DNA of 64,000 bases from Demequina sediminis (GTDB lineage: Bacteria > Actinomycetota > Actinomycetes > Actinomycetales > Demequinaceae), in assembly GCF_030296675.1 (NCBI RefSeq), contig NZ_AP027736.1:558001-622000 (forward strand). The letters run 5' to 3'. The notes under the pieces are model-generated. The model saw only the letters and a program-made list of their open reading frames with translations. It was not told the origin of the DNA and made no database searches. How positions within the stretch are numbered: position 1 is the stretch's first letter; every line of letters begins with the position of its first letter. This document shows, piece by piece, positions 1-64,000 of the stretch. The translations under genes were made by a program, and so were the position numbers.

Positions 1-455
1 CACGTTCCCGATGCCGCGTCGGACGCGGCGCGGTGGTGCATGAAGGCGATGGCGGGGATCAACACGGCCGTGGCGACGCCGATCGCGGTGCCGACGATCC
101 ACAGCGCCGCCGCAACCCTGATCGCGAGCCCTCCCGCGCCGGGGGCGGGCTGTGCGACCGCGAGCGTCGCACCCGCGAAGGCCGTGAAGGCCATGGACAG
201 CGCGCCGAACCCCGGGGCAGCCTCGGGATCGAGCAGATGCGCTCGCACGCTTCCGGGGCGGGTGCTCCACTGCACCGCGGCCACGAGGCTGAGCAACACG
301 AGGAGCGCTCCGGCCACGGACCACGCGACCCAGGCGAGCGCCTCGAGCCCGGGCAGCCGGACGGGGAGCGCGTGCGACGCGGTCGCGATGATCGAGGTTC
401 CCATCACGACCGCGAACCACTGGGGAGCGATGGTGGACGGGCGGGGCTCGGTCAT
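1..455 (-). CDS. TDT-family (TehA/SLAC1-like) transporter, N-terminal part
   Basis: Read on the minus strand from an ATG at 455, this frame stays open to the window edge and gives about 151 residues, so the gene is cut by the window. It begins MTEPRPSTIAPQWFAVVMGT, and the WFAVVMGTSII segment is typical of the first helix of tellurite-resistance/dicarboxylate transporters of the TDT family. At least four hydrophobic segments can be read. The LysR gene at 538 is divergent with only about 80 bp between the starts, the usual arrangement of a regulator and its target. Substrate unknown; family assignment is from the first helices only. Confidence 0.6.
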   Translation of the reverse strand, partial: MTEPRPSTIAPQWFAVVMGTSIIATASHALPVRLPGLEALAWVAWSVAGALLVLLSLVAAVQWSTRPGSVRAHLLDPEAAPGFGALSMAFTAFAGATLAVAQPAPGAGGLAIRVAAALWIVGTAIGVATAVLIPAIAFMHHRAASDAASGT

Positions 456-537
456 GACTCCAGCGTCCCAAGCGCATCAGGGGTGCGGTAGTGCAAGAAT
501 ACGGGTGACACCCAAGCCACAGTTGTGACGGAGAAGA

Positions 538-1433
538 ATGGCAACCTCGCTCGAAGAGCTCCGCATGCTGGTGGCGGTCGAGGCCAACGGAAGCCTCACC
601 GGCGCGGCCCGCGAGTTGGGCGTGACTCAGCAGGCCGTATCGCAACGGATGCGCGCGCTCGAGAGACGCTGGGGACTGTCGTTGTTCTCGCGCACCACGC
701 GCGGGACGGTGCTCACGGATCACGGCGTCATGGTGGCCGGGTGGGCGGCGGCGGTGATTCAGCAGTCCGAGGGCTTCGAGTCCGCGGTCGCGGCGCTGCG
801 CACCGTGCGTGCGGCGCGCGTGCGCGTGGGCGCAAGTCTCACGGTCGCCGAGCACCTCGTGCCGCACTGGTTGGTGCGCTACGCCGCGACGCCGGACGCG
901 GCGCACGTCGAGCTCACCGCGGTCAATAGCGCCGCGGTCGAGCATCGGGTGCGCGACGGGCGCGATGACCTGGGCTTTGTCGAGACGCCCGATGCGCCCG
1001 AGGGCCTCGCGGCGATGGTGGTCGCCCACGACGAGGTGGTGATCGTCGTCGCGCCCGGTCACACGTGGGCACGTCGCAGCGGCATCGCCGCCGAGGAGCT
1101 CGCACGCACCCCTCTCCTGAGCCGTGAGGCCGGCTCAGGCACGCGGCTCACGCTCGAGCGCGCACTCGAGGCCGCGCTGGGTCCCGGCGCCGTGGTGGCG
1201 CCCGCCGCCGAGCTGTCGACCACCGCGGCAATCCGCGCCACGGTGCTCGCGGGGGCGGGGTCGCCGCGCTCAGCGAGCGCGCGGTGCACGACGACCTGCA
1301 GGCGGGCAGGCTCGTGCGCGTCCCGGTGCTCGGACCGTCGCTCACCCGCCCGCTCGCCGCGGTGTGGGACCCACGGCGCCGCCTGTCGCCCGCCGCGAGC
1401 AGGATTCTCGAGATCGCCGCCGGTCGAGGCTAG
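538..1433 (+). CDS. LysR-family transcriptional regulator (one-base frameshift)
   Basis: The N-terminal winged HTH is clear (residues about 1-65, including LTGAARELGVTQQAVSQRMR), followed by a periplasmic-binding-like effector domain. The frame breaks at the G run ending at 1260. Restoring one G lets the reading continue as VAALSERAVHDDLQAGRLVR to the TAG at 1431-1433, giving about 298 residues, normal for the family. The divergent TDT transporter is the likely target. The break is probably a sequencing deletion rather than a real mutation, because the same error recurs through this window. The stop overlaps the stop of the convergent gene that follows. Confidence 0.85.
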
Positions 1434-1985
1434 GAGTCGCCGAGCCCGAGCGTCAGCAGCCGCACCACCTCGTCATCCGGGGTCTGCGCGAAGTCCTCGT
1501 ACCACTCGCCGACCGAGTGGAGGGCGTCGGGGATGACGGCCGCGAGCGCATGGTCGACGCTGCCGTCCCGCATGAGTGCGGCGAGCGAGTCCGGCGCCGC
1601 GACTCCCGCGGCGAGGATCACCCGGGTCGCACCTTTGGCGCGCGCGACAAGTGCAGCGGCGCGGGCCGTGCCTCCGGTCGCGATGCCGTCGTCGACAACA
1701 ATCGCGGTGCGCCCCCCGAGCGGCAGGGCCGGTCGCACCGCGCGATACGCCGTGAGCCGGCGCGCCGAGCTTGCGCACCACGATCACGTCGAGCGGGAGG
1801 CCGAGGCGTCGGGCGATGCCCGCGGCGACGGGAACCCCGCCCCGCGGCAGCCCCAGCACCACTGGCGGAGCGTCCACCGGCGGAGCGTCCACCGGCGGAG
1901 CGTCCCCGCGGGCCTCCTCGAGGAACGGCGCGAGCAGGCGGGAGAGCCGCTCGCCGGCATCGTCCCTGTTCCTCAGGCGCTCCAC
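1430..1985 (-). pseudogene. Phosphoribosyltransferase, internally deleted and frameshifted
   Basis: The N-terminal part (GTG at 1985) has LGLPRGGVPVAAGIA and VIVVRKLGAP, typical of the ComF/PRT-like family. The C-terminal part has the PRPP loop IVVDDGIATGGTARAAA. Between them, around 1745-1775, the reading jumps from RKLGAP straight to LTAYRAVRPALPLGGRT in another frame. Family members normally have about 50 further residues here (my recollection of the family), so this looks like an internal deletion, unlike the single-base losses elsewhere in the window. An in-frame 18-bp repeat near 1863-1910 encodes DAPPV units. Probably non-functional. Confidence 0.6.
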
Positions 1986-2086
1986 GCTTCCAGTGTGCGC
2001 CCGGGAACGCGCGGGCGCATTCGCGCGTTGGAACCGATGTACGCACCTGCCAGGCGTGCAAGCATTGTTTTCTCCTTTGATGCAGC

Positions 2087-2116
2087 GAAGGCCCCGGGAT
2101 CACTCCCGGGGCCTTC
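2087..2116. terminator. Hairpin terminator downstream of the aldo/keto reductase
   Basis: Perfect 13-bp inverted repeat, gaaggccccggga / tcccggggccttc, with a 4-nt loop. It lies 20 bp past the stop of the minus-strand reductase. There is no T tract, as is common in actinobacteria. Confidence 0.75.
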
Positions 2117-2135
2117 GTGTGTGTCAGGGGTGCGG

Positions 2136-3143
2136 TTAGCGCGAGCGCGGACCCGCCTCGACCGTGCGGGCGGGGTCACGCTCGACCACGTCGCCCAGGA
2201 CCTCGTCGATCCGCGTCATGAGCTCGGCGGGGATCTCGACGCCCGAGGCCTTGGCGTTGTCACGCACCTGCTCGGGACGGGACGCGCCGATGATCGCCGC
2301 CGCGACGTTGCTGTTCTGCAGCACCCACGCGATCGCCAGCTGCGCCATCGTGAGGCCCAGCTCGTCGGCGATCGGCCGGAGGTGCTGAACCCGGGTGAGG
2401 ATGTCCTCACGCATGAAGCGCTCGATGAACTTCGCGCCCGACTTCTCGTCCGTCGCGCGTGAGCCGGCGGGCGGGGCCTGGCCCGGCTTGTACTTGCCGG
2501 TGAGGATGCCCTGGGCGACGGGCGACCACACGATCTGCGAGACTCCCACCTCGCGCGAGGCGGGCACCACCTCGTCCTCGATGACACGCCACAGCATCGA
2601 GTACTGCGGCTGCGAGGACACGAACGGGATGCGCAGTTCCTTGGCGAGAGCCGCGCCGGCTCTGATTTGATCTGCCGTCCACTCGCTCACGCCGATGTAG
2701 TGCACCTTGCCCGAGTGGACCAGGTCCGCGAACGCGCTCATGGTCTCCTCGAGGGGAGTGTCGTAGTCGTAGCGGTGCGCCTGGTAGAGATCCACGTAGT
2801 CCGTCTGCAGGCGACGCAGCGAGCCGTGGATCGACTCCATGATGTGCTTGCGGGACAGGCCCATGTCGTTCGCGCCGCCCGGCCCGGTCGGCCAGAAGAC
2901 CTTGGTGAAGATCTCGAGGCTCTCGCGGCGCTCGCCCTTGAGGGCCTCGCCGAGCACCTCCTCGGCCGCCGTGTTGGCGTAGACGTCCGCAGTGTCGAAG
3001 GACGTGATGCCCACGTCGAGCGCGGCGCGCACGCAGGCGGTCGCCTGCGCGTTCTCGACCTGCGAGGCGTGCGTGATCCAGTTGCCGTAGGTGAGTTCGG
3101 TGATCTTGAGGCCGGAGTTGCCCAGGTATCGATAGTTGACCAT
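2136..3143 (-). CDS. Aldo/keto reductase, voltage-gated K-channel beta-subunit-like
   Basis: 335 residues. This is a TIM-barrel NADPH-dependent oxidoreductase with the expected family motifs: FDTADVYAN (Asp and Tyr of the catalytic tetrad), TKVFWP (Lys) and YQAHRYD (His). Near the C-terminus AIIGASRPEQVRDN forms part of the cofactor site. The start chosen is the ATG at 3143 (MVNYRYLGNSG), because AKRs of this group begin directly with this strand; an upstream in-frame start would add an unrelated arginine-rich stretch. Substrate cannot be told from sequence. Monocistronic, with its own terminator hairpin. Confidence 0.88.
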   Translation of the reverse strand: MVNYRYLGNSGLKITELTYGNWITHASQVENAQATACVRAALDVGITSFDTADVYANTAAEEVLGEALKGERRESLEIFTKVFWPTGPGGANDMGLSRKHIMESIHGSLRRLQTDYVDLYQAHRYDYDTPLEETMSAFADLVHSGKVHYIGVSEWTADQIRAGAALAKELRIPFVSSQPQYSMLWRVIEDEVVPASREVGVSQIVWSPVAQGILTGKYKPGQAPPAGSRATDEKSGAKFIERFMREDILTRVQHLRPIADELGLTMAQLAIAWVLQNSNVAAAIIGASRPEQVRDNAKASGVEIPAELMTRIDEVLGDVVERDPARTVEAGPRSR

Positions 3144-3279
3144 GTGTCGACGATATTGCCGGTGGCGGGTGCCTCGCCCGCTCATCACGTCGATTCGGCT
3201 CGACGCGAACGTGGGAATGCGCGCGCGCCGCGGCCGCGAGGCGCGCCCTCCCGTGGGGGAGGACGATGCCCGCGCCGGG

Positions 3280-3849
3280 TCAGACCGGGTACTCGCCCCT
3301 CGCGACACGCGGCTTGGGCGCGCGGAAGCGGCGGATGTTGAGCGCTCGCGCGATCACGTAGAAGGTCCAGGCGCGCGGCAGCTTGGTGGCGCCGAACTTC
3401 GCGACGAACCGCTTCTTCATGCGACGGATCATGAGCCACGTGTCGATCGCGACCGCGAGCACCAGCATGTAGAAGATCGCGATGAGCAGCAGGCCCGCCA
3501 CGGAGTTGCCAGGGATCGCCAGCGACGCGATGACGAACACGATCGACAGCGGCAGCAGGAACTCGCCGGGGGAGGTGCGGGCGTCGACGTAGTCGCGCAG
3601 CCACCGTCGCTCGGGACCGCGGTGCTCGAGCGGCATGTTCCGCTCGTCGCCCTCGCGCATCGCCTGGAACTCCTTCTCGCGCTGGAGGCGCTGCTTCTCG
3701 CGCTGGTCGCGGCGCGCGGTCTTGGAGTCGGCGATGACCGGGCGACGTCGCGCGGCTTCCTGCTCCTTGCGCTTGGGCGTGGGGCGGTTCTTCTTGCCGG
3801 GTGTCTCGATGCCGGGCGCGTCGGGCTCGGGCGTGGTGTGGTCGCTCAT
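3280..3849 (-). CDS. DUF3043 membrane protein
   Basis: 189 residues. The N-terminal 90 residues are very charged (Lys/Arg/Glu/Gln-rich, with repeated basic clusters such as KRKEQEAARRR). Two hydrophobic segments follow (about 98-118 and 120-140), then a basic tail. This is the layout of actinobacterial DUF3043 proteins. It lies immediately downstream of nadA on the same strand with a gap of about 40 bp, so co-transcription is possible. Function unknown. Confidence 0.8.
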   Translation of the reverse strand: MSDHTTPEPDAPGIETPGKKNRPTPKRKEQEAARRRPVIADSKTARRDQREKQRLQREKEFQAMREGDERNMPLEHRGPERRWLRDYVDARTSPGEFLLPLSIVFVIASLAIPGNSVAGLLLIAIFYMLVLAVAIDTWLMIRRMKKRFVAKFGATKLPRAWTFYVIARALNIRRFRAPKPRVARGEYPV

Positions 3850-3891
3850 GGTGGTGACGGGGACGTGCGTCCCCGCTGTCTCTCCCTTGTG

Positions 3892-5097
3892 TCAGTCCTT
3901 GGCGGGGTTCAGCGCGGGTAGCGCAAGCATGCGGTCGAGGGCGATCTTGGCGAGGCGCTGGGTCTCGTCATCGACCACGATCCGGTTGGGCACCTCGCCC
4001 GCGACCAGCGACTCGAGCGCCCACACCAGGTGAGGGAGGTCGATCCGGTTCATGGTCGAGCAGAAGCACACCGTGTCCTCGAGGAAGTGCACGTCCTTGT
4101 CGGCGTGGGCGTTCGCGAGGCGGCGCACCAGGTTGAGCTCCGTGCCGATCACCCACGCGGAGCCGGGCTCGGCGGCGTCGAGCGTCTTGATGATGTACTC
4201 GGTCGATCCGACGTAGTCCGCCGCGGTCACGACATCGTGCGCGCACTCGGGGTGCACGAGCACGTTGACGCCGGGCACCTTGGCGCGGATCGCGTCGACG
4301 TTCTCCTTGCGGAAGCGGCCGTGCACGCTGCAGTGACCCTTCCACAGGATCATGCGGGCGGCCTCGATCGCCTCGGGGGTGTTGCCGCCGAGAGGCTTGC
4401 GCGGATCCCACACGATGCAGTCGTCGAGCGAGAGCCCCAGCTGCAGGACCGCGGTGTTACGTCCCAGGTGCTGGTCGGGCATGAAGAGGACCTTGCCGTC
4501 GCCCTCGACGCCGCCCACCTTGTCGAAGGCCCAGCGCAGCGCGACCTCGGCGTTCGACGACGTGCAGACCACCCCGCCGTGCTCGCCGCAGAAGGCCTTG
4601 ATGGCCGCGGTCGAGTTCATGTAGGTCACCGGCACCGTCCGGGAGGCGATGCCTGCCTCCTCCAACTGTGCCCAGGCATCGTCCACCTGGTTGATGTTCG
4701 CCATGTCGGCCATCGAACAGCCGGCCGCCATGTCGGGCAGCACGACGGCCTGGGAGTCCGACGTGAGGATGTCCGCGCTCTCGGCCATGAAGTGCACACC
4801 GCAGAACACGATGAACTCCGCCTCGGGACGCGCGGCGGCATCGCGCGCGAGCTTGAACGAGTCGCCCGTCACGTCCGCGAACTGGATGACCTCGTCGCGC
4901 TGGTAGTGGTGGCCCAGGATGAAGACGCGGTCACCCAGCGCCTCCTTCGCGGCGCGCGCACGCGCGACTAGGTCGGGGTCCGATGCGGGCGGCAGGTCGC
5001 CGGGACAGTCGACGCCCCGCTCCGACAGGGGATCGCGTCGCTCACCCAGGAGCAGCAGCGCGGGGGACAGCGAGGGCTCGTGGAACGTCTGGGTCAT
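3892..5097 (-). CDS. nadA: Quinolinate synthase A
   Basis: 401 residues. It condenses iminoaspartate with dihydroxyacetone phosphate to quinolinate in NAD synthesis, using a [4Fe-4S] cluster. Family landmarks are present: FILGHHYQRDEVIQFAD near residue 65, FCGVHFMAESADIL, and the cysteine segments MAAGCSMADM, WKGHCSVHGRF, HPECAHDVV and TVCFCSTMNRI. The ATG at 5097 sits 6 nt after a gacaat box on the minus strand, so the mRNA is probably leaderless. No nadB or nadC partner is visible in the window. The glycerate-kinase-like gene is divergent, with only about 40 bp between the two start codons. Confidence 0.95.
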   Translation of the reverse strand: MTQTFHEPSLSPALLLLGERRDPLSERGVDCPGDLPPASDPDLVARARAAKEALGDRVFILGHHYQRDEVIQFADVTGDSFKLARDAAARPEAEFIVFCGVHFMAESADILTSDSQAVVLPDMAAGCSMADMANINQVDDAWAQLEEAGIASRTVPVTYMNSTAAIKAFCGEHGGVVCTSSNAEVALRWAFDKVGGVEGDGKVLFMPDQHLGRNTAVLQLGLSLDDCIVWDPRKPLGGNTPEAIEAARMILWKGHCSVHGRFRKENVDAIRAKVPGVNVLVHPECAHDVVTAADYVGSTEYIIKTLDAAEPGSAWVIGTELNLVRRLANAHADKDVHFLEDTVCFCSTMNRIDLPHLVWALESLVAGEVPNRIVVDDETQRLAKIALDRMLALPALNPAKD

Positions 5098-5136
5098 TCG
5101 CACATTGTCGCATGACGCAGCGGGCACACTGGTGGG

Positions 5137-6117
5137 ATGCGTGTTGCCGTCGCCGCCCAGAGTTGGCCCCTGTCCGACACCGAATCCCTCACCCCCGAGC
5201 GCACCGCCGCGGTCGCGCGCGAGGCCTGGACCCAGGCCGCCGGACACGTCGCGCTTGACGTGCGCGCGGTCCCTGACGGCGGACCGCTCACGGGCGACGC
5301 GCTCACCGGGGAGCGGTGGAGCGTCGGAGGCGCGATCGCCCGCCGCGTGAGGGGTGCCGTGGTGCTGGCTCCCGCGCGCGGCACGCGATGGGAGCCGGGC
5401 GCGCTGTCCTCGGCATTGCTGGGACTCGCCGCCGCGGGGGAGAGCGCGCGGGTCGTCGTGCCCGTGGGCGACGAGCCTCCCGCAGGCGACGCGGTCGACC
5501 TGTGGGGCGGCGGCCTCGCCGCGGCGCGTGCCGCAGTGGCCGGTCTCGACATCGTCGCGCTCGTGGGTGCGGACCGGCCCTTGCTCGGATTCCGCGGCAT
5601 GAGTGCCGCGGTGAGGGAGGGGCGCGAGGCCGATGCCGCGCTCGCCCTGGCCGCGCAGGCACAGGAGGAGCGGTGGGCGGCTATCGCACGTGAGGCGGAC
5701 GCGGTCGCATCGCGCAAGGTCCTGATGGGCGTGGGACGGCTGTCGGACGAGCCGGGTGCGGGAGCGGCGGGCGGCCTCGCCTACGCGCTGGCGGCCCTGG
5801 GTGCGCGGCTCGTGCCGGGATCGCGCGCGGTGGCGGAGATGGTGGGCCTGAACGATGCCGCTGAGGAGGCCGATCTGGTGGTCGCCGTGGTCGCTCGGCT
5901 GCGGGCGGCCGACCTCGACCACGGCGCCGCCGCCGCGGCGGCGTGGCTCGCGGGCAGGCGGGGCGCCCCGTGTGTGGTCGCCACCGGTCACCTGGGTGTC
6001 GGCAGACGCGACCTCATGGCAGGAGGGATCGCCGGCGCGCACGAGGGCGAGCGTGGTGAGGAGGGCCTGGCGGCCCAGGTGCGCCGGCTCGCGCACACCT
6101 GGACGCCCGCGCGCTAG
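5137..6117 (+). CDS. Glycerate-kinase-like protein
   Basis: 326 residues, shorter than the usual 370 or so of the GK-II family. The recognisable part is the middle to C-terminus: GAGAAGGLAYALAALGARLVPG, a hallmark loop of Pfam Gly_kinase, then EADLVVAVVARLRAADLDHG where the family normally has a Gly-rich TGEG-type segment. The latter is altered, so catalytic competence is uncertain. The N-terminus (MRVAVAAQSWPLSDT) matches the expected first strand. The ATG lies 6 nt behind a cacact box, consistent with a leaderless transcript. Confidence 0.65.
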   Translation: MRVAVAAQSWPLSDTESLTPERTAAVAREAWTQAAGHVALDVRAVPDGGPLTGDALTGERWSVGGAIARRVRGAVVLAPARGTRWEPGALSSALLGLAAAGESARVVVPVGDEPPAGDAVDLWGGGLAAARAAVAGLDIVALVGADRPLLGFRGMSAAVREGREADAALALAAQAQEERWAAIAREADAVASRKVLMGVGRLSDEPGAGAAGGLAYALAALGARLVPGSRAVAEMVGLNDAAEEADLVVAVVARLRAADLDHGAAAAAAWLAGRRGAPCVVATGHLGVGRRDLMAGGIAGAHEGERGEEGLAAQVRRLAHTWTPAR

Positions 6118-6241
6118 CCCGACCTCGACTGTCCGCGCGTGGCGTCACGAAGATGACGCATCCACACATCGCGCGTCGGGGTTCGGAATATCCCTCTCGC
6201 GGCGTACGCTTATCAAGACACCCGAGAGAGAGGAGGCGTCT

Positions 6242-6595
6242 ATGACTGATCTCGCAACCGAGACCACGTCCCACGGCGTCGTCATCACCGATGCCGCGGC
6301 GGCGAAGGTCAGGAGCCTGCTTGAGCAGGAGGGCCGCGACGACCTCAAGCTGCGCCTCGCGGTGCAGCCCGGAGGCTGTTCCGGCCTCATCTACCAGCTC
6401 TATTTCGATGAGCGCACGCTTGACGGAGACGCGGTTCGCGACTTCGACGGCGTGGGGGTCGTGGTCGACAAGATGTCGGTCCCGTACCTCGATGGCGCGA
6501 CGATTGACTTCTCAGACACCATCGAGAAGCAGGGTTTCACGATTGACAACCCGAACGCCGCGAGTTCCTGCGCTTGCGGAGACTCCTTCAGCTGA
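6242..6595 (+). CDS. A-type iron-sulfur cluster insertion protein (ErpA/HesB-like)
   Basis: 117 residues. It carries the three conserved cysteines of the family: GGCSGLIY in the middle and SSCACGD at the C-terminus. Such proteins carry or deliver Fe-S clusters to apo-proteins; nadA and the Rieske protein in this window are plausible clients (inference). The start is the ATG at 6242, preceded by a strong Shine-Dalgarno (gagaggagg); the longer upstream open frame has no support. A terminator hairpin follows at once. Confidence 0.93.
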   Translation: MTDLATETTSHGVVITDAAAAKVRSLLEQEGRDDLKLRLAVQPGGCSGLIYQLYFDERTLDGDAVRDFDGVGVVVDKMSVPYLDGATIDFSDTIEKQGFTIDNPNAASSCACGDSFS

Positions 6596-6617
6596 TCCCC
6601 AGGGATACCAGCACCGA

Positions 6618-6647
6618 CGGGCGGTGAGGCTACGGCCTCGCCGCCCG
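6618..6647. terminator. Hairpin terminator after the Fe-S carrier gene
   Basis: 13-bp stem cgggcggtgaggc / gcctcgccgcccg with one G-U pair and loop tacg, 22 bp after the stop at 6595. Confidence 0.8.
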
Positions 6648-6705
6648 TTGTGGTGTCTCTGGGGTCACGTGTTGTCTGAGGGGTCGGACGAGGCGCGACG
6701 CGACG

Positions 6706-7839
6706 TCAGGACAGCGCGGGCGCTCCTGCCTCGGCACGGAGGTCGCCGATCACGCGCGGCAACACCTCGAGAAGGCGCGTGACGTCATCGTCCGACACGC
6801 CGGGGTGGAGACCAAGCCGCACGTTGCCGTGTCCGCGCGCGCCGATCTTCTCGAGCACACGGCTGGGCTCGAGGGAGCTCGTGGTGCAGGCCGATCCAGA
6901 CCCGACCGCGATGCCGTGGCGATCGAGCCGCGTGAGCAGCGCCTCTCCGTCCACGTAGAGGCACGAGAGCGTGGCGATGTGGGGGAGGCGGTGGTCGGGG
7001 TCGCCGACCACCGTGACGCCTGGCCACGAGGCGGCCTCGAGGCGCACTCGCTCGATGAGCGCGTGCAGGCGCGGGCCGGTCTGGGCGAGGTGCTCGCGCC
7101 GTTCCTGGAGGGCGACCGCAGCGGCGAGAGCGGCGGGCACGCTCACGCCGCCCGGCGCCCAGTCGCCGCCCTCGGGCCACACGGGGAGCCAGCGGGTGCG
7201 CGGGCGGAGCGCGACGACTCCCACCCCGGCCGGGCCGCCCCAGTCCGCGGGATTCGCGACGAGCGCGTCCCACGCCTCGGGTGCCTCCCCATGACCGATG
7301 CTCGCCGTCGCGTCCACGACGAGCGGCACGCCGGCAGCCGTCGTGACCTCCGCGACGTCGCCCAGGCGCTGGACCGTGCCGATCTCGTGGTTGCCGTGCT
7401 GGACGGCGGCGAGCGCGACGTCGGGCACGTCGAGAGCCTCGCGCAGGTGTTCGAGGACGACGTGGCCCGCGCCGTCGACCTCGACGAGCGTGAGCCCGCC
7501 GCCCGAGACGTAGTCGGCGGAGTGGAGGGTCGCGTCGCGTTCGATCGCGGTCGCCACCACCCGGTCGCGACCGCGGCGCGCGGCGTAGATGCCCGCCATG
7601 ACGCGTTCGAGGCCGATCGCAAAGGTCGGAGCGAAGTGCGTGTGCTCGGGGCGAGCGCCCAGTGATTCGGCGATGGCCTCTCGCGCACCGTCGAGCAGTT
7701 GACGCGCCCGGCGCGCCTCCGCGTGGAGTCTTGCGGGGTCCGCCCATCCGTCCGCGAGACCCGCCTGGAACGCCTCGAGCGTGCGGTTCGTCAAAGGAGC
7801 GGAACCCGAGGCGTCGAGGAACATGCGCGCAACCTGCAT
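6706..7839 (-). CDS. Cysteine-desulfurase-like (class V aminotransferase fold) protein lacking the PLP lysine
   Basis: 377 residues, fold type I. IscS/NifS landmarks are present: MFLDASGSAPL at the N-terminus, HGNHEIGTVQ (family NNEIGT-Q), VVDATASIGH, and the catalytic cysteine loop VGSGSACTTSSLEPSRVL. At the place of the PLP Schiff-base motif (family S-H-K-x-x-GPKG) this protein reads NPADWGGPAGVG, so the lysine is replaced by Asp. I checked this against the nucleotides at 7235-7270. Desulfurase activity by the normal mechanism is therefore doubtful. It starts at 7839, divergent from ctaC with 32 bp between the start codons. Confidence 0.75.
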   Translation of the reverse strand: MQVARMFLDASGSAPLTNRTLEAFQAGLADGWADPARLHAEARRARQLLDGAREAIAESLGARPEHTHFAPTFAIGLERVMAGIYAARRGRDRVVATAIERDATLHSADYVSGGGLTLVEVDGAGHVVLEHLREALDVPDVALAAVQHGNHEIGTVQRLGDVAEVTTAAGVPLVVDATASIGHGEAPEAWDALVANPADWGGPAGVGVVALRPRTRWLPVWPEGGDWAPGGVSVPAALAAAVALQERREHLAQTGPRLHALIERVRLEAASWPGVTVVGDPDHRLPHIATLSCLYVDGEALLTRLDRHGIAVGSGSACTTSSLEPSRVLEKIGARGHGNVRLGLHPGVSDDDVTRLLEVLPRVIGDLRAEAGAPALS

Positions 7840-7871
7840 GCCTTCACGGTACAGCGCGCTAGACTGCCCGT

Positions 7872-8747
7872 GTGTCCCTCCTTTCACGTCCCCGCGTGCC
7901 CGGAAAAGCCCTGGCAGGCATCGCTGTCGTAGGACTCACGTCCCTCCTGGCAGGATGCGCCAACGGCATCGAGAATGGCGCGCTGCCCAGCTCCCCTGAC
8001 ATCACCAACCAGACGGGTCGCATCATCACCCTCTGGAACGGCTCCTGGATCGCCGCCCTGACGGTCGGCGTGATCACCTGGGGGCTGATCCTGTGGGCCG
8101 TCGTGGTCTATCGCAAGCGCAAGGGCGACACCAAGCTGCCCGTGCAGACCAGGGCGAACATTCCGCTGGAGCTGATGTACACGATCGTCCCTCTGCTGAT
8201 GATCGGCGTGCTGTTCAAGTACACCGCCGAGGACATCTGGGCGATCAAGGACACGTCGGCGACTCCCGACATCCACATCAACGTGGTGGGTAAGCAGTGG
8301 AGCTGGGACTTCAACTACGTCGACGACGACGTGTACGACCCGGGTGTGCAGGCTGCCCTCACGGGCGAGGAGGGCGTCGAGGCGACCCTCCCCACGCTGT
8401 ACCTGCCGGTGGACGAGCGCGTCGAGTTCACGATCGACTCGCGCGACGTCATCCACTCGTTCTGGATCCCCGCGTTCCTCTACAAGATCGACGCCGTGCC
8501 AGGGCGCACCAACACCTTCCAGGTCATTCCTCAGGAAGAGGGGATCTACCAGGGTAAGTGTGCCGAGCTCTGCGGCGAGTACCACGCTTCGATGCTCTTC
8601 AACGTGGCCGTCGTCTCGCGCGCCGAGTATGACGCCCGCATGGAGGAGCTGCGCAACGAGGGCTACACCGGGCAGATCGGCGTCGACGACTACAGCCGCG
8701 ATCAGGTGGTTCAGCTCACCGAGACCCACGAGGAGGCCGCGTCCTGA
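7872..8747 (+). CDS. ctaC: Cytochrome c oxidase subunit II
   Basis: 291 residues. It is a lipoprotein (lipobox LLAG-C, Cys29) with two transmembrane segments (about 54-76 and 95-113), then an extracytoplasmic cupredoxin domain that takes electrons from the bc1 complex. Binuclear CuA ligands are visible: IHSFWIPAF (His) and [13 protein letters not shown] (C-x3-C-x3-H). Start is the GTG at 7872, exactly 6 nt after a tagact box at 7860-7865, so the transcript should be leaderless. Its TGA overlaps the ATG of ctaD by one base, so translation is coupled. Confidence 0.96.
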
Positions 8748-10458
8748 TGGCTACCGTCCCCCACGAGGCAGGCGACGACCGCCGCACCGTGACGCTCCCG
8801 ACCGCGCCCGCGCGCTCCGGCTCGATCGTGGTGAAGTGGATCACCTCCACCGACCACAAGACCATCGGGTACATGTACCTGATCACGTCGTTCTTCTTCT
8901 TCATCGTGGGTGGACTGCTCGCGCTGCTCATCCGTGCCGAGCTCTTCGAGCCGGGCATCCAGGTGGTGCAGTCCGCGGAGCAGTACAACCAGTTGTTCAC
9001 GATGCACGGCACGATCATGCTGCTGCTGTTCGCGACACCGCTGTTCGCGGGCTTCGCGAACTTCATCATGCCGTTGCAGATCGGCGCGCCCGACGTGGCG
9101 TTCCCGCGTCTCAACATGCTCGCGTACTGGCTCTACCTCTTTGGCGGAGTCATCGCGATGGCGGGCTTCTTCACGCCTCAGGGCGCGGCCTCGTTCGGCT
9201 GGTTCGCGTATGCGCCGCTGTCGAACGCGGTGTACTCGCCCGGCGTGGGTGGCAACCTGTGGGTCTTCGGCCTGGCGCTCGGTGGCTTCGGCACGATCCT
9301 CGGCTCGGTCAACTTCATCACGACGATCGTCACGATGCGCGCGCCCGGCATGACGATGTTCCGCATGCCGATCTTCACGTGGAACATCCTCGTGACGTCG
9401 ATGCTCGTGCTGCTCGCCTTCCCGCCGCTCGCCTCGGCGCTCTTCGCGCTCGGCTCGGACCGCGTGCTCGACTCTCAAGTCTTCAATCCGGACAACGGGG
9501 GAGCGATCCTCTGGCAGCACCTCTTCTGGTTCTTTGGCCATCCAGAGGTGTACATCATCGCGCTGCCCTTCTTCGGCATCGTCTCCGAGATCCTGCCGGT
9601 CTTCTCGCGCAAGCCGCTGTTCGGCTACCACGGCCTCGTCTACGCGACCATCGCGATCGCCGCGCTGTCGGTGACGGTGTGGGCGCACCACATGTACGTG
9701 ACCGGCGCCGTGTTGCTGCCGTTCTTCGCGTTCATGACGATGCTCATCGCGGTGCCCACCGGCGTGAAGTTCTTCAACTGGATCGGCACGATGTGGCGAG
9801 GAAGCTCACCTTCGAGACGCCGATGCTGTGGTCGATCGGCTTCCTCGTGACCTTCCTCTTCGGTGGTCTCACGGGAGTCATCCTGAGCTCGCCGGTCCTG
9901 GACTTCCCGCTCTCCGACTCGTACTTTGTGGTCGCGCACTTCCACTACGTGGTGTTCGGCACGGTCGTGTTCGCGATGTTCGCCGGCTTCTACTTCTGGT
10001 GGCCCAAGTTCACGGGCAAGATGCTCAACGAGCGACTGGGCAAGATCCACTTCTGGCTGCTGTTCTTCGGCTTCCACATGACCTTCCTGGTCCAGCACTG
10101 GCTGGGCGCTCGGGGCATGGCGCGGCGCTACGTCGACTACATGCCCGAGGACGGCTTCACCTGGATGAACCAGCTATCCACCGTGGGCGCGGTGCTCACC
10201 GCGATCTCGACGCTGCCCTTCCTGTGGAACGTGTACATCACCTCGCGCCGCGCGCCAAAGGTCACGGTCAACGACCCGTGGGGCTTCGGCAACTCGCTCG
10301 AGTGGGCGACCTCGTGCCCGCCGCCGCGTCACAACTTCACGTCCATCCCGCGCATCCGCTCGGAGCGTCCCGCGTTCGATCTGCACCACCCGGGAGCCGC
10401 CGCGCGCGATCACTACCAGGCGGAGCGTGACAACACCGATCACGCGCCCGTCGCGTAA
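8747..10458 (+). CDS. ctaD: Cytochrome c oxidase subunit I (one-base frameshift)
   Basis: Heme-copper oxidase catalytic subunit with about twelve transmembrane helices. Histidine motifs are present: [30 protein letters not shown] and [10 protein letters not shown]. The frame is lost near 9805. WIGTMWRG reads on as [11 protein letters not shown] only if one C is restored in gaagctcacc. The full product is then about 570 residues, normal size. An essential oxidase subunit should not be broken, so I take this as a sequence error. ctaC-ctaD-ctaF form one operon. Confidence 0.93.
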
Positions 10459-10468
10459 GGAGAGACCG

Positions 10469-10870
10469 ATGCGCATCGAAGCCAATCTCTTCAACATCCC
10501 CGTCGCGTTCTTCCTGGTGGCGGGCACCGTCTACGGCTACTTCACCGACTGGTCCGAGTGGGTGGGCTTCCTCGCCATCTACCTCACCGGCGCGATGTTT
10601 CTCATGGTCGGCGTGTACTTCAAGATGCTCGAGAAGCGCCACGGTCAGCGTGCCGAGGACCGCGAGGACGCCGAGATCTCGGAGGACGCCGGCGAGCAGG
10701 GCGTCTTCGCCCCCTGGAGCTGGTGGCCGCTCGTGTGCGGCCTCGGTGCCGCGCTGGCGTTCACGGCCATGGCCGTGGGCTGGTGGATCATGGTTCCGGC
10801 CGCCATCGTCGGCGTGATCGGACTCGTCGGCTGGGTGTTCGAGTTCTCGCGCGGGCAGCACGCGCACTGA
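10469..10870 (+). CDS. ctaF: Cytochrome c oxidase subunit IV, actinobacterial type
   Basis: 133 residues with four hydrophobic segments in two pairs, separated by an acidic loop (EDREDAEISEDAGEQG). This is the pattern of actinobacterial CtaF. The start ATG at 10469 follows the Shine-Dalgarno taaggaga, 10 bp after the ctaD stop. It is the last gene of the ctaC-ctaD-ctaF unit, and a strong terminator hairpin follows. Confidence 0.92.
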   Translation: MRIEANLFNIPVAFFLVAGTVYGYFTDWSEWVGFLAIYLTGAMFLMVGVYFKMLEKRHGQRAEDREDAEISEDAGEQGVFAPWSWWPLVCGLGAALAFTAMAVGWWIMVPAAIVGVIGLVGWVFEFSRGQHAH

Positions 10871-10885
10871 GCGACCGCGCGCGAC

Positions 10886-10917
10886 AGCGGCCCGTCCCCG
10901 TGAGGGGGCGGGCCGCT
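10886..10917. terminator. Terminator of the ctaC-ctaD-ctaF operon
   Basis: 14-bp stem agcggcccgtcccc / gggggcgggccgct with one G-U pair and a 4-nt loop, 15 bp after the ctaF stop. Confidence 0.82.
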
Positions 10918-10991
10918 TCGCTGTCTCCCCAAGGGGGCAGGCACCGGGCACAATGGTGAGCGCCGCATCGTCCCCACCGACGGGAGCAACC

Positions 10992-13364
<2,373 letters not shown>

Positions 13365-13438
13365 GCGGCGACGCTGAGCGTCCCATGGCGCGCTGAGACC
13401 TTCGAGAAACGACCATGGCCGTCCCATAGCGTGCAGGG

Positions 13439-13480
13439 GTGGGGAAAGGCGGCGTGGGGAAAGGCGGCGTGGGGAAAGGG
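13439..13480. repeat. 15-bp tandem repeat, about three copies
   Basis: Unit gtggggaaaggcggc twice in full and once in part, in the intergenic space between the convergent uvrA-like gene and sodA. No coding role seen. Confidence 0.85.
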
Positions 13481-13498
13481 CGGGGCCCGCAGACCACA

Positions 13499-13530
13499 AA
13501 GGGCGGCCTCCGAACCCGGAGACCGCCCTT
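13499..13530. terminator. Hairpin between the convergent uvrA-like gene and sodA
   Basis: 14-bp stem aagggcggcctccg / cggagaccgccctt with one G-U pair and a 4-nt loop. It sits 20 bp from the sodA stop and can serve both strands. Confidence 0.8.
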
Positions 13531-13549
13531 CTGAAGGCCGTGGGTGAAC

Positions 13550-14170
13550 CTAGGAGACGATGAGCCCCTGCGTCGCGGACGCGGTGGCGAAGCGCTGCTG
13601 GACGTTCGCCCAGTCGACCACGTTCCACCAGGCGTTGACGTAGTCGGCCTTGACGTTCTTGTACTGCAGGTAGAACGCGTGCTCCCACATGTCGAGCATG
13701 AGCAGCGGGATGAGGCCGACCGGGACGTTGCCCTGCTGGTCGTAGAGCTGGACGATCAGCAGCTTCTTGCCGATCGTGTCCCACGCGAGGATCGACCAGC
13801 CGGAGCCCATGATGGTCATCGCGTTGTTGGTGAAGTGGGCGCGGAAACCGTCGAACGAGCCGAAGTGCTCGTCGATTGCCGCCGCCAGCTCGCCCGTGGG
13901 CTTGTCGCCGCCGTCCGGGGACATGTTGGTCCAGAACACGGAGTGGTTGGTGTGACCGCCCAGGTTGAAGGCGAGCGCCTTCTCGAGGCCCGCGATCGCG
14001 CCGAAGTCGCCCGACTCGCGCGCGGCCGCCATCTTCTCGAGCGCGGTGTTGGCTCCGGCGACATAGGCCGCGTGGTGCTTGCTGTGGTGGAGCTCCATGA
14101 TCTGGCCCGCGATGTGCGGGTCGAGTGCTCCGTAGTCGTAGCTGAGGTCCGGCAGCGTGTAGTCGGCCAT
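13550..14170 (-). CDS. sodA: Superoxide dismutase, Mn-type
   Basis: 206 residues with metal ligands His28 (MELHHSKHH), His76 ([10 protein letters not shown]), Asp160 and His164 ([12 protein letters not shown]). The Gly-Gly-His before the second ligand and the Gln in the C-terminal part (DQQGNVP) favour manganese over iron, following known Fe/Mn-SOD sequence rules. No signal peptide, so it acts in the cytoplasm. It lies next to the bc1-aa3 genes, a source of superoxide. A partly palindromic stretch (ctccgag ... ctcggag, 14231-14261) lies upstream in the promoter region. Confidence 0.96.
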
Positions 14171-14344
14171 TCTTCCTCCAAGGTGGGGCCGCGGCGCCGC
14201 GACGGCGGCACGGCCGGGTTTCCGGGAACGCTCCGAGCCTAGCGAGACGCACGTCTCGGAGCGAAGTGGGACACCCGAGACAACCTCGGTGGAGGCACGG
14301 GCATTCCGGTCCCTGCCAGGAATTCCGGCACGGGCCGGAGACGC

Positions 14345-14382
14345 CGTCAGGGGCGCCCGGCCGATGCCGGACGCCCCTGACG
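14345..14382. terminator. Terminator of the ctaE-qcrCAB operon
   Basis: 17-bp stem cgtcaggggcgcccggc / gccggacgcccctgacg with one G-U pair and loop cgat, about 14 bp past the qcrB stop on the minus strand. Confidence 0.87.
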
Positions 14383-14395
14383 GGATCGCGTGGTG

Positions 14396-16018
14396 CTAGT
14401 GGTGCGCGTGCGAGGCCGACTCGAGCTCCTCGGGCGTGACGGGGGAGACCCGGTGCTCGAAGTAGAAGCGCGACAGGCGCTGCTTAAAGCGATCCCAGCG
14501 GTATCCCTTGCGGCGCACGCCTCGCTCGTTGTACTCGGGAGCGATCTCGAGCGGAGCGATGTCGTCGTACGACACGAGGATCCAGCGCTCGTGCTCGGTG
14601 AGCGGCTCGTGGACCTCGATGTACTCGCCGTGCTCGTGGCGGACGATGCGCCCGGTCTCCTTGCCATGGAGCACCAGCTCGCGATCCTTGCGCTGGAGAC
14701 CGAAGCAGATGCGTCGCGTGATGAGGAACCCGAGCACTGGCAGCACGAAGATGCCGACGCGGAGGAACAGCGTGAGGTCGTTGAGCGACAGGTGGAACAG
14801 CGTCGCAATGATGTCGTTCGCGCCCTCGAGCACGAGGATCACGTAGAAGATGATGAGCGCGACGCCCAGGCCGGTGCGGACGGGCACGTTGCGCGGGCGG
14901 TCGAGCACGTGCTTCTCGCCGCGGTCACCCGTGGCCCACGCCTCGATCCACGGGTAGAACGCCAGGAAGCCGAAGAACAGGCCGGGAACGATCACCGCGG
15001 GGATGAGGATGTTCCACGACAGCGTGTAGCCCCACAGCTCCCACTCCATGGGGATGACGTCGAAGAGCCAGCCCGGCATGAGGCGCAGCGCACCGTCGAC
15101 GAACAGGATGTACCAGTCGGGCTGCGTTCCCGCCGAGACGGGGGAGGGATCGTACGGTCCGTAGTTCCACACCGGGTTGATGGTGAACACCGCGGCCACG
15201 AGCGCGATCACGCCGAAGACCACGAAGAAGAATCCACCGGCCTTCGCGGTGTACACGGGGAACAGCGGCAGGCCCACGACGTTCTTGTGGGTGCGGCCGG
15301 GGCCCGGGTACTGGGTGTGCTTGTGCAGGAACACCAGGAACAGGTGAAGCGCGATCAGCCCCAGGATCAGGCCGGGCACCAGCAGGATGTGCATGGTGAA
15401 CAGGCGGGGGATGATGATCTCGCCGGGGAACTCGCCGCCAAAGATCCAGTACGAGATGTACTCGCCCAGGATCGGAATCGAGCGCGTGACGCCCTCGATG
15501 ATGCGCAGGCCGTTGCCGGAGAGGACATCGTCGGGAAGCGAGTAGCCGGAGAAGCCGGCCGCGAGCGACAGGATCATCAGGGTGAAGCCCACGAGCCAGT
15601 TGAGCTCGCGCGGCTTGCGGAAGGCCCCCGTGAAGAACACGCGCGCCATGTGGGTGACGATTGCCGCCGTGAAGAGCAGCGCTGCCCAGTGGTGGATCTG
15701 GCGCATGAGCAGGCCACCGGGTACCTCGAAGGACATGTGGAGCGTCGAGGCGAAGGCCTCGGACATCTCCACGCCCTGCATGGTCTCGAGCGGGCCGTCA
15801 TAGGTCACGAAGCCCATCGACGGCACGAAGAACGCGGTGAGGAACACACCCGAGATCAGCAGCACGATGAACGAGTACAGCGCGATCTCACCCAGCATGA
15901 AGGACCAGTGGTCGGGGAAGACCTTGCGCGCAATGAACTTGACGAACGAGCCGATCGAGGTGCGCTCGTCGACCCAGTTGGCGGTGCCGGATGCGGCGGA
16001 ATCGAGACGCGCGCCCAT
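14396..16018 (-). CDS. qcrB: Cytochrome bc1 complex cytochrome b subunit
   Basis: 540 residues. The N-terminal half has four core helices with heme histidines (HHWAALLF, HMARVFFTG, MHILLVPG, ALHLFLVF). The Qo-site PEWY motif appears as PDWYILFVDGALRLMPGW. A long polar C-terminal tail (about residues 420-540) is typical of actinobacterial QcrB. The start ATG at 16018 shares one base with the qcrA stop (TAATG), so translation is coupled. Last gene of the operon. Confidence 0.96.
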   Translation of the reverse strand: MGARLDSAASGTANWVDERTSIGSFVKFIARKVFPDHWSFMLGEIALYSFIVLLISGVFLTAFFVPSMGFVTYDGPLETMQGVEMSEAFASTLHMSFEVPGGLLMRQIHHWAALLFTAAIVTHMARVFFTGAFRKPRELNWLVGFTLMILSLAAGFSGYSLPDDVLSGNGLRIIEGVTRSIPILGEYISYWIFGGEFPGEIIIPRLFTMHILLVPGLILGLIALHLFLVFLHKHTQYPGPGRTHKNVVGLPLFPVYTAKAGGFFFVVFGVIALVAAVFTINPVWNYGPYDPSPVSAGTQPDWYILFVDGALRLMPGWLFDVIPMEWELWGYTLSWNILIPAVIVPGLFFGFLAFYPWIEAWATGDRGEKHVLDRPRNVPVRTGLGVALIIFYVILVLEGANDIIATLFHLSLNDLTLFLRVGIFVLPVLGFLITRRICFGLQRKDRELVLHGKETGRIVRHEHGEYIEVHEPLTEHERWILVSYDDIAPLEIAPEYNERGVRRKGYRWDRFKQRLSRFYFEHRVSPVTPEELESASHAHH

Positions 16019-17120
16019 TAGTGGCTGCTCCCCTCGGACGAGTCGTTCAGACCGTCGGACGTGTGCTTGAGGCGCGTCCAGTAGGACGGACCGATCGGCT
16101 CGTGGAAGTCGCTCTGCGCGACGATGTAACCCTCGTCGTCGACCGCAATCGGAAGCTGCGGAAGGGGACGCTTGGCGGGACCGAAGACCACCTTGGCGCC
16201 GTCGGCCACGTCGAAGGTCGACTGGTGGCACGGGCACAGCAGGTGGTGCGTCTGCTGCTCGTACAGCGCCACGGGGCAGCCGACGTGCGTGCAGATCTTC
16301 GAGTACGCGACGATGCCGTCGAACGACCAGTCCTCGCGTCCGGGCTGGATCTTGAGGTCGCGCGGGTCGAGGCGGACCAGCAGCACGACGGCCTTGGCCT
16401 TCTCCTCGATGCGGTGGTGCTCAAGCTCGTTGAGCCCATCGGGGATCACGTGGAACGCCGAGCCGATGGTGACGTCCGAGGCCTTGATGAGGGTGCCGTC
16501 GGGGTCACGCGCGAGGCGCGTGCCCTTGCGCCACATCGTGTGCGCGAACTTCTTGGTGTTCCAGTCGCCACCCATGTTGCCGATTTGCGGGAACAGCACG
16601 GCGAGGGTGCGAGCGCGATCGCGCCCACCAGCGAGCCGACGAGCACCGGGCGGCGCTTCACGCCGCCGATTCCCGAGTCCTCGACACCGTCCTTGAGGTT
16701 CTGGACGGCGCCCTCGCGGGCCTCCTCGGAGGATCGCAGCTCGTGGCGCTCCTCGACCATCTCGTGGTCGCGCATGAGGGTCTTGGCCCAGTGCACGGCG
16801 CCCAGGCCGATTCCGATCATCGCGAGGAAGAGACCCAGTCCGATCATCATGTTGACGAATCGGATCGAGGCGATCTCCTCGGTCATGTCGAGAGCGAGGT
16901 AGGAGCCGATCGCGATGATCGTGCCCAGAATCGACAGCCCGAAGAGGGCGGCGACCTGACGCTCGGCGCGCTTGTCGGCCTTGGGGTCGACGTCCGCGCG
17001 ACGCGGGCGGTGGTAGGGAAGGCCGGGATCGGTGAACATCTCCGGGGTCTGTTCGTCGGCCTGTGCCGCGGTCGAGGAGTCGGCCGAGTCGTGACCGACG
17101 GGCTGGTCTGCGGTGCTCAT
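16018..17120 (-). CDS. qcrA: Cytochrome bc1 complex Rieske iron-sulfur subunit (one-base frameshift)
   Basis: Three hydrophobic helices lie in the N-terminal half, as in actinobacterial QcrA. The C-terminal Rieske domain has both cluster boxes, CTHVGC and CPCHQS. The frame breaks near 16605: GSLVGAIALA continues as LAVLFPQIGNMGGDW only if one C (minus strand) is restored in a CCC run. The whole product is then about 367 residues. The start ATG at 17120 overlaps the qcrC TGA (ATGA). An essential respiratory protein, so the break is most likely a sequencing error. Confidence 0.92.
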
Positions 17121-17902
17121 GAAGAACGGGCTCCGATCCACACGGTGCTGGCGATGATCAGTCCGAGGGCGACGAGCCACCCCCACATGCCCTCGGCCAC
17201 GGGGCCGATGGTGCCGAGGCGCAGGCCGCCAGGCGAACCCTCGTCCTGGGCCTTGAGGAAGGCGATGATGTCGCGCTTGCCCTCGGAGGTGATGTTCGCG
17301 TCGTTGAACACGGGCATCGACTGCGGTCCCGTGAGCATGGCCTCATAGATGTGCGTGGGGGTGGTCTCCCACAGGTTGGGGGCGTACTTGCCCTGCGTCA
17401 GGGCGCCGCCTCCACCGACCGAGCCGTGGCACATCGCGCAGTTGGTGCGGAACAGCTCCATGCCCTTGGCGGGGTCACCCAGCGCGGGGTCGACCTGCTC
17501 GGCCGTCGGGATTCCGGGGCCGGCGCCGAGCGAGGCGACGAAGGCCGCGAGCTGCGAGATCTCCTCGGCGGAGAACTGGGGGCGCTTGGCGGGGGCCTGG
17601 GGCCCCGAGGCCTGCATGGGCATGCGGCCGGTGCCCACCTGGAAGTCGACCGCGGCGGCGCCGACGCCCACGAGGGACGGCGCGACGCCGTCCTGGCCCT
17701 CGGCGCCCAGTCCGTGGCACGAGGCGCAGTTGGCGGCGAAGAGCTTCTCACCCTCGGCGACGTCGTCGGCGGTGGCGGTGGTGGCCTCGGCTGACGATGC
17801 CGTCGAGACGGCGGCGGCCACTCCGGCGATGAGGGCGAGCAGCAGGAGAACAAGGACCACCGGGGCGGCCCGGTGGTAGCGGTGTCGTGCGAGCGCGTGC
17901 AT
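17117..17902 (-). CDS. qcrC: Cytochrome bc1 complex di-heme cytochrome c subunit
   Basis: 261 residues. It starts with a signal-anchor (about residues 13-34), carries two c-type heme sites, CASCH and CAMCH, each in its own cytochrome c domain, and ends with a membrane helix (GWLVALGLIIASTVWIG). This fused di-heme protein replaces a soluble cytochrome c between the bc1 and aa3 complexes in actinobacteria. It lies between ctaE and qcrA, with an ATGA overlap to qcrA. Confidence 0.96.
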   Translation of the reverse strand: MHALARHRYHRAAPVVLVLLLLALIAGVAAAVSTASSAEATTATADDVAEGEKLFAANCASCHGLGAEGQDGVAPSLVGVGAAAVDFQVGTGRMPMQASGPQAPAKRPQFSAEEISQLAAFVASLGAGPGIPTAEQVDPALGDPAKGMELFRTNCAMCHGSVGGGGALTQGKYAPNLWETTPTHIYEAMLTGPQSMPVFNDANITSEGKRDIIAFLKAQDEGSPGGLRLGTIGPVAEGMWGWLVALGLIIASTVWIGARSS

Positions 17903-17912
17903 CGGCTGTCCC

Positions 17913-18542
17913 TTACTGAATCAGGTAGATCGCCGCGAACAGCGCGATCCACACGACATCGACGAAGTGCCAGTAGTACGAGACCACGATGGTCGTCGTG
18001 GCCTCGTGCGTGCCGAACTTCTTGGCGGCGAACGAGCGTCCCAGCACGAAGAGCATCGCGAGCAGTCCACCGATCACGTGGAGGCCGTGGAAGCCCGTGG
18101 TGAGGTAGAAGACGGAGCCGTAGGGGCTCGACGAGATCGTCAGGCCCTCGGACACCAGCACGGCGTACTCGTACACCTGGCCGCCGACGAAGACGGAGCC
18201 CATGATGAAGGTGAGCACAAACCACTCGTGCATTCCCCAGGTCTTCACCTGCCACAGGCTTCCGGTGCGGCGGCGCTGATAGCGCTCGGCCGCGAAGACG
18301 CCGGCCTGGGCGGTGAACGACGACAGCACCAGGATCACGGTGTTGGCGGTCGCGAAGGGGACGTTGAGCAGCTCGGTGGCCTCGGCCCAGACCTCGGGTA
18401 CCTGAGCGCGAAGCGTGAAGTACATCGCGAACAGACCCGCGAAGAACATCAGCTCGGAGCTCAGCCACACGATGGTGCCGACGGCAACCTGATTGGGCCG
18501 GGTCGCGTGAATGGGCGACGGCGCAGTCGTGGCGTGGGACAT
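17913..18542 (-). CDS. ctaE: Cytochrome c oxidase subunit III
   Basis: 209 residues with five transmembrane helices. Subunit III motifs are [31 protein letters not shown] and [14 protein letters not shown]. Start ATG at 18542 (MSHATTAPS); an ATG three codons upstream is possible. First gene of ctaE-qcrC-qcrA-qcrB, the usual actinobacterial order. Unusually, this block faces ctaC-ctaD-ctaF across an 8-kb stretch instead of following it. Confidence 0.95.
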
Positions 18543-18698
18543 AGGTCCCATTAAAGCGCACGGAGCACGCGCTTCACACACGCGAAACGCTCGCGAGGTC
18601 CGACGGGTTCCCCGTGCCGGGACCTCCGCCGCACGTGGCGACGCTCCGGGGCCGTGGGCAGGGGATCGTGCCCGCCCGGTCATGCCAGAATGGGCGCC

Positions 18699-19127
18699 AT
18701 GAGCGACGTGGTGAAGCACGAGTCTGGCGACGTCTCCGTCCGCCCGGCCCGGATCCTCTTGTACAGCGACGACCGCAACGTGCGCGAGAAGGTGCGTTTC
18801 GCCGTCGGGCCCACCACCCACGGCCGGCCCATCGAGTGGGTCGAGGCGGCGACGCACGCCGCGGTCACCGCTCAGCTCGACTCGACGACGTTCGACCTCG
18901 TGATCCTCGACGGCGAGGCCGCGAAGGTGGGCGGCATGGGAATCGCCCGCCAGATGCGTCACGAGCTGTATGTGTGCCCGCCGATTCTGCTGCTCGTGGG
19001 ACGGCCCGGTGACGCGTGGCTCGCGACGTGGTCCGAGGCCGATGCCGCGGTCGCGCACCCACTCGACCCGTTCGCGGTGCGCGACGCCGTCGACGCATTC
19101 TTCGTCCCCGCCGACGCGGACGCCTGA
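18699..19127 (+). CDS. Response-regulator-receiver-like protein
   Basis: 142 residues with a CheY-like fold: [18 protein letters not shown] gives the acidic pair after strand 1, and [19 protein letters not shown] puts an Asp at the phosphorylation position after strand 3. The conserved Lys after strand 5 is not obvious ([16 protein letters not shown]), so it may be a non-canonical receiver. There is no output domain. The ATG at 18699 sits 7 nt behind a cagaat box (leaderless). It lies 10 bp upstream of trpD and is probably co-transcribed. Confidence 0.7.
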
Positions 19128-19137
19128 GGCACACGCG

Positions 19138-20178
19138 ATGCCGACGCTGCAGGACCTCCTCGCGCGCCTGGTCGAGCATGAGGACCTGACGTCGGAGGAG
19201 ACCGCCGCCGTGATGGATTCGGTGCTCACCGACTCCGCCTCGCCGGTGGCGATGGGTGCCTTCCTCGCCGCGCTGCGCGTCAAGCGCGAGACGGCGGCCG
19301 AGGTCGCGGGGCTCGCGGAGGCGATGCTCGCGCACGCGATCCGCTTCGAGGTGCCGGGACGCACGGTCGACATCGTGGGCACCGGCGGCGACGGTGCGCA
19401 CACGGTCAACATTTCGACGATGGCGTCGATCGTGATCGCGGGTGCGGGTCCCACGGTCGTGAAGCACGGCAACCGCGCGGCGACCTCGCGGTCGGGCTCG
19501 GCCGATGTCCTGGGTGCGCTCGGTGTCAGGCTCGACCTGCCTGTTGAGCGCGTCAAGGAGCTCGCGACCGAGGTCGGCATCACGTTCTGTTTCGCCCAGG
19601 TCTTCCACCCGTCGATGCGCTTCGCGATGCCCATCCGCAAGGAGTTGGGGATCCCGACCACGTTCAACATCCTGGGCCCGCTGACCAACCCGGCACAGCC
19701 TCAGGCCACGGCCATCGGGTCGTCGTCCCTGCGCGTGTCTCCCGTCCTGGCGGGCGTGATCGCGTCGCAGGGGCGCGAGGCGCTCGTCTTCCACGGCGAC
19801 GATGGCCTCGACGAGCTCGCGCCCACGGGCGCGGCCACGGTGTGGGAGGTGCGCGGGTCAGGGGTGACGGAGCTCCGGCTCGACCCGATCGCCGACCTCG
19901 GCCTCGCACCCATCACGATCGGCGATCTGCGCGGCGGTGACGCCGACGAGAACGCCGTGGTCGTGCGCAGCGTGCTCGCGGGAGACGCGGGAGCGGTGCG
20001 AGACACGGTCCTCCTCAACGCCGCCGCCGGGCTGGTCGCGGACGCCACCCTCGAGGGAACCGCCAGTGGAACGCTCGTCGAGCGTTTCACCGCGGGGCTC
20101 GCACACGCGGCGCGCTCGATCGACTCGGGCGCGGCGGCCGACGTCCTGGATCGCTGGGTCGTCGCCACCCAGTCCTGA
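19138..20178 (+). CDS. trpD: Anthranilate phosphoribosyltransferase
   Basis: 346 residues. It transfers the phosphoribosyl group of PRPP to anthranilate in tryptophan synthesis. Motifs: [18 protein letters not shown] (PRPP loop), [31 protein letters not shown], and [11 protein letters not shown]. Start is the ATG at 19138 ([11 protein letters not shown]); a longer upstream frame overlaps the previous gene and adds nothing conserved. No other trp genes are in view. Confidence 0.95.
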
Positions 20179-20290
20179 CGCGCCGCCGTCGTGGCGACCC
20201 CTCGACATGCGGACCTACCAGGATTAACGTTCACATCGCGCGGATGTGCCGCGCGAAACGTTGCGATGTTGCCGGCTCCCCGTCACATGC

Positions 20291-20345
20291 TTGACGCCCG
20301 CCGCGGTCGGGGGATAGCGTCAGCGACATCGTTATCGATAACGAT
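20291..20345 (+). promoter_or_regulatory. Xylanase promoter with LacI-type operator
   Basis: A ttgacg -35 box at 20291-20296 and a gatagc -10-like box at 20313-20318 are followed at once by an exact 18-bp palindrome ATCGTTATCGATAACGAT at 20328-20345, which would cover the transcription start. Such palindromes are typical LacI-family repressor sites for sugar-use genes. The next gene is the GH10 xylanase, with an 80-nt leader. No LacI gene is in the window. The 249-bp space 20179-20427 holds nothing else I can identify. Confidence 0.7.
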
Positions 20346-20427
20346 ATCGATGTAAGACCGCCGTCCCCTCCGCGCGCAAGGAAGCTCGGCCCAGGGGGAC
20401 GGCGACCCGTCGCGTAAAGGAGCGCAC

Positions 20428-23400
20428 GTGCATCGTCTTCATGCCATCCGACCATCCGCCGCGATAGCGGCCCTCTCCCTCTTGGTGACCCTCGCCGTGA
20501 CAGCGTCGCCGCTGTCCGTGGCGCAGGCGGCCACCACCACCGTGTCCTCCGTCGACTTCGAGGACGGCACCACCGGAACGTGGACGCAGTCCGGCGGTGA
20601 CGGCTCGACCCTCTCGGTGATCGACGACGACACCAAGGTGGCGTCGATCGCCCGCACGGCCGACTACGTGGGCCTCGAGAGCCCCACGGGCATCTTCGAG
20701 CCCGACACGACCTACACGCTGTCGATGCGCATGCGTCTCGCCGAGGGCACGCCTGGCACGACCTCGGCTCGGTTCGTGATGAAGCCCGACTACACCTGGA
20801 TCGGCAACACCTCTGGAGTGTCCGCGGAGGCATGGACGACCGTGACGGGCCAGTTCACGGTTCCCGCGGGTGCGGATCCAGCGACGCTGAGCGCCTACAT
20901 CGGCACCGGCAATCTCTCCGGCGGCGCGACCGCATACACGTACCTTGTCGACGACATCCTCGTCACCACGACGGAGGACACCGGCGACGGGATCACCGTG
21001 GTGCTGTCGACCGGCTTCGAGGACGGCCTCGATGGCTGGATCGCGCGTGAGGTCGAGGCCGGCAGCCACAGCGTGGCGACGACCACCGACGACGCCCACG
21101 AGGGCGTGCAGTCGGCGGCGGTGACCGCGCGCACGAGCCAGGGCTCGGGAATCGGCTTCCCGATCACGGACGAGCTCACCGCTGGGGTCACGTACGACGT
21201 CACCGCGTGGGTGAGGTTCGGCGAGGGTCAAACGACCGACGACATCGTCCTCTCGCTTGCCCGCACCACGGACGGCACGACGTCCTACGACAACCTGCTC
21301 ACCTTCACCGGCGTCTCCAACTCCGGGTGGACCGAGGTCTCGGGGAGCTTCACGCCCTCGAGCTTCGACACCGCCCTGCTCTACTTCGAGACGGCCTGGG
21401 ACGGAGGGGCGACGGGCAACACGTCGGACTTCTACGTCGATGACATCGAGGTCCGCACGGCGGCTCCGGCCCTGATCCAGGACCTCACGCCGATCAAGGA
21501 CACCGTCCCGTTCCCGATGGGTGTCGCGATCGACAGCCGCGAGACCGTGGGTGCGTCCGCCGAGCTCACGCTCCGTCACTTCGGCCAGATCACGGCCGAG
21601 AACTACATGAAGCCGGAGGCCTGGTACAACGCCGCGGGCGAGTGGTCCCCGAACGCATCCGAGATCGGCGCGGTCATGGACTTCGCGCGAGACAACGGCC
21701 TGGACGTCTACGGACACGTGCTCGTGTGGCACAGCCAGACCCCTGCGTTCTTCTTCCAGCACGAGGACGGCACGCCGCTGACCACCTCGGAGGAGGACAA
21801 GCAGATCCTGCGCGACCGCATGCGCGAGCACATCTTCAACGTGGCCGAGTACCTCTCGACCGGGTGGGGAGAGTTCGGTGGCGACAACCCGGTGACCGCG
21901 TTCGACGTGGTCAACGAGGTCATCGATGACAGCGCCGCGTACGCGGACGGCATGCGCCGCTCGGAGTGGTACCGGATCCTGGGCGAGGAGTTTGTCGACC
22001 TGGCCTTCCAGTACGCCGACGAGGCGTTCAACGAGACCTATGCGGACGCGTCCGCTGACCGTCCCGTGACGCTGTTCATCAACGACTACAACACCGAGCA
22101 GGCGGGCAAGCGTGGACGCTACCTGGCGCTGATCGACCGTCTCCTCGACCGCGGCGCGCCCGTGGATGGAATCGGCCACCAGTTCCACGTCAGCCTCGCG
22201 ATGCCGGTCGAGAACCTCGAGCAGGCGATTGTCGACGCCTCGGAGCTGGGCCTCATCCAGGCCGTCACCGAGTTCGACGTGACCACCGGCGTTCCGGAGT
22301 CGCAGGCCAAGTTCATCGACCAGGGCTACTACTTCCGGGACGCGTTCGACGTGTTCAGGGCGTACGCCAGCGAGATGTTCTCGGTCACCGTGTGGGGTCT
22401 CATCGACTCCCGCTCGTGGCGGGACTCGAGTGGCGGACCGCTCGTATTCGACGATGCCCTGCAGGCCAAGTACGCCTACTACGGCATCGTGGAGCCCGAC
22501 GGTTCCGAGGAGCCGCTGCCTCCGCGATCCCGGACGGCCAACGTGTTCGCCGGCGCCGTGGCGCTCGATGACTCGGCGACGTCCTCGCCGGAGTGGGACC
22601 GCCTGCCCCTGCACAGCCTTGGCTCGGCCGGCGCCTTCCAGCTCCGGTGGAGCGAGGACGCCCTCACCGCCTACGTGACGGTGGACGATGCCGTGGCCGA
22701 GGCCGCGGATGGGGTCGAGATCGAGGTCGGTTCCGCCACCTACGCGGTGGGTCGTGACGGCACGGGCGACGCGCCCGCGGTGGTCACCGAGCGTGGCGAC
22801 GGCTACGACATCGTGGTCGAGGTCCCGCTCGATGGGGCCGCGATCAACGACACCCTGCAGGCCGACGTCCGCGTGGTGGACGGCAGCGAGGTGTCCGGAT
22901 GGAACACGCCGGGCGCCCTCGGCACGCTCACGCTGGTCGAGGAGCTCTCGTTCGCTTCGATCCCCGAGGCGGGCGACGCGCCGGTCATCGACGGCGAGCG
23001 CGACGCGGCGTGGGACGGCGCGGCCGTCCTCACCACGGACAAGGAGGTGTCGGGCACCGGAGGTGCGATCGGCACGTTCCACACGCTGTGGCGTGACCAG
23101 ACCCTGTACATGTACGCGGAGATCGCGGACCCGGTGGTGGATGTCACCGGTTCCGACCCGTGGATCCAGGACTCGGTCGAGATCTACCTCGACGCGGGCA
23201 ACGCCAAGAACGGCGCGTACCGGTACGACGACACGCAGATTCGCATCAACGCGGAGAACGTCGTGTCGTTCGGCACGGGCGACGAGACGTTCCAGGCCAA
23301 CCGAGTCGACTCCGCGACGAGCATCGTCGACGGCGGCTACGTGGTCGAGGTTGCGATCTCGCTCCTCGAGTACGGCGGCGAGGGCACGTTCCACGGCCTC

Positions 23401-24075
23401 GACGTGCAGGTGAACGATGCCGCGGCCGGGGCTCGCCAGGCGATCCGCAACTGGGCGGACCCGACCGGCGCCGGCTACCAGTCGACCGCCCGCTGGGGTG
23501 TCGCCGAGCTCGTGCCGGCGGGCATGCCCTTCTCCGATGTCGACGAGTCCCTCGAGCACTATGAGGCGATTCAGTGGATGTGGGAGAACGGTCTCACGAC
23601 GGGCTTCTCGGACGGCACCTTCCGTCCGTACGCCCCGATCGGCCGCGACGCGATCGCCGCGTTCCTCTACCGCCTCGAGGCCCCCGAGGGCTACGAGGCA
23701 CCCACGACCCCGGTGTTCTCCGACGTGACTCCCACGAGCACGGAGTTCTACACCGAGATCAGCTGGATGGGGGAGAGCGGCATCTCGCAGGGATTCTCCG
23801 ACGGCACCTACCGTCCCCTGAGTCGCACCTCTCGCGACGCGATGGCGGCGTTCCTCTACCGTCTCGCCGAGGTCGACGGGTATGAGGCGCCGGCGACGCC
23901 GCTGTTCAGCGACGTCACCGCGTCCGGCTCGGAGTTCTACACCGAGATCAGCTGGCTCGCGGAGGCAGGCATCAGCACCGGCTGGTCGGACGGCACGTTC
24001 CGGCCGCTGCGGCCGGTGACGCGCGACGCCTTCGCGGCATTCCTCTACCGCTACATGGAAGGAGGCGATTCCTGA
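20428..24075 (+). CDS. Secreted multidomain GH10 endo-xylanase with SLH repeats
   Basis: 1215 residues, starting at GTG 20428 behind aaaggag. A signal peptide (about 1-34, ending AQA) is followed by two carbohydrate-binding modules of the CBM4/9 type (about 38-175 and 190-345). The GH10 catalytic domain spans about 350-690, with acid/base Glu497 (FDVVNEV) and nucleophile Glu615 (VTEFDV). Two CBM9-like regions follow (about 700-835 and 840-1030). Three S-layer-homology repeats (1034-1215, such as GFSDGTFRPYAPIGRDA) end the protein. It hydrolyses xylan at the cell surface; the SLH repeats should hold it on wall polymers. Confidence 0.93.
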   Translation: MHRLHAIRPSAAIAALSLLVTLAVTASPLSVAQAATTTVSSVDFEDGTTGTWTQSGGDGSTLSVIDDDTKVASIARTADYVGLESPTGIFEPDTTYTLSMRMRLAEGTPGTTSARFVMKPDYTWIGNTSGVSAEAWTTVTGQFTVPAGADPATLSAYIGTGNLSGGATAYTYLVDDILVTTTEDTGDGITVVLSTGFEDGLDGWIAREVEAGSHSVATTTDDAHEGVQSAAVTARTSQGSGIGFPITDELTAGVTYDVTAWVRFGEGQTTDDIVLSLARTTDGTTSYDNLLTFTGVSNSGWTEVSGSFTPSSFDTALLYFETAWDGGATGNTSDFYVDDIEVRTAAPALIQDLTPIKDTVPFPMGVAIDSRETVGASAELTLRHFGQITAENYMKPEAWYNAAGEWSPNASEIGAVMDFARDNGLDVYGHVLVWHSQTPAFFFQHEDGTPLTTSEEDKQILRDRMREHIFNVAEYLSTGWGEFGGDNPVTAFDVVNEVIDDSAAYADGMRRSEWYRILGEEFVDLAFQYADEAFNETYADASADRPVTLFINDYNTEQAGKRGRYLALIDRLLDRGAPVDGIGHQFHVSLAMPVENLEQAIVDASELGLIQAVTEFDVTTGVPESQAKFIDQGYYFRDAFDVFRAYASEMFSVTVWGLIDSRSWRDSSGGPLVFDDALQAKYAYYGIVEPDGSEEPLPPRSRTANVFAGAVALDDSATSSPEWDRLPLHSLGSAGAFQLRWSEDALTAYVTVDDAVAEAADGVEIEVGSATYAVGRDGTGDAPAVVTERGDGYDIVVEVPLDGAAINDTLQADVRVVDGSEVSGWNTPGALGTLTLVEELSFASIPEAGDAPVIDGERDAAWDGAAVLTTDKEVSGTGGAIGTFHTLWRDQTLYMYAEIADPVVDVTGSDPWIQDSVEIYLDAGNAKNGAYRYDDTQIRINAENVVSFGTGDETFQANRVDSATSIVDGGYVVEVAISLLEYGGEGTFHGLDVQVNDAAAGARQAIRNWADPTGAGYQSTARWGVAELVPAGMPFSDVDESLEHYEAIQWMWENGLTTGFSDGTFRPYAPIGRDAIAAFLYRLEAPEGYEAPTTPVFSDVTPTSTEFYTEISWMGESGISQGFSDGTYRPLSRTSRDAMAAFLYRLAEVDGYEAPATPLFSDVTASGSEFYTEISWLAEAGISTGWSDGTFRPLRPVTRDAFAAFLYRYMEGGDS

Positions 24076-24098
24076 ACTGACTTCTCCTCCTTAAGACG

Positions 24099-24137
24099 GC
24101 GCGCCGCCATCCCCACCGCCTGGGGGTGGCGGCGCGC
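24099..24137. terminator. Terminator between the xylanase gene and the DnaQ/GIY-YIG gene
   Basis: 16-bp stem gcgcgccgccatcccc / gggggtggcggcgcgc with one G-U pair. It lies between two convergent genes and can serve both. Confidence 0.83.
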
Positions 24138-24142
24138 TTCCG

Positions 24143-25863
24143 TCACGTGCGGCGCAGGACGCCCGTCACGGTCCGGTCCGCGCGCCGCGCGTCGACCCAG
24201 CGTGCGTGACGGCCCGCGCCGTCGACGGGGCTCGACCACTCGCCGTCGACGTAGAGCAGGCGCGTGCCGGGGGTCTCGATCCACCGCGACACGAGCTCGC
24301 GCTCCTCGACCAGGACCGGTGAGTCGACACCGAGGTCGGACGTCAGGGCGCGAAGGCGGTCTGCCGCCTCCCACACGCCGGCCCGCACGCGCTCCGAACC
24401 CACGAGCGCTCCACGGCGCACGGCGACCACGTCCCACCATTCGCCGTCGGGGCGCACCGCGACGATCGAACACCGCGCGAGCGAGCCGAGCCGCTGCGCG
24501 CGCATCGCGCCGTCGACCACCGCGCTCACCCCGTCCCTCAGCTCGGCCGCGCGCTCGTAGTCAAGGCCGGCGGCATGATCGGCAATCTGGCGCTCGACCA
24601 CCGAGACCACGGTCGTGGGGTCCCTCTCGAGGGCTTCGCGAGCCGCGCGGGCCGTGGCGTCGTAGCCCGAGTCGGCCCCCGCACGCACGGGGCGGCGCAG
24701 GCGCCGAGGTCCTTGAGCAGGCACGCGCGCGCGGAGGCGCGCGGGGTGATCGGCAGCCTCGTGGTGCAGGTCCGCACGCCGATCGCCCCTTGCAGCACCT
24801 CGATCGCCAGGCGTGCGTCGGTGGCGGATCTCATGGGCCCGAGCGCTCCTGACGGCCCCTCGACCCCGCGTGTCACGCTCAGCCGCGGGTAGCGCTCCTC
24901 GGTGAGTCGCACCCACGAGGTGCGCTCGGGTCGCGCCGATCGCCGGTTGTAGCGGGGCCGATGCTCGGCGATGAGTCGCACCTCGCGCACGTTCGCCTCG
25001 AGTTCGGTCGCGCAGACGATCGTGTCGACGCCGACCGCGAGCTCGAGCATGTCGCGCACCGAGCGGCGCTGTTCTCCCGTGGTGAAGTAGGACTTGACGC
25101 GTGCGCGCAGGTTCTTGGAGGTGCCCACGTAGAGGCGCTCGCCGCGCGGCCCGCGGAAGGTGTAGACGCCGGGCTTGCTGGGCACCGCCGCCGCCATCGC
25201 CGACTTCTTGCGGATGCGCTCGGGCATCGGATTGCGCAGCGACTCGAGGTCCTCGCGGTGCGTGATGCCGAACGCGGCCACCCGCTCGAGCATCCTGTGC
25301 AGGATCTCCGAGGTCGCTCGCGCGTCCTCGAGGGCCCTGTGGTTGGGCTCGACGGCGGTGCCGAACACGCGCGCCAGCGTCGACAGCTTCTTATTGGGCG
25401 CCTCTTCCTTGGTGGTCGCGCGGCGGGCGAGCGTCACGGTGTCGACCACCTGGTTGCCCGGCCACCGGTATCCGTGCGCGCGGCACGCGGCGCGCAGGAA
25501 GCCGGTGTCGAACGGGGCATTGTGGGCCACGAGCACCGCGTCCCCGAGGAACTCGAGGAACGCGGGAAGGACGGCCTCGATGCGCGGGGCCGCGCTCACC
25601 ATGACATCCGTGATGCCGGTGAGCGCCACGATCATGGGCGGAATGGGCGCACCCGGATCGACGAGAGTCTGGAACTCGCCGATCACCTCACCGCCGCGCG
25701 TCTTGACCGCGCCGATCTCGGTGATCGCGGCGGCTCCGGGCGACGTGCCGGTGGTCTCGAGGTCGACCACCACGAAGGTGGTCTGCGACAGGGGCTCGCC
25801 GATGTCCTCGAAGGACCGCTGCGTGGGCAACAGCTCCTCGATCGAGGCGGGGGGCGACGTCAT
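24143..25863 (-). CDS. DnaQ-family exonuclease fused to UvrC-type GIY-YIG nuclease domain (one-base frameshift)
   Basis: About 573 residues after repair. N-terminal DEDDh exonuclease: VVVDLETTGTSPGAAAITEIGAV (Exo I), VAHNAPFDTGFL (Exo II), NHRALEDARAT (Exo III). Next a GIY-YIG domain (KPGVYTFRGPRGERLYVGTSKNLRARV) and a UvrC-like Cys-containing region (ACLLKDLGACAAPCV). The frame breaks in the C run at 24676-24680; one more base joins CVRGA to DSGYDATARAAREAL. This fusion is a known actinobacterial family, likely in DNA repair. The ATG at 25863 follows a taccgt box by 6 nt. Confidence 0.88.
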
Positions 25864-26033
25864 GCGATGACGGTACGTCAGCGCTCAGACATCACCGCGC
25901 ATCGTCCTCTCACCAGGCCGTACAGCGTGATGTCAGACCCTCTCCCTAGCGTGGCAAGCACGGTGACCGCATGGTCTCCGCCGGAGCTGCGCACGAGCGC
26001 CACGCACCGGCACGAGGTGAAGGGAGTGCAGCC

Positions 26034-26234
26034 ATGCTGATCGACTGTGGAACGTGCGAGATGCGCGGACGCGAGTGCGGGGACTGTGTGGTGTCGTTTC
26101 TCACGATCGAGGTGCGGCCGAGCGACCGGTCGAGCGTCGAGCTTGATGCCGACCAGTCGAGCGCGCTGTCTGCCTTGGCGGAGGGAGGGCTCGTTCCTCC
26201 TCTGCGTCTGGTGCAGCCACCGCGCGCGAGCTGA
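26034..26234 (+). CDS. Small conserved actinobacterial Cys-rich protein
   Basis: 66 residues. It begins MLIDCGTCEMRGRECGDCVV, giving two CxxC-like pairs that could bind zinc, and ends with the conserved-looking AEGGLVPPLRLV. I recognise the overall pattern (C-x2-C, then C-x2-C-V-V, then LVPPLRL) from many actinobacterial genomes, where its function is unknown. The start at 26034 is chosen because the conserved part begins there. It sits alone between two minus-strand genes. Confidence 0.7.
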   Translation: MLIDCGTCEMRGRECGDCVVSFLTIEVRPSDRSSVELDADQSSALSALAEGGLVPPLRLVQPPRAS

Positions 26235-26263
26235 CCTGAGACGCACGGACCGGGGAAGCGCTC

Positions 26264-28057
26264 CTACTGAGCGCCCTCGGTGTAGAGCGCCTCGACGTCA
26301 TCCGCGAAGTCACGGAGCACCTGACCGCGCTTGAGCTTGAGCGAGGGCGTGAGGTAGCCGTTGTCGACGGTGAAGTCGTCGGCGAGGATCTCCCAGCGCC
26401 GGATCGACTCGGCGCGCGACACCGCGCGGTTGGCGCGCGCGACCGCCTTCTCGAGGTGCTCGCGCACCACGGGGTGCGCGGCCGCCTCTGCCACGGTCAT
26501 CGCCGGCAGGCCCTTGCCCGACAACCAGGCAGGAAGCGCCTCGGCATCGAGCGTGAGCAGAGCGCCGATGAACGGCTTGCCGTCTCCCACGACGACGCAC
26601 TGGCTGATGAGCGCATAACTACGGAGCCGGTCCTCGAGCACCGCAGGAGCGACGTTCTTGCCGCCGGCGGTGACGATGATCTCCTTCTTGCGGCCCGTGA
26701 TGTACAGGTAGCCCTCGTCGTCCTGGTGGCCGATGTCTCCGGTGTGGAACCACCCGTCGACGATCGCCTCCGCCGTGGCCTCGGCGTTGTGGTGATAGCC
26801 GGCGAACAGCATGTCGCCGCGCATGAGGATCTCGCCGTCGTCGGCGATCCGCACCTCGAAGCCGGGCAGGGCTGCGCCCACCGAGCCGATCTTCGACAGG
26901 CGGGTGCGGTTGACGTGCGACGCGGCCGTCACCTCGGTCAGCCCGTATCCCTCAAGGACCTGGAGTCCCAGTCCGTTGTAGAAGTGGCCGAGTCGCTCAC
27001 CGAGCGGCGCCGACCCCGAGATCGCGTGGCGCGCACGGCCGCCCAGCACCTCGCGAATCTTGGACAGCACGAGCCGGTCGGCGACCGCGTGGCGCGCCTT
27101 GAGCGCGAGGGAGGGCCCGGTGGGAGTCGCGAGCGCGCGCGAGAAGTCGATCGACTGCTTCGCTGCCCACCGGAAGATCTTCACCTTGCCGCCCGCGGCG
27201 GCCTTCTGCTCGGCGGAGTTGTAGACCTTTTCGAAGACCCGCGGCACCGCGAGGATGAGCGTGGGCTTGAAGGACGCGAAGTACGGCACCAGCTTCTTGG
27301 CGTCGGGGCAGTACCCGATCACGGTCCCCGAGGCCAGTAGCGCGACCTCCACCAGCCGCGCAAGCGAGTGCGCGAGCGTGAGGAACAGCACCGTGCTCGC
27401 GCCCTCCCCGAAGAGCACGTCGTGGAGCTCGTCCTGAATGCCGTAGGTGTGTCGCACGAAGTTGAAGTGCGTGAGCGTCACGCCCTTGGGGCGGCCGGTG
27501 GTGCCCGACGTGTAGATGATGGTGGCCGGGCTGTCCAGCGTCGCGAGCGCCGCCCGCTGCTCGACCACGGAGTCGGGGATGCCCACGCCGGCGTCCCTGA
27601 GGTCGTCCAGCGCGCCCTCGTCGATCACGAGGATGTCGCGCACCGGGCTCTCGGAATCGCCCGCGACCGTGCGCGCCAGCTCGGCATGCGCCGCAGTCTC
27701 GACCACGAGCAGAGAGATCTCGGCGTCGGAGGTGATCCAGTCGATCTGCGCGCTCGACGAGGTGTCGTAGATCGGCACCGGCAGCGCCCCGACCGTCCAG
27801 ATCGCGACGTCGAGGATGCTCCACTCGATGCGCGTGCGGGCCATGAGCCCCACGCTCTGACCCGGCTCGACGCCGCGCGCGATGAGGCCCTTGGCGACCG
27901 CGGTGACCCGCGCCTGGGCCTCGGCTCCCGTGACGTCGTGCCACCGGTCCTCGGAGTCGGCGTAGCGCATGACCACCGCGTCGGCGTGGCGGCGCCACGA
28001 CTCGGCGATGAGTGCTGCGATGTTCGGCGCGTAGTCCGCGCGCGCGGGCTGGCTCAT
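26264..28057 (-). CDS. Long-chain-fatty-acid--CoA ligase (AMP-forming, FadD15-like)
   Basis: 597 residues of the ANL superfamily. Motifs: IIYTSGTTGRPKGVTLTH (P-loop A3), GYGLTEV (A5), GWFHTGDIGHQDDEGYLYITG (A7/A8) and LTPSLKLKR with the late catalytic lysine. It activates fatty acids to acyl-CoA through an acyl-adenylate in the cytoplasm. The lysophosphatidate acyltransferase 1 kb away, divergently transcribed past glk, fits a lipid-synthesis context. Chain-length preference cannot be judged from sequence. Confidence 0.93.
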   Translation of the reverse strand: MSQPARADYAPNIAALIAESWRRHADAVVMRYADSEDRWHDVTGAEAQARVTAVAKGLIARGVEPGQSVGLMARTRIEWSILDVAIWTVGALPVPIYDTSSSAQIDWITSDAEISLLVVETAAHAELARTVAGDSESPVRDILVIDEGALDDLRDAGVGIPDSVVEQRAALATLDSPATIIYTSGTTGRPKGVTLTHFNFVRHTYGIQDELHDVLFGEGASTVLFLTLAHSLARLVEVALLASGTVIGYCPDAKKLVPYFASFKPTLILAVPRVFEKVYNSAEQKAAAGGKVKIFRWAAKQSIDFSRALATPTGPSLALKARHAVADRLVLSKIREVLGGRARHAISGSAPLGERLGHFYNGLGLQVLEGYGLTEVTAASHVNRTRLSKIGSVGAALPGFEVRIADDGEILMRGDMLFAGYHHNAEATAEAIVDGWFHTGDIGHQDDEGYLYITGRKKEIIVTAGGKNVAPAVLEDRLRSYALISQCVVVGDGKPFIGALLTLDAEALPAWLSGKGLPAMTVAEAAAHPVVREHLEKAVARANRAVSRAESIRRWEILADDFTVDNGYLTPSLKLKRGQVLRDFADDVEALYTEGAQ

Positions 28058-28141
28058 GAGGCGTGACTCCAGTGACAGTAGGTGGGACCCTCACAAGATA
28101 GCCTTGACGAAGTCCCAGGGAAGTGGAAGGCGACACACAGC

Positions 28142-29104
28142 ATGCATGCAATCGGCGTAGACATCGGCGGCACCAAGATCGCGGTCGGTGTGGTGGACGA
28201 GGACGGCAGGATCGTCGCGAAGACCAAGCGCAAGACCAAGCCGCAGGACCCGGCGGGCATCGATGCCGCAATCGCCGATGCCGTGGCCGAGCTCGCGGTC
28301 GATCACGAGTTTCACTCGGTGGGCCTCGCGGCCGCCGGCTTCGTGTCCTCCGACCAGGAGCACGTCCTGTTCGCTCCCAACATCGCGTGGCGCGACTATC
28401 CGCTCGCGGCCAACGTGCGCGCGCTGCTGGGTCGCGATGATGTCGCGGTGGTCGTGGAAAACGATGCGAACGCGGCCGGGTGGGCGGAATTCGCCTTCGG
28501 CGCCGCGCGCGACGTGCAGCACATGGTGCTGCTCACGATCGGCACCGGTCTGGGTGCGGCGATGGTGGTCGACGGCAAGCTCGTGCGCGGCGCGTACGGC
28601 TTCGCCGCCGAGCTCGGCCACCTGCGCGTGGTGCCCGGCGGGCACTCGTGCGGCTGCGGACTGCGCGGCTGCTGGGAGCAGTACGCGTCGGGTTCCGCGC
28701 TGACGCGCGAGGCGCGCCGCGCCGCTATCGAGCGTCCCGTGCGTGCCGCCGCGCTCCTCGAGCTCGCCGGCGGCGACCCGTCCGCGATCACCGGCCCGCA
28801 GGTGACCCAGGTCGCCGTCGCGGGCGACGACCTCGGCATCGAGCTGCTCGCGGAGCTCGGGCGTTGGATCGGCGAGGGCTGTGCCTCGCTCGCCGCGGCG
28901 CTCGACCCCGAGCTCTTCGTGATCGGCGGCGGCGTCATCGCGGCCGGCGACCTCCTGCTTGGCTCGGCACGCCACGCCTTCGAGGAGAACCTGCCCGCGC
29001 GTGGACACCGTCCGATCGTGCCGATCGTGCCCGCGCAGATGGGCAATGACGCGGGAATCGTGGGTGCGGCCGACCTCGCACGCATCGCCTCCGCCCGCCG
29101 GTGA
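28142..29104 (+). CDS. glk: ROK-family glucokinase
   Basis: 320 residues. ATP-binding DIGGTKIAVGVVDEDG lies at the N-terminus; the catalytic segment VENDANAAGWAEF contains the base Asp. The ROK zinc motif is G-H-L-R-V-V-P-G-G-H-S-C-G-C-G-L-R-G-C, giving the CxCGxxGC cluster. It phosphorylates glucose in the first step of glycolysis. The start is ATG 28142 (MHAIGVDIGG). Followed 7 bp later by the acyltransferase gene, then pfp. Confidence 0.93.
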   Translation: MHAIGVDIGGTKIAVGVVDEDGRIVAKTKRKTKPQDPAGIDAAIADAVAELAVDHEFHSVGLAAAGFVSSDQEHVLFAPNIAWRDYPLAANVRALLGRDDVAVVVENDANAAGWAEFAFGAARDVQHMVLLTIGTGLGAAMVVDGKLVRGAYGFAAELGHLRVVPGGHSCGCGLRGCWEQYASGSALTREARRAAIERPVRAAALLELAGGDPSAITGPQVTQVAVAGDDLGIELLAELGRWIGEGCASLAAALDPELFVIGGGVIAAGDLLLGSARHAFEENLPARGHRPIVPIVPAQMGNDAGIVGAADLARIASARR

Positions 29105-29111
29105 GGAACAC

Positions 29112-29825
29112 ATGAGCGACACGTACTACCGACTCTTTAAGCACGTCCTGCTCGGCCCGCCGCTCAAGGCGATCTATAAGCCGTGGGTCGAGGGTGCGGA
29201 GAACGTTCCCGAGACGGGAGGCGCGATCCTCGCGTCGAACCATCTGTCGTTCTCCGACTCGGTGTGGCTTCCGCTCGTCATCTCGCGCAAGGTGGTCTTC
29301 CTGGGCAAGGAGGAGTACTTCACCGGCAAGGGGCCCAAGGGCTTCGCGACGCGCGCCTTCATGGAGGGCGTGGGCACGATTCCGGTCCACCGCGGAGGCG
29401 GGCGCGCGTCCGAGGCCGCGCTGCGGACAGGGCTTCAGGTGCTGCAGGGCGGCGAGCTGCTGGGGATCTACCCCGAGGGCACGCGCAGCCCCGATGGCCG
29501 CCTCTATCGTGGCAAGTCCGGCGCGGCGCGACTCGCGATCGAGTCGGGCGCTCCCGTCATTCCCGTCGCCATGATCGACACGCACATCGCCCAGCCGATC
29601 GGCCAGAAGGTGCCGTCGCGCCACCCGATCGGCGCCCGCATCGGCGCCCCGATCAGCCTCGCGGAGTTCCAGGGACGCCAGTCCGACCGTGCCGCCCTGC
29701 GCGAGGCAACGGACCGCATCATGCAGGCGATCAGGGAGCTGTCGGGCCAGGAGTATGTCGACCGCGACGCCGCCATCGTCAAGCGCGAGCTTGCCAAGCA
29801 GGCCCGCGAGGAGGCGGGGGAGTAG
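29112..29825 (+). CDS. 1-acyl-sn-glycerol-3-phosphate acyltransferase (PlsC-like)
   Basis: 237 residues. It has the HX4D catalytic motif (SNHLSFSD), the substrate-binding motif YPEGTRSPDG and the later VIPVAM block, all in the order expected for PlsC enzymes. It adds the second acyl chain to lysophosphatidate at the membrane. No clear N-terminal transmembrane helix, as in many actinobacterial members. It lies 7 bp downstream of glk, so probably one transcript. Confidence 0.9.
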   Translation: MSDTYYRLFKHVLLGPPLKAIYKPWVEGAENVPETGGAILASNHLSFSDSVWLPLVISRKVVFLGKEEYFTGKGPKGFATRAFMEGVGTIPVHRGGGRASEAALRTGLQVLQGGELLGIYPEGTRSPDGRLYRGKSGAARLAIESGAPVIPVAMIDTHIAQPIGQKVPSRHPIGARIGAPISLAEFQGRQSDRAALREATDRIMQAIRELSGQEYVDRDAAIVKRELAKQAREEAGE

Positions 29826-29908
29826 GTCCCCCGTCCCGGTCTCGCGCGCGTGTGCGCGCACCTAGAATGAGCCAAGAAATCCGCACGTTACCCATCGAAA
29901 GGTTCGTC

Positions 29909-31107
29909 ATGTCGGTTCGCCGTGTTGCCCTTCTGACCGCGGGTGGCTTCGCCCCTGCCTGTCGTCCGCCGTGGGCGGCCTCATCGAGCGCTACACCGAG
30001 ATCGCTCCCGAGGTCGAGATCATCGCGTATGAGCACGGCTACTGGGGCCTGCTGCTCGGCAAGAAGATCGTCATCGACGACGAGGTGCGCGCAAAGGCCG
30101 GACTGCTCCACGAGTTCGGCGGCTCGCCGATCGGCAACTCGCGCGTCAAGCTCACCAACGTGGCGGACTGCGTCAAGCGCGGACTGGTCCAGGAGGGTCA
30201 GGACCCGCTGCAGGTGGCCGCCGACCAGCTCAAGGCCGACGGCGTCGACGTGCTCCACACGATCGGCGGCGACGACACCAACACCACCGCAGCCGACCTC
30301 GCGGCGTACCTCGCCCAGCACGACTACGGACTGACCGTCGTGGGACTGCCCAAGACGATCGACAACGACGTGGTGCCTATCCGCCAGTCGCTCGGCGCAT
30401 GGACCGCGGCCGAGGAGGCCGCCGGATTCGCCCGCAACATCATCGGCGAGCACCGCTCGGGACCGCGCATGCTGATCGTGCACGAGGTCATGGGCCGCGC
30501 GTGCGGCTGGCTCACCGCGGCCGCCGCGATGAAGTACCGCGAGGACCTCGAGACCCGTGAGTTCCTGCCCGGAATCGGCCTCAGCAAGGAGCGCTGGGAC
30601 ATCCACGCCGTCTACGTGCCCGAGGCGAAGATCGACCTCGACGCCGAGGCCGCACGCCTGCGGACCGTCATGGACGAGATCGGCAACGTCAACATCTTCC
30701 TGTCCGAGGGCGCCGGCGTGCCCGAGATCATCGCGGAGATGGAGGCCTCCGGCCAGGAGGTGCGCCGCGACCCGTTCGGTCACGTGCGTCTCGACGAGAT
30801 CAACCCGGGCCAGTGGTTCGCGAAGCAGTTCGCCGAGCGCCTGGGTGCCGAGAAGGTCATGGTCCAGAAGTCGGGCTACTACTCGCGTGCCGCGGCGGCC
30901 AACGCCGAGGACCTGCGCCTCATCAAGTCGATGACGGACTACGCGGTCGAGTGCGCGCTGCGCGGCGAGGCCGGCGTGATCGGTCACGACGAGGAGGACG
31001 GCGACCGCCTCAAGGCGATCGCCTTCCCCCGCATCGCGGGCCACAAGCCGTTCGACACGACCACCGACTGGTACGTCGACACGCTCGCGGCGATCGGACA
31101 GGCCTAA
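29909..31107 (+). CDS. pfp: Pyrophosphate-dependent 6-phosphofructokinase (one-base frameshift)
   Basis: About 399 residues after repair. The second Asp in IGGDDTNTTAADLA, where ATP enzymes have Gly, and the Lys in GLPKTIDND mark PPi as phosphoryl donor (known PFK rules). The frame is lost in the C run 29952-29955: LLTAGGFAP continues CLSSAVGGLIERYTEI with one more C. Start ATG 29909 has a tagaat box at 29863-29868 and an aaagg ribosome site. The reaction is reversible, saving ATP in glycolysis. Directly followed by the DAHP synthase gene. Confidence 0.93.
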
Positions 31108-31112
31108 TCACC

Positions 31113-32482
31113 ATGACAGAGGCTGCCCTGACGGCGGCGGGTGTGGATTCGTACCTCTCCAAGGAGGCGAAGCAGCAGCCGCAGTGGCCCGACGCCGCTG
31201 CGCTGCGCCGCACGACCGACCGTCTCACGCAGGTCCCCCTCTGGTGTTCGCTGGCGAGGCGGACCGGCTGCGCGAGCAGCTCGCCGCCGCGTCGCGCGGC
31301 GAGGCCTTTGTGCTCCAGGGCGGCGACTGTGCCGAGATCTTTGCGGAGGCCACGGCCGACCGCATCCGCAACAAGATCAAGACCATCCTGCAGATGGCCG
31401 TGATCCTCACGTATGGCGCGTCGACTCCGGTCGTCAAGATCGGCCGCATGGCCGGTCAGTACGCGAAGCCGCGCTCGGCCGACACCGAGACGATCGGGGG
31501 CGTCACGCTGCCGGTCTACCGCGGTGACATCGTCAACTCGTCGGCCTTCACGCCCGAGTCGCGCATCCCCAACCCCGAGAGGCTGCTCGACGCGTACCAC
31601 GTGTCCGCGTCGACGCTCAATCTCATCCGCGCCTTCACCCAGGGTGGATTCGCGGACCTGCGCCGCGTCCACCAGTGGAACAAGGGCTTCTCCGCGAATC
31701 CCGCGTACGCAAAGTACGAGCAGTTCGCGAAGGAGATCGACCGCGCGGTGCGCTTCATGGCGGCGGCGGGAGGGGACTTCGACGCGCTCAAGACGGTCGA
31801 GCTGTTCTCGAGCCACGAGGCGCTGCTGCTCGACTACGAGCGTGCGCTGACGCGCATCGACTCGCGATCGGGCCTCCCGTACGACTGCTCGGCCCACTTC
31901 CTGTGGATCGGGGAGCGCACGCGTCAGCTCGACGGCGCCCATGTCGAGTTCCTGTCGAAGGTGCACAACCCGCTCGCGGTGAAACTCGGCCCCACGGCGA
32001 CGTCGGGCGACGCGATCGCGCTCGCCGAGCGTCTCAACCCCGACAACATCGCCGGCCGCCTCACGTTCGTGGCGCGGATGGGCGCGGGCAAGGTGCGCGA
32101 CGCGCTGCCGTCGATCGTCGAGGGCGTGCGTGACGCCGGTCTCGCGGTGACGTGGCTCACGGACCCGATGCACGGCAACACGTACACGTCGGAATCGGGC
32201 TACAAGACGCGCAACTTCGACACGATTCTCGACGAGGTCACGGGCTTCTTCGAGGTGCATGAGGCGCTGGGCACCGTGCCGGGCGGCCTCCACGTCGAGC
32301 TCACCGGTGACGACGTCACCGAGGTCATCGGCGGCACCGAGAAGATCGACGACGAGGGCCTCGCGCGGCGCTACGAGACCAAGGTCGACCCGCGACTCAA
32401 CCACCAGCAGTCGCTGGAGATGGCGTTCCTCGTGGCGGACCTGCTCAAGAAGCACCGTCCCGAGCGCGAAGAGATCTTCTAA
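31113..32482 (+). CDS. aroG: Class II 3-deoxy-7-phosphoheptulonate synthase (one-base frameshift)
   Basis: About 456 residues after repair. It condenses PEP and erythrose 4-phosphate, entering the shikimate pathway. Plant-type (class II) motifs: FVLQGGDCAEIF, KIGRMAGQYAKPRS, YRGDIVNS, CSAHFLWIGERTRQLDGAHVE, and WLTDPMHGNTY. The break is in the C run 31235-31239: RLTQVP reads on as PLVFAGEADRLREQL with one more C. The start ATG 31113 is 5 bp past pfp. The neighbouring pknL on the opposite strand repeats the mycobacterial order. Confidence 0.94.
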
Positions 32483-32487
32483 CCCCA

Positions 32488-32570
32488 GCATCGTCCCTCA
32501 TGCCCCGTCCCGGTTCGCCGGGGCGGGGCATTGGCGTCCTCTCCCGCGCCGGCAGGAGAGGGGACGATGC
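32488..32570. terminator. Terminator hairpin of aroG nested in a larger inverted repeat
   Basis: Inner stem atgccccgtcccgg / ccggggcggggcat with loop ttcg at 32500-32531. This is flanked by a second exact inverted pair, gcatcgtccc (32488-32497) and gggacgatgc (32561-32570). It lies between the convergent aroG and pknL genes. The outer motif also recurs elsewhere in the window. Confidence 0.8.
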
Positions 32571-32576
32571 CGTGCG

Positions 32577-34531
32577 TCAGTTGTAGACGAGGACGATCGA
32601 GGTGTTCTTCTCGACCTCGGCGCCAGGCACCAGCGACTGGTCGACGATCGAGTTGGGGGAACTCCACGGCCACTTCGAGTACAGCTCGACCTTGAGGCCG
32701 TCGTCCTTCGCGGCCCGCTCGGCCTCCTCGACGCCCAGACCCACGTAGTCCGAGACGGTGACGAGCGGCGGGCCCTCGGAGACCGTGATGGTGATCGCAT
32801 CGGTGCGCCGGCCGTCAGCGCCCGCCTCGGGGCTCTGGAGGTAGACCTCGCCCTTGGGGGCGTCATCGGTGCGGGCGCGCTCGATCGACACGTCAAGCGC
32901 ATAGCGACCGAGTTCCGCGACCGCATCGGCCTCGGACATGCCCCTGACGTCGGGGAAGGTGATGGGCTCCGGCCCACCGGAGACCTCGAGCGCGACGGGG
33001 GTGTCGTGGCGCACGGTCTCTCCCGCGGCGGGGGTCATCGAGATGACCTGACCCGCGGGGATGGTGTCGGAGTAGGTCTCGGTGATCTCGCCGAGGGGGA
33101 AGCCGAGCTCGGCGAGCGTGCTCTCGGCCTCGTCGCGCATCGCATCGACCACGTTCGGAACCTCGCTCATGCGCGGTCCCTCGGACACCGTCACCACGAC
33201 AGTGCCGCCGTTCTCGATGCGTCCCTGGGCGCCGGGATCCGTGCTGATGACGATCCCCTCCGGGATCTCGTCGTCGTTCGTGTACTCGACGCTCGGGATC
33301 AGTCCCGCGCCGTCGAGCACCGTCAGCGCGTCTGCTTCCTTCTCGCCCACCACGGTGGGAACGGTCGTGTAGGCGCCGGGGCCGATCGAGTTGTACCACC
33401 ACAGGCCGCCGCCGCCGAGCGCGAGGACGGCGATGAGCACCGCGGCGATCCACCAGCCCGCGCGGCGGTCGGTGCGCTGCGGCTCCTTGGCCTCGGGGTC
33501 GTCCTCGGGGATCTCCTCGAGCTGCTGGCCCACTGCGGGGAAGGGATGGCCGAGCCCGATCGGCAGCGCCACGGTCGAGCCGGCCGCGGGCGCGTCGAGC
33601 ACCGCGGTGGCATCGGGATCCACGCGCGTGGGGTGGGCCCCGCTCGGAGGGTCGGCACGGCGATCCAGGGTCGGGTCGTCGAGCACCATCCTGGTCTGGC
33701 GCACGAGCTGCAGGGCGGCCGCAGCATCGGCGGGCCTGGCATCGGGGTCACGCGCGGTGAGCGACTCGACGAGCGCGTCGATCTCGGGAGGCAGCCACGG
33801 CACTACGGTCGACGGCGCGGGAATGTCCTCGTGGACGTGCTTGGTCGCGACCTGCATCGCCGTCGCGCCGGTGTGCGGTTGACGTCCGGTGACCATCTCG
33901 TAGAGCAGGACGCCCGCCGCGTACACGTCGGTGCGCGCGTCGGAGTGGCCGTTGCTGATGAGCTCGGGGCCCAGGTACGCGACCGTCCCGAGGATCGTGC
34001 CTGACGTGCTCGCGGTCACCTCGGTGACGGCGCGCGCGAGCCCGAAGTCGGCAACCCTGGGGCGCCCCTCGGGGTCGATGAGCACGTTCTCCGGCTTCAC
34101 GTCCTGGTGGACCAGGCCCTGGCGGTGCGCGGAGGCCAGCGCGTCGAGCACGTGGTCGAGCGTCGTGAGCGCCTCGCCGAGCGAGAGTGTCCCTCGTGGG
34201 TCATGCGCTCGCGCAGGTTCTCGCCCTCGACGTACTCCATCGTGAGGTACGAAACGTCGGCGTCCACTCCCTGGTCGTACACGCGGACGATGCCGGGGTG
34301 GGTGAGTCGCGCCGCGGCTTTGGCCTCGCGCCGGAACCGCGCGACGATCTCGCGCGAGTTCGGATCAATCTCGAGGTGGGGGTGCATCACCTTGAGCGCG
34401 ACGTCGCGCTCAAGCCGCCGGTCGAAGGCGAGATATACGGTCGCCATGCCCCCTGCTGCCACCCGCTCGCGCACCTCGTACCGGCCGTCGATGACGCGGC
34501 CGAGGAGGGGATCGGTGAGGGTGCTGGACAC
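32577..34531 (-). CDS. pknL: Transmembrane Ser/Thr protein kinase with four PASTA repeats (PknL-like; one-base frameshift)
   Basis: About 651 residues after repair. Kinase motifs: GRYEVRERVAAGGMATVYLAF (Gly loop), DVALKVMH (Lys), GLVHQDVKPENVL and VADFGLARA. The catalytic loop reads HQD rather than HRD, a non-RD form. A single membrane helix (WWIAAVLIAVLALGGGGLWW) is followed by four PASTA repeats, which sense muropeptides or lipid II. The break is at 34191-34193: one G restores MTHEG-TLSLGEALTTLDHV. The GTG at 34531 is chosen because a TACAAT box ends 7 nt before it. Synteny with aroG and the Rv2175c-like gene supports PknL. Confidence 0.9.
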
Positions 34532-34596
34532 GCTGCTCATTGTAGGCGCGGTGTGGTGTTGCTCAGGAGACTCGGTTGCGGCGCGGCGCGGGGATG

Positions 34597-35933
34597 CTAG
34601 GCGAACCGGGCCATGTGGGCGCGCACCGCGGCGACGTAGTCGACGGTGTCGTCGTAGAGGCCGTGGCGCTTCACCGCGGCCGCCCCTGGTAGTAGCCCGC
34701 GATCGCGTGGTCGAGGCGGTCGAAGGTGCGCGTGAGCGAGCGGAGGATGAGCACGCCGGCGAGCACGTTGTCCTCGGGGTCGAGCAGGTCGATCGGGCGG
34801 CCCGCCATGTCGGAAGCCCACTCGCCCGAGCTCGGGATGACCTGCATCGCGCCGATCGCGTTCGCGGGCGAGACGGCCCGCATGTTGAAGCCCGACTCCT
34901 GGTAGGCGATCGCCTGCGCGAGGGCAGGGTCGACGCCATACGCCCGTGCGGTGTCCACAATCAACTGCTGCATCGCCGCCCGGCTGGGCACATCCGTCGC
35001 GTTGAGTGCGGCCTTGTTGACGTTGGCCGCCGCGACGACGTCCTTGGGATACGTGCGTCCCAGGAACGTGTCGCCCACGAGGCCGGTGGGAGCCCCGCTC
35101 GAGCCGGGGATCGTGAGGCGCTGGCCCACGTGAATGATCGAGGCGTTGGCGAGGGAGTTGGCCTTCGCGATCGCGGCGACAGTGGTGCCGTGTCGCTGGG
35201 CGATTGCGGACAGCGTGTCGCCCGAGCGCACGGTGTGGACGGTCGAACTCGTCGCGGTGGTCGAGGTGGTTGAGGCGGTCGAGGCCGTCGAGGCCGCGCG
35301 TGCGTCGCGCGCCGCGCCCGCCTCCGGAATCGTGAGCCGCTGGCCGATGTGAATGAGCGAGGCGTTGGCGAGGGAGTTGGCCTTCGCGATCGCGGCGACG
35401 GTGCTGCGGTAGCGCTGCGCGATGTCGGACAGCGTGTCGCCGGCAACGACGGTGTGGACGGTCGCCGACTGCGCCGCGTTCGTGCTCGCCGCGGCACCTG
35501 CCTCGCCTCCGGGCAGGGTGAGGCGCTGGCCGACGCGAATGATCGACGGGTCCGCGATGCCGTTGGCGCGAGCGATTGCCGCGACGGTGGTGCCGTATCG
35601 CAGTGCGATCCCGGACAGCGTCTCTCCCGACGAGACGGTGTGGCTGCCGGGGCGCGCGGCCGTGGACGACTCCTTGGACGGGATGACGACCGTGGTGCCG
35701 GCGTAGAGCGTCGCGCGCGAGTCGAGGTTGTTGGCCGCGACGATCGCGTCGACCGTCGATCCGTACCGCTGCGCGAGTCGCGACGCGGTGTCGCCCGGCT
35801 CCACGCGGTGCGACTGGTCTGCCTGAGCGGGCACCGCTGCGGCGACGCCGAAGGCGGTGGCGAGCGCGGCGGCCGCCGCGAGGCGTCCCGCGGGTCGGGT
35901 CATCCTGGTCGCTGCCGGGGTCATGCGTGGCAT
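34597..35933 (-). CDS. Secreted lytic transglycosylase with four LysM repeats (one-base frameshift)
   Basis: About 445 residues after repair. Signal peptide ending VPAQA; four LysM peptidoglycan-binding repeats (for example HTVRSGDTLSAIAQRHGTT); then a C-terminal SLT domain with catalytic Glu in YQESGFNMRAVSPANAIGAM. The frame is lost in the C run 34683-34686; one more base gives GYYQGAAAVKRHGLYDDTVD and completes the domain. LysM 3 and 4 are almost identical at DNA level. Likely peptidoglycan remodelling next to the PASTA kinase. An ATG at 35924 is an alternative start. Confidence 0.9.
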
Positions 35934-36083
35934 GCGCGCCTCCGTGGGGTGTCGGTTCCGAATGGGAGATCGGAAGTGAAGGATGTGACAGATGTGACAC
36001 AAGTGACGGTATCTCGGCGCGGGCGTGGTGACAAGGGCACGGGCAGTGGCAAGGAGGAAGCCGGCCCTCAGTACCCTGGAGCC

Positions 36084-36434
36084 ATGACTGACGACTCCGC
36101 GTGGCTCTCCGTTCCCGACTTCGCCGAACAGCTGGGCACCACGGCCAGCAAGGTGCGCGAAATGGTGCGCGAGGGCGAGTTGCTCTCGGTCCGCCGCGGC
36201 GAACGCCAGACCGTGCAGATCCCCGCCGGCTTCATCGTCGACGGAGAGGAGGGTCCCACGGTCCTTCCCACGCTGCGGGGCACCCTCACCTTGCTGCGCG
36301 ACGCGGGCTTCGGCGACGGCGAGGCCGCGGACTGGCTGATGTCGGACGAGCCCGAGCTGGGCATGTCTCCGCTCGCCGCCTTGCGTGAGGGTCGCCGCGC
36401 CCATGTGCGCCGCATCGCTCAGGCGATGCTCTAG
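36084..36434 (+). CDS. Rv2175c-like winged-helix DNA-binding protein
   Basis: 116 residues. An N-terminal HTH (WLSVPDFAEQLGTTASKVREMVREGELLSVRRGERQ) is followed by a C-terminal helical part (TLRGTLTLLRDAGFGDGEAADWLM). In mycobacteria Rv2175c is a substrate of PknL, and here too the kinase gene lies close by. ATG 36084 sits 6 nt after a taccct box (leaderless). Regulatory target unknown. Confidence 0.85.
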   Translation: MTDDSAWLSVPDFAEQLGTTASKVREMVREGELLSVRRGERQTVQIPAGFIVDGEEGPTVLPTLRGTLTLLRDAGFGDGEAADWLMSDEPELGMSPLAALREGRRAHVRRIAQAML

Positions 36435-36449
36435 CCGAGGGCGGGACCT

Positions 36450-37499
36450 TTACGCGACGCGGTCGACCGCCGCGTCGACCAGGTCGAGCACGGCCACCGG
36501 CCGCGCGAGCGCGTCACGGAGGCCCGTCCGCGCCGCGGCGGCATGAGCCGCGATCTCGGCCTCGACGAACGCATAGGCGCCCGAGGCTTCGATCGCGGTG
36601 ATCGCCGCCTCGATGTCGCTCGCCGTGGCGTCCGCGCGGCCGAGCACGCTCAGTACGGCCTCGCGCTGCGCATCGTCGCCTCGCGTGGCCGCGTGCCACA
36701 CGAGCAGGGTGCGCTTGCCCTCGCGCAGGTCGTCGCCGACGGGCTTGCCGGTGACCGCGGGGGATCCCGCAACACCCAGGATGTCGTCGCGGAGCTGGAA
36801 CGCCACCCCGAGCGGAACCCCCGCCTCCCGCACTGCCGCGACGATGTCGGGGTCGGCTCCCGCCGCGGCGGCACCGAGCGCGAGCGGGAACTCGGCCGTA
36901 TAGGACGCCGTCTTGGCGCGCATCGTGGCGCGAATGTCGCCCTCGAGGCCCGGCAGGGCGGCGAGCGGTGACACCGCGACACGCATGTCGAGGTGCTGGC
37001 CGGCGGTGACCAGCACCGCCATCTCGTCGAAGAGGTCGGCAACCACGTCGCCGACGCGGCGCGCGGCGAGTGTCGCGCCGCGCTGAGCGGCGACGAGCGC
37101 GACATCGCCCGAAAGGATCGCGCCGGACCGTCCGTAGGCCGCGGGGTCGCCGTGCCACCCCGCGTCGCGGTGGAGCGCCTCGAAGGCGCGGTGAGCGGAG
37201 GGCCGCCCGCGACGGGTGTCCGAGCCGTCGAGGACATCGTCGTGAATGAGGGCCGCCGTCTGGAAGAGCTCGACGGCCGCGGCGAGCTCGATGGCAGCGT
37301 CGCGATCCACCCCTCCACACGCCTCGAAGGCCGCGAGCAGGAGCCGCCCGCGGAAGGCCTTGCCGCCCTCGGCCGAGCGGGTGAGGCGATCCGCAATCTC
37401 CGCCGCCGCCGGTCCCGCGGGGGCCATCGCCGTCTCCGCCCACGTCAGGGCGCGCGCGACGCGGTCGTTGATCTCGTGTCGGGGGTCCTCAGCCGTCAT
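36450..37499 (-). CDS. Polyprenyl (geranylgeranyl-type) diphosphate synthase
   Basis: 349 residues, trans-prenyltransferase fold. The first Asp-rich motif IHDDVLDGSDTRRGRPSAH and the second FQLRDDILGVAG are intact, with TGKPVGDDLREGKRTLL following. It elongates isoprenyl diphosphates from IPP. The residues before the first DDxxD suggest a medium-chain product, but I cannot fix the length. ATG 37499 lies 7 nt after a tacgct box (leaderless). Conserved neighbour of Rv2175c in mycobacteria (idsA2). Confidence 0.92.
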   Translation of the reverse strand: MTAEDPRHEINDRVARALTWAETAMAPAGPAAAEIADRLTRSAEGGKAFRGRLLLAAFEACGGVDRDAAIELAAAVELFQTAALIHDDVLDGSDTRRGRPSAHRAFEALHRDAGWHGDPAAYGRSGAILSGDVALVAAQRGATLAARRVGDVVADLFDEMAVLVTAGQHLDMRVAVSPLAALPGLEGDIRATMRAKTASYTAEFPLALGAAAAGADPDIVAAVREAGVPLGVAFQLRDDILGVAGSPAVTGKPVGDDLREGKRTLLVWHAATRGDDAQREAVLSVLGRADATASDIEAAITAIEASGAYAFVEAEIAAHAAAARTGLRDALARPVAVLDLVDAAVDRVA

Positions 37500-37620
37500 G
37501 GGCCCCAGCGTAGGCGCGAGGCGCCCGCACCGATGCCCCCGGCCCGCACGAGCATCGTGGCTATCCCCAGATGCTGGTGGCGCGAGTGCGTCCTCGGGGA
37601 CCCGGCGCGACGCTGGGGCC

Positions 37621-38607
37621 ATGACAGTGATCACGAGCCCAGGCGACCTCGTCGCACGCGTCCCCGGATTGCTGGGCTTCGAGCCCCTCGACAGCGTCGT
37701 CGTGGTCCTGGTCCGCGTGGGCGGCACGCTGGGCACTCTCATGAGGGTCGACGCCGCGGACCTGTTGTCGGATGGCGCCGAGGAGATCTCGCGCGCGATC
37801 GCGACGGAGGCTGTGTGCGACGGCGCGCGCCGTGCCGTGGTGCTCGCGTACACGTCCGATGCCGACGTGGGCCGTCTCGCCGTGGAGCCCGTGCTCGCGG
37901 AGCTCGAGGGTGTGGTCGTGGCCGCGGACAGCTGGGTGGTCGCGCACGGACGCTACTTCTGCCCGCACTGCATCGATCCGTTGTGCTGCCCGCCCGGCGG
38001 GCGCGCGGTGCCCGCGCCGCGGAGCAGACCCCTCGCGCGCACGGCCGGCTCCGGAGGCGACGCGGGGCGTGCGAGCGCTCAGGTGCGCAAGCTGGCCTCC
38101 CGAGCCGCGACGCGGTGGGAGAGGCGACGGCTCGGCGACGAGGGCGCGTGGCGCCGCGCGTCGCTCGACCTGTGGAGGAGCGCGCTCGCGGACGGGGTGG
38201 AGGGGCCGGCGCCGCTCGGACGCCTCGCCGCAGGGCTCGCGGACGTGCGGGTGCGCGACGCCGTGCTGTTTCTGCTCATCCCCGGTGCGGAGGACGCCGC
38301 ACTCGACGCCCTCGACGGGGCCGACACCGTGCGCATCGGCGCGGCACTGGGAGCGCAGATGCGGCCCACGCGCCCGCCCGACGCCGCGCGCACCGCCGGG
38401 CTGGAGGCCGTACTTGACGCCCTGCTCGACGTGGCGCCGCGACGCTTGCTCGCGCCGGTCGCGGCGACTCGCGGCGTGATCGCGTGGTGGACGGATCAGG
38501 CCGCGGCCGCCGGCGCGTGGTGCGCCATCGCGCTCCAGCACGACCCCGCGTATAGGCTCGCCCTTCTCACCCTCGCGCTCGTGGCAAGCGATTCTCAGGA
38601 GCGGTGA
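37621..38607 (+). CDS. DUF4192 family protein
   Basis: 328 residues. The N-terminal VARVPGLLGFEPLDSVVVVLV is the hallmark of DUF4192. A cysteine-rich stretch YFCPHCIDPLCCPPGG in the middle could bind metal. No membrane segments. Function unknown. ATG 37621 lies 6 nt after a gacgct box. Divergent from the polyprenyl synthase gene; sigA follows in the same direction. Confidence 0.87.
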   Translation: MTVITSPGDLVARVPGLLGFEPLDSVVVVLVRVGGTLGTLMRVDAADLLSDGAEEISRAIATEAVCDGARRAVVLAYTSDADVGRLAVEPVLAELEGVVVAADSWVVAHGRYFCPHCIDPLCCPPGGRAVPAPRSRPLARTAGSGGDAGRASAQVRKLASRAATRWERRRLGDEGAWRRASLDLWRSALADGVEGPAPLGRLAAGLADVRVRDAVLFLLIPGAEDAALDALDGADTVRIGAALGAQMRPTRPPDAARTAGLEAVLDALLDVAPRRLLAPVAATRGVIAWWTDQAAAAGAWCAIALQHDPAYRLALLTLALVASDSQER

Positions 38608-38642
38608 CGCGAGTCGCGGAACGTTTCCGGCGATGGGGGCGT

Positions 38643-38648
38643 TACAAT
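38643..38648 (+). promoter_or_regulatory. sigA promoter -10 box
   Basis: tacaat in gcgttacaatctaatgg, about 70 nt upstream of the GTG start of sigA. A clear -35 box is not obvious at the proper spacing. Confidence 0.6.
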
Positions 38649-38716
38649 CTAATGGATTTGCGCGAGGCGATCAGCGGGCCTCACCATCCACTCCGTGACA
38701 GGTCGAGAGGGAAGCC

Positions 38717-40171
<1,455 letters not shown>

Positions 40172-40243
40172 CGGTTGTGCATCGGTCCGACTATTCAGCA
40201 GGTAAATCGCTGGATTGTCGGGCCGATGTCAGCACCATACACC

Positions 40244-40258
40244 CGCACAGCGCTTCTA
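40244..40258 (+). repeat. Left arm repeat of the element
   Basis: cgcacagcgcttcta, exactly repeated at 49103-49117 near the other end. A related ctagtcca-gatatt stretch lies right beside each copy. Likely arm-type binding sites for the integrase or an excision factor. Confidence 0.6.
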
Positions 40259-40284
40259 GTCCAGATATTCGATAGACTGGCCTC

Positions 40285-41179
40285 GTGCCTACTGACATCG
40301 AATACAGCGCCCTGCTCGAGTCGTGGGTGCTCGCACTGCGCGCCGAACGCAAGTCGCCGGCGACAATCAAGTCCTATACGGATGGCGTTCGTGGGCTCTT
40401 TGCCTGGTGCGATGAACAAGGCGCGGCGCGGGAGCCGACGCGCGCGAGCGTGAACGGGTACATCGCGGCCCTGCTCGACAGTGGGAAGCAACCTGCCACC
40501 GCGCGGTCACGCCAACTCGGCATCCGGCGGTTCACTCGATGGCTAGCCGACGAGGGCGAGATTGAGGCGGATCCGCTCGTGGGACTTAAGCCGCCCAAGC
40601 TCGACGCGCCCATCGTTGAGCCGCTGAGCGATGCCGAGCTCAAAGCGCTTATTCAGGCGTGCGCTGGCAAGGAGTTCCGCGACATTCGCGACACCGCGAT
40701 CGTGCGCCTCATGGCTGAGACGGGGATCCGAGCGGGGAGTGCGCCGTGATCGCCCTCGACGATCTGGACCTCATGGCGGGCACTGTAGTTGTCCGGAGAG
40801 GCAAGGGGGCAAGGGCCGCGTGGTGCCCATCGGCCCGCAAACAGTCCAGGCACTCGACCGCTACCGTCGACGCCGTGCAGGTCACGCGCTAGCGGGCTTG
40901 CCGAGCCTCTGGCTAGGGGAGCGGAAGCGCGGCTTCACCTATGACGCACTTCACAAGGCGCTCGAGGGGCGGGCGAAGGCCGCTGGGATTGCAGGCTTCC
41001 ACCCCCACAAGTTGCGTCACACGGCCGCCCATCGCTGGCTCGCGGCGGGTGGCTCTGAGGGTGGACTCATGGCGGTGGCCGGATGGACGCGCCCTGACAT
41101 GCTCCAGCGTTACACGAAGGCGCGTGCTGCCGAACGGGCGGCAGTGGAGTCGCGCTCGCTGAACCTGGGTGACATCTAG
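40285..41179 (+). CDS. Tyrosine-family integrase (two one-base frameshifts)
   Basis: About 298 residues after repair. N-terminal SAM-like core-binding domain (SPATIKSYTDGVRGLFAW), then the catalytic domain: Arg in AETGIRAGE, KGGKGRVVPIG, HKLRHTAAHRW with His and Arg, and the nucleophile Tyr in LQRYTKARAAER. Two losses break it: a G in 40734-40737 (GIRAG to ECAVIALDDLDL) and a G in 40805-40809. The GTG at 40285 lies 6 nt after a tagact box (leaderless). Placement beside attL is standard for element integrases. It should catalyse exchange at the sigA site. Confidence 0.9.
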
Positions 41180-41184
41180 GTTGG

Positions 41185-41218
41185 TGAGCGCTGTGGGTCG
41201 CGGTTTGCATAGCGCTCA
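41185..41218. terminator. Hairpin after the integrase gene
   Basis: tgagcgct / agcgctca, 8-bp stem with 18-nt spacer, starting 6 bp after the integrase stop. It contains agcgctgtg, the reverse complement of part of the arm repeat, so it might also bind the recombination proteins. Confidence 0.5.
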
Positions 41219-41431
41219 GTTGTCTGCGAACATGGAAATACAAGAGGTTGAGTTGATGCTCAACCGACCAGAACATCGACGACACCTAGTCCGATGGACC
41301 GGAGTTACATCGCGCAATGCGATTGCCGGATAAAGAGGTTCTAGGCCCCCGATGGGACAGCCTTCTGCAAGGCCCGCAATGGGCTACGTAGGAATGCTGG
41401 ACCGGGGCGGTTGAAGTAGGCGCAAGGCCCA

Positions 41432-41483
41432 AACACCGAGTTCACAGAACGAGCAAGAGGCTCGTAACTGTGTGCTCGGTGTT
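41432..41483 (+). promoter_or_regulatory. Strong three-segment hairpin in the leader before the element's main gene chain
   Basis: Nested pairs aacaccgag / ctcggtgtt, cacag / ctgtg and acgagc / gctcgt around the loop aaga form a 52-nt imperfect hairpin, 22 nt upstream of the start codon at 41506. It could be an attenuator or structured leader, or a replication site. The rest of the 41180-41505 interval has no gene I can support. Confidence 0.55.
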
Positions 41484-41505
41484 CGTGTATCCGAGAGGAA
41501 TCACG

Positions 41506-41817
41506 ATGGCCTTGCAAGCCGAGCGACGCCTTGCCGCTCAGATCGCCGCCCACGAGTCTTGGGCAACCACTGCCGACCGCTCCCGACGTACGGCGCCCGC
41601 GCGTGCCGCTCTTATGCGGAAGTTTGAGGATCAGGTCGATCCGGACCGCTCTCTCAGCCCTGACGAGCGCGCACGACGCGCCGAGCACGCTAGGAAGGCA
41701 TACTTTGCCCGCTTGGCGCTCAAGTCCGCGAAGGCCCGCGCGGCTCGCCTGATCGTGGCAGAGGGCGACGCTGCCGCGGTCGAGCTCGCCGCACTCGGGA
41801 GCGCTGATGCCCGGTGA
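41506..41817 (+). CDS. Conserved actinobacterial mobile-element protein, basic and helical
   Basis: 103 residues, Ala/Arg-rich, predicted all-helical, with AQIAAHESWATTADRSRRTAPARAA and ERARRAEHARKAYFARLALKSAKARA. I recognise this type from many actinobacterial integrated elements and phages; the function is unknown. ATG 41506 has the ribosome site gagagga. First gene of a chain in which almost every stop overlaps the next start. Could be a small DNA-binding or excision-type factor, but no HTH is evident. Confidence 0.65.
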   Translation: MALQAERRLAAQIAAHESWATTADRSRRTAPARAALMRKFEDQVDPDRSLSPDERARRAEHARKAYFARLALKSAKARAARLIVAEGDAAAVELAALGSADAR

Positions 41818-42053
41818 ATCGCGTCCCCCTCGACCCCTCTCGGGGTGCCATCGCCATCAGCGGCATGCTTGCCCGTGGCGAGCGCCTACCTGAGCCGCCT
41901 CCCTCCGTGCCGTGCCTCGACTGCGACGCCCCGGCACCCCGCAACACACGCCGATGCGACCGCTGCCTCGATGCGCTACTCGAAGGACTGAAGCGCCGCC
42001 AGGAGGCTGCACGGCGATGCATGCCTCTCGAGCACTTCGGTGGTGTCGCGTGA
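41814..42053 (+). CDS. Small zinc-ribbon-like protein
   Basis: 79 residues. CLDCDAPAPRNTRRCDRC has two CxxC pairs 9 residues apart and should bind one zinc. GTG 41814 overlaps the previous TGA (GTGA), and its own TGA overlaps the next GTG at 42050, so translation is coupled. Function not recognised; its place just before the helicase gene suggests a role in replication of the element. Confidence 0.6.
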   Translation: MNRVPLDPSRGAIAISGMLARGERLPEPPPSVPCLDCDAPAPRNTRRCDRCLDALLEGLKRRQEAARRCMPLEHFGGVA

Positions 42054-43260
42054 GCGCCGCGTGGCTCGACCTCCCGCCCCGGGCGGTGAGCGTTGACGGA
42101 GTTGACGGTTCGGACGGTCTGGGCGGTTCGGACGGGACCCCCTTGACGTTCTGTCGCGAACCGTCCGATGGCTCGCGCGGTACATCCGCACGACATCCGA
42201 CTACGACATCGAACTACTCGCCCTGTGGGTCCTCCACACTCACGTGGTCGACAAGGTTTACACGACGCCCCGCCTGCTCATCGATTCGCCGATGCCAGGC
42301 TCAGGCAAGACCACCGTGCTCGAGCACATCCAGCGCCTTGGATTCCGGCCCATGCAGGCCGCGAGCCTGTCCTCACCCGCATTGCTCGCCAGGGTCATCG
42401 ATCAGGGTGTGCGGACCATCTGCATTGACGAGTGCGACCGCAACCTCGACCCGAAGCGGGAAGGCGTCGGAGAGCTCGTGGCCGTCATCAACTCGGGATA
42501 CAAGCGCGGCGCGACACGTCCCGTCCTTGTGCAGGTGCGGGGCAGTGAGTGGGAGGTGTCTGAGATGAGCACGTTCGCGCCTATCGCGATGGCGGGCAAT
42601 CAGCCCGATCTCCCCGACGACACACGCTCAAGGACACTGCGCGTGTTGCTCATGCCCGATCTTGACGGCACCGTTGAGGAATCCGACTGGGAGCAGATCG
42701 AGCCGAATGCCGCGGATCTGAAGGCACTCATCGAGGAATGGGCGGCGAACTACGGCGAGGCCGTTGCGGGCGCATCAGGCGAGTTGCCTGGCGAGGTGAA
42801 GGGCCGCGCGCGCGAGCGCTGGAAGCCACTCAAGAAGGTTGCACAGGCGGTTGGCTACGGCTGGCCCGAGAAGGTCGACGAGCTCGCCATGCGGGACCTC
42901 GAGCGCGAGTCCCTCGAGCGCGAGGACGGCGCAGTGCGCGACAAGCCCGCCATCGTCGCACTCAAGGACGTCATGACAGTTTGGCCCGAGGGCCGCGAGC
43001 ACCTGACATCGGAAACCCTGGTCCGCTTCCTGATCGCCGAGAGCCCCGAACAGTGGGGCGCGACAAGTTCCTACGGACGCGCACTCACTCCGCAACGGCT
43101 CGGGCGCATGCTCTCGAGCAACTTCGGAATCCACACAGGCAAGACCTCAACCGGCGAGCGCGTCTACTTCCATGCCGCGTTCCTGACGGTGTGGGGCCGC
43201 CTCGGAGTGAAACCGCCCAGAGCGTCAACTCCGTCAACTCCGTCAGGGGGCACGGCATGA
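42050..43260 (+). CDS. DUF3631 P-loop replication/helicase-like protein (one-base frameshift)
   Basis: About 403 residues after repair. Walker A is SPMPGSGKTTVLEHI; Walker B-like TICIDECDRNLD follows, then IAMAGNQPDLPDDTRSRTLRV, the usual DUF3631 layout. The frame breaks in the C run 42138-42142; one more C joins SDGTP to LDVLSRTVRWLARYIRTTSD. Many DUF3631 proteins have a primase domain in front; here only about 35 residues precede it, beginning with the 9-bp repeat region (VDGVDGSDGLGG). Likely drives replication of the element, with the primer made elsewhere. Confidence 0.78.
42092..42136 (+). repeat. 9-bp periodic repeats at the start of the DUF3631 gene
   Basis: Five degenerate units: gttgacgga, gttgacggt, tcggacggt, ctgggcggt, tcggacggg. 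The core gttgacggagttgacg returns in inverted orientation at the gene's 3' end (43223-43248). Iteron-like. Confidence 0.6.
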
Positions 43261-43343
43261 GCTCCCCGTCAGCCGCCAGTCCCTCGACATTGACCCACCA
43301 GTGCGCACCGATTGCGCCGCGACCGAAGGAGATCCGCTCGTGA
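43257..43343 (+). CDS. Possible 28-residue peptide in the overlapping gene chain
   Basis: The ATG at 43257 overlaps the DUF3631 stop (ATGA) and the TGA at 43341 overlaps the next GTG. The sequence MSSPSAASPSTLTHQCAPIA has no recognisable domain. It may be a real peptide or just a translational bridge to the next gene. Weak support beyond the stop/start overlaps. Confidence 0.35.
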   Translation: MSSPSAASPSTLTHQCAPIAPRPKEIRS

Positions 43344-43741
43344 CGAAGAACAGGGATAGCGGGCCGAACTGGCCCACGAAGGCGCGTCGTGAGCTTAGGC
43401 GTCGACGTCGCAAGGGTGCTGCAACGCAGCCGGGACGATCCTTCGCGGAAGGCCTGGCACGTGACCTTATCGCGCTACAGGTCAGCCGCGGGATGCTCAC
43501 CAAGCCGCCGACCCGCCCACTGGACAAGGTGAGTGCAGTCCACATCCGGGAGACGCACGGCCTGTTCGGCACGGCGCGCGTGGCAACACATGGCGGCAAT
43601 GTCCGTGTCGCGTGGCGTCCCTCGGGGTGGTCGTGCACGGCGTGTGGGCCGCAGAGCATCCCCGGCTGCCCACACACCAAGGCTGTCGCTCGCACGCCTG
43701 CATGGCGAGCAGTCAGCGCGGGAGAGCAGGCGCCCGCATGA
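43340..43741 (+). CDS. Small basic protein with SWIM-like zinc motif
   Basis: 133 residues. The N-terminus is very basic (KARRELRRRRRKG); the C-terminal half has WSCTACGPQSIPGCPHTKAV, a C-x2-C then C-x-H arrangement like a SWIM finger. GTG 43340 is preceded by gaaggaga. The stop overlaps the next ATG (ATGA). Likely nucleic-acid binding. Not recognised as a named family. Confidence 0.6.
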   Translation: MTKNRDSGPNWPTKARRELRRRRRKGAATQPGRSFAEGLARDLIALQVSRGMLTKPPTRPLDKVSAVHIRETHGLFGTARVATHGGNVRVAWRPSGWSCTACGPQSIPGCPHTKAVARTPAWRAVSAGEQAPA

Positions 43742-43950
43742 TGCCCGCCGCCACCCGGATCCGGACCAGCGGGCGTGACCTGGTTGCGTTCGTAACCATC
43801 CCCGGCGAAGACGAAGTGCGTGTGCGGTGGACCCCGCCGGCGAACTTTCGATGCGACATCCACGGCCCCTCACCAGTCGCCGACTGCCCACACGCGGCAG
43901 CGGTGCGCAACTCACCCCAATACCTCTACGACACGGAGCCCCACGAATGA
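43738..43950 (+). CDS. Second small SWIM-like protein
   Basis: 70 residues. FRCDIHGPSPVADCPHAAAVR repeats the C-x-H ... C-P-H pattern of the preceding gene product, and a VRVRW segment parallels its VRVAW. The two therefore look like a tandem duplication that has diverged. ATGA overlaps at both ends. ATG 43741 is an equally possible start. Confidence 0.55.
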   Translation: MMPAATRIRTSGRDLVAFVTIPGEDEVRVRWTPPANFRCDIHGPSPVADCPHAAAVRNSPQYLYDTEPHE

Positions 43951-44191
43951 CCGACCAACTCACCAGGGCCGACCTCGACGGCATGACACCCGAGCAGATC
44001 ACCGACGCGCTCGACGCCGGACGCCTCGCGGTCACCCTCGGGCAGTACGCGCCCGACGAGGCCCCCTCATCGACCGTGCCCGACACGGAGCGATCACCCG
44101 CGCCGACATTGCAGACCTGGCCCGACTGGGCCGACACGACCTGATCGCGGCAGCCGTCGACGATCGCCGCATCACCACCAAGGAGAACTGA
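43947..44191 (+). CDS. Small protein of unknown function (one-base frameshift)
   Basis: About 81 residues after repair. It begins MTDQLTRADLDGMTPEQITD. In the C run 44062-44066 one base is missing; restoring it continues LIDRARHGAITRADIADLAR to the TGA at 44191, 2 bp before the next ATG, which supports the repair. Helical, possibly HTH-like, a pattern seen in small actinophage proteins. Function unknown. Confidence 0.5.
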
Positions 44192-44193
44192 CC

Positions 44194-44949
44194 ATGGCCG
44201 AAACCACCCGCCGCAGCCTCAAGCACTTCCAGCGTGACCACCGCGTGTCCGAGCCTCGCCTCATCGCAGGCACCTCGGGACTGCCTCCCCGCGAGCTGTA
44301 CCTCGACCACCCCGACGCCCTGGCACGCCACGACGCCTACACGGCCACCCTCGAGCGCATGGCACAGCGAGGCCGCGAACGTGCCGCCCTGCGCGCTAAG
44401 GCCGAGAATGCAGCCGCCGAGTATCGGGCCGCACGACACGCAGCCGCCGACGCTGGCGAGGACCCTGGCAAGGTCGTCGACAAGTCCCCGAAGATCGTCG
44501 AGCAGATCGCACAGGTGCAGGCCGCCTACGACGACGACGCACGCCAGCTCGAGCGTCAGGGTCGAGCCCTCGCCGCCGCCATGCAGGACGTCGCCATTCC
44601 CGTGGCCCTCGCATCCGAGAACCTGGCACGCGAGGCCGTCACCCGTGCCCGCGATGCCTACGAAGCCCTGACACTCGCCGAGGCCGACTACCGCGAGCAT
44701 GCAGGAACCGCGCTCACCATGCGCCGCCTCGCCCTGTACGGCGGCACCATCCCGAACCTGCGCACCGCAGGCAAGGGACTACCGGGCTTCGCTGTCGCAG
44801 CAGTCGACTTCGACGCCGCCGCAGCACTGCCCGACCAGATCGCCACCGAGGCCCACGCCGTCGAGGCATGGCGCACCGAGCAGGAGCAGGCCCGAGTAGC
44901 CAACACCACCGGAGCGCGAGTGCGTGCCGAGGACTTCACCACCGCGTGA
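44194..44949 (+). CDS. Coiled-coil protein of unknown function
   Basis: 251 residues. Long Ala/Glu/Arg/Gln-rich helices (about 55-175, such as AENAAAEYRAARHAAADAGE) suggest a coiled coil. The C-terminal YGGTIPNLRTAGKGLPGFAV and DFDAAAALPDQI look globular. No signal peptide. Could be a structural, scaffold-like or capsid-size-altering protein given its place before the terminase small subunit, but that is only inference. Confidence 0.5.
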   Translation: MAETTRRSLKHFQRDHRVSEPRLIAGTSGLPPRELYLDHPDALARHDAYTATLERMAQRGRERAALRAKAENAAAEYRAARHAAADAGEDPGKVVDKSPKIVEQIAQVQAAYDDDARQLERQGRALAAAMQDVAIPVALASENLAREAVTRARDAYEALTLAEADYREHAGTALTMRRLALYGGTIPNLRTAGKGLPGFAVAAVDFDAAAALPDQIATEAHAVEAWRTEQEQARVANTTGARVRAEDFTTA

Positions 44950-45140
44950 GCCACGCCGCGCGCTCGTGTCAACAACGGCGCGAGCGCGCGGCCCCGCCAC
45001 GAAGGCAAAGGCTCAGGTAAAGGAGCCGTCAAGGGGTGGGGACAGGCCCGTCGAGCCCTTCCCGTGCTTGACCGCCGGAGAGGAGGGAAGAGTTGGCAAC
45101 GGTAAATGATGCTCAGTTTTCGCCACCGAAAGGTAAAGGA

Positions 45141-45530
45141 ATGACCGACGTAGAGACCCCTGATGGCCTCGGTTCGCGGGGTGCGAGGTTCTGGACCGCG
45201 ACCCTCGAGGCGTATGAGCTGTCCGACTCAGAGACGCCACTGTTGCTTGAGGCGTGCAGGACCCTCGACAACCTCGACGCGCTCGCCCAGGCTGTCGCCG
45301 ACCACGGCGCCATGACCGTAGGAAGCATGGGACAGCCCGTCGTGAACCCTGCACTCACCGAGGCGCGAGGCCAGCGGATCGTGTTGCACCGGCTACTCGC
45401 AGCGCTGGCACTCCCTGATGAGGATGGCGAAGCAATCCCCACTGGCGCACAGCAGCGCGGCAAGGCGTCAGCGGCGAAGCGCTGGGCTGGACACACGTCC
45501 GAGCGTGCCCTCAAGGCGGTGGGGAAATAA
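45141..45530 (+). CDS. Phage terminase small subunit, P27-like
   Basis: 129 residues. LEAYELSDSETPLLLEACRTLDNLD and the following helices, with VNPALTEARGQRIVLHRLLAAL, match P27-family small terminases, which bind the packaging site and recruit the large subunit. ATG 45141 is taken because aaaggtaaagga precedes it; a TTG at 45093 is possible. No large terminase follows. A lone small terminase is a hallmark of satellites that redirect helper-phage packaging. The stop shares one base with the next ATG. Confidence 0.7.
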   Translation: MTDVETPDGLGSRGARFWTATLEAYELSDSETPLLLEACRTLDNLDALAQAVADHGAMTVGSMGQPVVNPALTEARGQRIVLHRLLAALALPDEDGEAIPTGAQQRGKASAAKRWAGHTSERALKAVGK

Positions 45531-45766
45531 TGGCCCGCGCACGCCGCACCACGACCCCCACAGCCGACGACATGCCTGCCAGCCTGCGTGAGTACCACCC
45601 GGGCGACTGGCCCCCGCCTCTCGAGCGCGTCGAGCCGATGGCCGCTACTTGGGGTCGTGCCCGCATGGCCGCCATCGTGTCCCGGTCGCTGTGGAGTGCC
45701 GCACGACGCGCGTGGCTTCACTCGCGTGGACTGCGCACCGTTCGCGACCTCGAGGGTGGTGCGTGA
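45530..45766 (+). CDS. Small protein downstream of the terminase small subunit
   Basis: 78 residues. It begins MARARRTTTPTADDMPASLR and contains WPPPLERVEPMAATWGRARMAAIVS. TAATG overlap with the terminase gene and TGATG overlap with the next gene. Not recognised; probably part of the packaging cassette by position. Confidence 0.5.
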   Translation: MARARRTTTPTADDMPASLREYHPGDWPPPLERVEPMAATWGRARMAAIVSRSLWSAARRAWLHSRGLRTVRDLEGGA

Positions 45767-46026
45767 TGGCCCGCGTTCGCCGTGCAGCATTCGACCCCAC
45801 AGGGCTTCCTCCCGAGGTCGCCGCTGGCCCCACGCATCCGGCATGGGGCGGCACGGGTGATCCCGACGACCATGGCGCGCGCTCGAGGTGGCAAGACGCG
45901 GGCCGCGAATGGTCCCGCGCCGCACTGGGCAACCTCAACGGCTGGATGACGCTTCTCCCGCGCGACGTCCGCCTCGAGCAGTCTGCGCGTGGACGTGCGA
46001 GGCGCATGGGAGCGCTCGAGGACTAG
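45766..46026 (+). CDS. Small protein, last gene of the plus-strand chain
   Basis: 86 residues. It contains WGGTGDPDDHGARSRWQDA and NGWMTLLPRDVRLEQSARGR. One-base overlap with the previous gene. Its stop meets the stop of the opposing gene at 46023. Not recognised. Confidence 0.5.
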   Translation: MARVRRAAFDPTGLPPEVAAGPTHPAWGGTGDPDDHGARSRWQDAGREWSRAALGNLNGWMTLLPRDVRLEQSARGRARRMGALED

Positions 46027-46424
46027 TAGCAGCTCGCGAGCTGCATCCATTCGTCGATGTACCCCATCAGGTCGGCGTTGTTGTGCCCCGTGCGATCCAT
46101 CGTGATGCCGTTGTTTGCATCTGCGGTGTCGAACTCGGCTTGCAGCCCCGCGCAGTCGGCGTCAGCGCCCATCGCGTCGATGCGCTCCCGCACACTTGTG
46201 TCGTAGTCCTCCCACGGCACGTCAGCCGAGGGCGCGGTGGGCTCGGGGTCAGCAATACCCGTCTCGACCGTGGCGGGCGTCGTATTGGCCGTGGTCGACT
46301 GCGGATCGCTTCCGCCCGTGATCGCGTCCGTGAACCACCAGATGCCTGCCACGAACAGCCCGATGATCAGGAATCCCGGCAGGCACCCGATCCGCGTTTG
46401 TCGACGTGAAGACCTTGCCATCAT
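46023..46424 (-). CDS. Membrane-anchored extracytoplasmic protein
   Basis: 133 residues. Basic N-terminus, one transmembrane helix (about 14-34, PGFLIIGLFVAGIWWF), then a Thr/Pro/Asp-rich spacer and a small acidic domain with two Cys (DADCAG and ASCY) that could form a disulfide. It lies in the cargo part of the element. Surface location suggests a role in phage interaction or exclusion, but nothing proves it. Confidence 0.55.
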   Translation of the reverse strand: MMARSSRRQTRIGCLPGFLIIGLFVAGIWWFTDAITGGSDPQSTTANTTPATVETGIADPEPTAPSADVPWEDYDTSVRERIDAMGADADCAGLQAEFDTADANNGITMDRTGHNNADLMGYIDEWMQLASCY

Positions 46425-46498
46425 TGCCCCCTCAGATGCGTTGGTTCACACCATATGCCCACGCCCCTCCTGTCAGCCGTCGCCGCGACCATTCGGTC

Positions 46499-46705
46499 AT
46501 GCCAGGTGAACAACTACTCCTGTACGCCGCCGCTCGAGCCGGCCGCACCGCGATCCTCGAGACCGCATCGGGCCGCATCGTCGCATGGGTCGAGGTACTG
46601 CCCGACGGGATGCTCCGGGCGCGCCGTCGGTCCTGGAGGTCCGATCCTGTCGAGACGGTGCCGCAAGCGATCAGGGCCGCCGCCGTGATGCCGCAGTGGG
46701 GTTGA
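46499..46705 (+). CDS. Small protein, unknown
   Basis: 68 residues: MPGEQLLLYAAARAGRTAIL, then ASGRIVAWVEVLPDGMLRARR, which reads as a short beta-rich domain, with no cysteines. It starts in the space after the divergent membrane protein. Start uncertain. Not recognised. Confidence 0.4.
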   Translation: MPGEQLLLYAAARAGRTAILETASGRIVAWVEVLPDGMLRARRRSWRSDPVETVPQAIRAAAVMPQWG

Positions 46706-46774
46706 GTGCTCAAACGCAGACCCCAGGGATCCCGCGTGTTCGCAATGACGTTGGTCCGGAGTAACCTGCACTGC

Positions 46775-47461
46775 ATGGCTGGGGGAACGGCGAAATCTGA
46801 CTACATTCGGCGTACGCGTCGAGTTGCCACCGTGACGAAGTGGTCTGCCGTCTCGGTCGGGCTGTTGGCGATCGTCGCCACAGGCTTGCTCTGGTGGGCA
46901 TCTGTGTCGGCGCGGGAGACGCTCAGCGGTGCCGATGCCGATTTGTTCCTGGCGAGTGCGAGCTCGATCGCAGCCGGTCAGGCCGATGCCGAAGCCAAGG
47001 CGGCTCTCACGGAGGCGAAGAGCGCAGCCGATACCGCGACTGCCCAACTGAAGGCCGCACAGTCGCGCGCAGATCAGGCGTACTGGGACTGGTATATGGG
47101 CTGCGAGAGATGTGTGGCCGACTACAACTACGCCAGCTCTCTAGTGGAATCTGCCGCAACTGCCAGCGACGCTGCGAACGCCGACTATCGGAGCACAACC
47201 TCGGACGCCGAAGTGACGAGCGCAAGACTCGCAGAATCCCTGGCAGGCGAAGTGACCGCGCGCGCAGCACAGGCGAGCGCCTCCGACGAAGCGGAGGTGT
47301 TCTCTGCTCTGGCCATATGGGCTTCCGGCGCCACCGTAGCCCTACTGATCCTCGGCGCCATCGCCGTGCTAGTCACCTCAACGATGGCGCTGCGCGCGCG
47401 CGCAACGTTCGAGGGCTCGGAAGACGGGGAGACAGGCGTACTCGGCTCGTCCCCTACGTGA
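46775..47461 (+). CDS. Membrane protein with long extracellular coiled coil between two helices
   Basis: 228 residues. First helix about 20-43 (WSAVSVGLLAIVATGLLWW), last helix near the C-terminus (IWASGATVALLILGAIAVLV). In between lies an Ala-rich coiled coil interrupted by YWDWYMGCERCVADYNY with a Cys pair. ATG 46775 is chosen because a taacct box ends 7 nt before it, giving a leaderless mRNA with its own promoter; in-frame starts at 46706 and 46745 would lie upstream of that transcript. Cargo of the element, function unknown. Confidence 0.55.
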   Translation: MAGGTAKSDYIRRTRRVATVTKWSAVSVGLLAIVATGLLWWASVSARETLSGADADLFLASASSIAAGQADAEAKAALTEAKSAADTATAQLKAAQSRADQAYWDWYMGCERCVADYNYASSLVESAATASDAANADYRSTTSDAEVTSARLAESLAGEVTARAAQASASDEAEVFSALAIWASGATVALLILGAIAVLVTSTMALRARATFEGSEDGETGVLGSSPT

Positions 47462-47592
47462 GGGGCAAGGCGTGTTGCTGCGGGTCTATGCAGCGAACGG
47501 CGCCGCCTCAAGCGCAAGTGCGACGAGGTACCTGGGCATGCGTGGCAATCGAAAACGTGCCGGGGTGTATTCGAGCCGCTGTTGCCCCACTT

Positions 47593-48045
47593 CTACGCCC
47601 CGAGATCTCCACTTGCCGTGGCGATCGCTGCGGTGACCTCGCGAGGAACTGGCATATCGAGACCAACTCTCTGGCGCCTGTTCGTGCCGTCCGTGCGTTC
47701 CTGCCAACGCAAGGTTGCATGCGGCTTCTTCGTCGTTCGCTCCCACCTGGCGGTGGCGGAGATCTTGTCGCCCGGCTTCATCACAGGCTTGGTTGATCCG
47801 CCCATAGACGTGCGCGTCACGCCGTCCGAAAACTCAATCCGGACATTGAGCGCCAGGTCGGGTTGAACTCGTGTTGCGATGACCTGCACGCGCAGTTCGC
47901 CCACGACGCGAGATAGCTGGATGTGCCATTTGACCTCACGGCGCTTGCGCCGCCACTCCGCCCAGCGTGCTCCTAGCCATACGAGCAGGGGTATTGCAAG
48001 GAACTGCGCAACCCACTGCCAGTTCTCGCCAAACCATTCGGTCAT
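47593..48045 (-). CDS. Single-pass membrane protein with cytoplasmic beta-rich domain
   Basis: 150 residues. Starts MTEWFGENWQWVAQFLAIPL, one helix (about 10-28), then a basic stretch AEWRRKRREVKWHIQL that should face the cytoplasm, and a beta-rich domain ending in PREVTAAIATAS. Cargo of the element, unknown function. Low GC codons are more frequent than in the core genes around the island (impression only). Confidence 0.5.
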   Translation of the reverse strand: MTEWFGENWQWVAQFLAIPLLVWLGARWAEWRRKRREVKWHIQLSRVVGELRVQVIATRVQPDLALNVRIEFSDGVTRTSMGGSTKPVMKPGDKISATARWERTTKKPHATLRWQERTDGTNRRQRVGLDMPVPREVTAAIATASGDLGA

Positions 48046-48066
48046 GGGCTGAGGTTAGCAACGGCG

Positions 48067-48098
48067 ACGGCCCGCTCCTCAGATGAGGGGCGGGCCGT
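48067..48098 (-). terminator. Hairpin downstream of the HTH regulator
   Basis: acggcccgctcctca / tgaggggcgggccgt, near-perfect stem with one G-U pair, between the stop of the minus-strand HTH gene (48177) and the start of the next minus-strand gene (48045). Confidence 0.75.
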
Positions 48099-48176
48099 TG
48101 TGGATCCTCCAACCGAGCACAGGCCCGGTTTCCCTATTCAGTTGTGGTTGTCCCGCGGTGGTAGGGCGCGAGTTCT

Positions 48177-48431
48177 CTAGGCGGACATCTCGGCTTCGGT
48201 GGGGAACACGTCCTCGTACTTGAGGTCAAGAGCCTTCATGATGTCGATGACTTCGGGCACGGACGCCTTGCCAGGGTCGGCGACCACCCGCTCGAAGCGC
48301 TTGAGCGCCATGCCCGACAGTTGGGCGAGTGTGGACCGGTCGCGCCCGTCAGCGTTGATTGCCTTCTCGAGCTTCGGCGCCATGATCTCACTGACTCGGC
48401 TGAGGTCAACAGTTCCATTGGACCTGGGCAT
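48177..48431 (-). CDS. XRE/Cro-like HTH regulator of the element
   Basis: 84 residues. RSTLAQLSGMALKRFERVVADPGKASVPEVIDIMKALDL is an HTH of the XRE type (a LAQLSGM helix, a recognition helix, then a PS-type continuation). ATG 48431 follows ggagg at good spacing; the longer frame lacks support. Transcribed against the main gene chain, near the right end, as expected for an element repressor. Likely keeps the element quiet. Confidence 0.7.
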   Translation of the reverse strand: MPRSNGTVDLSRVSEIMAPKLEKAINADGRDRSTLAQLSGMALKRFERVVADPGKASVPEVIDIMKALDLKYEDVFPTEAEMSA

Positions 48432-48779
48432 TTCATCCTCCGTTGCTAGTTGGTCTTCCTGGTCTACTGCGGCGGTCTGACAAGGCGAGGTGTGCGCTAC
48501 GCGCACCTGTCCCGGATCGACCCCTCACCCCGGCCCTCAAGCCGCCCCCGAGCCATTGCCGCTGTTCGGACAGCGCCCGTAGACCCGTCACCGTGGGGAG
48601 ACAGGCCTACCGGGACCCCGCGCACGCCCTGGCCAGGACGATCGCACGCGCGAGGCGGGAGGCCCGTCACACTCCATTCACGGGACGTCTCGGTTAGCGG
48701 CTGAGACGTAGAGAAAGCGCCGAGGACTAGAGGCCCTACGCCGCCACCTGACAGCACGCCAGGGGGCGACGTAGGACCG
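48432..48779. other. Noncoding interval with two inverted repeats
   Basis: 348 bp between the HTH gene and the next gene on the same strand. Two short overlapping plus-strand frames (about 48450-48700) look like shadows. It holds acgtctc ... gagacgt (48685-48709) and the terminator-like hairpin at 48735-48775. This is the natural place for the regulator's promoter and operators, but I cannot point to a convincing operator. Confidence 0.5.
48735..48775 (-). terminator. Hairpin after the 77-residue gene
   Basis: cctacgccgccacctg / cagggggcgacgtagg, 16-bp stem with two imperfect pairs and a 9-nt loop, 4 bp past the minus-strand stop at 48780. Confidence 0.7.
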
Positions 48780-49013
48780 CTAGGCGGCGAACTGTGGGAA
48801 GCGTTCGGCGAACCAGCGCAACGCGTCACGGTGGTCGTACCATGCCTGCTCGGCGGCAATGGCGTATCCCGCAGCGCGCACGTCGAGGCGCTCAGCGGTG
48901 GGGACGTTCAGGGACTCCCATTCGAGGGCCGCGAGGTCGCGCAGATCGGTCGCGGTCGCGGCGAGCAGCTCAGGGCTGGTCGAGTGTCGGGGTGCGGCGG
49001 TAGTCTCAAGCAT
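48780..49013 (-). CDS. Small protein nearest the right end of the element
   Basis: 77 residues, helical: LLAATATDLRDLAALEWESL and GYAIAAEQAWYDHRDALRWF. ATG 49013 has the ribosome site ggagg. Not recognised; its position beside attR could suit an excision factor, but there is no HTH that I can see. Confidence 0.5.
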   Translation of the reverse strand: MLETTAAPRHSTSPELLAATATDLRDLAALEWESLNVPTAERLDVRAAGYAIAAEQAWYDHRDALRWFAERFPQFAA

Positions 49014-49102
49014 GGCGGCCCTCCTTGTGGTCCGTCTCGCCCGCCCGGTGCTCCAACACCGAGGCGGGCTCTTCTTGGTGCCGCTAGTCCATGATATTTC
49101 GT

Positions 49103-49150
49103 CGCACAGCGCTTCTACCAGGCCCGTTCGCTGTGCTTGGTTGCACAGCG
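49103..49150 (+). repeat. Right arm repeats of the element
   Basis: cgcacagcgcttcta (49103-49117) copies the left-arm sequence exactly. Next to it lies an exact inverted repeat cgctgtgc / gcacagcg (49129-49136 and 49143-49150) using the same gcacagcg core. Probable integrase/excisionase binding arms beside attR. Confidence 0.6.
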
Positions 49151-49165
49151 CATATGCCTGACGAG

Positions 49166-49183
49166 TGCGCGACTACCTGGACT
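49166..49183 (+). other. attR core
   Basis: Second exact copy of tgcgcgactacctggact. Immediately after it comes a TGA, which completes the ancestral sigA reading LRDYLD-stop. Confidence 0.88.
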
Positions 49184-49199
49184 GACACGCATCGTGAGG

Positions 49200-49222
49200 G
49201 GGCCCGCCGTGACGGCGGGCCC
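49200..49222 (+). terminator. Original sigA terminator, displaced by the element
   Basis: 10-bp perfect stem gggcccgccg / cggcgggccc with loop tga, followed by ttt. It lies 17 bp after attR, where the sigA 3' end would be without the insertion. Confidence 0.78.
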
Positions 49223-49263
49223 TTTCGCGTCGTCGGGGGACGCGAAGGGGGACGATGCCGGGG

Positions 49264-50255
49264 TCACGGGACCTCGGGAGGCACCTCCGGCGACACGACG
49301 GCGGGCGTGGCGTCCGCGCGGGTGCGCTCGCGCGCCGTCTGCGCGACGACGATCGCGACGAGCACGAGGCTCGCCCCGGCCACCTGCACGGGGGAGAGCG
49401 ACTCGCCCAGCCACACCCACGCGACGAGGAAGGCGAAGAGCACCTCCGACGAGGCGAGGATGCCTGCCGCGGTCGCGTTGACGTGGCGCAGCGACATGAA
49501 GATCAGCACGAAGGGGGCGAAGCCGCCGAGCGTGACGATCCACAGCAGCGGCGCCCACAGCGGCAGCTCGACTCCCGACAGGGCGCCGTCGAGCGAGATG
49601 CGCGTCGCCAGCGTCGCCGGGTCGATGCGCCACCAGCCCGACAGCGCGCCCCAGAACCCCGCGGCAAAGAGCGCGGCCCAGAATGCCACCGCCATGGGTG
49701 GCCGCGCCGCGACGCCCCTCTCGCCCGCGAGGAAGTAGAACGCGTAGGCGACCGCGGCGCCGAGCGCGGCGGCGACCCCGAGACCGTCGAGGTGCGTGTC
49801 CCAGACCTGGGCCACCACGGCGAGGCCGACGAGCACGCCGCCGATCGCCCACCACAGCCTGCGGTGGACGCGTTCTCGAAAGAGCACGAGCGCGGCGAGC
49901 GCGACCAGCACCACCGCGGTGTATTCGAACAGCAGCGCGACCCCCACCGGCAGTCGCGAGATGGCCACCGAGTACAGCCACTGGATCATCGCGAGCCCCG
50001 CGACGCCGAGCGCGGCGAAGAACGCGGCGTCGCGCGCGGGAAGGCGCAGATGCTCGCGGCCCGTGACCGCCAACACCACCCCTGCGATGAGCGCGGTCGA
50101 CGCCGCGCGCGCGAACGTGAGCTGCTCGGGCGAGATGCCAGCCGCCATCACGACCTTTGACACCGAGCCGTTGATGCCGAAGAGCAGCGCCCCCGTGAGC
50201 GCAAAGGTCGCGCCGAGTGCGGGGAGCGCCGATGCGCGGGTGCTGCCGTGGTCAC
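49264..50255 (-). CDS. EamA/DMT-family transporter (one-base frameshift near the start)
   Basis: About 330 residues after repair, ten hydrophobic helices in two EamA repeats (for example LTFARAASTALIAGVV and EYTAVVLVALAALVLFRERV). The GTG at 50255 lies 6 nt after a tacgct box, but its frame is lost near 50235; one more base joins VTTAAPA to LPALGATFALTGALLFG, the expected first helix. Without repair only a start inside helix 1 is available. Substrate unknown; likely amino acid or metabolite export. Confidence 0.82.
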
Positions 50256-50361
50256 CGCACCAGCGTAGGGGCGGCGAGGGCCTGTTCCGGCGGGCCTCTT
50301 CCCGGCGTGGCCCCTCGGGCCACTACAGTCATCGCGTACGACCCCTATCCAAGGAGACACC

Positions 50362-50706
50362 GTGGACGCCGTCCGTTACGCCCTGCTGGTCCTGCACTTC
50401 GTTGGCCTCGCCGCGATCCTCGGGCCCGCGCTCGAGCAGCTACGCAGCGACGCGCGCCGCGTCACGACCGTCATGGTGTGGGGTGCGCGTGCGCAGCTGG
50501 TCACGGGACTGGCTCTCGTGGGTGTCGCGATGGCGAACGATGCCGACCTCGACCACGTGAAGGTGGCCGCGAAGTTCCTGGTGGCCCTCGCGATCGCGGG
50601 AATCGCTGAGGCGACGCGCAAGCGCACCGAGGGCGTCGCGTGGGCCGTTCCCACGGTCGCGGCGCTCACGGTCGTCAACATCGTGCTCGCCGTCTTCTGG
50701 CGCTGA
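50362..50706 (+). CDS. Small four-helix membrane protein
   Basis: 114 residues with four hydrophobic segments (MDAVRYALLVLHFVGLAAIL first, VPTVAALTVVNIVLAVFW last) and few polar residues between. GTG 50362 follows aaggag. This type is found in many actinobacteria without known function. The following acetyltransferase begins one base after its stop, so they are probably one transcript. Confidence 0.7.
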   Translation: MDAVRYALLVLHFVGLAAILGPALEQLRSDARRVTTVMVWGARAQLVTGLALVGVAMANDADLDHVKVAAKFLVALAIAGIAEATRKRTEGVAWAVPTVAALTVVNIVLAVFWR

Positions 50707-50707
50707 C

Positions 50708-51178
50708 ATGGTCGAGGTCCGGCCCGCGACGACGGGTGACGCGGCCGAGATCGTGCACCTCGGAGCGCTCATGTACAAGGCCGTCGGCGCGAAGCCGACC
50801 CCCACATGGGCGGTCGAGTCGACGCGCACGGTGCAGGAGCGGCTCGGTCGCGACCTCTTCGGCATGGTGATCGACGCGCCCGAGGGCGGCCTCGCGGCGT
50901 GCGGGCTCGTCAACATCGCCCCGCGCCTCGCGCGCCCGGGCGCTCAGGCACACGAGACTGGCTACATCCAGTGGATGTCGACGGCGCCCCAGCACCAGCG
51001 CAAGGGTTACGCGCGCGCAATCATGGAGGCGTTGCTGGCCGAGACCGACCGGCGCGGCATCGAGGTGGTCGAGCTCCACGCGAGCCCTGCCGGACTTCAC
51101 CTGTACCGGGATCTGGGCTTCTTCATCAAGCACGACAATGTCGCGATGACCTCGCAGCGGCTGCGCCCTCGCCGGTAG
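50708..51178 (+). CDS. GNAT-family N-acetyltransferase
   Basis: 156 residues. The acetyl-CoA site is APQHQRKGYARAIMEALL (the Q/R-x-x-G-x-G/A loop), preceded by the strand YIQWMSTAP. The end LHASPAGLHLYRDLGFFI is typical of motif B. Substrate cannot be told. No membrane segment. Confidence 0.85.
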   Translation: MVEVRPATTGDAAEIVHLGALMYKAVGAKPTPTWAVESTRTVQERLGRDLFGMVIDAPEGGLAACGLVNIAPRLARPGAQAHETGYIQWMSTAPQHQRKGYARAIMEALLAETDRRGIEVVELHASPAGLHLYRDLGFFIKHDNVAMTSQRLRPRR

Positions 51179-52006
51179 TCAGCGACGGCGCGCGCGGCGC
51201 GCTCGCCAGCCCGCCGCGGCGGTCGTGATCGCGGTGGACAGCACCGCCGCGCCGGCCGCGAGCGCGGCGGCCCACCCCACCACGGCATCGGCCGGCGCGC
51301 CAGCCAGCCGCCCCGCCGCGATCCACGCGAGTCCCCACGCGAGAGTGGCAGTGGTCGCCCACGCGAGCGCGGGCCGCACCGCGAGATCGCGCGAGATCGC
51401 GATCGCGAGGAGGCCGACGGCAGCCAGCGCTCCCGTCGCCGCGGTCGTGCCGGCCTCGGGAGCGGTTCCCAGGAGCCACGCGCCGGCCGCGGCCACGTTC
51501 GCGACCGTCGCGACGCTCGCCCACCCCAGGTAGAGGCCGGTCGGAACGTCGACCACGAGCGCCTCGACTGCCGAGCCGGGCGCCGTCCGCGTCAGCCGTA
51601 CGGCGGCCACGCTCAGCGTCGCGACGATTCCCGCGAGGATCCCCACGGACACCACCACGGCTCCCGCCTGCACCGCGGCGATCCACGCGGCGTTGAGCGC
51701 CATCGATCCCACGAGCGGCCACGCGACGCCGCGCACGCGCTCGCGCGTGCCGAGCATCGGGGTCGCCTGAGCGGCGGCGAACGCGAGCAGCCCCGCGTAG
51801 ATGAGCGACCACACTCCGAATGCCGCGGTCGCGGGGGCGAGCAGGGTGGCGTCGGCGTCGAACGCACCATCGGCCGCCTGCGCGATGGGCGTGCCACCGA
51901 AAGCGCCCGAGCCCCATGCCGCGGCCACCACGGCGATCACCGCGCCGCACGCGGCCGCGATCCGCTGCGTCCTCGTGCCGTCCATCGACCTCTCCGTTGT
52001 GGTCAT
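51179..52006 (-). CDS. TspO/MBR-like (tryptophan-rich sensory protein-related) membrane protein
   Basis: 275 residues, about seven helices. The segment PATAAFGVWSLIYAGLLAF and the later YLGWASVATVANVAA resemble the duplicated TspO-related family. ATG 52006 is taken since aggagg precedes it by a few bases; an upstream in-frame GTG is weaker. No ligand can be assigned. It ends at the base after the acetyltransferase stop, in convergent orientation. Confidence 0.65.
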   Translation of the reverse strand: MTTTERSMDGTRTQRIAAACGAVIAVVAAAWGSGAFGGTPIAQAADGAFDADATLLAPATAAFGVWSLIYAGLLAFAAAQATPMLGTRERVRGVAWPLVGSMALNAAWIAAVQAGAVVVSVGILAGIVATLSVAAVRLTRTAPGSAVEALVVDVPTGLYLGWASVATVANVAAAGAWLLGTAPEAGTTAATGALAAVGLLAIAISRDLAVRPALAWATTATLAWGLAWIAAGRLAGAPADAVVGWAAALAAGAAVLSTAITTAAAGWRARRARRR

Positions 52007-52124
52007 GCGCGCCTCCTCGCCGTGGACTGTGACGAGGGCCAACGCGCACCGCGTCGCGGATCATCCATCGGGCGCGCGGTGAGCCGGGGCGGCGGTGTCT
52101 GACCGCGCAACTAGGATGGCCGCC

Positions 52125-54220
52125 GTGGCAAACGACTACTCCGCACGGCACCTCTCCGTCCTCGAAGGCCTCGAGGCGGTCCGCAAGCGCCCCGGCATGT
52201 ACATCGGCACCACCGACTCGCGCGGCCTCATGCACTGCCTGTGGGAGATCATCGACAACTCCGTCGACGAGGCCCTCGGCGGGTTCGGCGACAGGATCGA
52301 GATCGTGTTGCACCCCGACGACTCCGTCGAGGTGCGCGACCAGGGCCGCGGCATCCCGGTGGACATCGAGCCCAAGACGGGGCTCAGCGGCATCGAGGTC
52401 GTCATGACCAAACTGCACGCGGGAGGCAAGTTCGGCGGCGGCTCGTACGCGGCATCGGGCGGTCTTCACGGTGTGGGCGCATCAGTGGTCAATGCGCTGA
52501 GCGAGCGTCTCGACGTGTGGGTTGACCGCGGAGGCAAGACGCACCACATGGGCTTCCGGCGCGGAGAGCCCGGCTACTTCAAGGACCCCGCCTCGGGCGC
52601 CACCCCCGACGCGGAGTTCGTGCCCTTCGTCACGGGCTCGGAGCTCGCGGTGGTCGGCAAGGTCGCGAAGGGTCGCACGGGTACCCGCATCCGCTATTGG
52701 GCGGACCGCCAGATCTTCAACAAGTCCGCGACGTTCACGTACGAGGACCTGCTGGTGCGCGCGCGCCAGACTGCGTTCCTGGTGCCCGGGTTGTCGCTCG
52801 TGGTGCGCGACGAGCGCAACCCGCTCGAGCCTCACGAGGAGACGTTCCGCTATGGGGGCGGCGCGCGCGACTTCGTCGACTTCGTGGCCACGGACACCGC
52901 GATCACCGACACGTGGGAGATCACGGGCCGCGGCACGTACACCGAGACCGTGCCGGTGCTCAAGGCGAACGGTCACCTGGAGTCCGAGGAGGTCGAGCGC
53001 GAGTGCATCGTCGACGTCGCGCTGCGCTGGGGCACGGGATACGAGACCGAGACCAGGTCCTTCGTCAACATCATCTCGACCCCGAAGGGCGGCACTCACC
53101 TCGCTGGCTTCGAGCAGGGGCTCGTCAAGGCGCTGCGCACGCAGATCGCGGCAAATGCGCGTCGACTCAAGCTCACCGGCAAGGACGGCGTCGAGCGCAT
53201 CGAGAAGGACGACATCATGGCTGGCCTGACGGCCGTCGTCACGGTGCGCATCCCCGAGCCGCAGTTCGAGGGGCAGACCAAGGAGGTGCTCGGCACCGGT
53301 CCCGTGCGCGGCATCGTCGCCAAGGTGATCGACCAGGAGCTCACGGCGATCCTCACCTCGACCAAGCGTGACACCAAGGCGCAGGCGAGCATCGTCCTTG
53401 AGAAGGTCGTGGCGGAGATGCGCGCGCGCGTCGCCGCGCGCAAGCAGAAGGAGATCTCGCGTCGCAAGAACGCGCTCGAGACCTCCTCGCTGCCGTCGAA
53501 GCTCGCCGACTGCCGCTCCAACGACGTCGAGCAGTCCGAGCTGTTCATCGTCGAGGGGGACAGCGCGCTGGGCACGGCCAAGCTTGCTCGGCGGAGCGAC
53601 TACCAGGCCCTTCTCCCGATTCGTGGCAAGATCCTCAACGTCCAGAAGGCCTCTGTCACCGACATGCTCCACAACGTGGAGTGTGCGTCGATCATCCAGG
53701 TCGTGGGCGCGGGCTCGGGACGCACCTTCGATCTCGAGCAGGCTCGCTACGGGAAGATCATTCTCATGACCGACGCGGACGTGGACGGCGCCCACATTCG
53801 CACGCTGCTGCTCACGCTGTTCTTCCGGTACATGCGCCCCCTGGTCGACGCCGGCCGCGTGTTCGCCGCGGTCCCGCCGCTGCACCGCGTCGAGGTGTCG
53901 GGCTCCGCGCGGCGCGAGAAGGAGTACCTCTACACCTACTCGGAGCGCGAGCTGCAGGACACGCTGCGCGACCTCAAGCGCGCGGGCCGCAAGTACAAGG
54001 ACGACATCCAGCGCTACAAGGGACTGGGGGAGATGGACGCGGACCAGCTCGCCGAGACCACCATGGATCCCGGCAAGCGCACCCTGCGGCGCATCACGAG
54101 CGCGGACGCCGCGGCCGCCGAGCGGGTCTTCGAGCTGCTCATGGGCAACGAGGTTGCCCCCGGCGCGACTTCATCGTCGCGGGCGCCGCCTCGCTCGACC
54201 ACTCGCGGATCGACGCATGA
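52125..54220 (+). CDS. parE: DNA topoisomerase IV subunit B (one-base frameshift near the end)
   Basis: About 698 residues after repair. GHKL ATPase: EIIDNSVDEALGG, VRDQGRGIPVD, GGLHGVGASVVNAL. TOPRIM: Glu477 in VEGDSALG, MTDADVDGAHI at 548-558. C-terminal KDDIQRYKGLGEMDADQL. The frame is lost in the C run 54157-54161; one C more gives EVAPRRDFIVAGAASLDHSR. GTG 52125 sits 7 nt after a taggat box. The ATPase subunit of a type IIA enzyme that decatenates chromosomes. I call it ParE, not GyrB, from its place near sigA and the unlinked parC 3.2 kb on. Confidence 0.88.
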
Positions 54221-54660
54221 GCGGCCTGCCGGCGCGCGCACCCGAGGCCGTCGACGGGGCCGCGCCCTGCCCCGTGCACCCCTACGGCTATCACCTGCGC
54301 CCCCGAGTCGCCGGAGCCGGCTCGCGCACGGTGTTCCGGGATGGATCCGTGCTGGGCCTCCCTGCGCGCTGCCCGCTGTTGGAGGAGGAACTGCTCGAGT
54401 CCGACCGCGAGCTCGACTTCATCGACGAGTTGTGGGTGCGCGAGAGGGCGTCGGGGAGCCGCGGATTCACCGCACTGACGGCGGCACTCACCGCGGCCGC
54501 CCTCGTGATCGCCGTGATCGACGGCGCGACCGTGTGGGTCGTGCTCGGCGTCCTGGGCGCGGCCGCGACCCTCGGGGTGGCGCACGCCGAGGCCGCGGTG
54601 GATCGTGCGAGGCTGCGCCGCATCCGCGATTGGCATCGTCGCGTGGGTATCCCGCACTGA
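54217..54660 (+). CDS. Small two-helix membrane protein
   Basis: 147 residues. The N-terminus is polar, with no domain I recognise (CPVHPYGYHLRPRVAGAGSR). Two helices (FTALTAALTAAALVIAVIDG and VWVVLGVLGAAATLGVAHA) follow, then a basic tail. Its ATG overlaps the parE TGA (ATGA). Function unknown. Confidence 0.6.
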   Translation: MSGLPARAPEAVDGAAPCPVHPYGYHLRPRVAGAGSRTVFRDGSVLGLPARCPLLEEELLESDRELDFIDELWVRERASGSRGFTALTAALTAAALVIAVIDGATVWVVLGVLGAAATLGVAHAEAAVDRARLRRIRDWHRRVGIPH

Positions 54661-54763
54661 CCCTTTTCGGGTGCGGCGGGTGCAAGGTCCCGACTCAGGT
54701 TTGCCACAATGAAATCCCCGGAGGACCACGCCGCCTGTCCGCGCCAACGACACGAGGGAACTG

Positions 54764-56050
54764 ATGGCTGACGATCGCGCCTCTCACCGCGACCACGAGG
54801 ACTCGCTCGAGCCCGTCGAGCTCATCCGCCAATCGGGAGCCGTGCTCCGCGTCGGACGCATGATGTTGGCCTCGGGAACCGCGAGCTATCGCGTCAAGGA
54901 GGCGATGCAGGCCGTCGCACGCGCCCTGGGTATCGACCGCCACACCGCGGCCGTCACCTTCACCGAGATCACGGCGACGACGCACCGCGGAGCCATCTTC
55001 CGTACCGAGGTGACCGAGGTCCGCAAGTTCGGCGTCAACGCCGAGCGCATCAAGCTTCTCGACGACTTCCGGTCGGGAATCCCCGAGCACACGACCGCCG
55101 CGGATGTCCACGCCGCGCTCGATGCCATCGAGGCGAAGCCGGCCCTGTACCACCCCGCCGTCAACGCGCTCTCGGCCGGCGCCGCATGCGCCGCGTTCGC
55201 CGTGCTCAACAACGCTCGGCCGCTCGAGGTGCTTGCGGTGCTCGTTGCGGCGACGCTGGGCCAATTGCTGCGCCGCTCGCTCGCTCACCGTGGCTTCAAC
55301 CCGTTCGGCACCACGATGGCCGCCGCCGCTCTCGCGTGCGGCCTGTACCTCGCCTCGGTGGCCCTCTATGGAATCGTCGGTGCGGACGTCGACGTCCACG
55401 CGTCGGGGTACATCGCGTGCACGCTGTTCCTGCTGCCAGGCTTCCCCCTCATTACGGCGGCGCTGGATCTTGCGAAGCTCGACTTCTCCGCGGGGATCTC
55501 GCGGCTGGTGTTCGCCACGATGATGATCGTGGGCGCCGCGCTGTCGGTGTGGGGAATGACACTGATCGATGCGCTCGACGCGAGTGAGCGCGAGCCGCTG
55601 ACGCTGGATCCGGTGCCGCATTACACCGTGATCGCGATCGCGAGCCTCATCGGCGTGCTGGGCTTCGCGCTCATGTTCAACTCCCCGTGGCGGATGGCGC
55701 TGTCCGCCGCGCTGATCGGGATGGTGTCGAACACCTTCCGCCTGATGCTGGTTGACCAGGGGGTCGTCATACAGATGGCGACGGTGATCGCGTGCGTCCT
55801 CGTGGGGGTGCTGGTCGCGGTCGCCGCGCCTCGCACGCCGTCACCCATCATCACGCTTCAGGTACCCGCGGTGCTGGTCATGATTCCGGGCGTGCTCGCG
55901 TTTCATTCGGTGGTGAGCCTCAACGAGGGCAACTACACCGATACGATCGGCGCCATCCTCCAGGTGCTCCTGGTGGTGTTGTCCATCATGGTGGGATTGG
56001 TGATCGCCAAGCTCATCACGGATCGCGAGTGGTCGTTCGACCGCGGCTGA
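54764..56050 (+). CDS. Threonine/serine exporter family protein (ThrE-like)
   Basis: 428 residues. A cytoplasmic N-terminal part (ASGTASYRVKEAMQAVARAL and FTEITATTHRG) precedes about ten helices, with RGFNPFGTTMAAAALACGLY and PAVLVMIPGVLAFHSVV, typical of ThrE (DUF1212 plus DUF3815 fused). It likely exports threonine/serine, driven by the proton gradient. A cacaat box lies at 54705-54710 with a leader of about 50 nt. Confidence 0.87.
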   Translation: MADDRASHRDHEDSLEPVELIRQSGAVLRVGRMMLASGTASYRVKEAMQAVARALGIDRHTAAVTFTEITATTHRGAIFRTEVTEVRKFGVNAERIKLLDDFRSGIPEHTTAADVHAALDAIEAKPALYHPAVNALSAGAACAAFAVLNNARPLEVLAVLVAATLGQLLRRSLAHRGFNPFGTTMAAAALACGLYLASVALYGIVGADVDVHASGYIACTLFLLPGFPLITAALDLAKLDFSAGISRLVFATMMIVGAALSVWGMTLIDALDASEREPLTLDPVPHYTVIAIASLIGVLGFALMFNSPWRMALSAALIGMVSNTFRLMLVDQGVVIQMATVIACVLVGVLVAVAAPRTPSPIITLQVPAVLVMIPGVLAFHSVVSLNEGNYTDTIGAILQVLLVVLSIMVGLVIAKLITDREWSFDRG

Positions 56051-56074
56051 CCCCACCGGAAGAAGGAGAGCGGC

Positions 56075-56431
56075 ATGGGAACCTCCCGCTACCGAGAGGT
56101 CGACGCGTCGCTGCCGTGGATGGGTGGTGCCGCGTGGGGACCACGGCGCCCCACGGTGGACGATGCCCTGGCAGTGGGCCGCGCCGAGGATCCCGTCGCG
56201 CTGGGCCTCATGCTGGGGTACGCGAGATCGTACGCCGGCGTGCTGGGTGGGGTCGTGATCGGAGCGACTGCCGCCGCGGCGCTTGCCCTCGCGGGTCAGG
56301 GGACGCGTGCCGCGGCCGCCACGGTCGTCGCGGGCCTGTCCGCTCTCTCGGTAGTGGAGACACGCAGGCGAGCGCGCGCCTGGACCGCGATCATCGAGGC
56401 GAGGCTGGCCGTGATGGGGGAGCGTGCGTGA
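56075..56431 (+). CDS. Small membrane protein, unknown
   Basis: 118 residues. Two central hydrophobic segments (AGVLGGVVIGATAAAALAL and AAAATVVAGLSALSVVE). ATG 56075 follows agaaggaga. GTGA overlap with the next gene. Not recognised. Confidence 0.6.
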   Translation: MGTSRYREVDASLPWMGGAAWGPRRPTVDDALAVGRAEDPVALGLMLGYARSYAGVLGGVVIGATAAAALALAGQGTRAAAATVVAGLSALSVVETRRRARAWTAIIEARLAVMGERA

Positions 56432-57252
56432 CGCGGGTAATCGAGCGCACGCGGCGGATCGCGGTCCTGGACGGCCACCGCCTCAGCGACCGCGCCGTGC
56501 ATCGGATCGCGGGCGCCGCCGCCGCGATCGTGCTGTACAGCTCCGACGCGCTGTTCGACGCGACCGAGCGCTTCCGTTCGCTCCGGCCCGACGTCGACGT
56601 GGTCGACGGCGGAATCGTCAAGGCCGACGTGCGGGAGGCAATCGTGCGTGCCGCCGAGGCGGACTGCGTCCTGCTAGCGATGGCAACCCCGTTGCGCCGC
56701 CGCTATTTCGTGCACCAGGCAGTCAACGGCGCGATCGACGCGGCGGCGGCCGGCCATCCCACGGTCGCGGTGCTGGTCATGCGCGACCACGAGGTCGAGG
56801 GCGACGTCGCGGTGTTCTCGAACACCGGCGAGGCCTCGGGCTACGGCCTGGCGTTCGCGCTCGAGATTGCGCTGCGCCGCGGAGTCGACGTGGTCCGCAT
56901 CCTGCCCAAGAACGGGTTGTACGTCCGCCGGGCGGCGGAGGTCGGGCATCGGGCGAGCGTCGAGGCGGGCGGAGAGGTCAAGGTTCGCTACCGCAAGGTC
57001 GCGCGTCCGCTCGAGACGGTGCTGCGCGGTCAGTACACGCTGGCGGTCCACTCGGTGCTCGACGTGATCGGGCGCCGGTCGACGCGCGCCGAGCCGGGAG
57101 CACCCGCCCGCATTCACCACGACGCGAACGTGGACGCCGTGCTGTGGCTGTTGCGCTTCTTCCGCGGGGACGTGTTGTTCGTGGGGGACACGGTGCGGTT
57201 GCGCGAGGGCCGCAGTCGGGACGCGATCCTCGAGGCCGCTCCGCTCACGTAG
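56428..57252 (+). CDS. Protein of unknown function, alpha/beta
   Basis: 274 residues. An alternating strand/helix pattern (AAIVLYSSDALFDATERF, VVDGGIVKADVREAIVRAA, CVLLAMATPLRRRYFVHQAV, PTVAVLVMRDHEVEGDVAVF) suggests a Rossmann-like fold. No catalytic motif I can name. GTG 56428 overlaps the previous TGA. The last gene before the convergent parC. Confidence 0.5.
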   Translation: MTRVIERTRRIAVLDGHRLSDRAVHRIAGAAAAIVLYSSDALFDATERFRSLRPDVDVVDGGIVKADVREAIVRAAEADCVLLAMATPLRRRYFVHQAVNGAIDAAAAGHPTVAVLVMRDHEVEGDVAVFSNTGEASGYGLAFALEIALRRGVDVVRILPKNGLYVRRAAEVGHRASVEAGGEVKVRYRKVARPLETVLRGQYTLAVHSVLDVIGRRSTRAEPGAPARIHHDANVDAVLWLLRFFRGDVLFVGDTVRLREGRSRDAILEAAPLT

Positions 57253-57314
57253 GCGGCGCGTGCGCCCGGAACCGCGCGTGCGCCCCGCCCCGGGTCATCG
57301 CCCCCGCCCACGCG

Positions 57315-57400
57315 TGCGCAAGTCACACATCTGAGAGCAGGTGTGTCGTGTTTCGTGCGTAAACGCGGTCACACCCGGCGTCAGATGTGTGACTTCCGCA
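57315..57400. repeat. 20-bp inverted repeat between convergent genes
   Basis: tgcgcaagtcacacatctga (57315-57334) faces tcagatgtgtgacttccgca (57381-57400), 19 of 20 positions paired, with a 46-nt spacer that itself contains ggtgtg ... cacacc. The 220-bp gap 57253-57472 also holds a 9-bp tandem repeat (gagccgccc, about three copies, 57436-57466). Too long and AT-richer than the usual terminators of this window. Confidence 0.8.
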
Positions 57401-57472
57401 AGGCGAACGGTCCTGGCCAACCGAGCGGTCCGGGCCGCCCGAGCCGCCCGAGCCGCCCGAGCCGCGCGCGGC

Positions 57473-59910
57473 TCAGCCGATTCCGGCGACCGGGACCGTG
57501 AGCGCCGCGCCCGAGCCGTCGCGCCTGCCCGGCTCGGCAGGAAGGTCGATGGGCTGTCCGGCAGCGGAGCTCGCGCGCGCCGGGGAAGGTCCCGCCCACG
57601 CGAGCAGGAGCGTGTCCTCGCCCTTGAGGAAGCGATGCGCTCGCACGCCGCCCGTCGCGCGTCCCTTGGTCGGGTACTCGGCGAGCGGGGTCCACTTTGC
57701 GGAGCCCGGCGCGGTGCCGGGCAGCCCGTCCGAGGGCCCGGCGATGGTCGCGACGGCCGCGTTGAGGTCGGCACCGAGAGCGCCAAAGAACGTCACGCGG
57801 GAGTCCTGTCCCAGCTTGATGCCCGCCATGCCGGTGCCCGCGCGACCCTGCGGGCGCACCAGGGCGGCATCGAAGTAGAGCAGGCTTGCGTCGGTCGTGA
57901 TGAACACGAGGCGGTCGCCGTCGGGGGCCGCCCCGGCACCCACGACTGAGTCGCCGTCCTGGAGCGTGATCGCCTCCCACGCGTCCTTCGACGGGATGTC
58001 GTCGGCCTTGACACGCTTGACCACGCCGAGCGCGGTCCCGAGCGCGATCGGCGCCGCGCCGTCGAGCGGCACGAGCGCGATCGCGTCCTCGCCCCGCTCC
58101 AGTGTCACGAGCTCGGCGAGGGGAGTTCCGCCGCCGAGGCTCGGCGGCTCCGACGTGGGCGCGAGCGAGGGCACGTCGAGCAGGGACAGGCGGACGATGC
58201 GCCCCTGAGAGGTCACGACGCCGACCTCCGCGCGGGCCGAGGTGTGAAGCACGGAGCGCAGGGCATCGTGCGCGCTGCGGCGCCCTCGCGCACGGGCGGC
58301 TCGTCGGAGGTGGTGCGCGCCACGAGACCCGTCGTGGACAGCAGCGCGTAGCACGGGGAGTCCTCGATCTCCATCGAGAGCGCGGGCGCCTTCGTGCCGG
58401 CACGCGCGCCGACCGCGGCCGCTGGCGCAAGCGCACCTCCGTCCGCGAGGAGGATCGTGCGACGGGGCGTGCCGTGTGCCGCCGCCGCGGCGTCCATCTC
58501 GCGTGCGACCACCGCGCGCAAGACGCTTTCCGACCCCAGGATCTCCTCGAGTTCGGCGATCTCGGCGAGCAACTGCGACTTCTCGTTCTCGAGCTCGAGT
58601 CGCGAGAACTTGGTGAGTCGCCGCAGGCGCAACTCGAGGATGTACTCCGCCTGGATGTCGGACAGGTCGAAGGCCGTGCGCAGGCGCTCCTTCGCGACCG
58701 CCGAGTCGTCGGCCGCACGGATGATCTGGATGACCTCGTCGATGTCGAGGATCGCGATGAGCAGGCCGTCCACGAGGTGGAGCCGGTCGCGGCGCGCGCG
58801 CAGCCGGTACGACGACCGCCTGCGCACCACCTCGAGGCGGTGCGCGACCCACACCTGCAGCAGCTCCTTGAGCCCGAGAGTGCGCGGCTCGCCGTCGACG
58901 AGCGCGACGTTGTTGATCGAGAAGGACTCCTCGAGCGGCGTGTAGCGGTAGAGCTTTTCGAGCACGGCCTCGGGGTTGAAGCCGTTCTTGACCTCGATGA
59001 CCAGCCTCAGGCCGTGGTGGCGGTCCGTGAGGTCGGTGACGGCCGAGATTCCCTCAAGCTTCTTGTTCGAGACGCCGTCCTTAATCTTCTCGATGACCTT
59101 TTCGGGTCCCACCATGTACGGCAGCTCGGTGACGACGATTCCCTGGCGGCGCGCCGACACCTTCTCGACGCGTGTGGTCGCGCGCGTGACAAAGCGTCCT
59201 CGGCCCGTCTCGTACGCCTCACGGACGCCCTCGAGTCCCACGATCTTTCCGCCGCCCGGAAGGTCGGGGCCCGGTACGAAACGCATGAGCTCGTCGAGGG
59301 TCGCGCGCGGGTTGTCGAGCAGGTGGCGTGCGGCGGCGACCACCTCGATGAGGTTGTGGGGCGCCATGTTGGTCGCCATGCCGACCGCGATTCCCGCCGC
59401 GCCGTTCACCAACAGGTTGGGCACCGCGGCGGGCAGGACGGAGGGCTGCGTCAGCTTGTTGTCGTAGTTCGCGACGAAGTCGACCACGTCCTCATCGAGG
59501 TTCTCCGTCATCGCGAGCGACGCGGGCGCGAGGCGGGCCTCGGTGTAGCGCGAGGCCGCAGGCCCGTCGTCGAGCGAGCCGAAGTTGCCGTGACCGTCGA
59601 CCAGCGGCAGGCGCAAAGAGAACGACTGCGCCATGCGCACCAGCGCGTCGTAGATCGCGGAATCGCCGTGCGGGTGGAGCTTGCCCATGACCTCGCCCAC
59701 GACGCGCGCGGACTTCACGTAGGCGCGGTCGGGGCGCAGTCCCATGTCCTGCATCATGTAGACGATGCGCCGCTGGACGGGCTTGAGTCCGTCGCGCGCG
59801 TCGGGCAGGGCGCGCGAGTAGATCACGGAGTACGCGTACTCGAGGAACGACGCTTCCATCTCCGCGCTCACGTCGATGTCGACGATCTGCGTGTCCGGTC
59901 CGTCGGTCAT
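57473..59910 (-). CDS. parC: DNA topoisomerase IV subunit A (one-base frameshift)
   Basis: About 812 residues after repair. The winged-helix/tower domain has the active Tyr122 ([12 protein letters not shown]) and the quinolone region [12 protein letters not shown] with Ser84 and Asp88, the sensitive residues. The beta-propeller C-terminal domain follows. The break near 58275 lies at its start; one more G restores [23 protein letters not shown] 59910. It makes and reseals the double-strand break with ParE. Convergent with the preceding gene, away from parE. Confidence 0.88.
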
Positions 59911-60013
59911 CTCTTCGCCTCTGTCTCTCGTCTGTCCTACCCGTGTGGCCCTGCGGTGGCCGTCAGGGTCCGGACCGTATTGTCTCGTGCCGTCCCGACA
60001 CCCGCGCACAGGC

Positions 60014-60069
60014 GCGCGGGCCGCAGACCCGGCCCGCGCATCGTCCCCACGGGCCTTCCCGGTGGGGAC
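60014..60069. promoter_or_regulatory. Two hairpins upstream of the DUF5998 gene
   Basis: gcgcgggcc / ggcccgcgc (60014-60022, 60031-60039) and gtccccac / gtggggac (60043-60050, 60062-60069). The gap 59911-60107 is between divergent parC and DUF5998; a gacaat box at 60095-60100 serves the latter. Confidence 0.5.
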
Positions 60070-60107
60070 GCGGCCGGTCCGCCCTCGAAGGTGAGACAAT
60101 AGCGGCC

Positions 60108-60674
60108 ATGACGCAGACGCTTGACCAGGCCGTCACGACCGCCGGATATTACCCCGCCCTCGCGACCACCGTCCTGCGGGGCGCGATCGGCGACGAGTCC
60201 GTGCGCGGCCACTTTGTCCACGCCGAGACCACATTCGACGACCGCGAGGTCCGCCGCCACATGACCGTGCTGGTCATCACGGACACCCGGCTGCTGCGCG
60301 TGCACATGGACGACGGTGCCGGACACGTCCCCGGCGGTGGCCATGAGGCGTCGGCGACGGTCGAGACCACCGCGCTGACCGCGATCCGCAACACCGCGAT
60401 GACCCACGTGGTTCACGAGCCCGAGCGCTTCCGCGCCGGCGACCTGCCGAGCGAGCTGGTGCTCGCGGTGGGCGGCTCGGTCCACTCGCGACTCGATCTC
60501 GAGCCGGCGAACTGCGGTGACGAGAACTGCGAGGCCGACCACGGCTACACCGGCAATCTCACGTCCGACGACATCCTGGTCCGGGTGAGCCTCATTGCCG
60601 ACGGGGCGGACTCGATCCGCGCGCTCCAGGACTTCGCCGGCGCACTTCAGCGCGCGATCGGGGCGCGCGGGTGA
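60108..60674 (+). CDS. DUF5998 family protein
   Basis: 188 residues. [20 protein letters not shown] and [14 protein letters not shown] match the actinobacterial DUF5998 family; near the end [17 protein letters not shown] has a Cys pair that may bind metal. ATG 60108 is 7 nt after gacaat (leaderless). Overlaps the next start (GTGA). Function unknown. Confidence 0.8.
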
Positions 60675-61834
60675 CCCCGGACGGGCGGCTGGCTGCGGCC
60701 GGACTGTCCGTCCCCGACTACGGCGGCCTCGAGCTCGGAGCCGTGCTCCCCGCCGCCCTGGCCGCGATCGGCGTGGGCGACGCGGTCGTGACCCGAGACG
60801 CGGAGGCCGATCGCGCGCGCCTCGGCATCCCGCACGCCGAGCACGTGGTCGTGGTCCTGCTCGACGGGCTCGGACACCACCAGCTCGACGCGCGCCGCGG
60901 TCACGCGCCCTTCCTGCGCTCCACCGAGTCGGCGGTCATCACCGCAGGTTTCCCCACCACGACCGCCACGTCCCTCGCGCTGTTCGGCACGGGACGGGCC
61001 GCGGGCGCGACGGGCATGACCGGATACACGGCGCACAATCCTCACACGGGTGGCGCGGCCAACCTCGTGTCGTGGGAAGGGGCCGAGGAGCCGCACGAGT
61101 GGCAGCGCGAGCGGTCACTGCTCGCGGCGGCGGAGGCCGCAGGGGTGGCGGTCGTGTCGCTCGGCAAGCGACGCTTCGCCGGCTCGGGACTCACGCGCGC
61201 GGCACTGTCGGGCGGACGGTTCGTGGGCGCGGAGACCCTTGAGGCGCGCGTGGACCAGGCGATCGCCCAGGCCCGCACGCCCGGGCTGACGTATTGCTAC
61301 TGGGGCGACATCGACGCCGCAGGGCACAAGCACGGATGGCAGTCGGACGCGTGGGTGTCCGCTCTCGAGGCGGCCGACGGGGAACTGCGCCGCCTGCGCG
61401 CGCGGCTCCCGAGGGGCGCGGCGATGGTGGTGACGGCCGACCACGGCATGGTCGACGTGACCGGGGCACCGCGCTGGGACGTGGGCCGGGAGCCCGAACT
61501 CGCGCGGGGTGTGCGCCTCGTGGCGGGGGAGCCCCGCGCGATTCACCTCCACACGGACGATGCCCGTGAGGCGCGGGCGGTCGCGTCGCGATGGCGCGAG
61601 ATCCTGGGCGACGATGCCGCGGTGTGGGAGCGACACGAGGCGATCGCGCTGGGCCTGTTCGGGCCCGTCTCGGCGCACGTGACCGAGCGGATCGGCGACG
61701 TCGTGGTCGCGATGGCGGGTCGCGCGACGGTGGTCGACTCACGGACGCAGTCGGATCAGGCCCTCGCGTTGATCGGAGTGCACGGCTCGCTCACGCGCGA
61801 CGAACTCGACGTCCCGCTGCTGGTCGCGGCGTAG
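60671..61834 (+). CDS. Nucleotide pyrophosphatase/phosphodiesterase-like alkaline-phosphatase superfamily protein
   Basis: 387 residues. Metal motifs: VVVVLLDGLGHHQLD (first Asp), AGFPTTTATSLALFGTG with the nucleophile Thr, WGDIDAAGHKHG (Asp/His) and VVTADHGMVDV (Asp-His). This order is that of the type I phosphodiesterase/NPP family. No signal peptide, so probably intracellular. Coupled to the DUF5998 gene by GTGA overlap. Confidence 0.87.
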   Translation: MTPDGRLAAAGLSVPDYGGLELGAVLPAALAAIGVGDAVVTRDAEADRARLGIPHAEHVVVVLLDGLGHHQLDARRGHAPFLRSTESAVITAGFPTTTATSLALFGTGRAAGATGMTGYTAHNPHTGGAANLVSWEGAEEPHEWQRERSLLAAAEAAGVAVVSLGKRRFAGSGLTRAALSGGRFVGAETLEARVDQAIAQARTPGLTYCYWGDIDAAGHKHGWQSDAWVSALEAADGELRRLRARLPRGAAMVVTADHGMVDVTGAPRWDVGREPELARGVRLVAGEPRAIHLHTDDAREARAVASRWREILGDDAAVWERHEAIALGLFGPVSAHVTERIGDVVVAMAGRATVVDSRTQSDQALALIGVHGSLTRDELDVPLLVAA

Positions 61835-61843
61835 GGAGCGGGC

Positions 61844-62895
61844 TCAGCCCTGGTCGTTCTTCGCGCCGAAGACGATCTCGTCCCAACTAGGCACCGAGGC
61901 CCGTCCGCGCTTGGCGGGAGTCCTGCGCTCGGCCGGCTCGGCGTCGGCCACAGGCTCCGGAGCGACGGCCGGAGCCACCCGAGGCGTGCGCGCGCGGCCG
62001 GCAGGGTGGGTGAAGCCGGTCTCCGCCTCGCGCTGCCGACGTGCCGGTCCGAAGCCCTCGAACTCGTCGTCATCCTCGTCGGGCTCGGCGACGGCCTCGC
62101 GGGTGCCGCGGCGCAGGTCGAGGTCCTCGAGGAGAAGCTCGGTCTGGGTCTCGACCGGAGCCGCGAAGACGATGTCGACCTCGGCCTGGTCTCCCTCGAC
62201 GCGCACCACGGGCGTGGGCTCGGTCGCGGGGGCAGGGGGCGCGTCGCCTGGAGAGGGAGCGCGGCGTCCGCCTCCGCCTCGCGCACCGCGCTGAGGTGGC
62301 GGCGGGGGATCGGCACGTCGAGCAGCTCCGTCTCCGACAGCCAGCGCGCCTCTTCGTCCTCCGCCGTGACCGTGCGGGCGGTGTGATCGAACGTCCACAG
62401 CGCGCGCACCGACCGGCCGGACACGCGGTAGTCGGCCGCGACCTTCCACGGCTCGTCGGCCTCGCGCCACGCGTCCCAGACCACCGTCTCGGGGTCGACG
62501 CCTCGCGCCGCCAGGCGATCGGTGACGAGTTCCCCGAGCTGAGGAGCGCTCGCGTCGCGGCCGATCCTGGTCTCGCGCGCCAGGCCCGCGATGTAGCCGC
62601 GCTCGGCCGCCACGGGGCCCTCGTACTTCTCGATCGTCGCGACGGTCATGCCGGTCAGCTCCGCGAGCTCGGCTGCCGTGAGTCCCGCACGGATGCGCTG
62701 CTGGATCTCGCGCGGCGACATCGACGGGGCATCCGCGTCCTCGTCCGCCGCGGGCCTCACGTGGCTCGGTCGGGTGTAGCGCACCGCGTGGCGGAGCTCG
62801 TCGGACAGGGGAAGCTCGAAGCGGTCGCCCGACTCGGACTCCACGACGAGGTGGAGACCGTCCTCGGAGGGACCCACGAGGGTGAGGCGAGTCAT
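61844..62895 (-). CDS. sepH: Cell-division regulator SepH (one-base frameshift)
   Basis: About 350 residues after repair. The N-terminal DUF3071 domain starts MTRLTLVGPSEDGLHLVVES and includes the HTH-like SPREIQQRIRAGLTAAELAELTGM and WDAWREADEPWKVAADYRVSGRS. The C-terminal part is disordered and acidic, ending VPSWDEIVFGAKND. The break is near 62270; one more G gives EADAAAPSPGDAPP. SepH stimulates FtsZ ring assembly in actinobacteria (known). ATG 62895. Confidence 0.9.
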
Positions 62896-62977
62896 GGCAT
62901 CAGGGTGCCACGGCGCGACTCATGGGGGAGCGCGACACCCCGGACCGGCCGCATTGCCCTCCGCCTACGATGAGCCC

Positions 62978-63784
62978 ATGGTCACACCCTCCGCACTGCT
63001 CGAGGTCGCCGCCACCGTCGCGAGGGAGGCCGGACGCCTCATTGTCGAGGGGAGGGCCGATGCGAGGGTCGCCCACACCAAGTCCTCGGCGGTGGACGTG
63101 GTCACCCAGATGGATCTCGCATCGGAGCGACTGCTGCGCGAGCGGCTCTCCGCGCTACGACCCGCCGATGGCGTGTGGGGCGAGGAGGGCGAGGACGTCG
63201 GTGGAACCTCGGGCATCACCTGGGTGGTCGACCCGATCGACGGCACGGTGAACTACCTCTACGGCCTCCCGCACTACGCGGTCTCGGTTGCCGCGGTCAG
63301 CGGACCGCGCGACGTGCGCGAGTGGCGCCTCGAGGCCGGGGCGGTGGTCGACGCCTCGGGGGTCGTGTGGACCGCGGCCCGCGGAGAAGGCGCGCGGCGC
63401 GCGGGGGTGCCGTTGTGGCGCGATCGCGGGCCCTCGCTCGACGAGTCGCTCGTCGCGACCGGCTTCCAGTACACCGCGGAGCGTCGCGCGCGACAGGGCG
63501 AGGTGGTGGCGCGGCTGCTCCCGCGGGTGCGGGACATCCGCCGGCTCGGCGCGGCCTCGGTCGACCTGTGCCACGTGTCCGCGGGCATGGTCGACGCCTA
63601 CTACGAGGAGGGTCTGCACCCGTGGGACTTCGCGGCAGGGGCGCTCATCGCCCAGGAGTCGGGACTGCGTGTGGGCGGTCTCGACGGTGGCCCCGCCGAC
63701 TCCCGCATGCTCATCGCGGCGCATCCCGATGCGTGGCCAGGGCTGCGCGACGCCCTCCTCGAGTCGGGGGCGGGGGACCGCTGA
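62978..63784 (+). CDS. Inositol monophosphatase family protein
   Basis: 268 residues. Metal and phosphate sites: WGEEGEDVGG (Glu), WVVDPIDGTVNYLYGLPHYA (Asp-x-x-Asp-Gly-Thr) and LHPWDFAAGALIAQESG. SuhB-like. ATG 62978 lies 6 nt after tacgat (leaderless). In actinobacteria this gene is near sigA and the DUF4193 gene, as here. Substrate: inositol 1-phosphate or a related sugar phosphate. Confidence 0.9.
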   Translation: MVTPSALLEVAATVAREAGRLIVEGRADARVAHTKSSAVDVVTQMDLASERLLRERLSALRPADGVWGEEGEDVGGTSGITWVVDPIDGTVNYLYGLPHYAVSVAAVSGPRDVREWRLEAGAVVDASGVVWTAARGEGARRAGVPLWRDRGPSLDESLVATGFQYTAERRARQGEVVARLLPRVRDIRRLGAASVDLCHVSAGMVDAYYEEGLHPWDFAAGALIAQESGLRVGGLDGGPADSRMLIAAHPDAWPGLRDALLESGAGDR

Positions 63785-63840
63785 CGGCGGCGCGCCGCCC
63801 CCGCGAGAGCGCACGAGTCGCTTTCTCGCGTGGGATGGGG

Positions 63841-63846
63841 CACAAT
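63841..63846 (+). promoter_or_regulatory. Promoter -10 box of the DUF4193 gene
   Basis: cacaat in ggggcacaatgcg, about 95 nt before the ATG at 63941. The leader between has no frame I can support. Confidence 0.5.
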
Positions 63847-63940
63847 GCGTGCGCCGCAAGGGAACAAATGTTGCCTCTGGGGCATTAGACAGCCACAGGC
63901 TCAGCCGAGCCGCTGGCATCGTGGAAGGGACTGAGGCCGC

Positions 63941-64000
63941 ATGGCAACGGATTACGACGCGCCGCGCAAGACCGACGACGAGATTTCGGCAGACTCCATC
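63941..64000 (+). CDS. DUF4193 protein, first 20 codons
   Basis: MATDYDAPRKTDDEISADSI is the conserved start of the actinobacterial DUF4193 family (Rv2699c-like), a small acidic zinc-binding-type protein. The gene is cut by the window end. It follows the inositol-phosphatase-like gene, as in mycobacteria near sigA. Confidence 0.85.
   Translation, partial: MATDYDAPRKTDDEISADSI

Follow-up and report, generated by a model that had tools for sequence, protein, structure and literature searches.

How can the gene for a primary sigma factor hold a mobile element in its own 3' end, and what kind of element has settled there? The question is raised by the window, i.e. the whole stretch of 64,000 nucleotides of the Demequina sediminis genome analysed here, in which sigA (38717..40171, forward strand; 484 aa), recognised from its sequence and not from a profile scan and which we take to be the primary sigma factor gene, has its last codons inside a direct repeat whose second copy lies far downstream.

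The element is delimited by two copies of the sigA end

The element spans 9.0 kb and is bounded by the exact 18-bp repeat TGCGCGACTACCTGGACT at 40152-40169 and 49166-49183. A sequence-only reading of this DNA had placed such a repeat at both ends, and our searches found it there and nowhere else in the genome (two forward copies, none in reverse; a reversed-pattern control gave zero); allowing up to three mismatches added a single match in the window, at 3582-3599 with three mismatches, shuffled sequences averaging 0.08. The left copy, or attL core (40152..40169, forward strand), codes for the sigA end RDYLD and is followed by a TAG stop. The right copy, or attR core (49166..49183, forward strand), runs on as GAC-TGA and then into a GC-rich hairpin at 49200-49222; the ancestral TGA stop of sigA, together with the hairpin that belonged to its original terminator, occupies 49183..49222 (forward strand), in a layout shared by element-free relatives; the proposal that the left repeat supplies the last sigA codons and the right one precedes the ancestral stop and a terminator-like hairpin was thereby confirmed. 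The sigA tail is present in all 44 genomes of the genus, and a transporter-like gene (DMT type, by eye) lies about 80 bp past the right repeat in the window. The empty sites anticipated in relatives do exist, the tail lying 18-98 bp from the DMT-type gene in six genomes of the genus (G002, G004, G016, G026, G027 and G041); the distance is 311-1380 bp in seven more, and in the other 29 element-free genomes the DMT-type gene was unmatched within the stretch compared. A tRNA gene was rejected as the integration target, the sole tRNA of the window being located at 28621. As to the idea that landing in the sigA tail keeps the gene functional, the part that stands is that a site-specific element restores the coding end at the sequence level; that the gene is then expressed through attL is what we infer.

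An integration module shared by elements of many Actinomycetes

The tyrosine integrase next to attL is, in a correction to the earlier reading, present as two pieces in overlapping frames of this assembly: an N-terminal piece with the SAM-like domain (40285..40749, forward strand; PF02899, 1.7e-7; phrog_1, 6.2e-18) and, in the other frame, a C-terminal catalytic piece (40631..41179, forward strand; PF00589, 6.4e-11; homology from about 40800). The window copy may therefore be immobile, or the split may be an error of the assembly, which is a single contig with a completeness of 93%. A second sigA element of the genus, in genome G012, is 8.9 kb long, has a core one base different from that of the window and encodes the same integrase in an open frame, to which the two window pieces are 67% and 81% identical; over residues 55-182 the C-terminal piece is 80% identical to it. 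We defined in this analysis a sigA-tail integrase clade, characterised by at least 60% identity to the G012 integrase and a sigA tail directly upstream, to which the window element belongs.

A scan of named genomes (80 kept of 127) placed relatives of the integrase at sigA in 56 of the 78 informative loci, with L124, where the core is present and no sigA occurs in the covered upstream sequence, scored as not-sigA (in the tree, as in the hairpin set and the count of F1, this locus is still labelled as sigA); at 60% identity or more, 50 of the 51 loci were at sigA. Elements with this integrase ending in sigA, which the earlier reading had suggested looking for, are thus found far more widely than supposed. 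Four genomes occur in both the named-genome scan and the order search (L114=G143, L115=G074, L127=G336, L152=G319), so that the counts of both searches overlap. In the tree, the L196 integrase was taken out of frame (branch 3.85), which makes its placement meaningless; L185 and L187 look nearly identical. Both repeats were found at sigA, with 0-2 mismatches, in 28 elements (L122, whose second repeat has three mismatches, was excluded before the count), and the median length of 9.5 kb is biased toward short elements, only 10 kb downstream being covered at most loci.

The integrase is followed in 26 of these 28 elements, whose sequences were read one by one, by F1, which in the window is a 103-aa helical protein (41506..41817, forward strand; phrog_2842, 6e-11; model pLDDT 95); the other two lack it. 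An F1 cluster count of 27/28 was replaced by this figure, as it had been inflated by the sigA element L140, in which a deletion fuses F1 with a capsid remnant and had linked the F1 cluster to capsids. F1 is a candidate recombination accessory or directionality factor. Its assignment as a winged-helix excisionase was rejected, the model consisting of three helices with a best PDB match at E 4.2, and the notion of a satellite-only protein was dropped when a profile search found F1 in the Streptomyces phage Kromp and in viral contigs; tblastn of F1 against phages gave no match.

Further signals surround the cores. The arm-type motif GCACAGCGC occurs on the forward strand of the window at 40245..40253 (position 94 from the left core start) and at 49104..49112 and 49143..49151 (at distances of 80 and 41 nt, respectively, from the end of the right core), and recurs among the 28 sigA elements at 84-96 from the left core start in 23, at 79-81 nt from the right core end in 10 and at 41-42 nt in 20. 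Directly 3' of the restored sigA stop lies a hairpin (40178..40231, forward strand; -38.7 kcal/mol and z -6.0 for a 75-nt stretch) that could, judging from its sequence, possibly replace the displaced sigA terminator; it has no T run, and a consensus terminator scan flagged neither this hairpin nor the right-hand one. The stretch after the restored stop had a mean z of -2.7 over 68 loci versus -0.24 over 408 control stretches, with z below -2 in 54% and 7% of them, respectively.

Cargo of the window element

Beyond F1, the forward strand encodes a 79-aa Cys-rich ORF (41814..42053) with a 23-residue match in L048, a DUF3631/AAA protein of uncertain start (42244..43260; PF12307, 3.6e-16; 29% to L046), whose sequence makes it a probable replication ATPase, and a 146-aa ORF (43301..43741) with partial matches in L048 and L046. 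A 251-aa protein upstream of terS (44194..44949, forward strand) aligns weakly with proteins encoded at the same place in L045, L046, L048 and L049 (19-21% identity) and at 30% with L127, which has no known terS. The terminase small subunit gene, terS (45093..45530, forward strand), matches phrog_1496 (2.4e-21; 114 phage records); its match to Pfam Terminase_4 (0.015) is below the Pfam cut-off, and its best fold match is the HK97 TerS (probability 0.97, E 0.15). It is adjoined by a 78-aa ORF (45530..45766, forward strand; 66% to L046). The remainder comprises a 133-aa ORF with one membrane-like segment by eye (46023..46424, reverse strand), a 228-aa coiled-coil or membrane-like ORF of uncertain start (46775..47461, forward strand), for which profile scans gave no convincing family, and, on the reverse strand, a 150-aa ORF (47593..48045; 30% to L046), an HTH-like ORF (48177..48431) and a 77-aa ORF (48780..49013). 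The HTH-like ORF is a possible repressor and, once the ends are joined, would point towards the integrase.

Profile scans covered ten window ORFs, two of them integrase pieces, and several ORFs shorter than 100 aa, including that at 48780..49013, fell outside. In these ten no capsid, portal, tail or large terminase gene and no relaxase was found, and neither a primase nor an origin was recognised in the window. The gene content first proposed is sustained by profiles for integrase, TerS and the DUF3631/AAA protein, and is weak for the HTH gene, which depends on a phrog_2328 match of E 0.18 on a longer, 109-aa frame; the lack of virion structural genes holds for the ten window ORFs, and other sigA elements often carry a capsid. 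In the window copy the frames of TerS, DUF3631 and F1 are open. The whole genome has no PF03354-type large terminase, and therefore no resident helper of that type. A candidate link to phages through direct DNA similarity was discarded, megablast giving none.

Relatives separate the docking site from its cargo

The G012 element carries a capsid and a tape measure gene. Relatives of the window TerS in the genus reside in elements at sites other than sigA, of similar span and gene order and with an open integrase; three of the seven TerS matches run across a stop. By eye, no large terminase or portal gene was recognised in the terS-bearing stretches of G004, G039, G020, G005, G027 and G014, and no capsid gene in the terS elements of G004, G039, G005 and G027; as a genome, G004 does have a large terminase. 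The location of such elements away from sigA indicates that the module at sigA serves for docking and is not the mark of one satellite family.

The cargo at sigA is a mosaic, unrelated cargo being found in elements of similar size. Among 157 proteins of at least 120 aa, called with a home-made gene caller beyond the integrase region of 27 sigA elements (G319 left out), 14 are HK97-type capsids, and portal and TerL occur once each, among the families listed (25 of 33 in Pfam list A4, eight single-member families being absent); at least four of the 157 are TerS, and much of the cargo belongs to no family. G319 has a 30-kb island at sigA in which restriction-like genes, but by eye no virion genes, are present, and the sigA element L182 occurs among viral contigs.

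Phages share the same kind of core. Streptomyces phage Kromp (MH744420), 58 kb long and endowed with terminases, portal, capsid and tail, has a free attP whose core, known from the phage genome alone, is one base from four of the seven Streptomycetaceae sigA tails compared; its integrase shares 59% identity with the G012 enzyme, and its gp39 is an F1 homologue by profile search. A free attP with this kind of core was also found in viral contigs of 59-79 kb, and six short viral contigs had no direct terminal repeats, which were sought as a sign of circles. Phages would thus use the sigA site too. In our reading, integrase, F1 and att sites make up an old module that travels with many mosaic elements, and with some phages, of Actinomycetes.

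What kind of element resides at sigA?

We consider it likely that the window element is an integrated element of the phage-satellite type, whose integrase uses the sigA tail and whose TerS would exploit the large terminase of a helper. The tyrosine integrase would recombine the 18-bp attP core with the identical sigA end, aided by the arm sites that flank it at fixed distances and probably by F1; because the core returns the last sigA codons and the stop, often followed by a hairpin, the essential gene would survive. The sigA tail suits docking because it encodes a nearly invariant peptide of an essential gene that is found in every host. Upon infection by a helper phage the element would leave the chromosome, be copied with the help of its own ATPase and related functions, and, like a SaPI, steer the large terminase of the helper to the element DNA through its TerS; helper dependence and packaging are what we infer.

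It is unlikely that the element is instead a full prophage decayed at sigA, with virion genes lost and the integrase, terS and a few others kept. Such decay would fit the split frame of the window integrase, the existence of full-size phages with this kind of attP core and the fusion in L140, but unrelated cargo is found repeatedly in elements of much the same size (within the short-biased sample of 28), those with terS at other sites in the genus have a similar gene order and an open integrase, and the window frames of TerS, DUF3631 and F1 are all open. Still less probable is a small member of a self-packaging lineage with its own capsid, lost from the window copy: the 14 capsid-family proteins and the G012 element speak for it, yet portal and TerL, which are needed for head filling, appear only once each among the families listed, and four of the terS elements of the genus show no capsid by eye. 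The G319 island and the abundance of cargo without any family would suit a genomic island, or an integrative-mobilizable element, of a non-phage kind, with a phage-like integrase and TerS as mere cargo, a reading that we regard as very improbable given the capsids and TerS recovered among the 157 proteins, the ten window ORFs without a relaxase and the occurrence of L182 among viral contigs.

Within the satellite-type interpretation, the suggestion that the sigA site defines an undescribed satellite family is not supported in that wording, given the mosaic cargo with its capsids, the G319 island, the free attP of Kromp and the window TerS relatives at other sites; in Mycobacterium, prophage-like elements of small size and PICI candidates are already in print (PMC3986857, PMC10654092). 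It is tempting to speculate, though we hold this only tentatively, that the sigA end is an ancient class-wide docking port, whose module, made up of integrase, arm sites, F1 and a donated sigA tail with its hairpin, has been passed among satellites and helper-size phages competing there, with F1 as a new all-helical directionality factor and other gene-end sites reached by switching.

Comparison with known systems

SaPI-type PICIs combine an integrase and att repeats with TerS in the absence of TerL, lack structural genes, possess their own replication module and a master regulator of the stl/alpA kind, and are induced and packaged by a helper phage. The window element resembles them in its site-specific integrase (here split) and att repeats, in having TerS and no TerL in the ten ORFs scanned, and in lacking recognised structural genes, a trait in which many capsid-bearing sigA relatives differ. 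The DUF3631/AAA protein is its one candidate for a replication module, and the weakly matched HTH-like ORF at the right end its one candidate for a master regulator. Unlike them, it sits at sigA, carries the DUF3631 ATPase and F1, and has no recognised stl/alpA regulator, capsid-size or packaging-interference gene, its helper being a presumed one.

Capsid-forming PICIs encode a capsid, portal, protease and connectors of their own together with both terminases (PMC10690885), of which only TerS appears in the ten window ORFs. The Streptomyces satellites MulchRoom and MiniFlayer, with capsid and packaging modules, both terminases, virulent helpers and no primase (PMC10690885), are likewise of the actinomycete phage-satellite type, but in the window element TerS is the sole terminase subunit and no capsid is recognised. 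For Mycobacterium, small prophage-like elements are listed at 9.3-12.9 kb (PMC3986857), and candidate PICIs, including phiRv1 and phiRv2, are described (PMC10654092); these mycobacterial elements have an integrase, and in some of them a helicase, a terminase and a capsid are present. The 2023 survey of the candidate PICIs asked for a major capsid gene beside the integrase, and the three examples with a tyrosine integrase that it shows are all at tRNA genes (PMC10654092). The sigA elements share with these their nature of actinobacterial integrase elements, many of them, G012 included, carrying a capsid gene as these do, which the window lacks in the ORFs scanned. The terms sigA and sigma factor are absent from the main texts of PMC10654092 and PMC3986857, as are two 8-letter pieces of the core from the latter, and the main texts searched for it gave us no description of a sigA, rpoD or other sigma-factor tail as an integration site. 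Clades of integrases that keep to a single protein gene are known from the TIGER/Islander resource (PMC12424338) and from the dusA islands, bound to the 5' end of their gene (PMC4482086); the sigA clade is similarly faithful to one such gene and likewise turns up in both prophages and islands, but it integrates at the 3' end, in the gene for the primary sigma factor. Kromp differs from the window element, which is 9.0 kb long and has no recognised virion genes.

If our interpretation is correct, integration at sigA would be very widespread among actinobacteria, also in genera for which few genetic tools exist, and satellites and phages would contest the site as a resource common to both. Integrase, F1 and the sigA tail together would provide a handle on actinobacterial satellites that capsid-based surveys miss, the TerS-only window element being an example. 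Since Kromp was isolated on the laboratory strain Streptomyces lividans, the use of this site can be tested directly there, as can the arm motifs and what F1 does.

An element inserted at the 3' end of sigA

The element (40152..49183) had been proposed from sequence alone to be bounded by an exact 18-bp repeat whose left copy forms the last sigA codons and whose right copy precedes the ancestral stop and terminator, and the genome bears this out. Both copies are identical, share one orientation and have no other exact copy in the 2.7-Mb genome; the left one encodes the final five sigA residues (RDYLD) before a TAG, and the right one is followed by TGA and a GC-rich hairpin (49200-49222). Insertion at the end of sigA predicts that in relatives the sigA tail lies beside the transporter-like gene found in the window about 80 bp past the right copy. 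The tail was present in 44/44 genus genomes searched (window genome included), and the empty sites anticipated in close relatives were recovered in six of them (G002, G004, G016, G026, G027 and G041), with 18-98 bp between the tail and the opposite-strand transporter-like gene. This distance was 311-1380 bp in seven further genus genomes, and the gene was unmatched in the stretch examined beyond the tail in 29.

From left to right, the element encodes a tyrosine integrase split between two reading frames (PF02899, PF00589), a 103-aa helical protein that we call F1 (41506..41817, plus strand; phrog_2842), a small Cys-rich ORF, a DUF3631/AAA protein, a 251-aa protein, a terminase small subunit (TerS; phrog_1496, 2.4e-21) and small ORFs up to the right end, near which an HTH-like ORF lies on the minus strand. 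Pfam and PHROGs scans of ten ORFs found no capsid, portal, tail or large terminase, in keeping with the sequence-only reading of an integrase and a small terminase in an element devoid of virion genes. By tblastn this TerS matched 114 phage records, each below 60% identity, and the best fold match of its structure model (three input sequences, mean pLDDT 75) was the HK97 small terminase, with a probability of 0.97 but an E value of 0.15. The split integrase frame may reflect decay or an assembly error; the genome is a single contig yet 93% complete. A 46-nt inverted repeat (42083-42128 and 43211-43256, 78% complementary) with GTTGACGGAGTTGACGG-like units flanks the DUF3631 gene and may represent origin iterons.

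The sigA site in other Actinobacteria

A search of 47 family genomes with the catalytic piece of the window integrase gave one other match, 80% identical, in a second genome of the genus (G012), likewise directly behind sigA. There the integrase frame is open (298 aa) and the end repeats are 8.85 kb apart. Besides F1, this element encodes WhiB, a protein resembling replication initiators, a tape-measure protein and a capsid of the HK97 type; by tblastn the two elements had nothing in common but the integrase and F1. No portal or terminase was seen alongside the capsid and tape-measure genes of this 8.9-kb element (L042:6008-9691), and a second tape-measure match in cargo set A3 comes probably from locus L105.

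With the G012 integrase as query, 14/396 order genomes matched at 1e-30. The integrase lies behind the sigA tail in the window, G012, G157, G074, G143, G336, G234 and G319, being, G012 itself apart, 60-67% identical to that of G012 (67 and 81% for the window pieces); the tail was not seen with any of the remaining matches. The proposed search for the same integrase ending in sigA in other actinobacteria proved fruitful. A scan of a named collection gave 127 relatives, of which 80 were kept and 78 were informative, two having too little upstream sequence; 56 of these 78 sit 100-389 bp behind sigA (55 were found by pattern; the other, L153, has a sigA ending in REYLE). They comprise 50/51 loci with integrases at least 60% identical and 6/27 below 60%, in hosts including Streptomyces, Nocardia, Mycobacterium, Nocardioides, Rhodococcus, Actinomyces, Janibacter and Glutamicibacter. 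The sole exception at or above 60%, L124 from Nocardia jejuensis, has a sigA-type core (9859) and integrase with no sigA in the preceding 9.9 kb; it may represent a tandem arrangement, or a copy or site that has moved. On a quick tree of 100 integrases the sigA label was strongly clustered (12 changes vs 31.6 in shuffles), with other-site groups nested inside. With 39/97 internal nodes left open and a long-branch warning from the program, sigA as the older site state is no more than a suggestion.

Integrases that use gene ends are already known, as are TerS islands and satellites of such a size. In the literature searched, mostly papers outside subscription, no account was found of the sigA/hrdB tail as landing site; elements of this sort may well be present, unremarked, in databases of genomic islands.

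A conserved integration module

Of 28 elements with both repeats, 23 have GCACAGCGC (at most one mismatch) 84-96 nt from where the left core starts; counted from the end of the right core, it lies at 41-42 nt in 20 elements and at 79-81 nt in 10. Inside the elements there are another 0-9 matches (13 in the 30-kb one), for which no fixed place was found. Their fixed spacing makes the terminal copies probable arm sites of the integrase. The stretch of 75 nt 3' of the left core folds better than controls, with a mean z of -2.7 at 68 loci (among them the Streptomyces phage Kromp, four viral contigs with free attP, and L124) vs -0.24 in 408 control stretches from the same loci; the p value of 1.6e-17 is too small, since loci are related, shuffles kept base composition only and controls are mostly coding. 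No clear excess was seen in G157, G336, L112 and L133. The left core encodes RDYLD in 57/58 loci and RDYLE in one, under a search pattern that itself demanded RDYL, and of 17 left-right core differences, 15 are at third codon positions.

F1 is present in 26/28 elements with both repeats. By profile it was detected in 52/60 sigA-labelled loci (of the eight without a match, two stop right after the integrase), 6/6 free-attP loci including Kromp gp39, 20/28 other-site loci and 6/6 loci of unknown site. Within the genus it occurs in 2/44 genomes, the two with a sigA integrase, and a profile search did not find it in the TerS element stretches examined, which lie at other sites. F1 thus goes with the integrase rather than with the cargo. 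Its model has three helices (pLDDT 95) and no useful PDB match; control of recombination direction is a possible, rather doubtful role.

Size and cargo

The median length of the 28 elements (0-2 mismatches between repeat copies) is 9.5 kb, biased to short elements as only 10 kb downstream were covered at most loci, and the range is 4.9 to 30.2 kb. The sequence covered in order genomes amounted to 60 kb for four, 54 kb for G336, 23 kb for G074 and 7 kb for G143; six order elements, the window included, have a second repeat (6.1, 8.3, 8.9, 9.0, 10.4 and 30.2 kb), which was not found in G074 or G143. By eye, sugar-metabolism and relaxase-like genes follow the integrase on contig 8 of G074 (no second repeat in 22 kb), and the 30.2-kb island of G319 carries type I restriction-like and large helicase-like genes.

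Among the Pfam families listed for 157 proteins of 27 elements (25 of 33 for set A4), counted per protein and not mapped to elements, there are 14 capsid (PF05065), three prohead protease, two tape-measure-type, one portal and one large-terminase matches, besides primases and AAA proteins. The PHROGs families listed (25 of 104 and 25 of 117) likewise include at least one portal and at least one large terminase, as well as three or more TerS besides that of the window. A head without portal and terminase is unable to fill itself, and this capsid-rich, portal- and terminase-poor cargo may therefore point to a helper. F1 appears to have been joined by a deletion to the end of a capsid gene in the 4.9-kb sigA element L140 (fusion at 11146-11769).

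Phages and other landing sites

Kromp (MH744420), a 58-kb phage isolated on S. lividans, has a complete set of virion genes, and its integrase shares 59% identity with the G012 enzyme. Its core, after which come a stop and a strong hairpin, is one base off four of seven Streptomycetaceae sigA tails compared (S. lividans not among them). Viral contigs L183, L185, L186, L187 and L194 show the same free-attP arrangement, so that, on sequence grounds, the site appears not to be private to satellites. A related integrase occurs in 144 other phage records, all Mycobacterium phages (about 43% identical among those listed).

TerS relatives were found in 7/44 genus genomes, window included, three matches crossing a stop. 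In G004, G039, G020, G005, G027 and G014 they are accompanied by an integrase or serine recombinase and small replication and regulatory genes; by eye no large terminase or portal was recognised around them, and capsid-like genes lie near TerS in G020 and G014. The span from integrase to last regulatory gene is about 9 kb in G004 and G039. Large terminase PF03354 was not found in the window genome and occurs in 4/44 genus genomes, including G004 away from its TerS element. The TerS elements of these six genomes occupy non-sigA sites, one adjoining a tRNA-Arg. In two, those of G020 and G005 (L047, L048), the integrase lies beside the same gene, glutamine synthetase by eye, which would be a second protein-gene docking site.

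Relatives of the sigA integrase at L161, L166, L171 and L172 sit behind a gene ending VNLEVDVIAKYVERL, presumably riboflavin-synthase-like, whose end appears to be a switched target in Mycobacteriaceae. For more distant relatives (L074, L075; L077, L078, L082), the genes in front of the integrase end NLKLPKGFEKFLGPGADKD and YPPEYPKMPGEP-like, with at least two loci sharing each target; F1 is also encoded in the stretches L099-L101 of such relatives.
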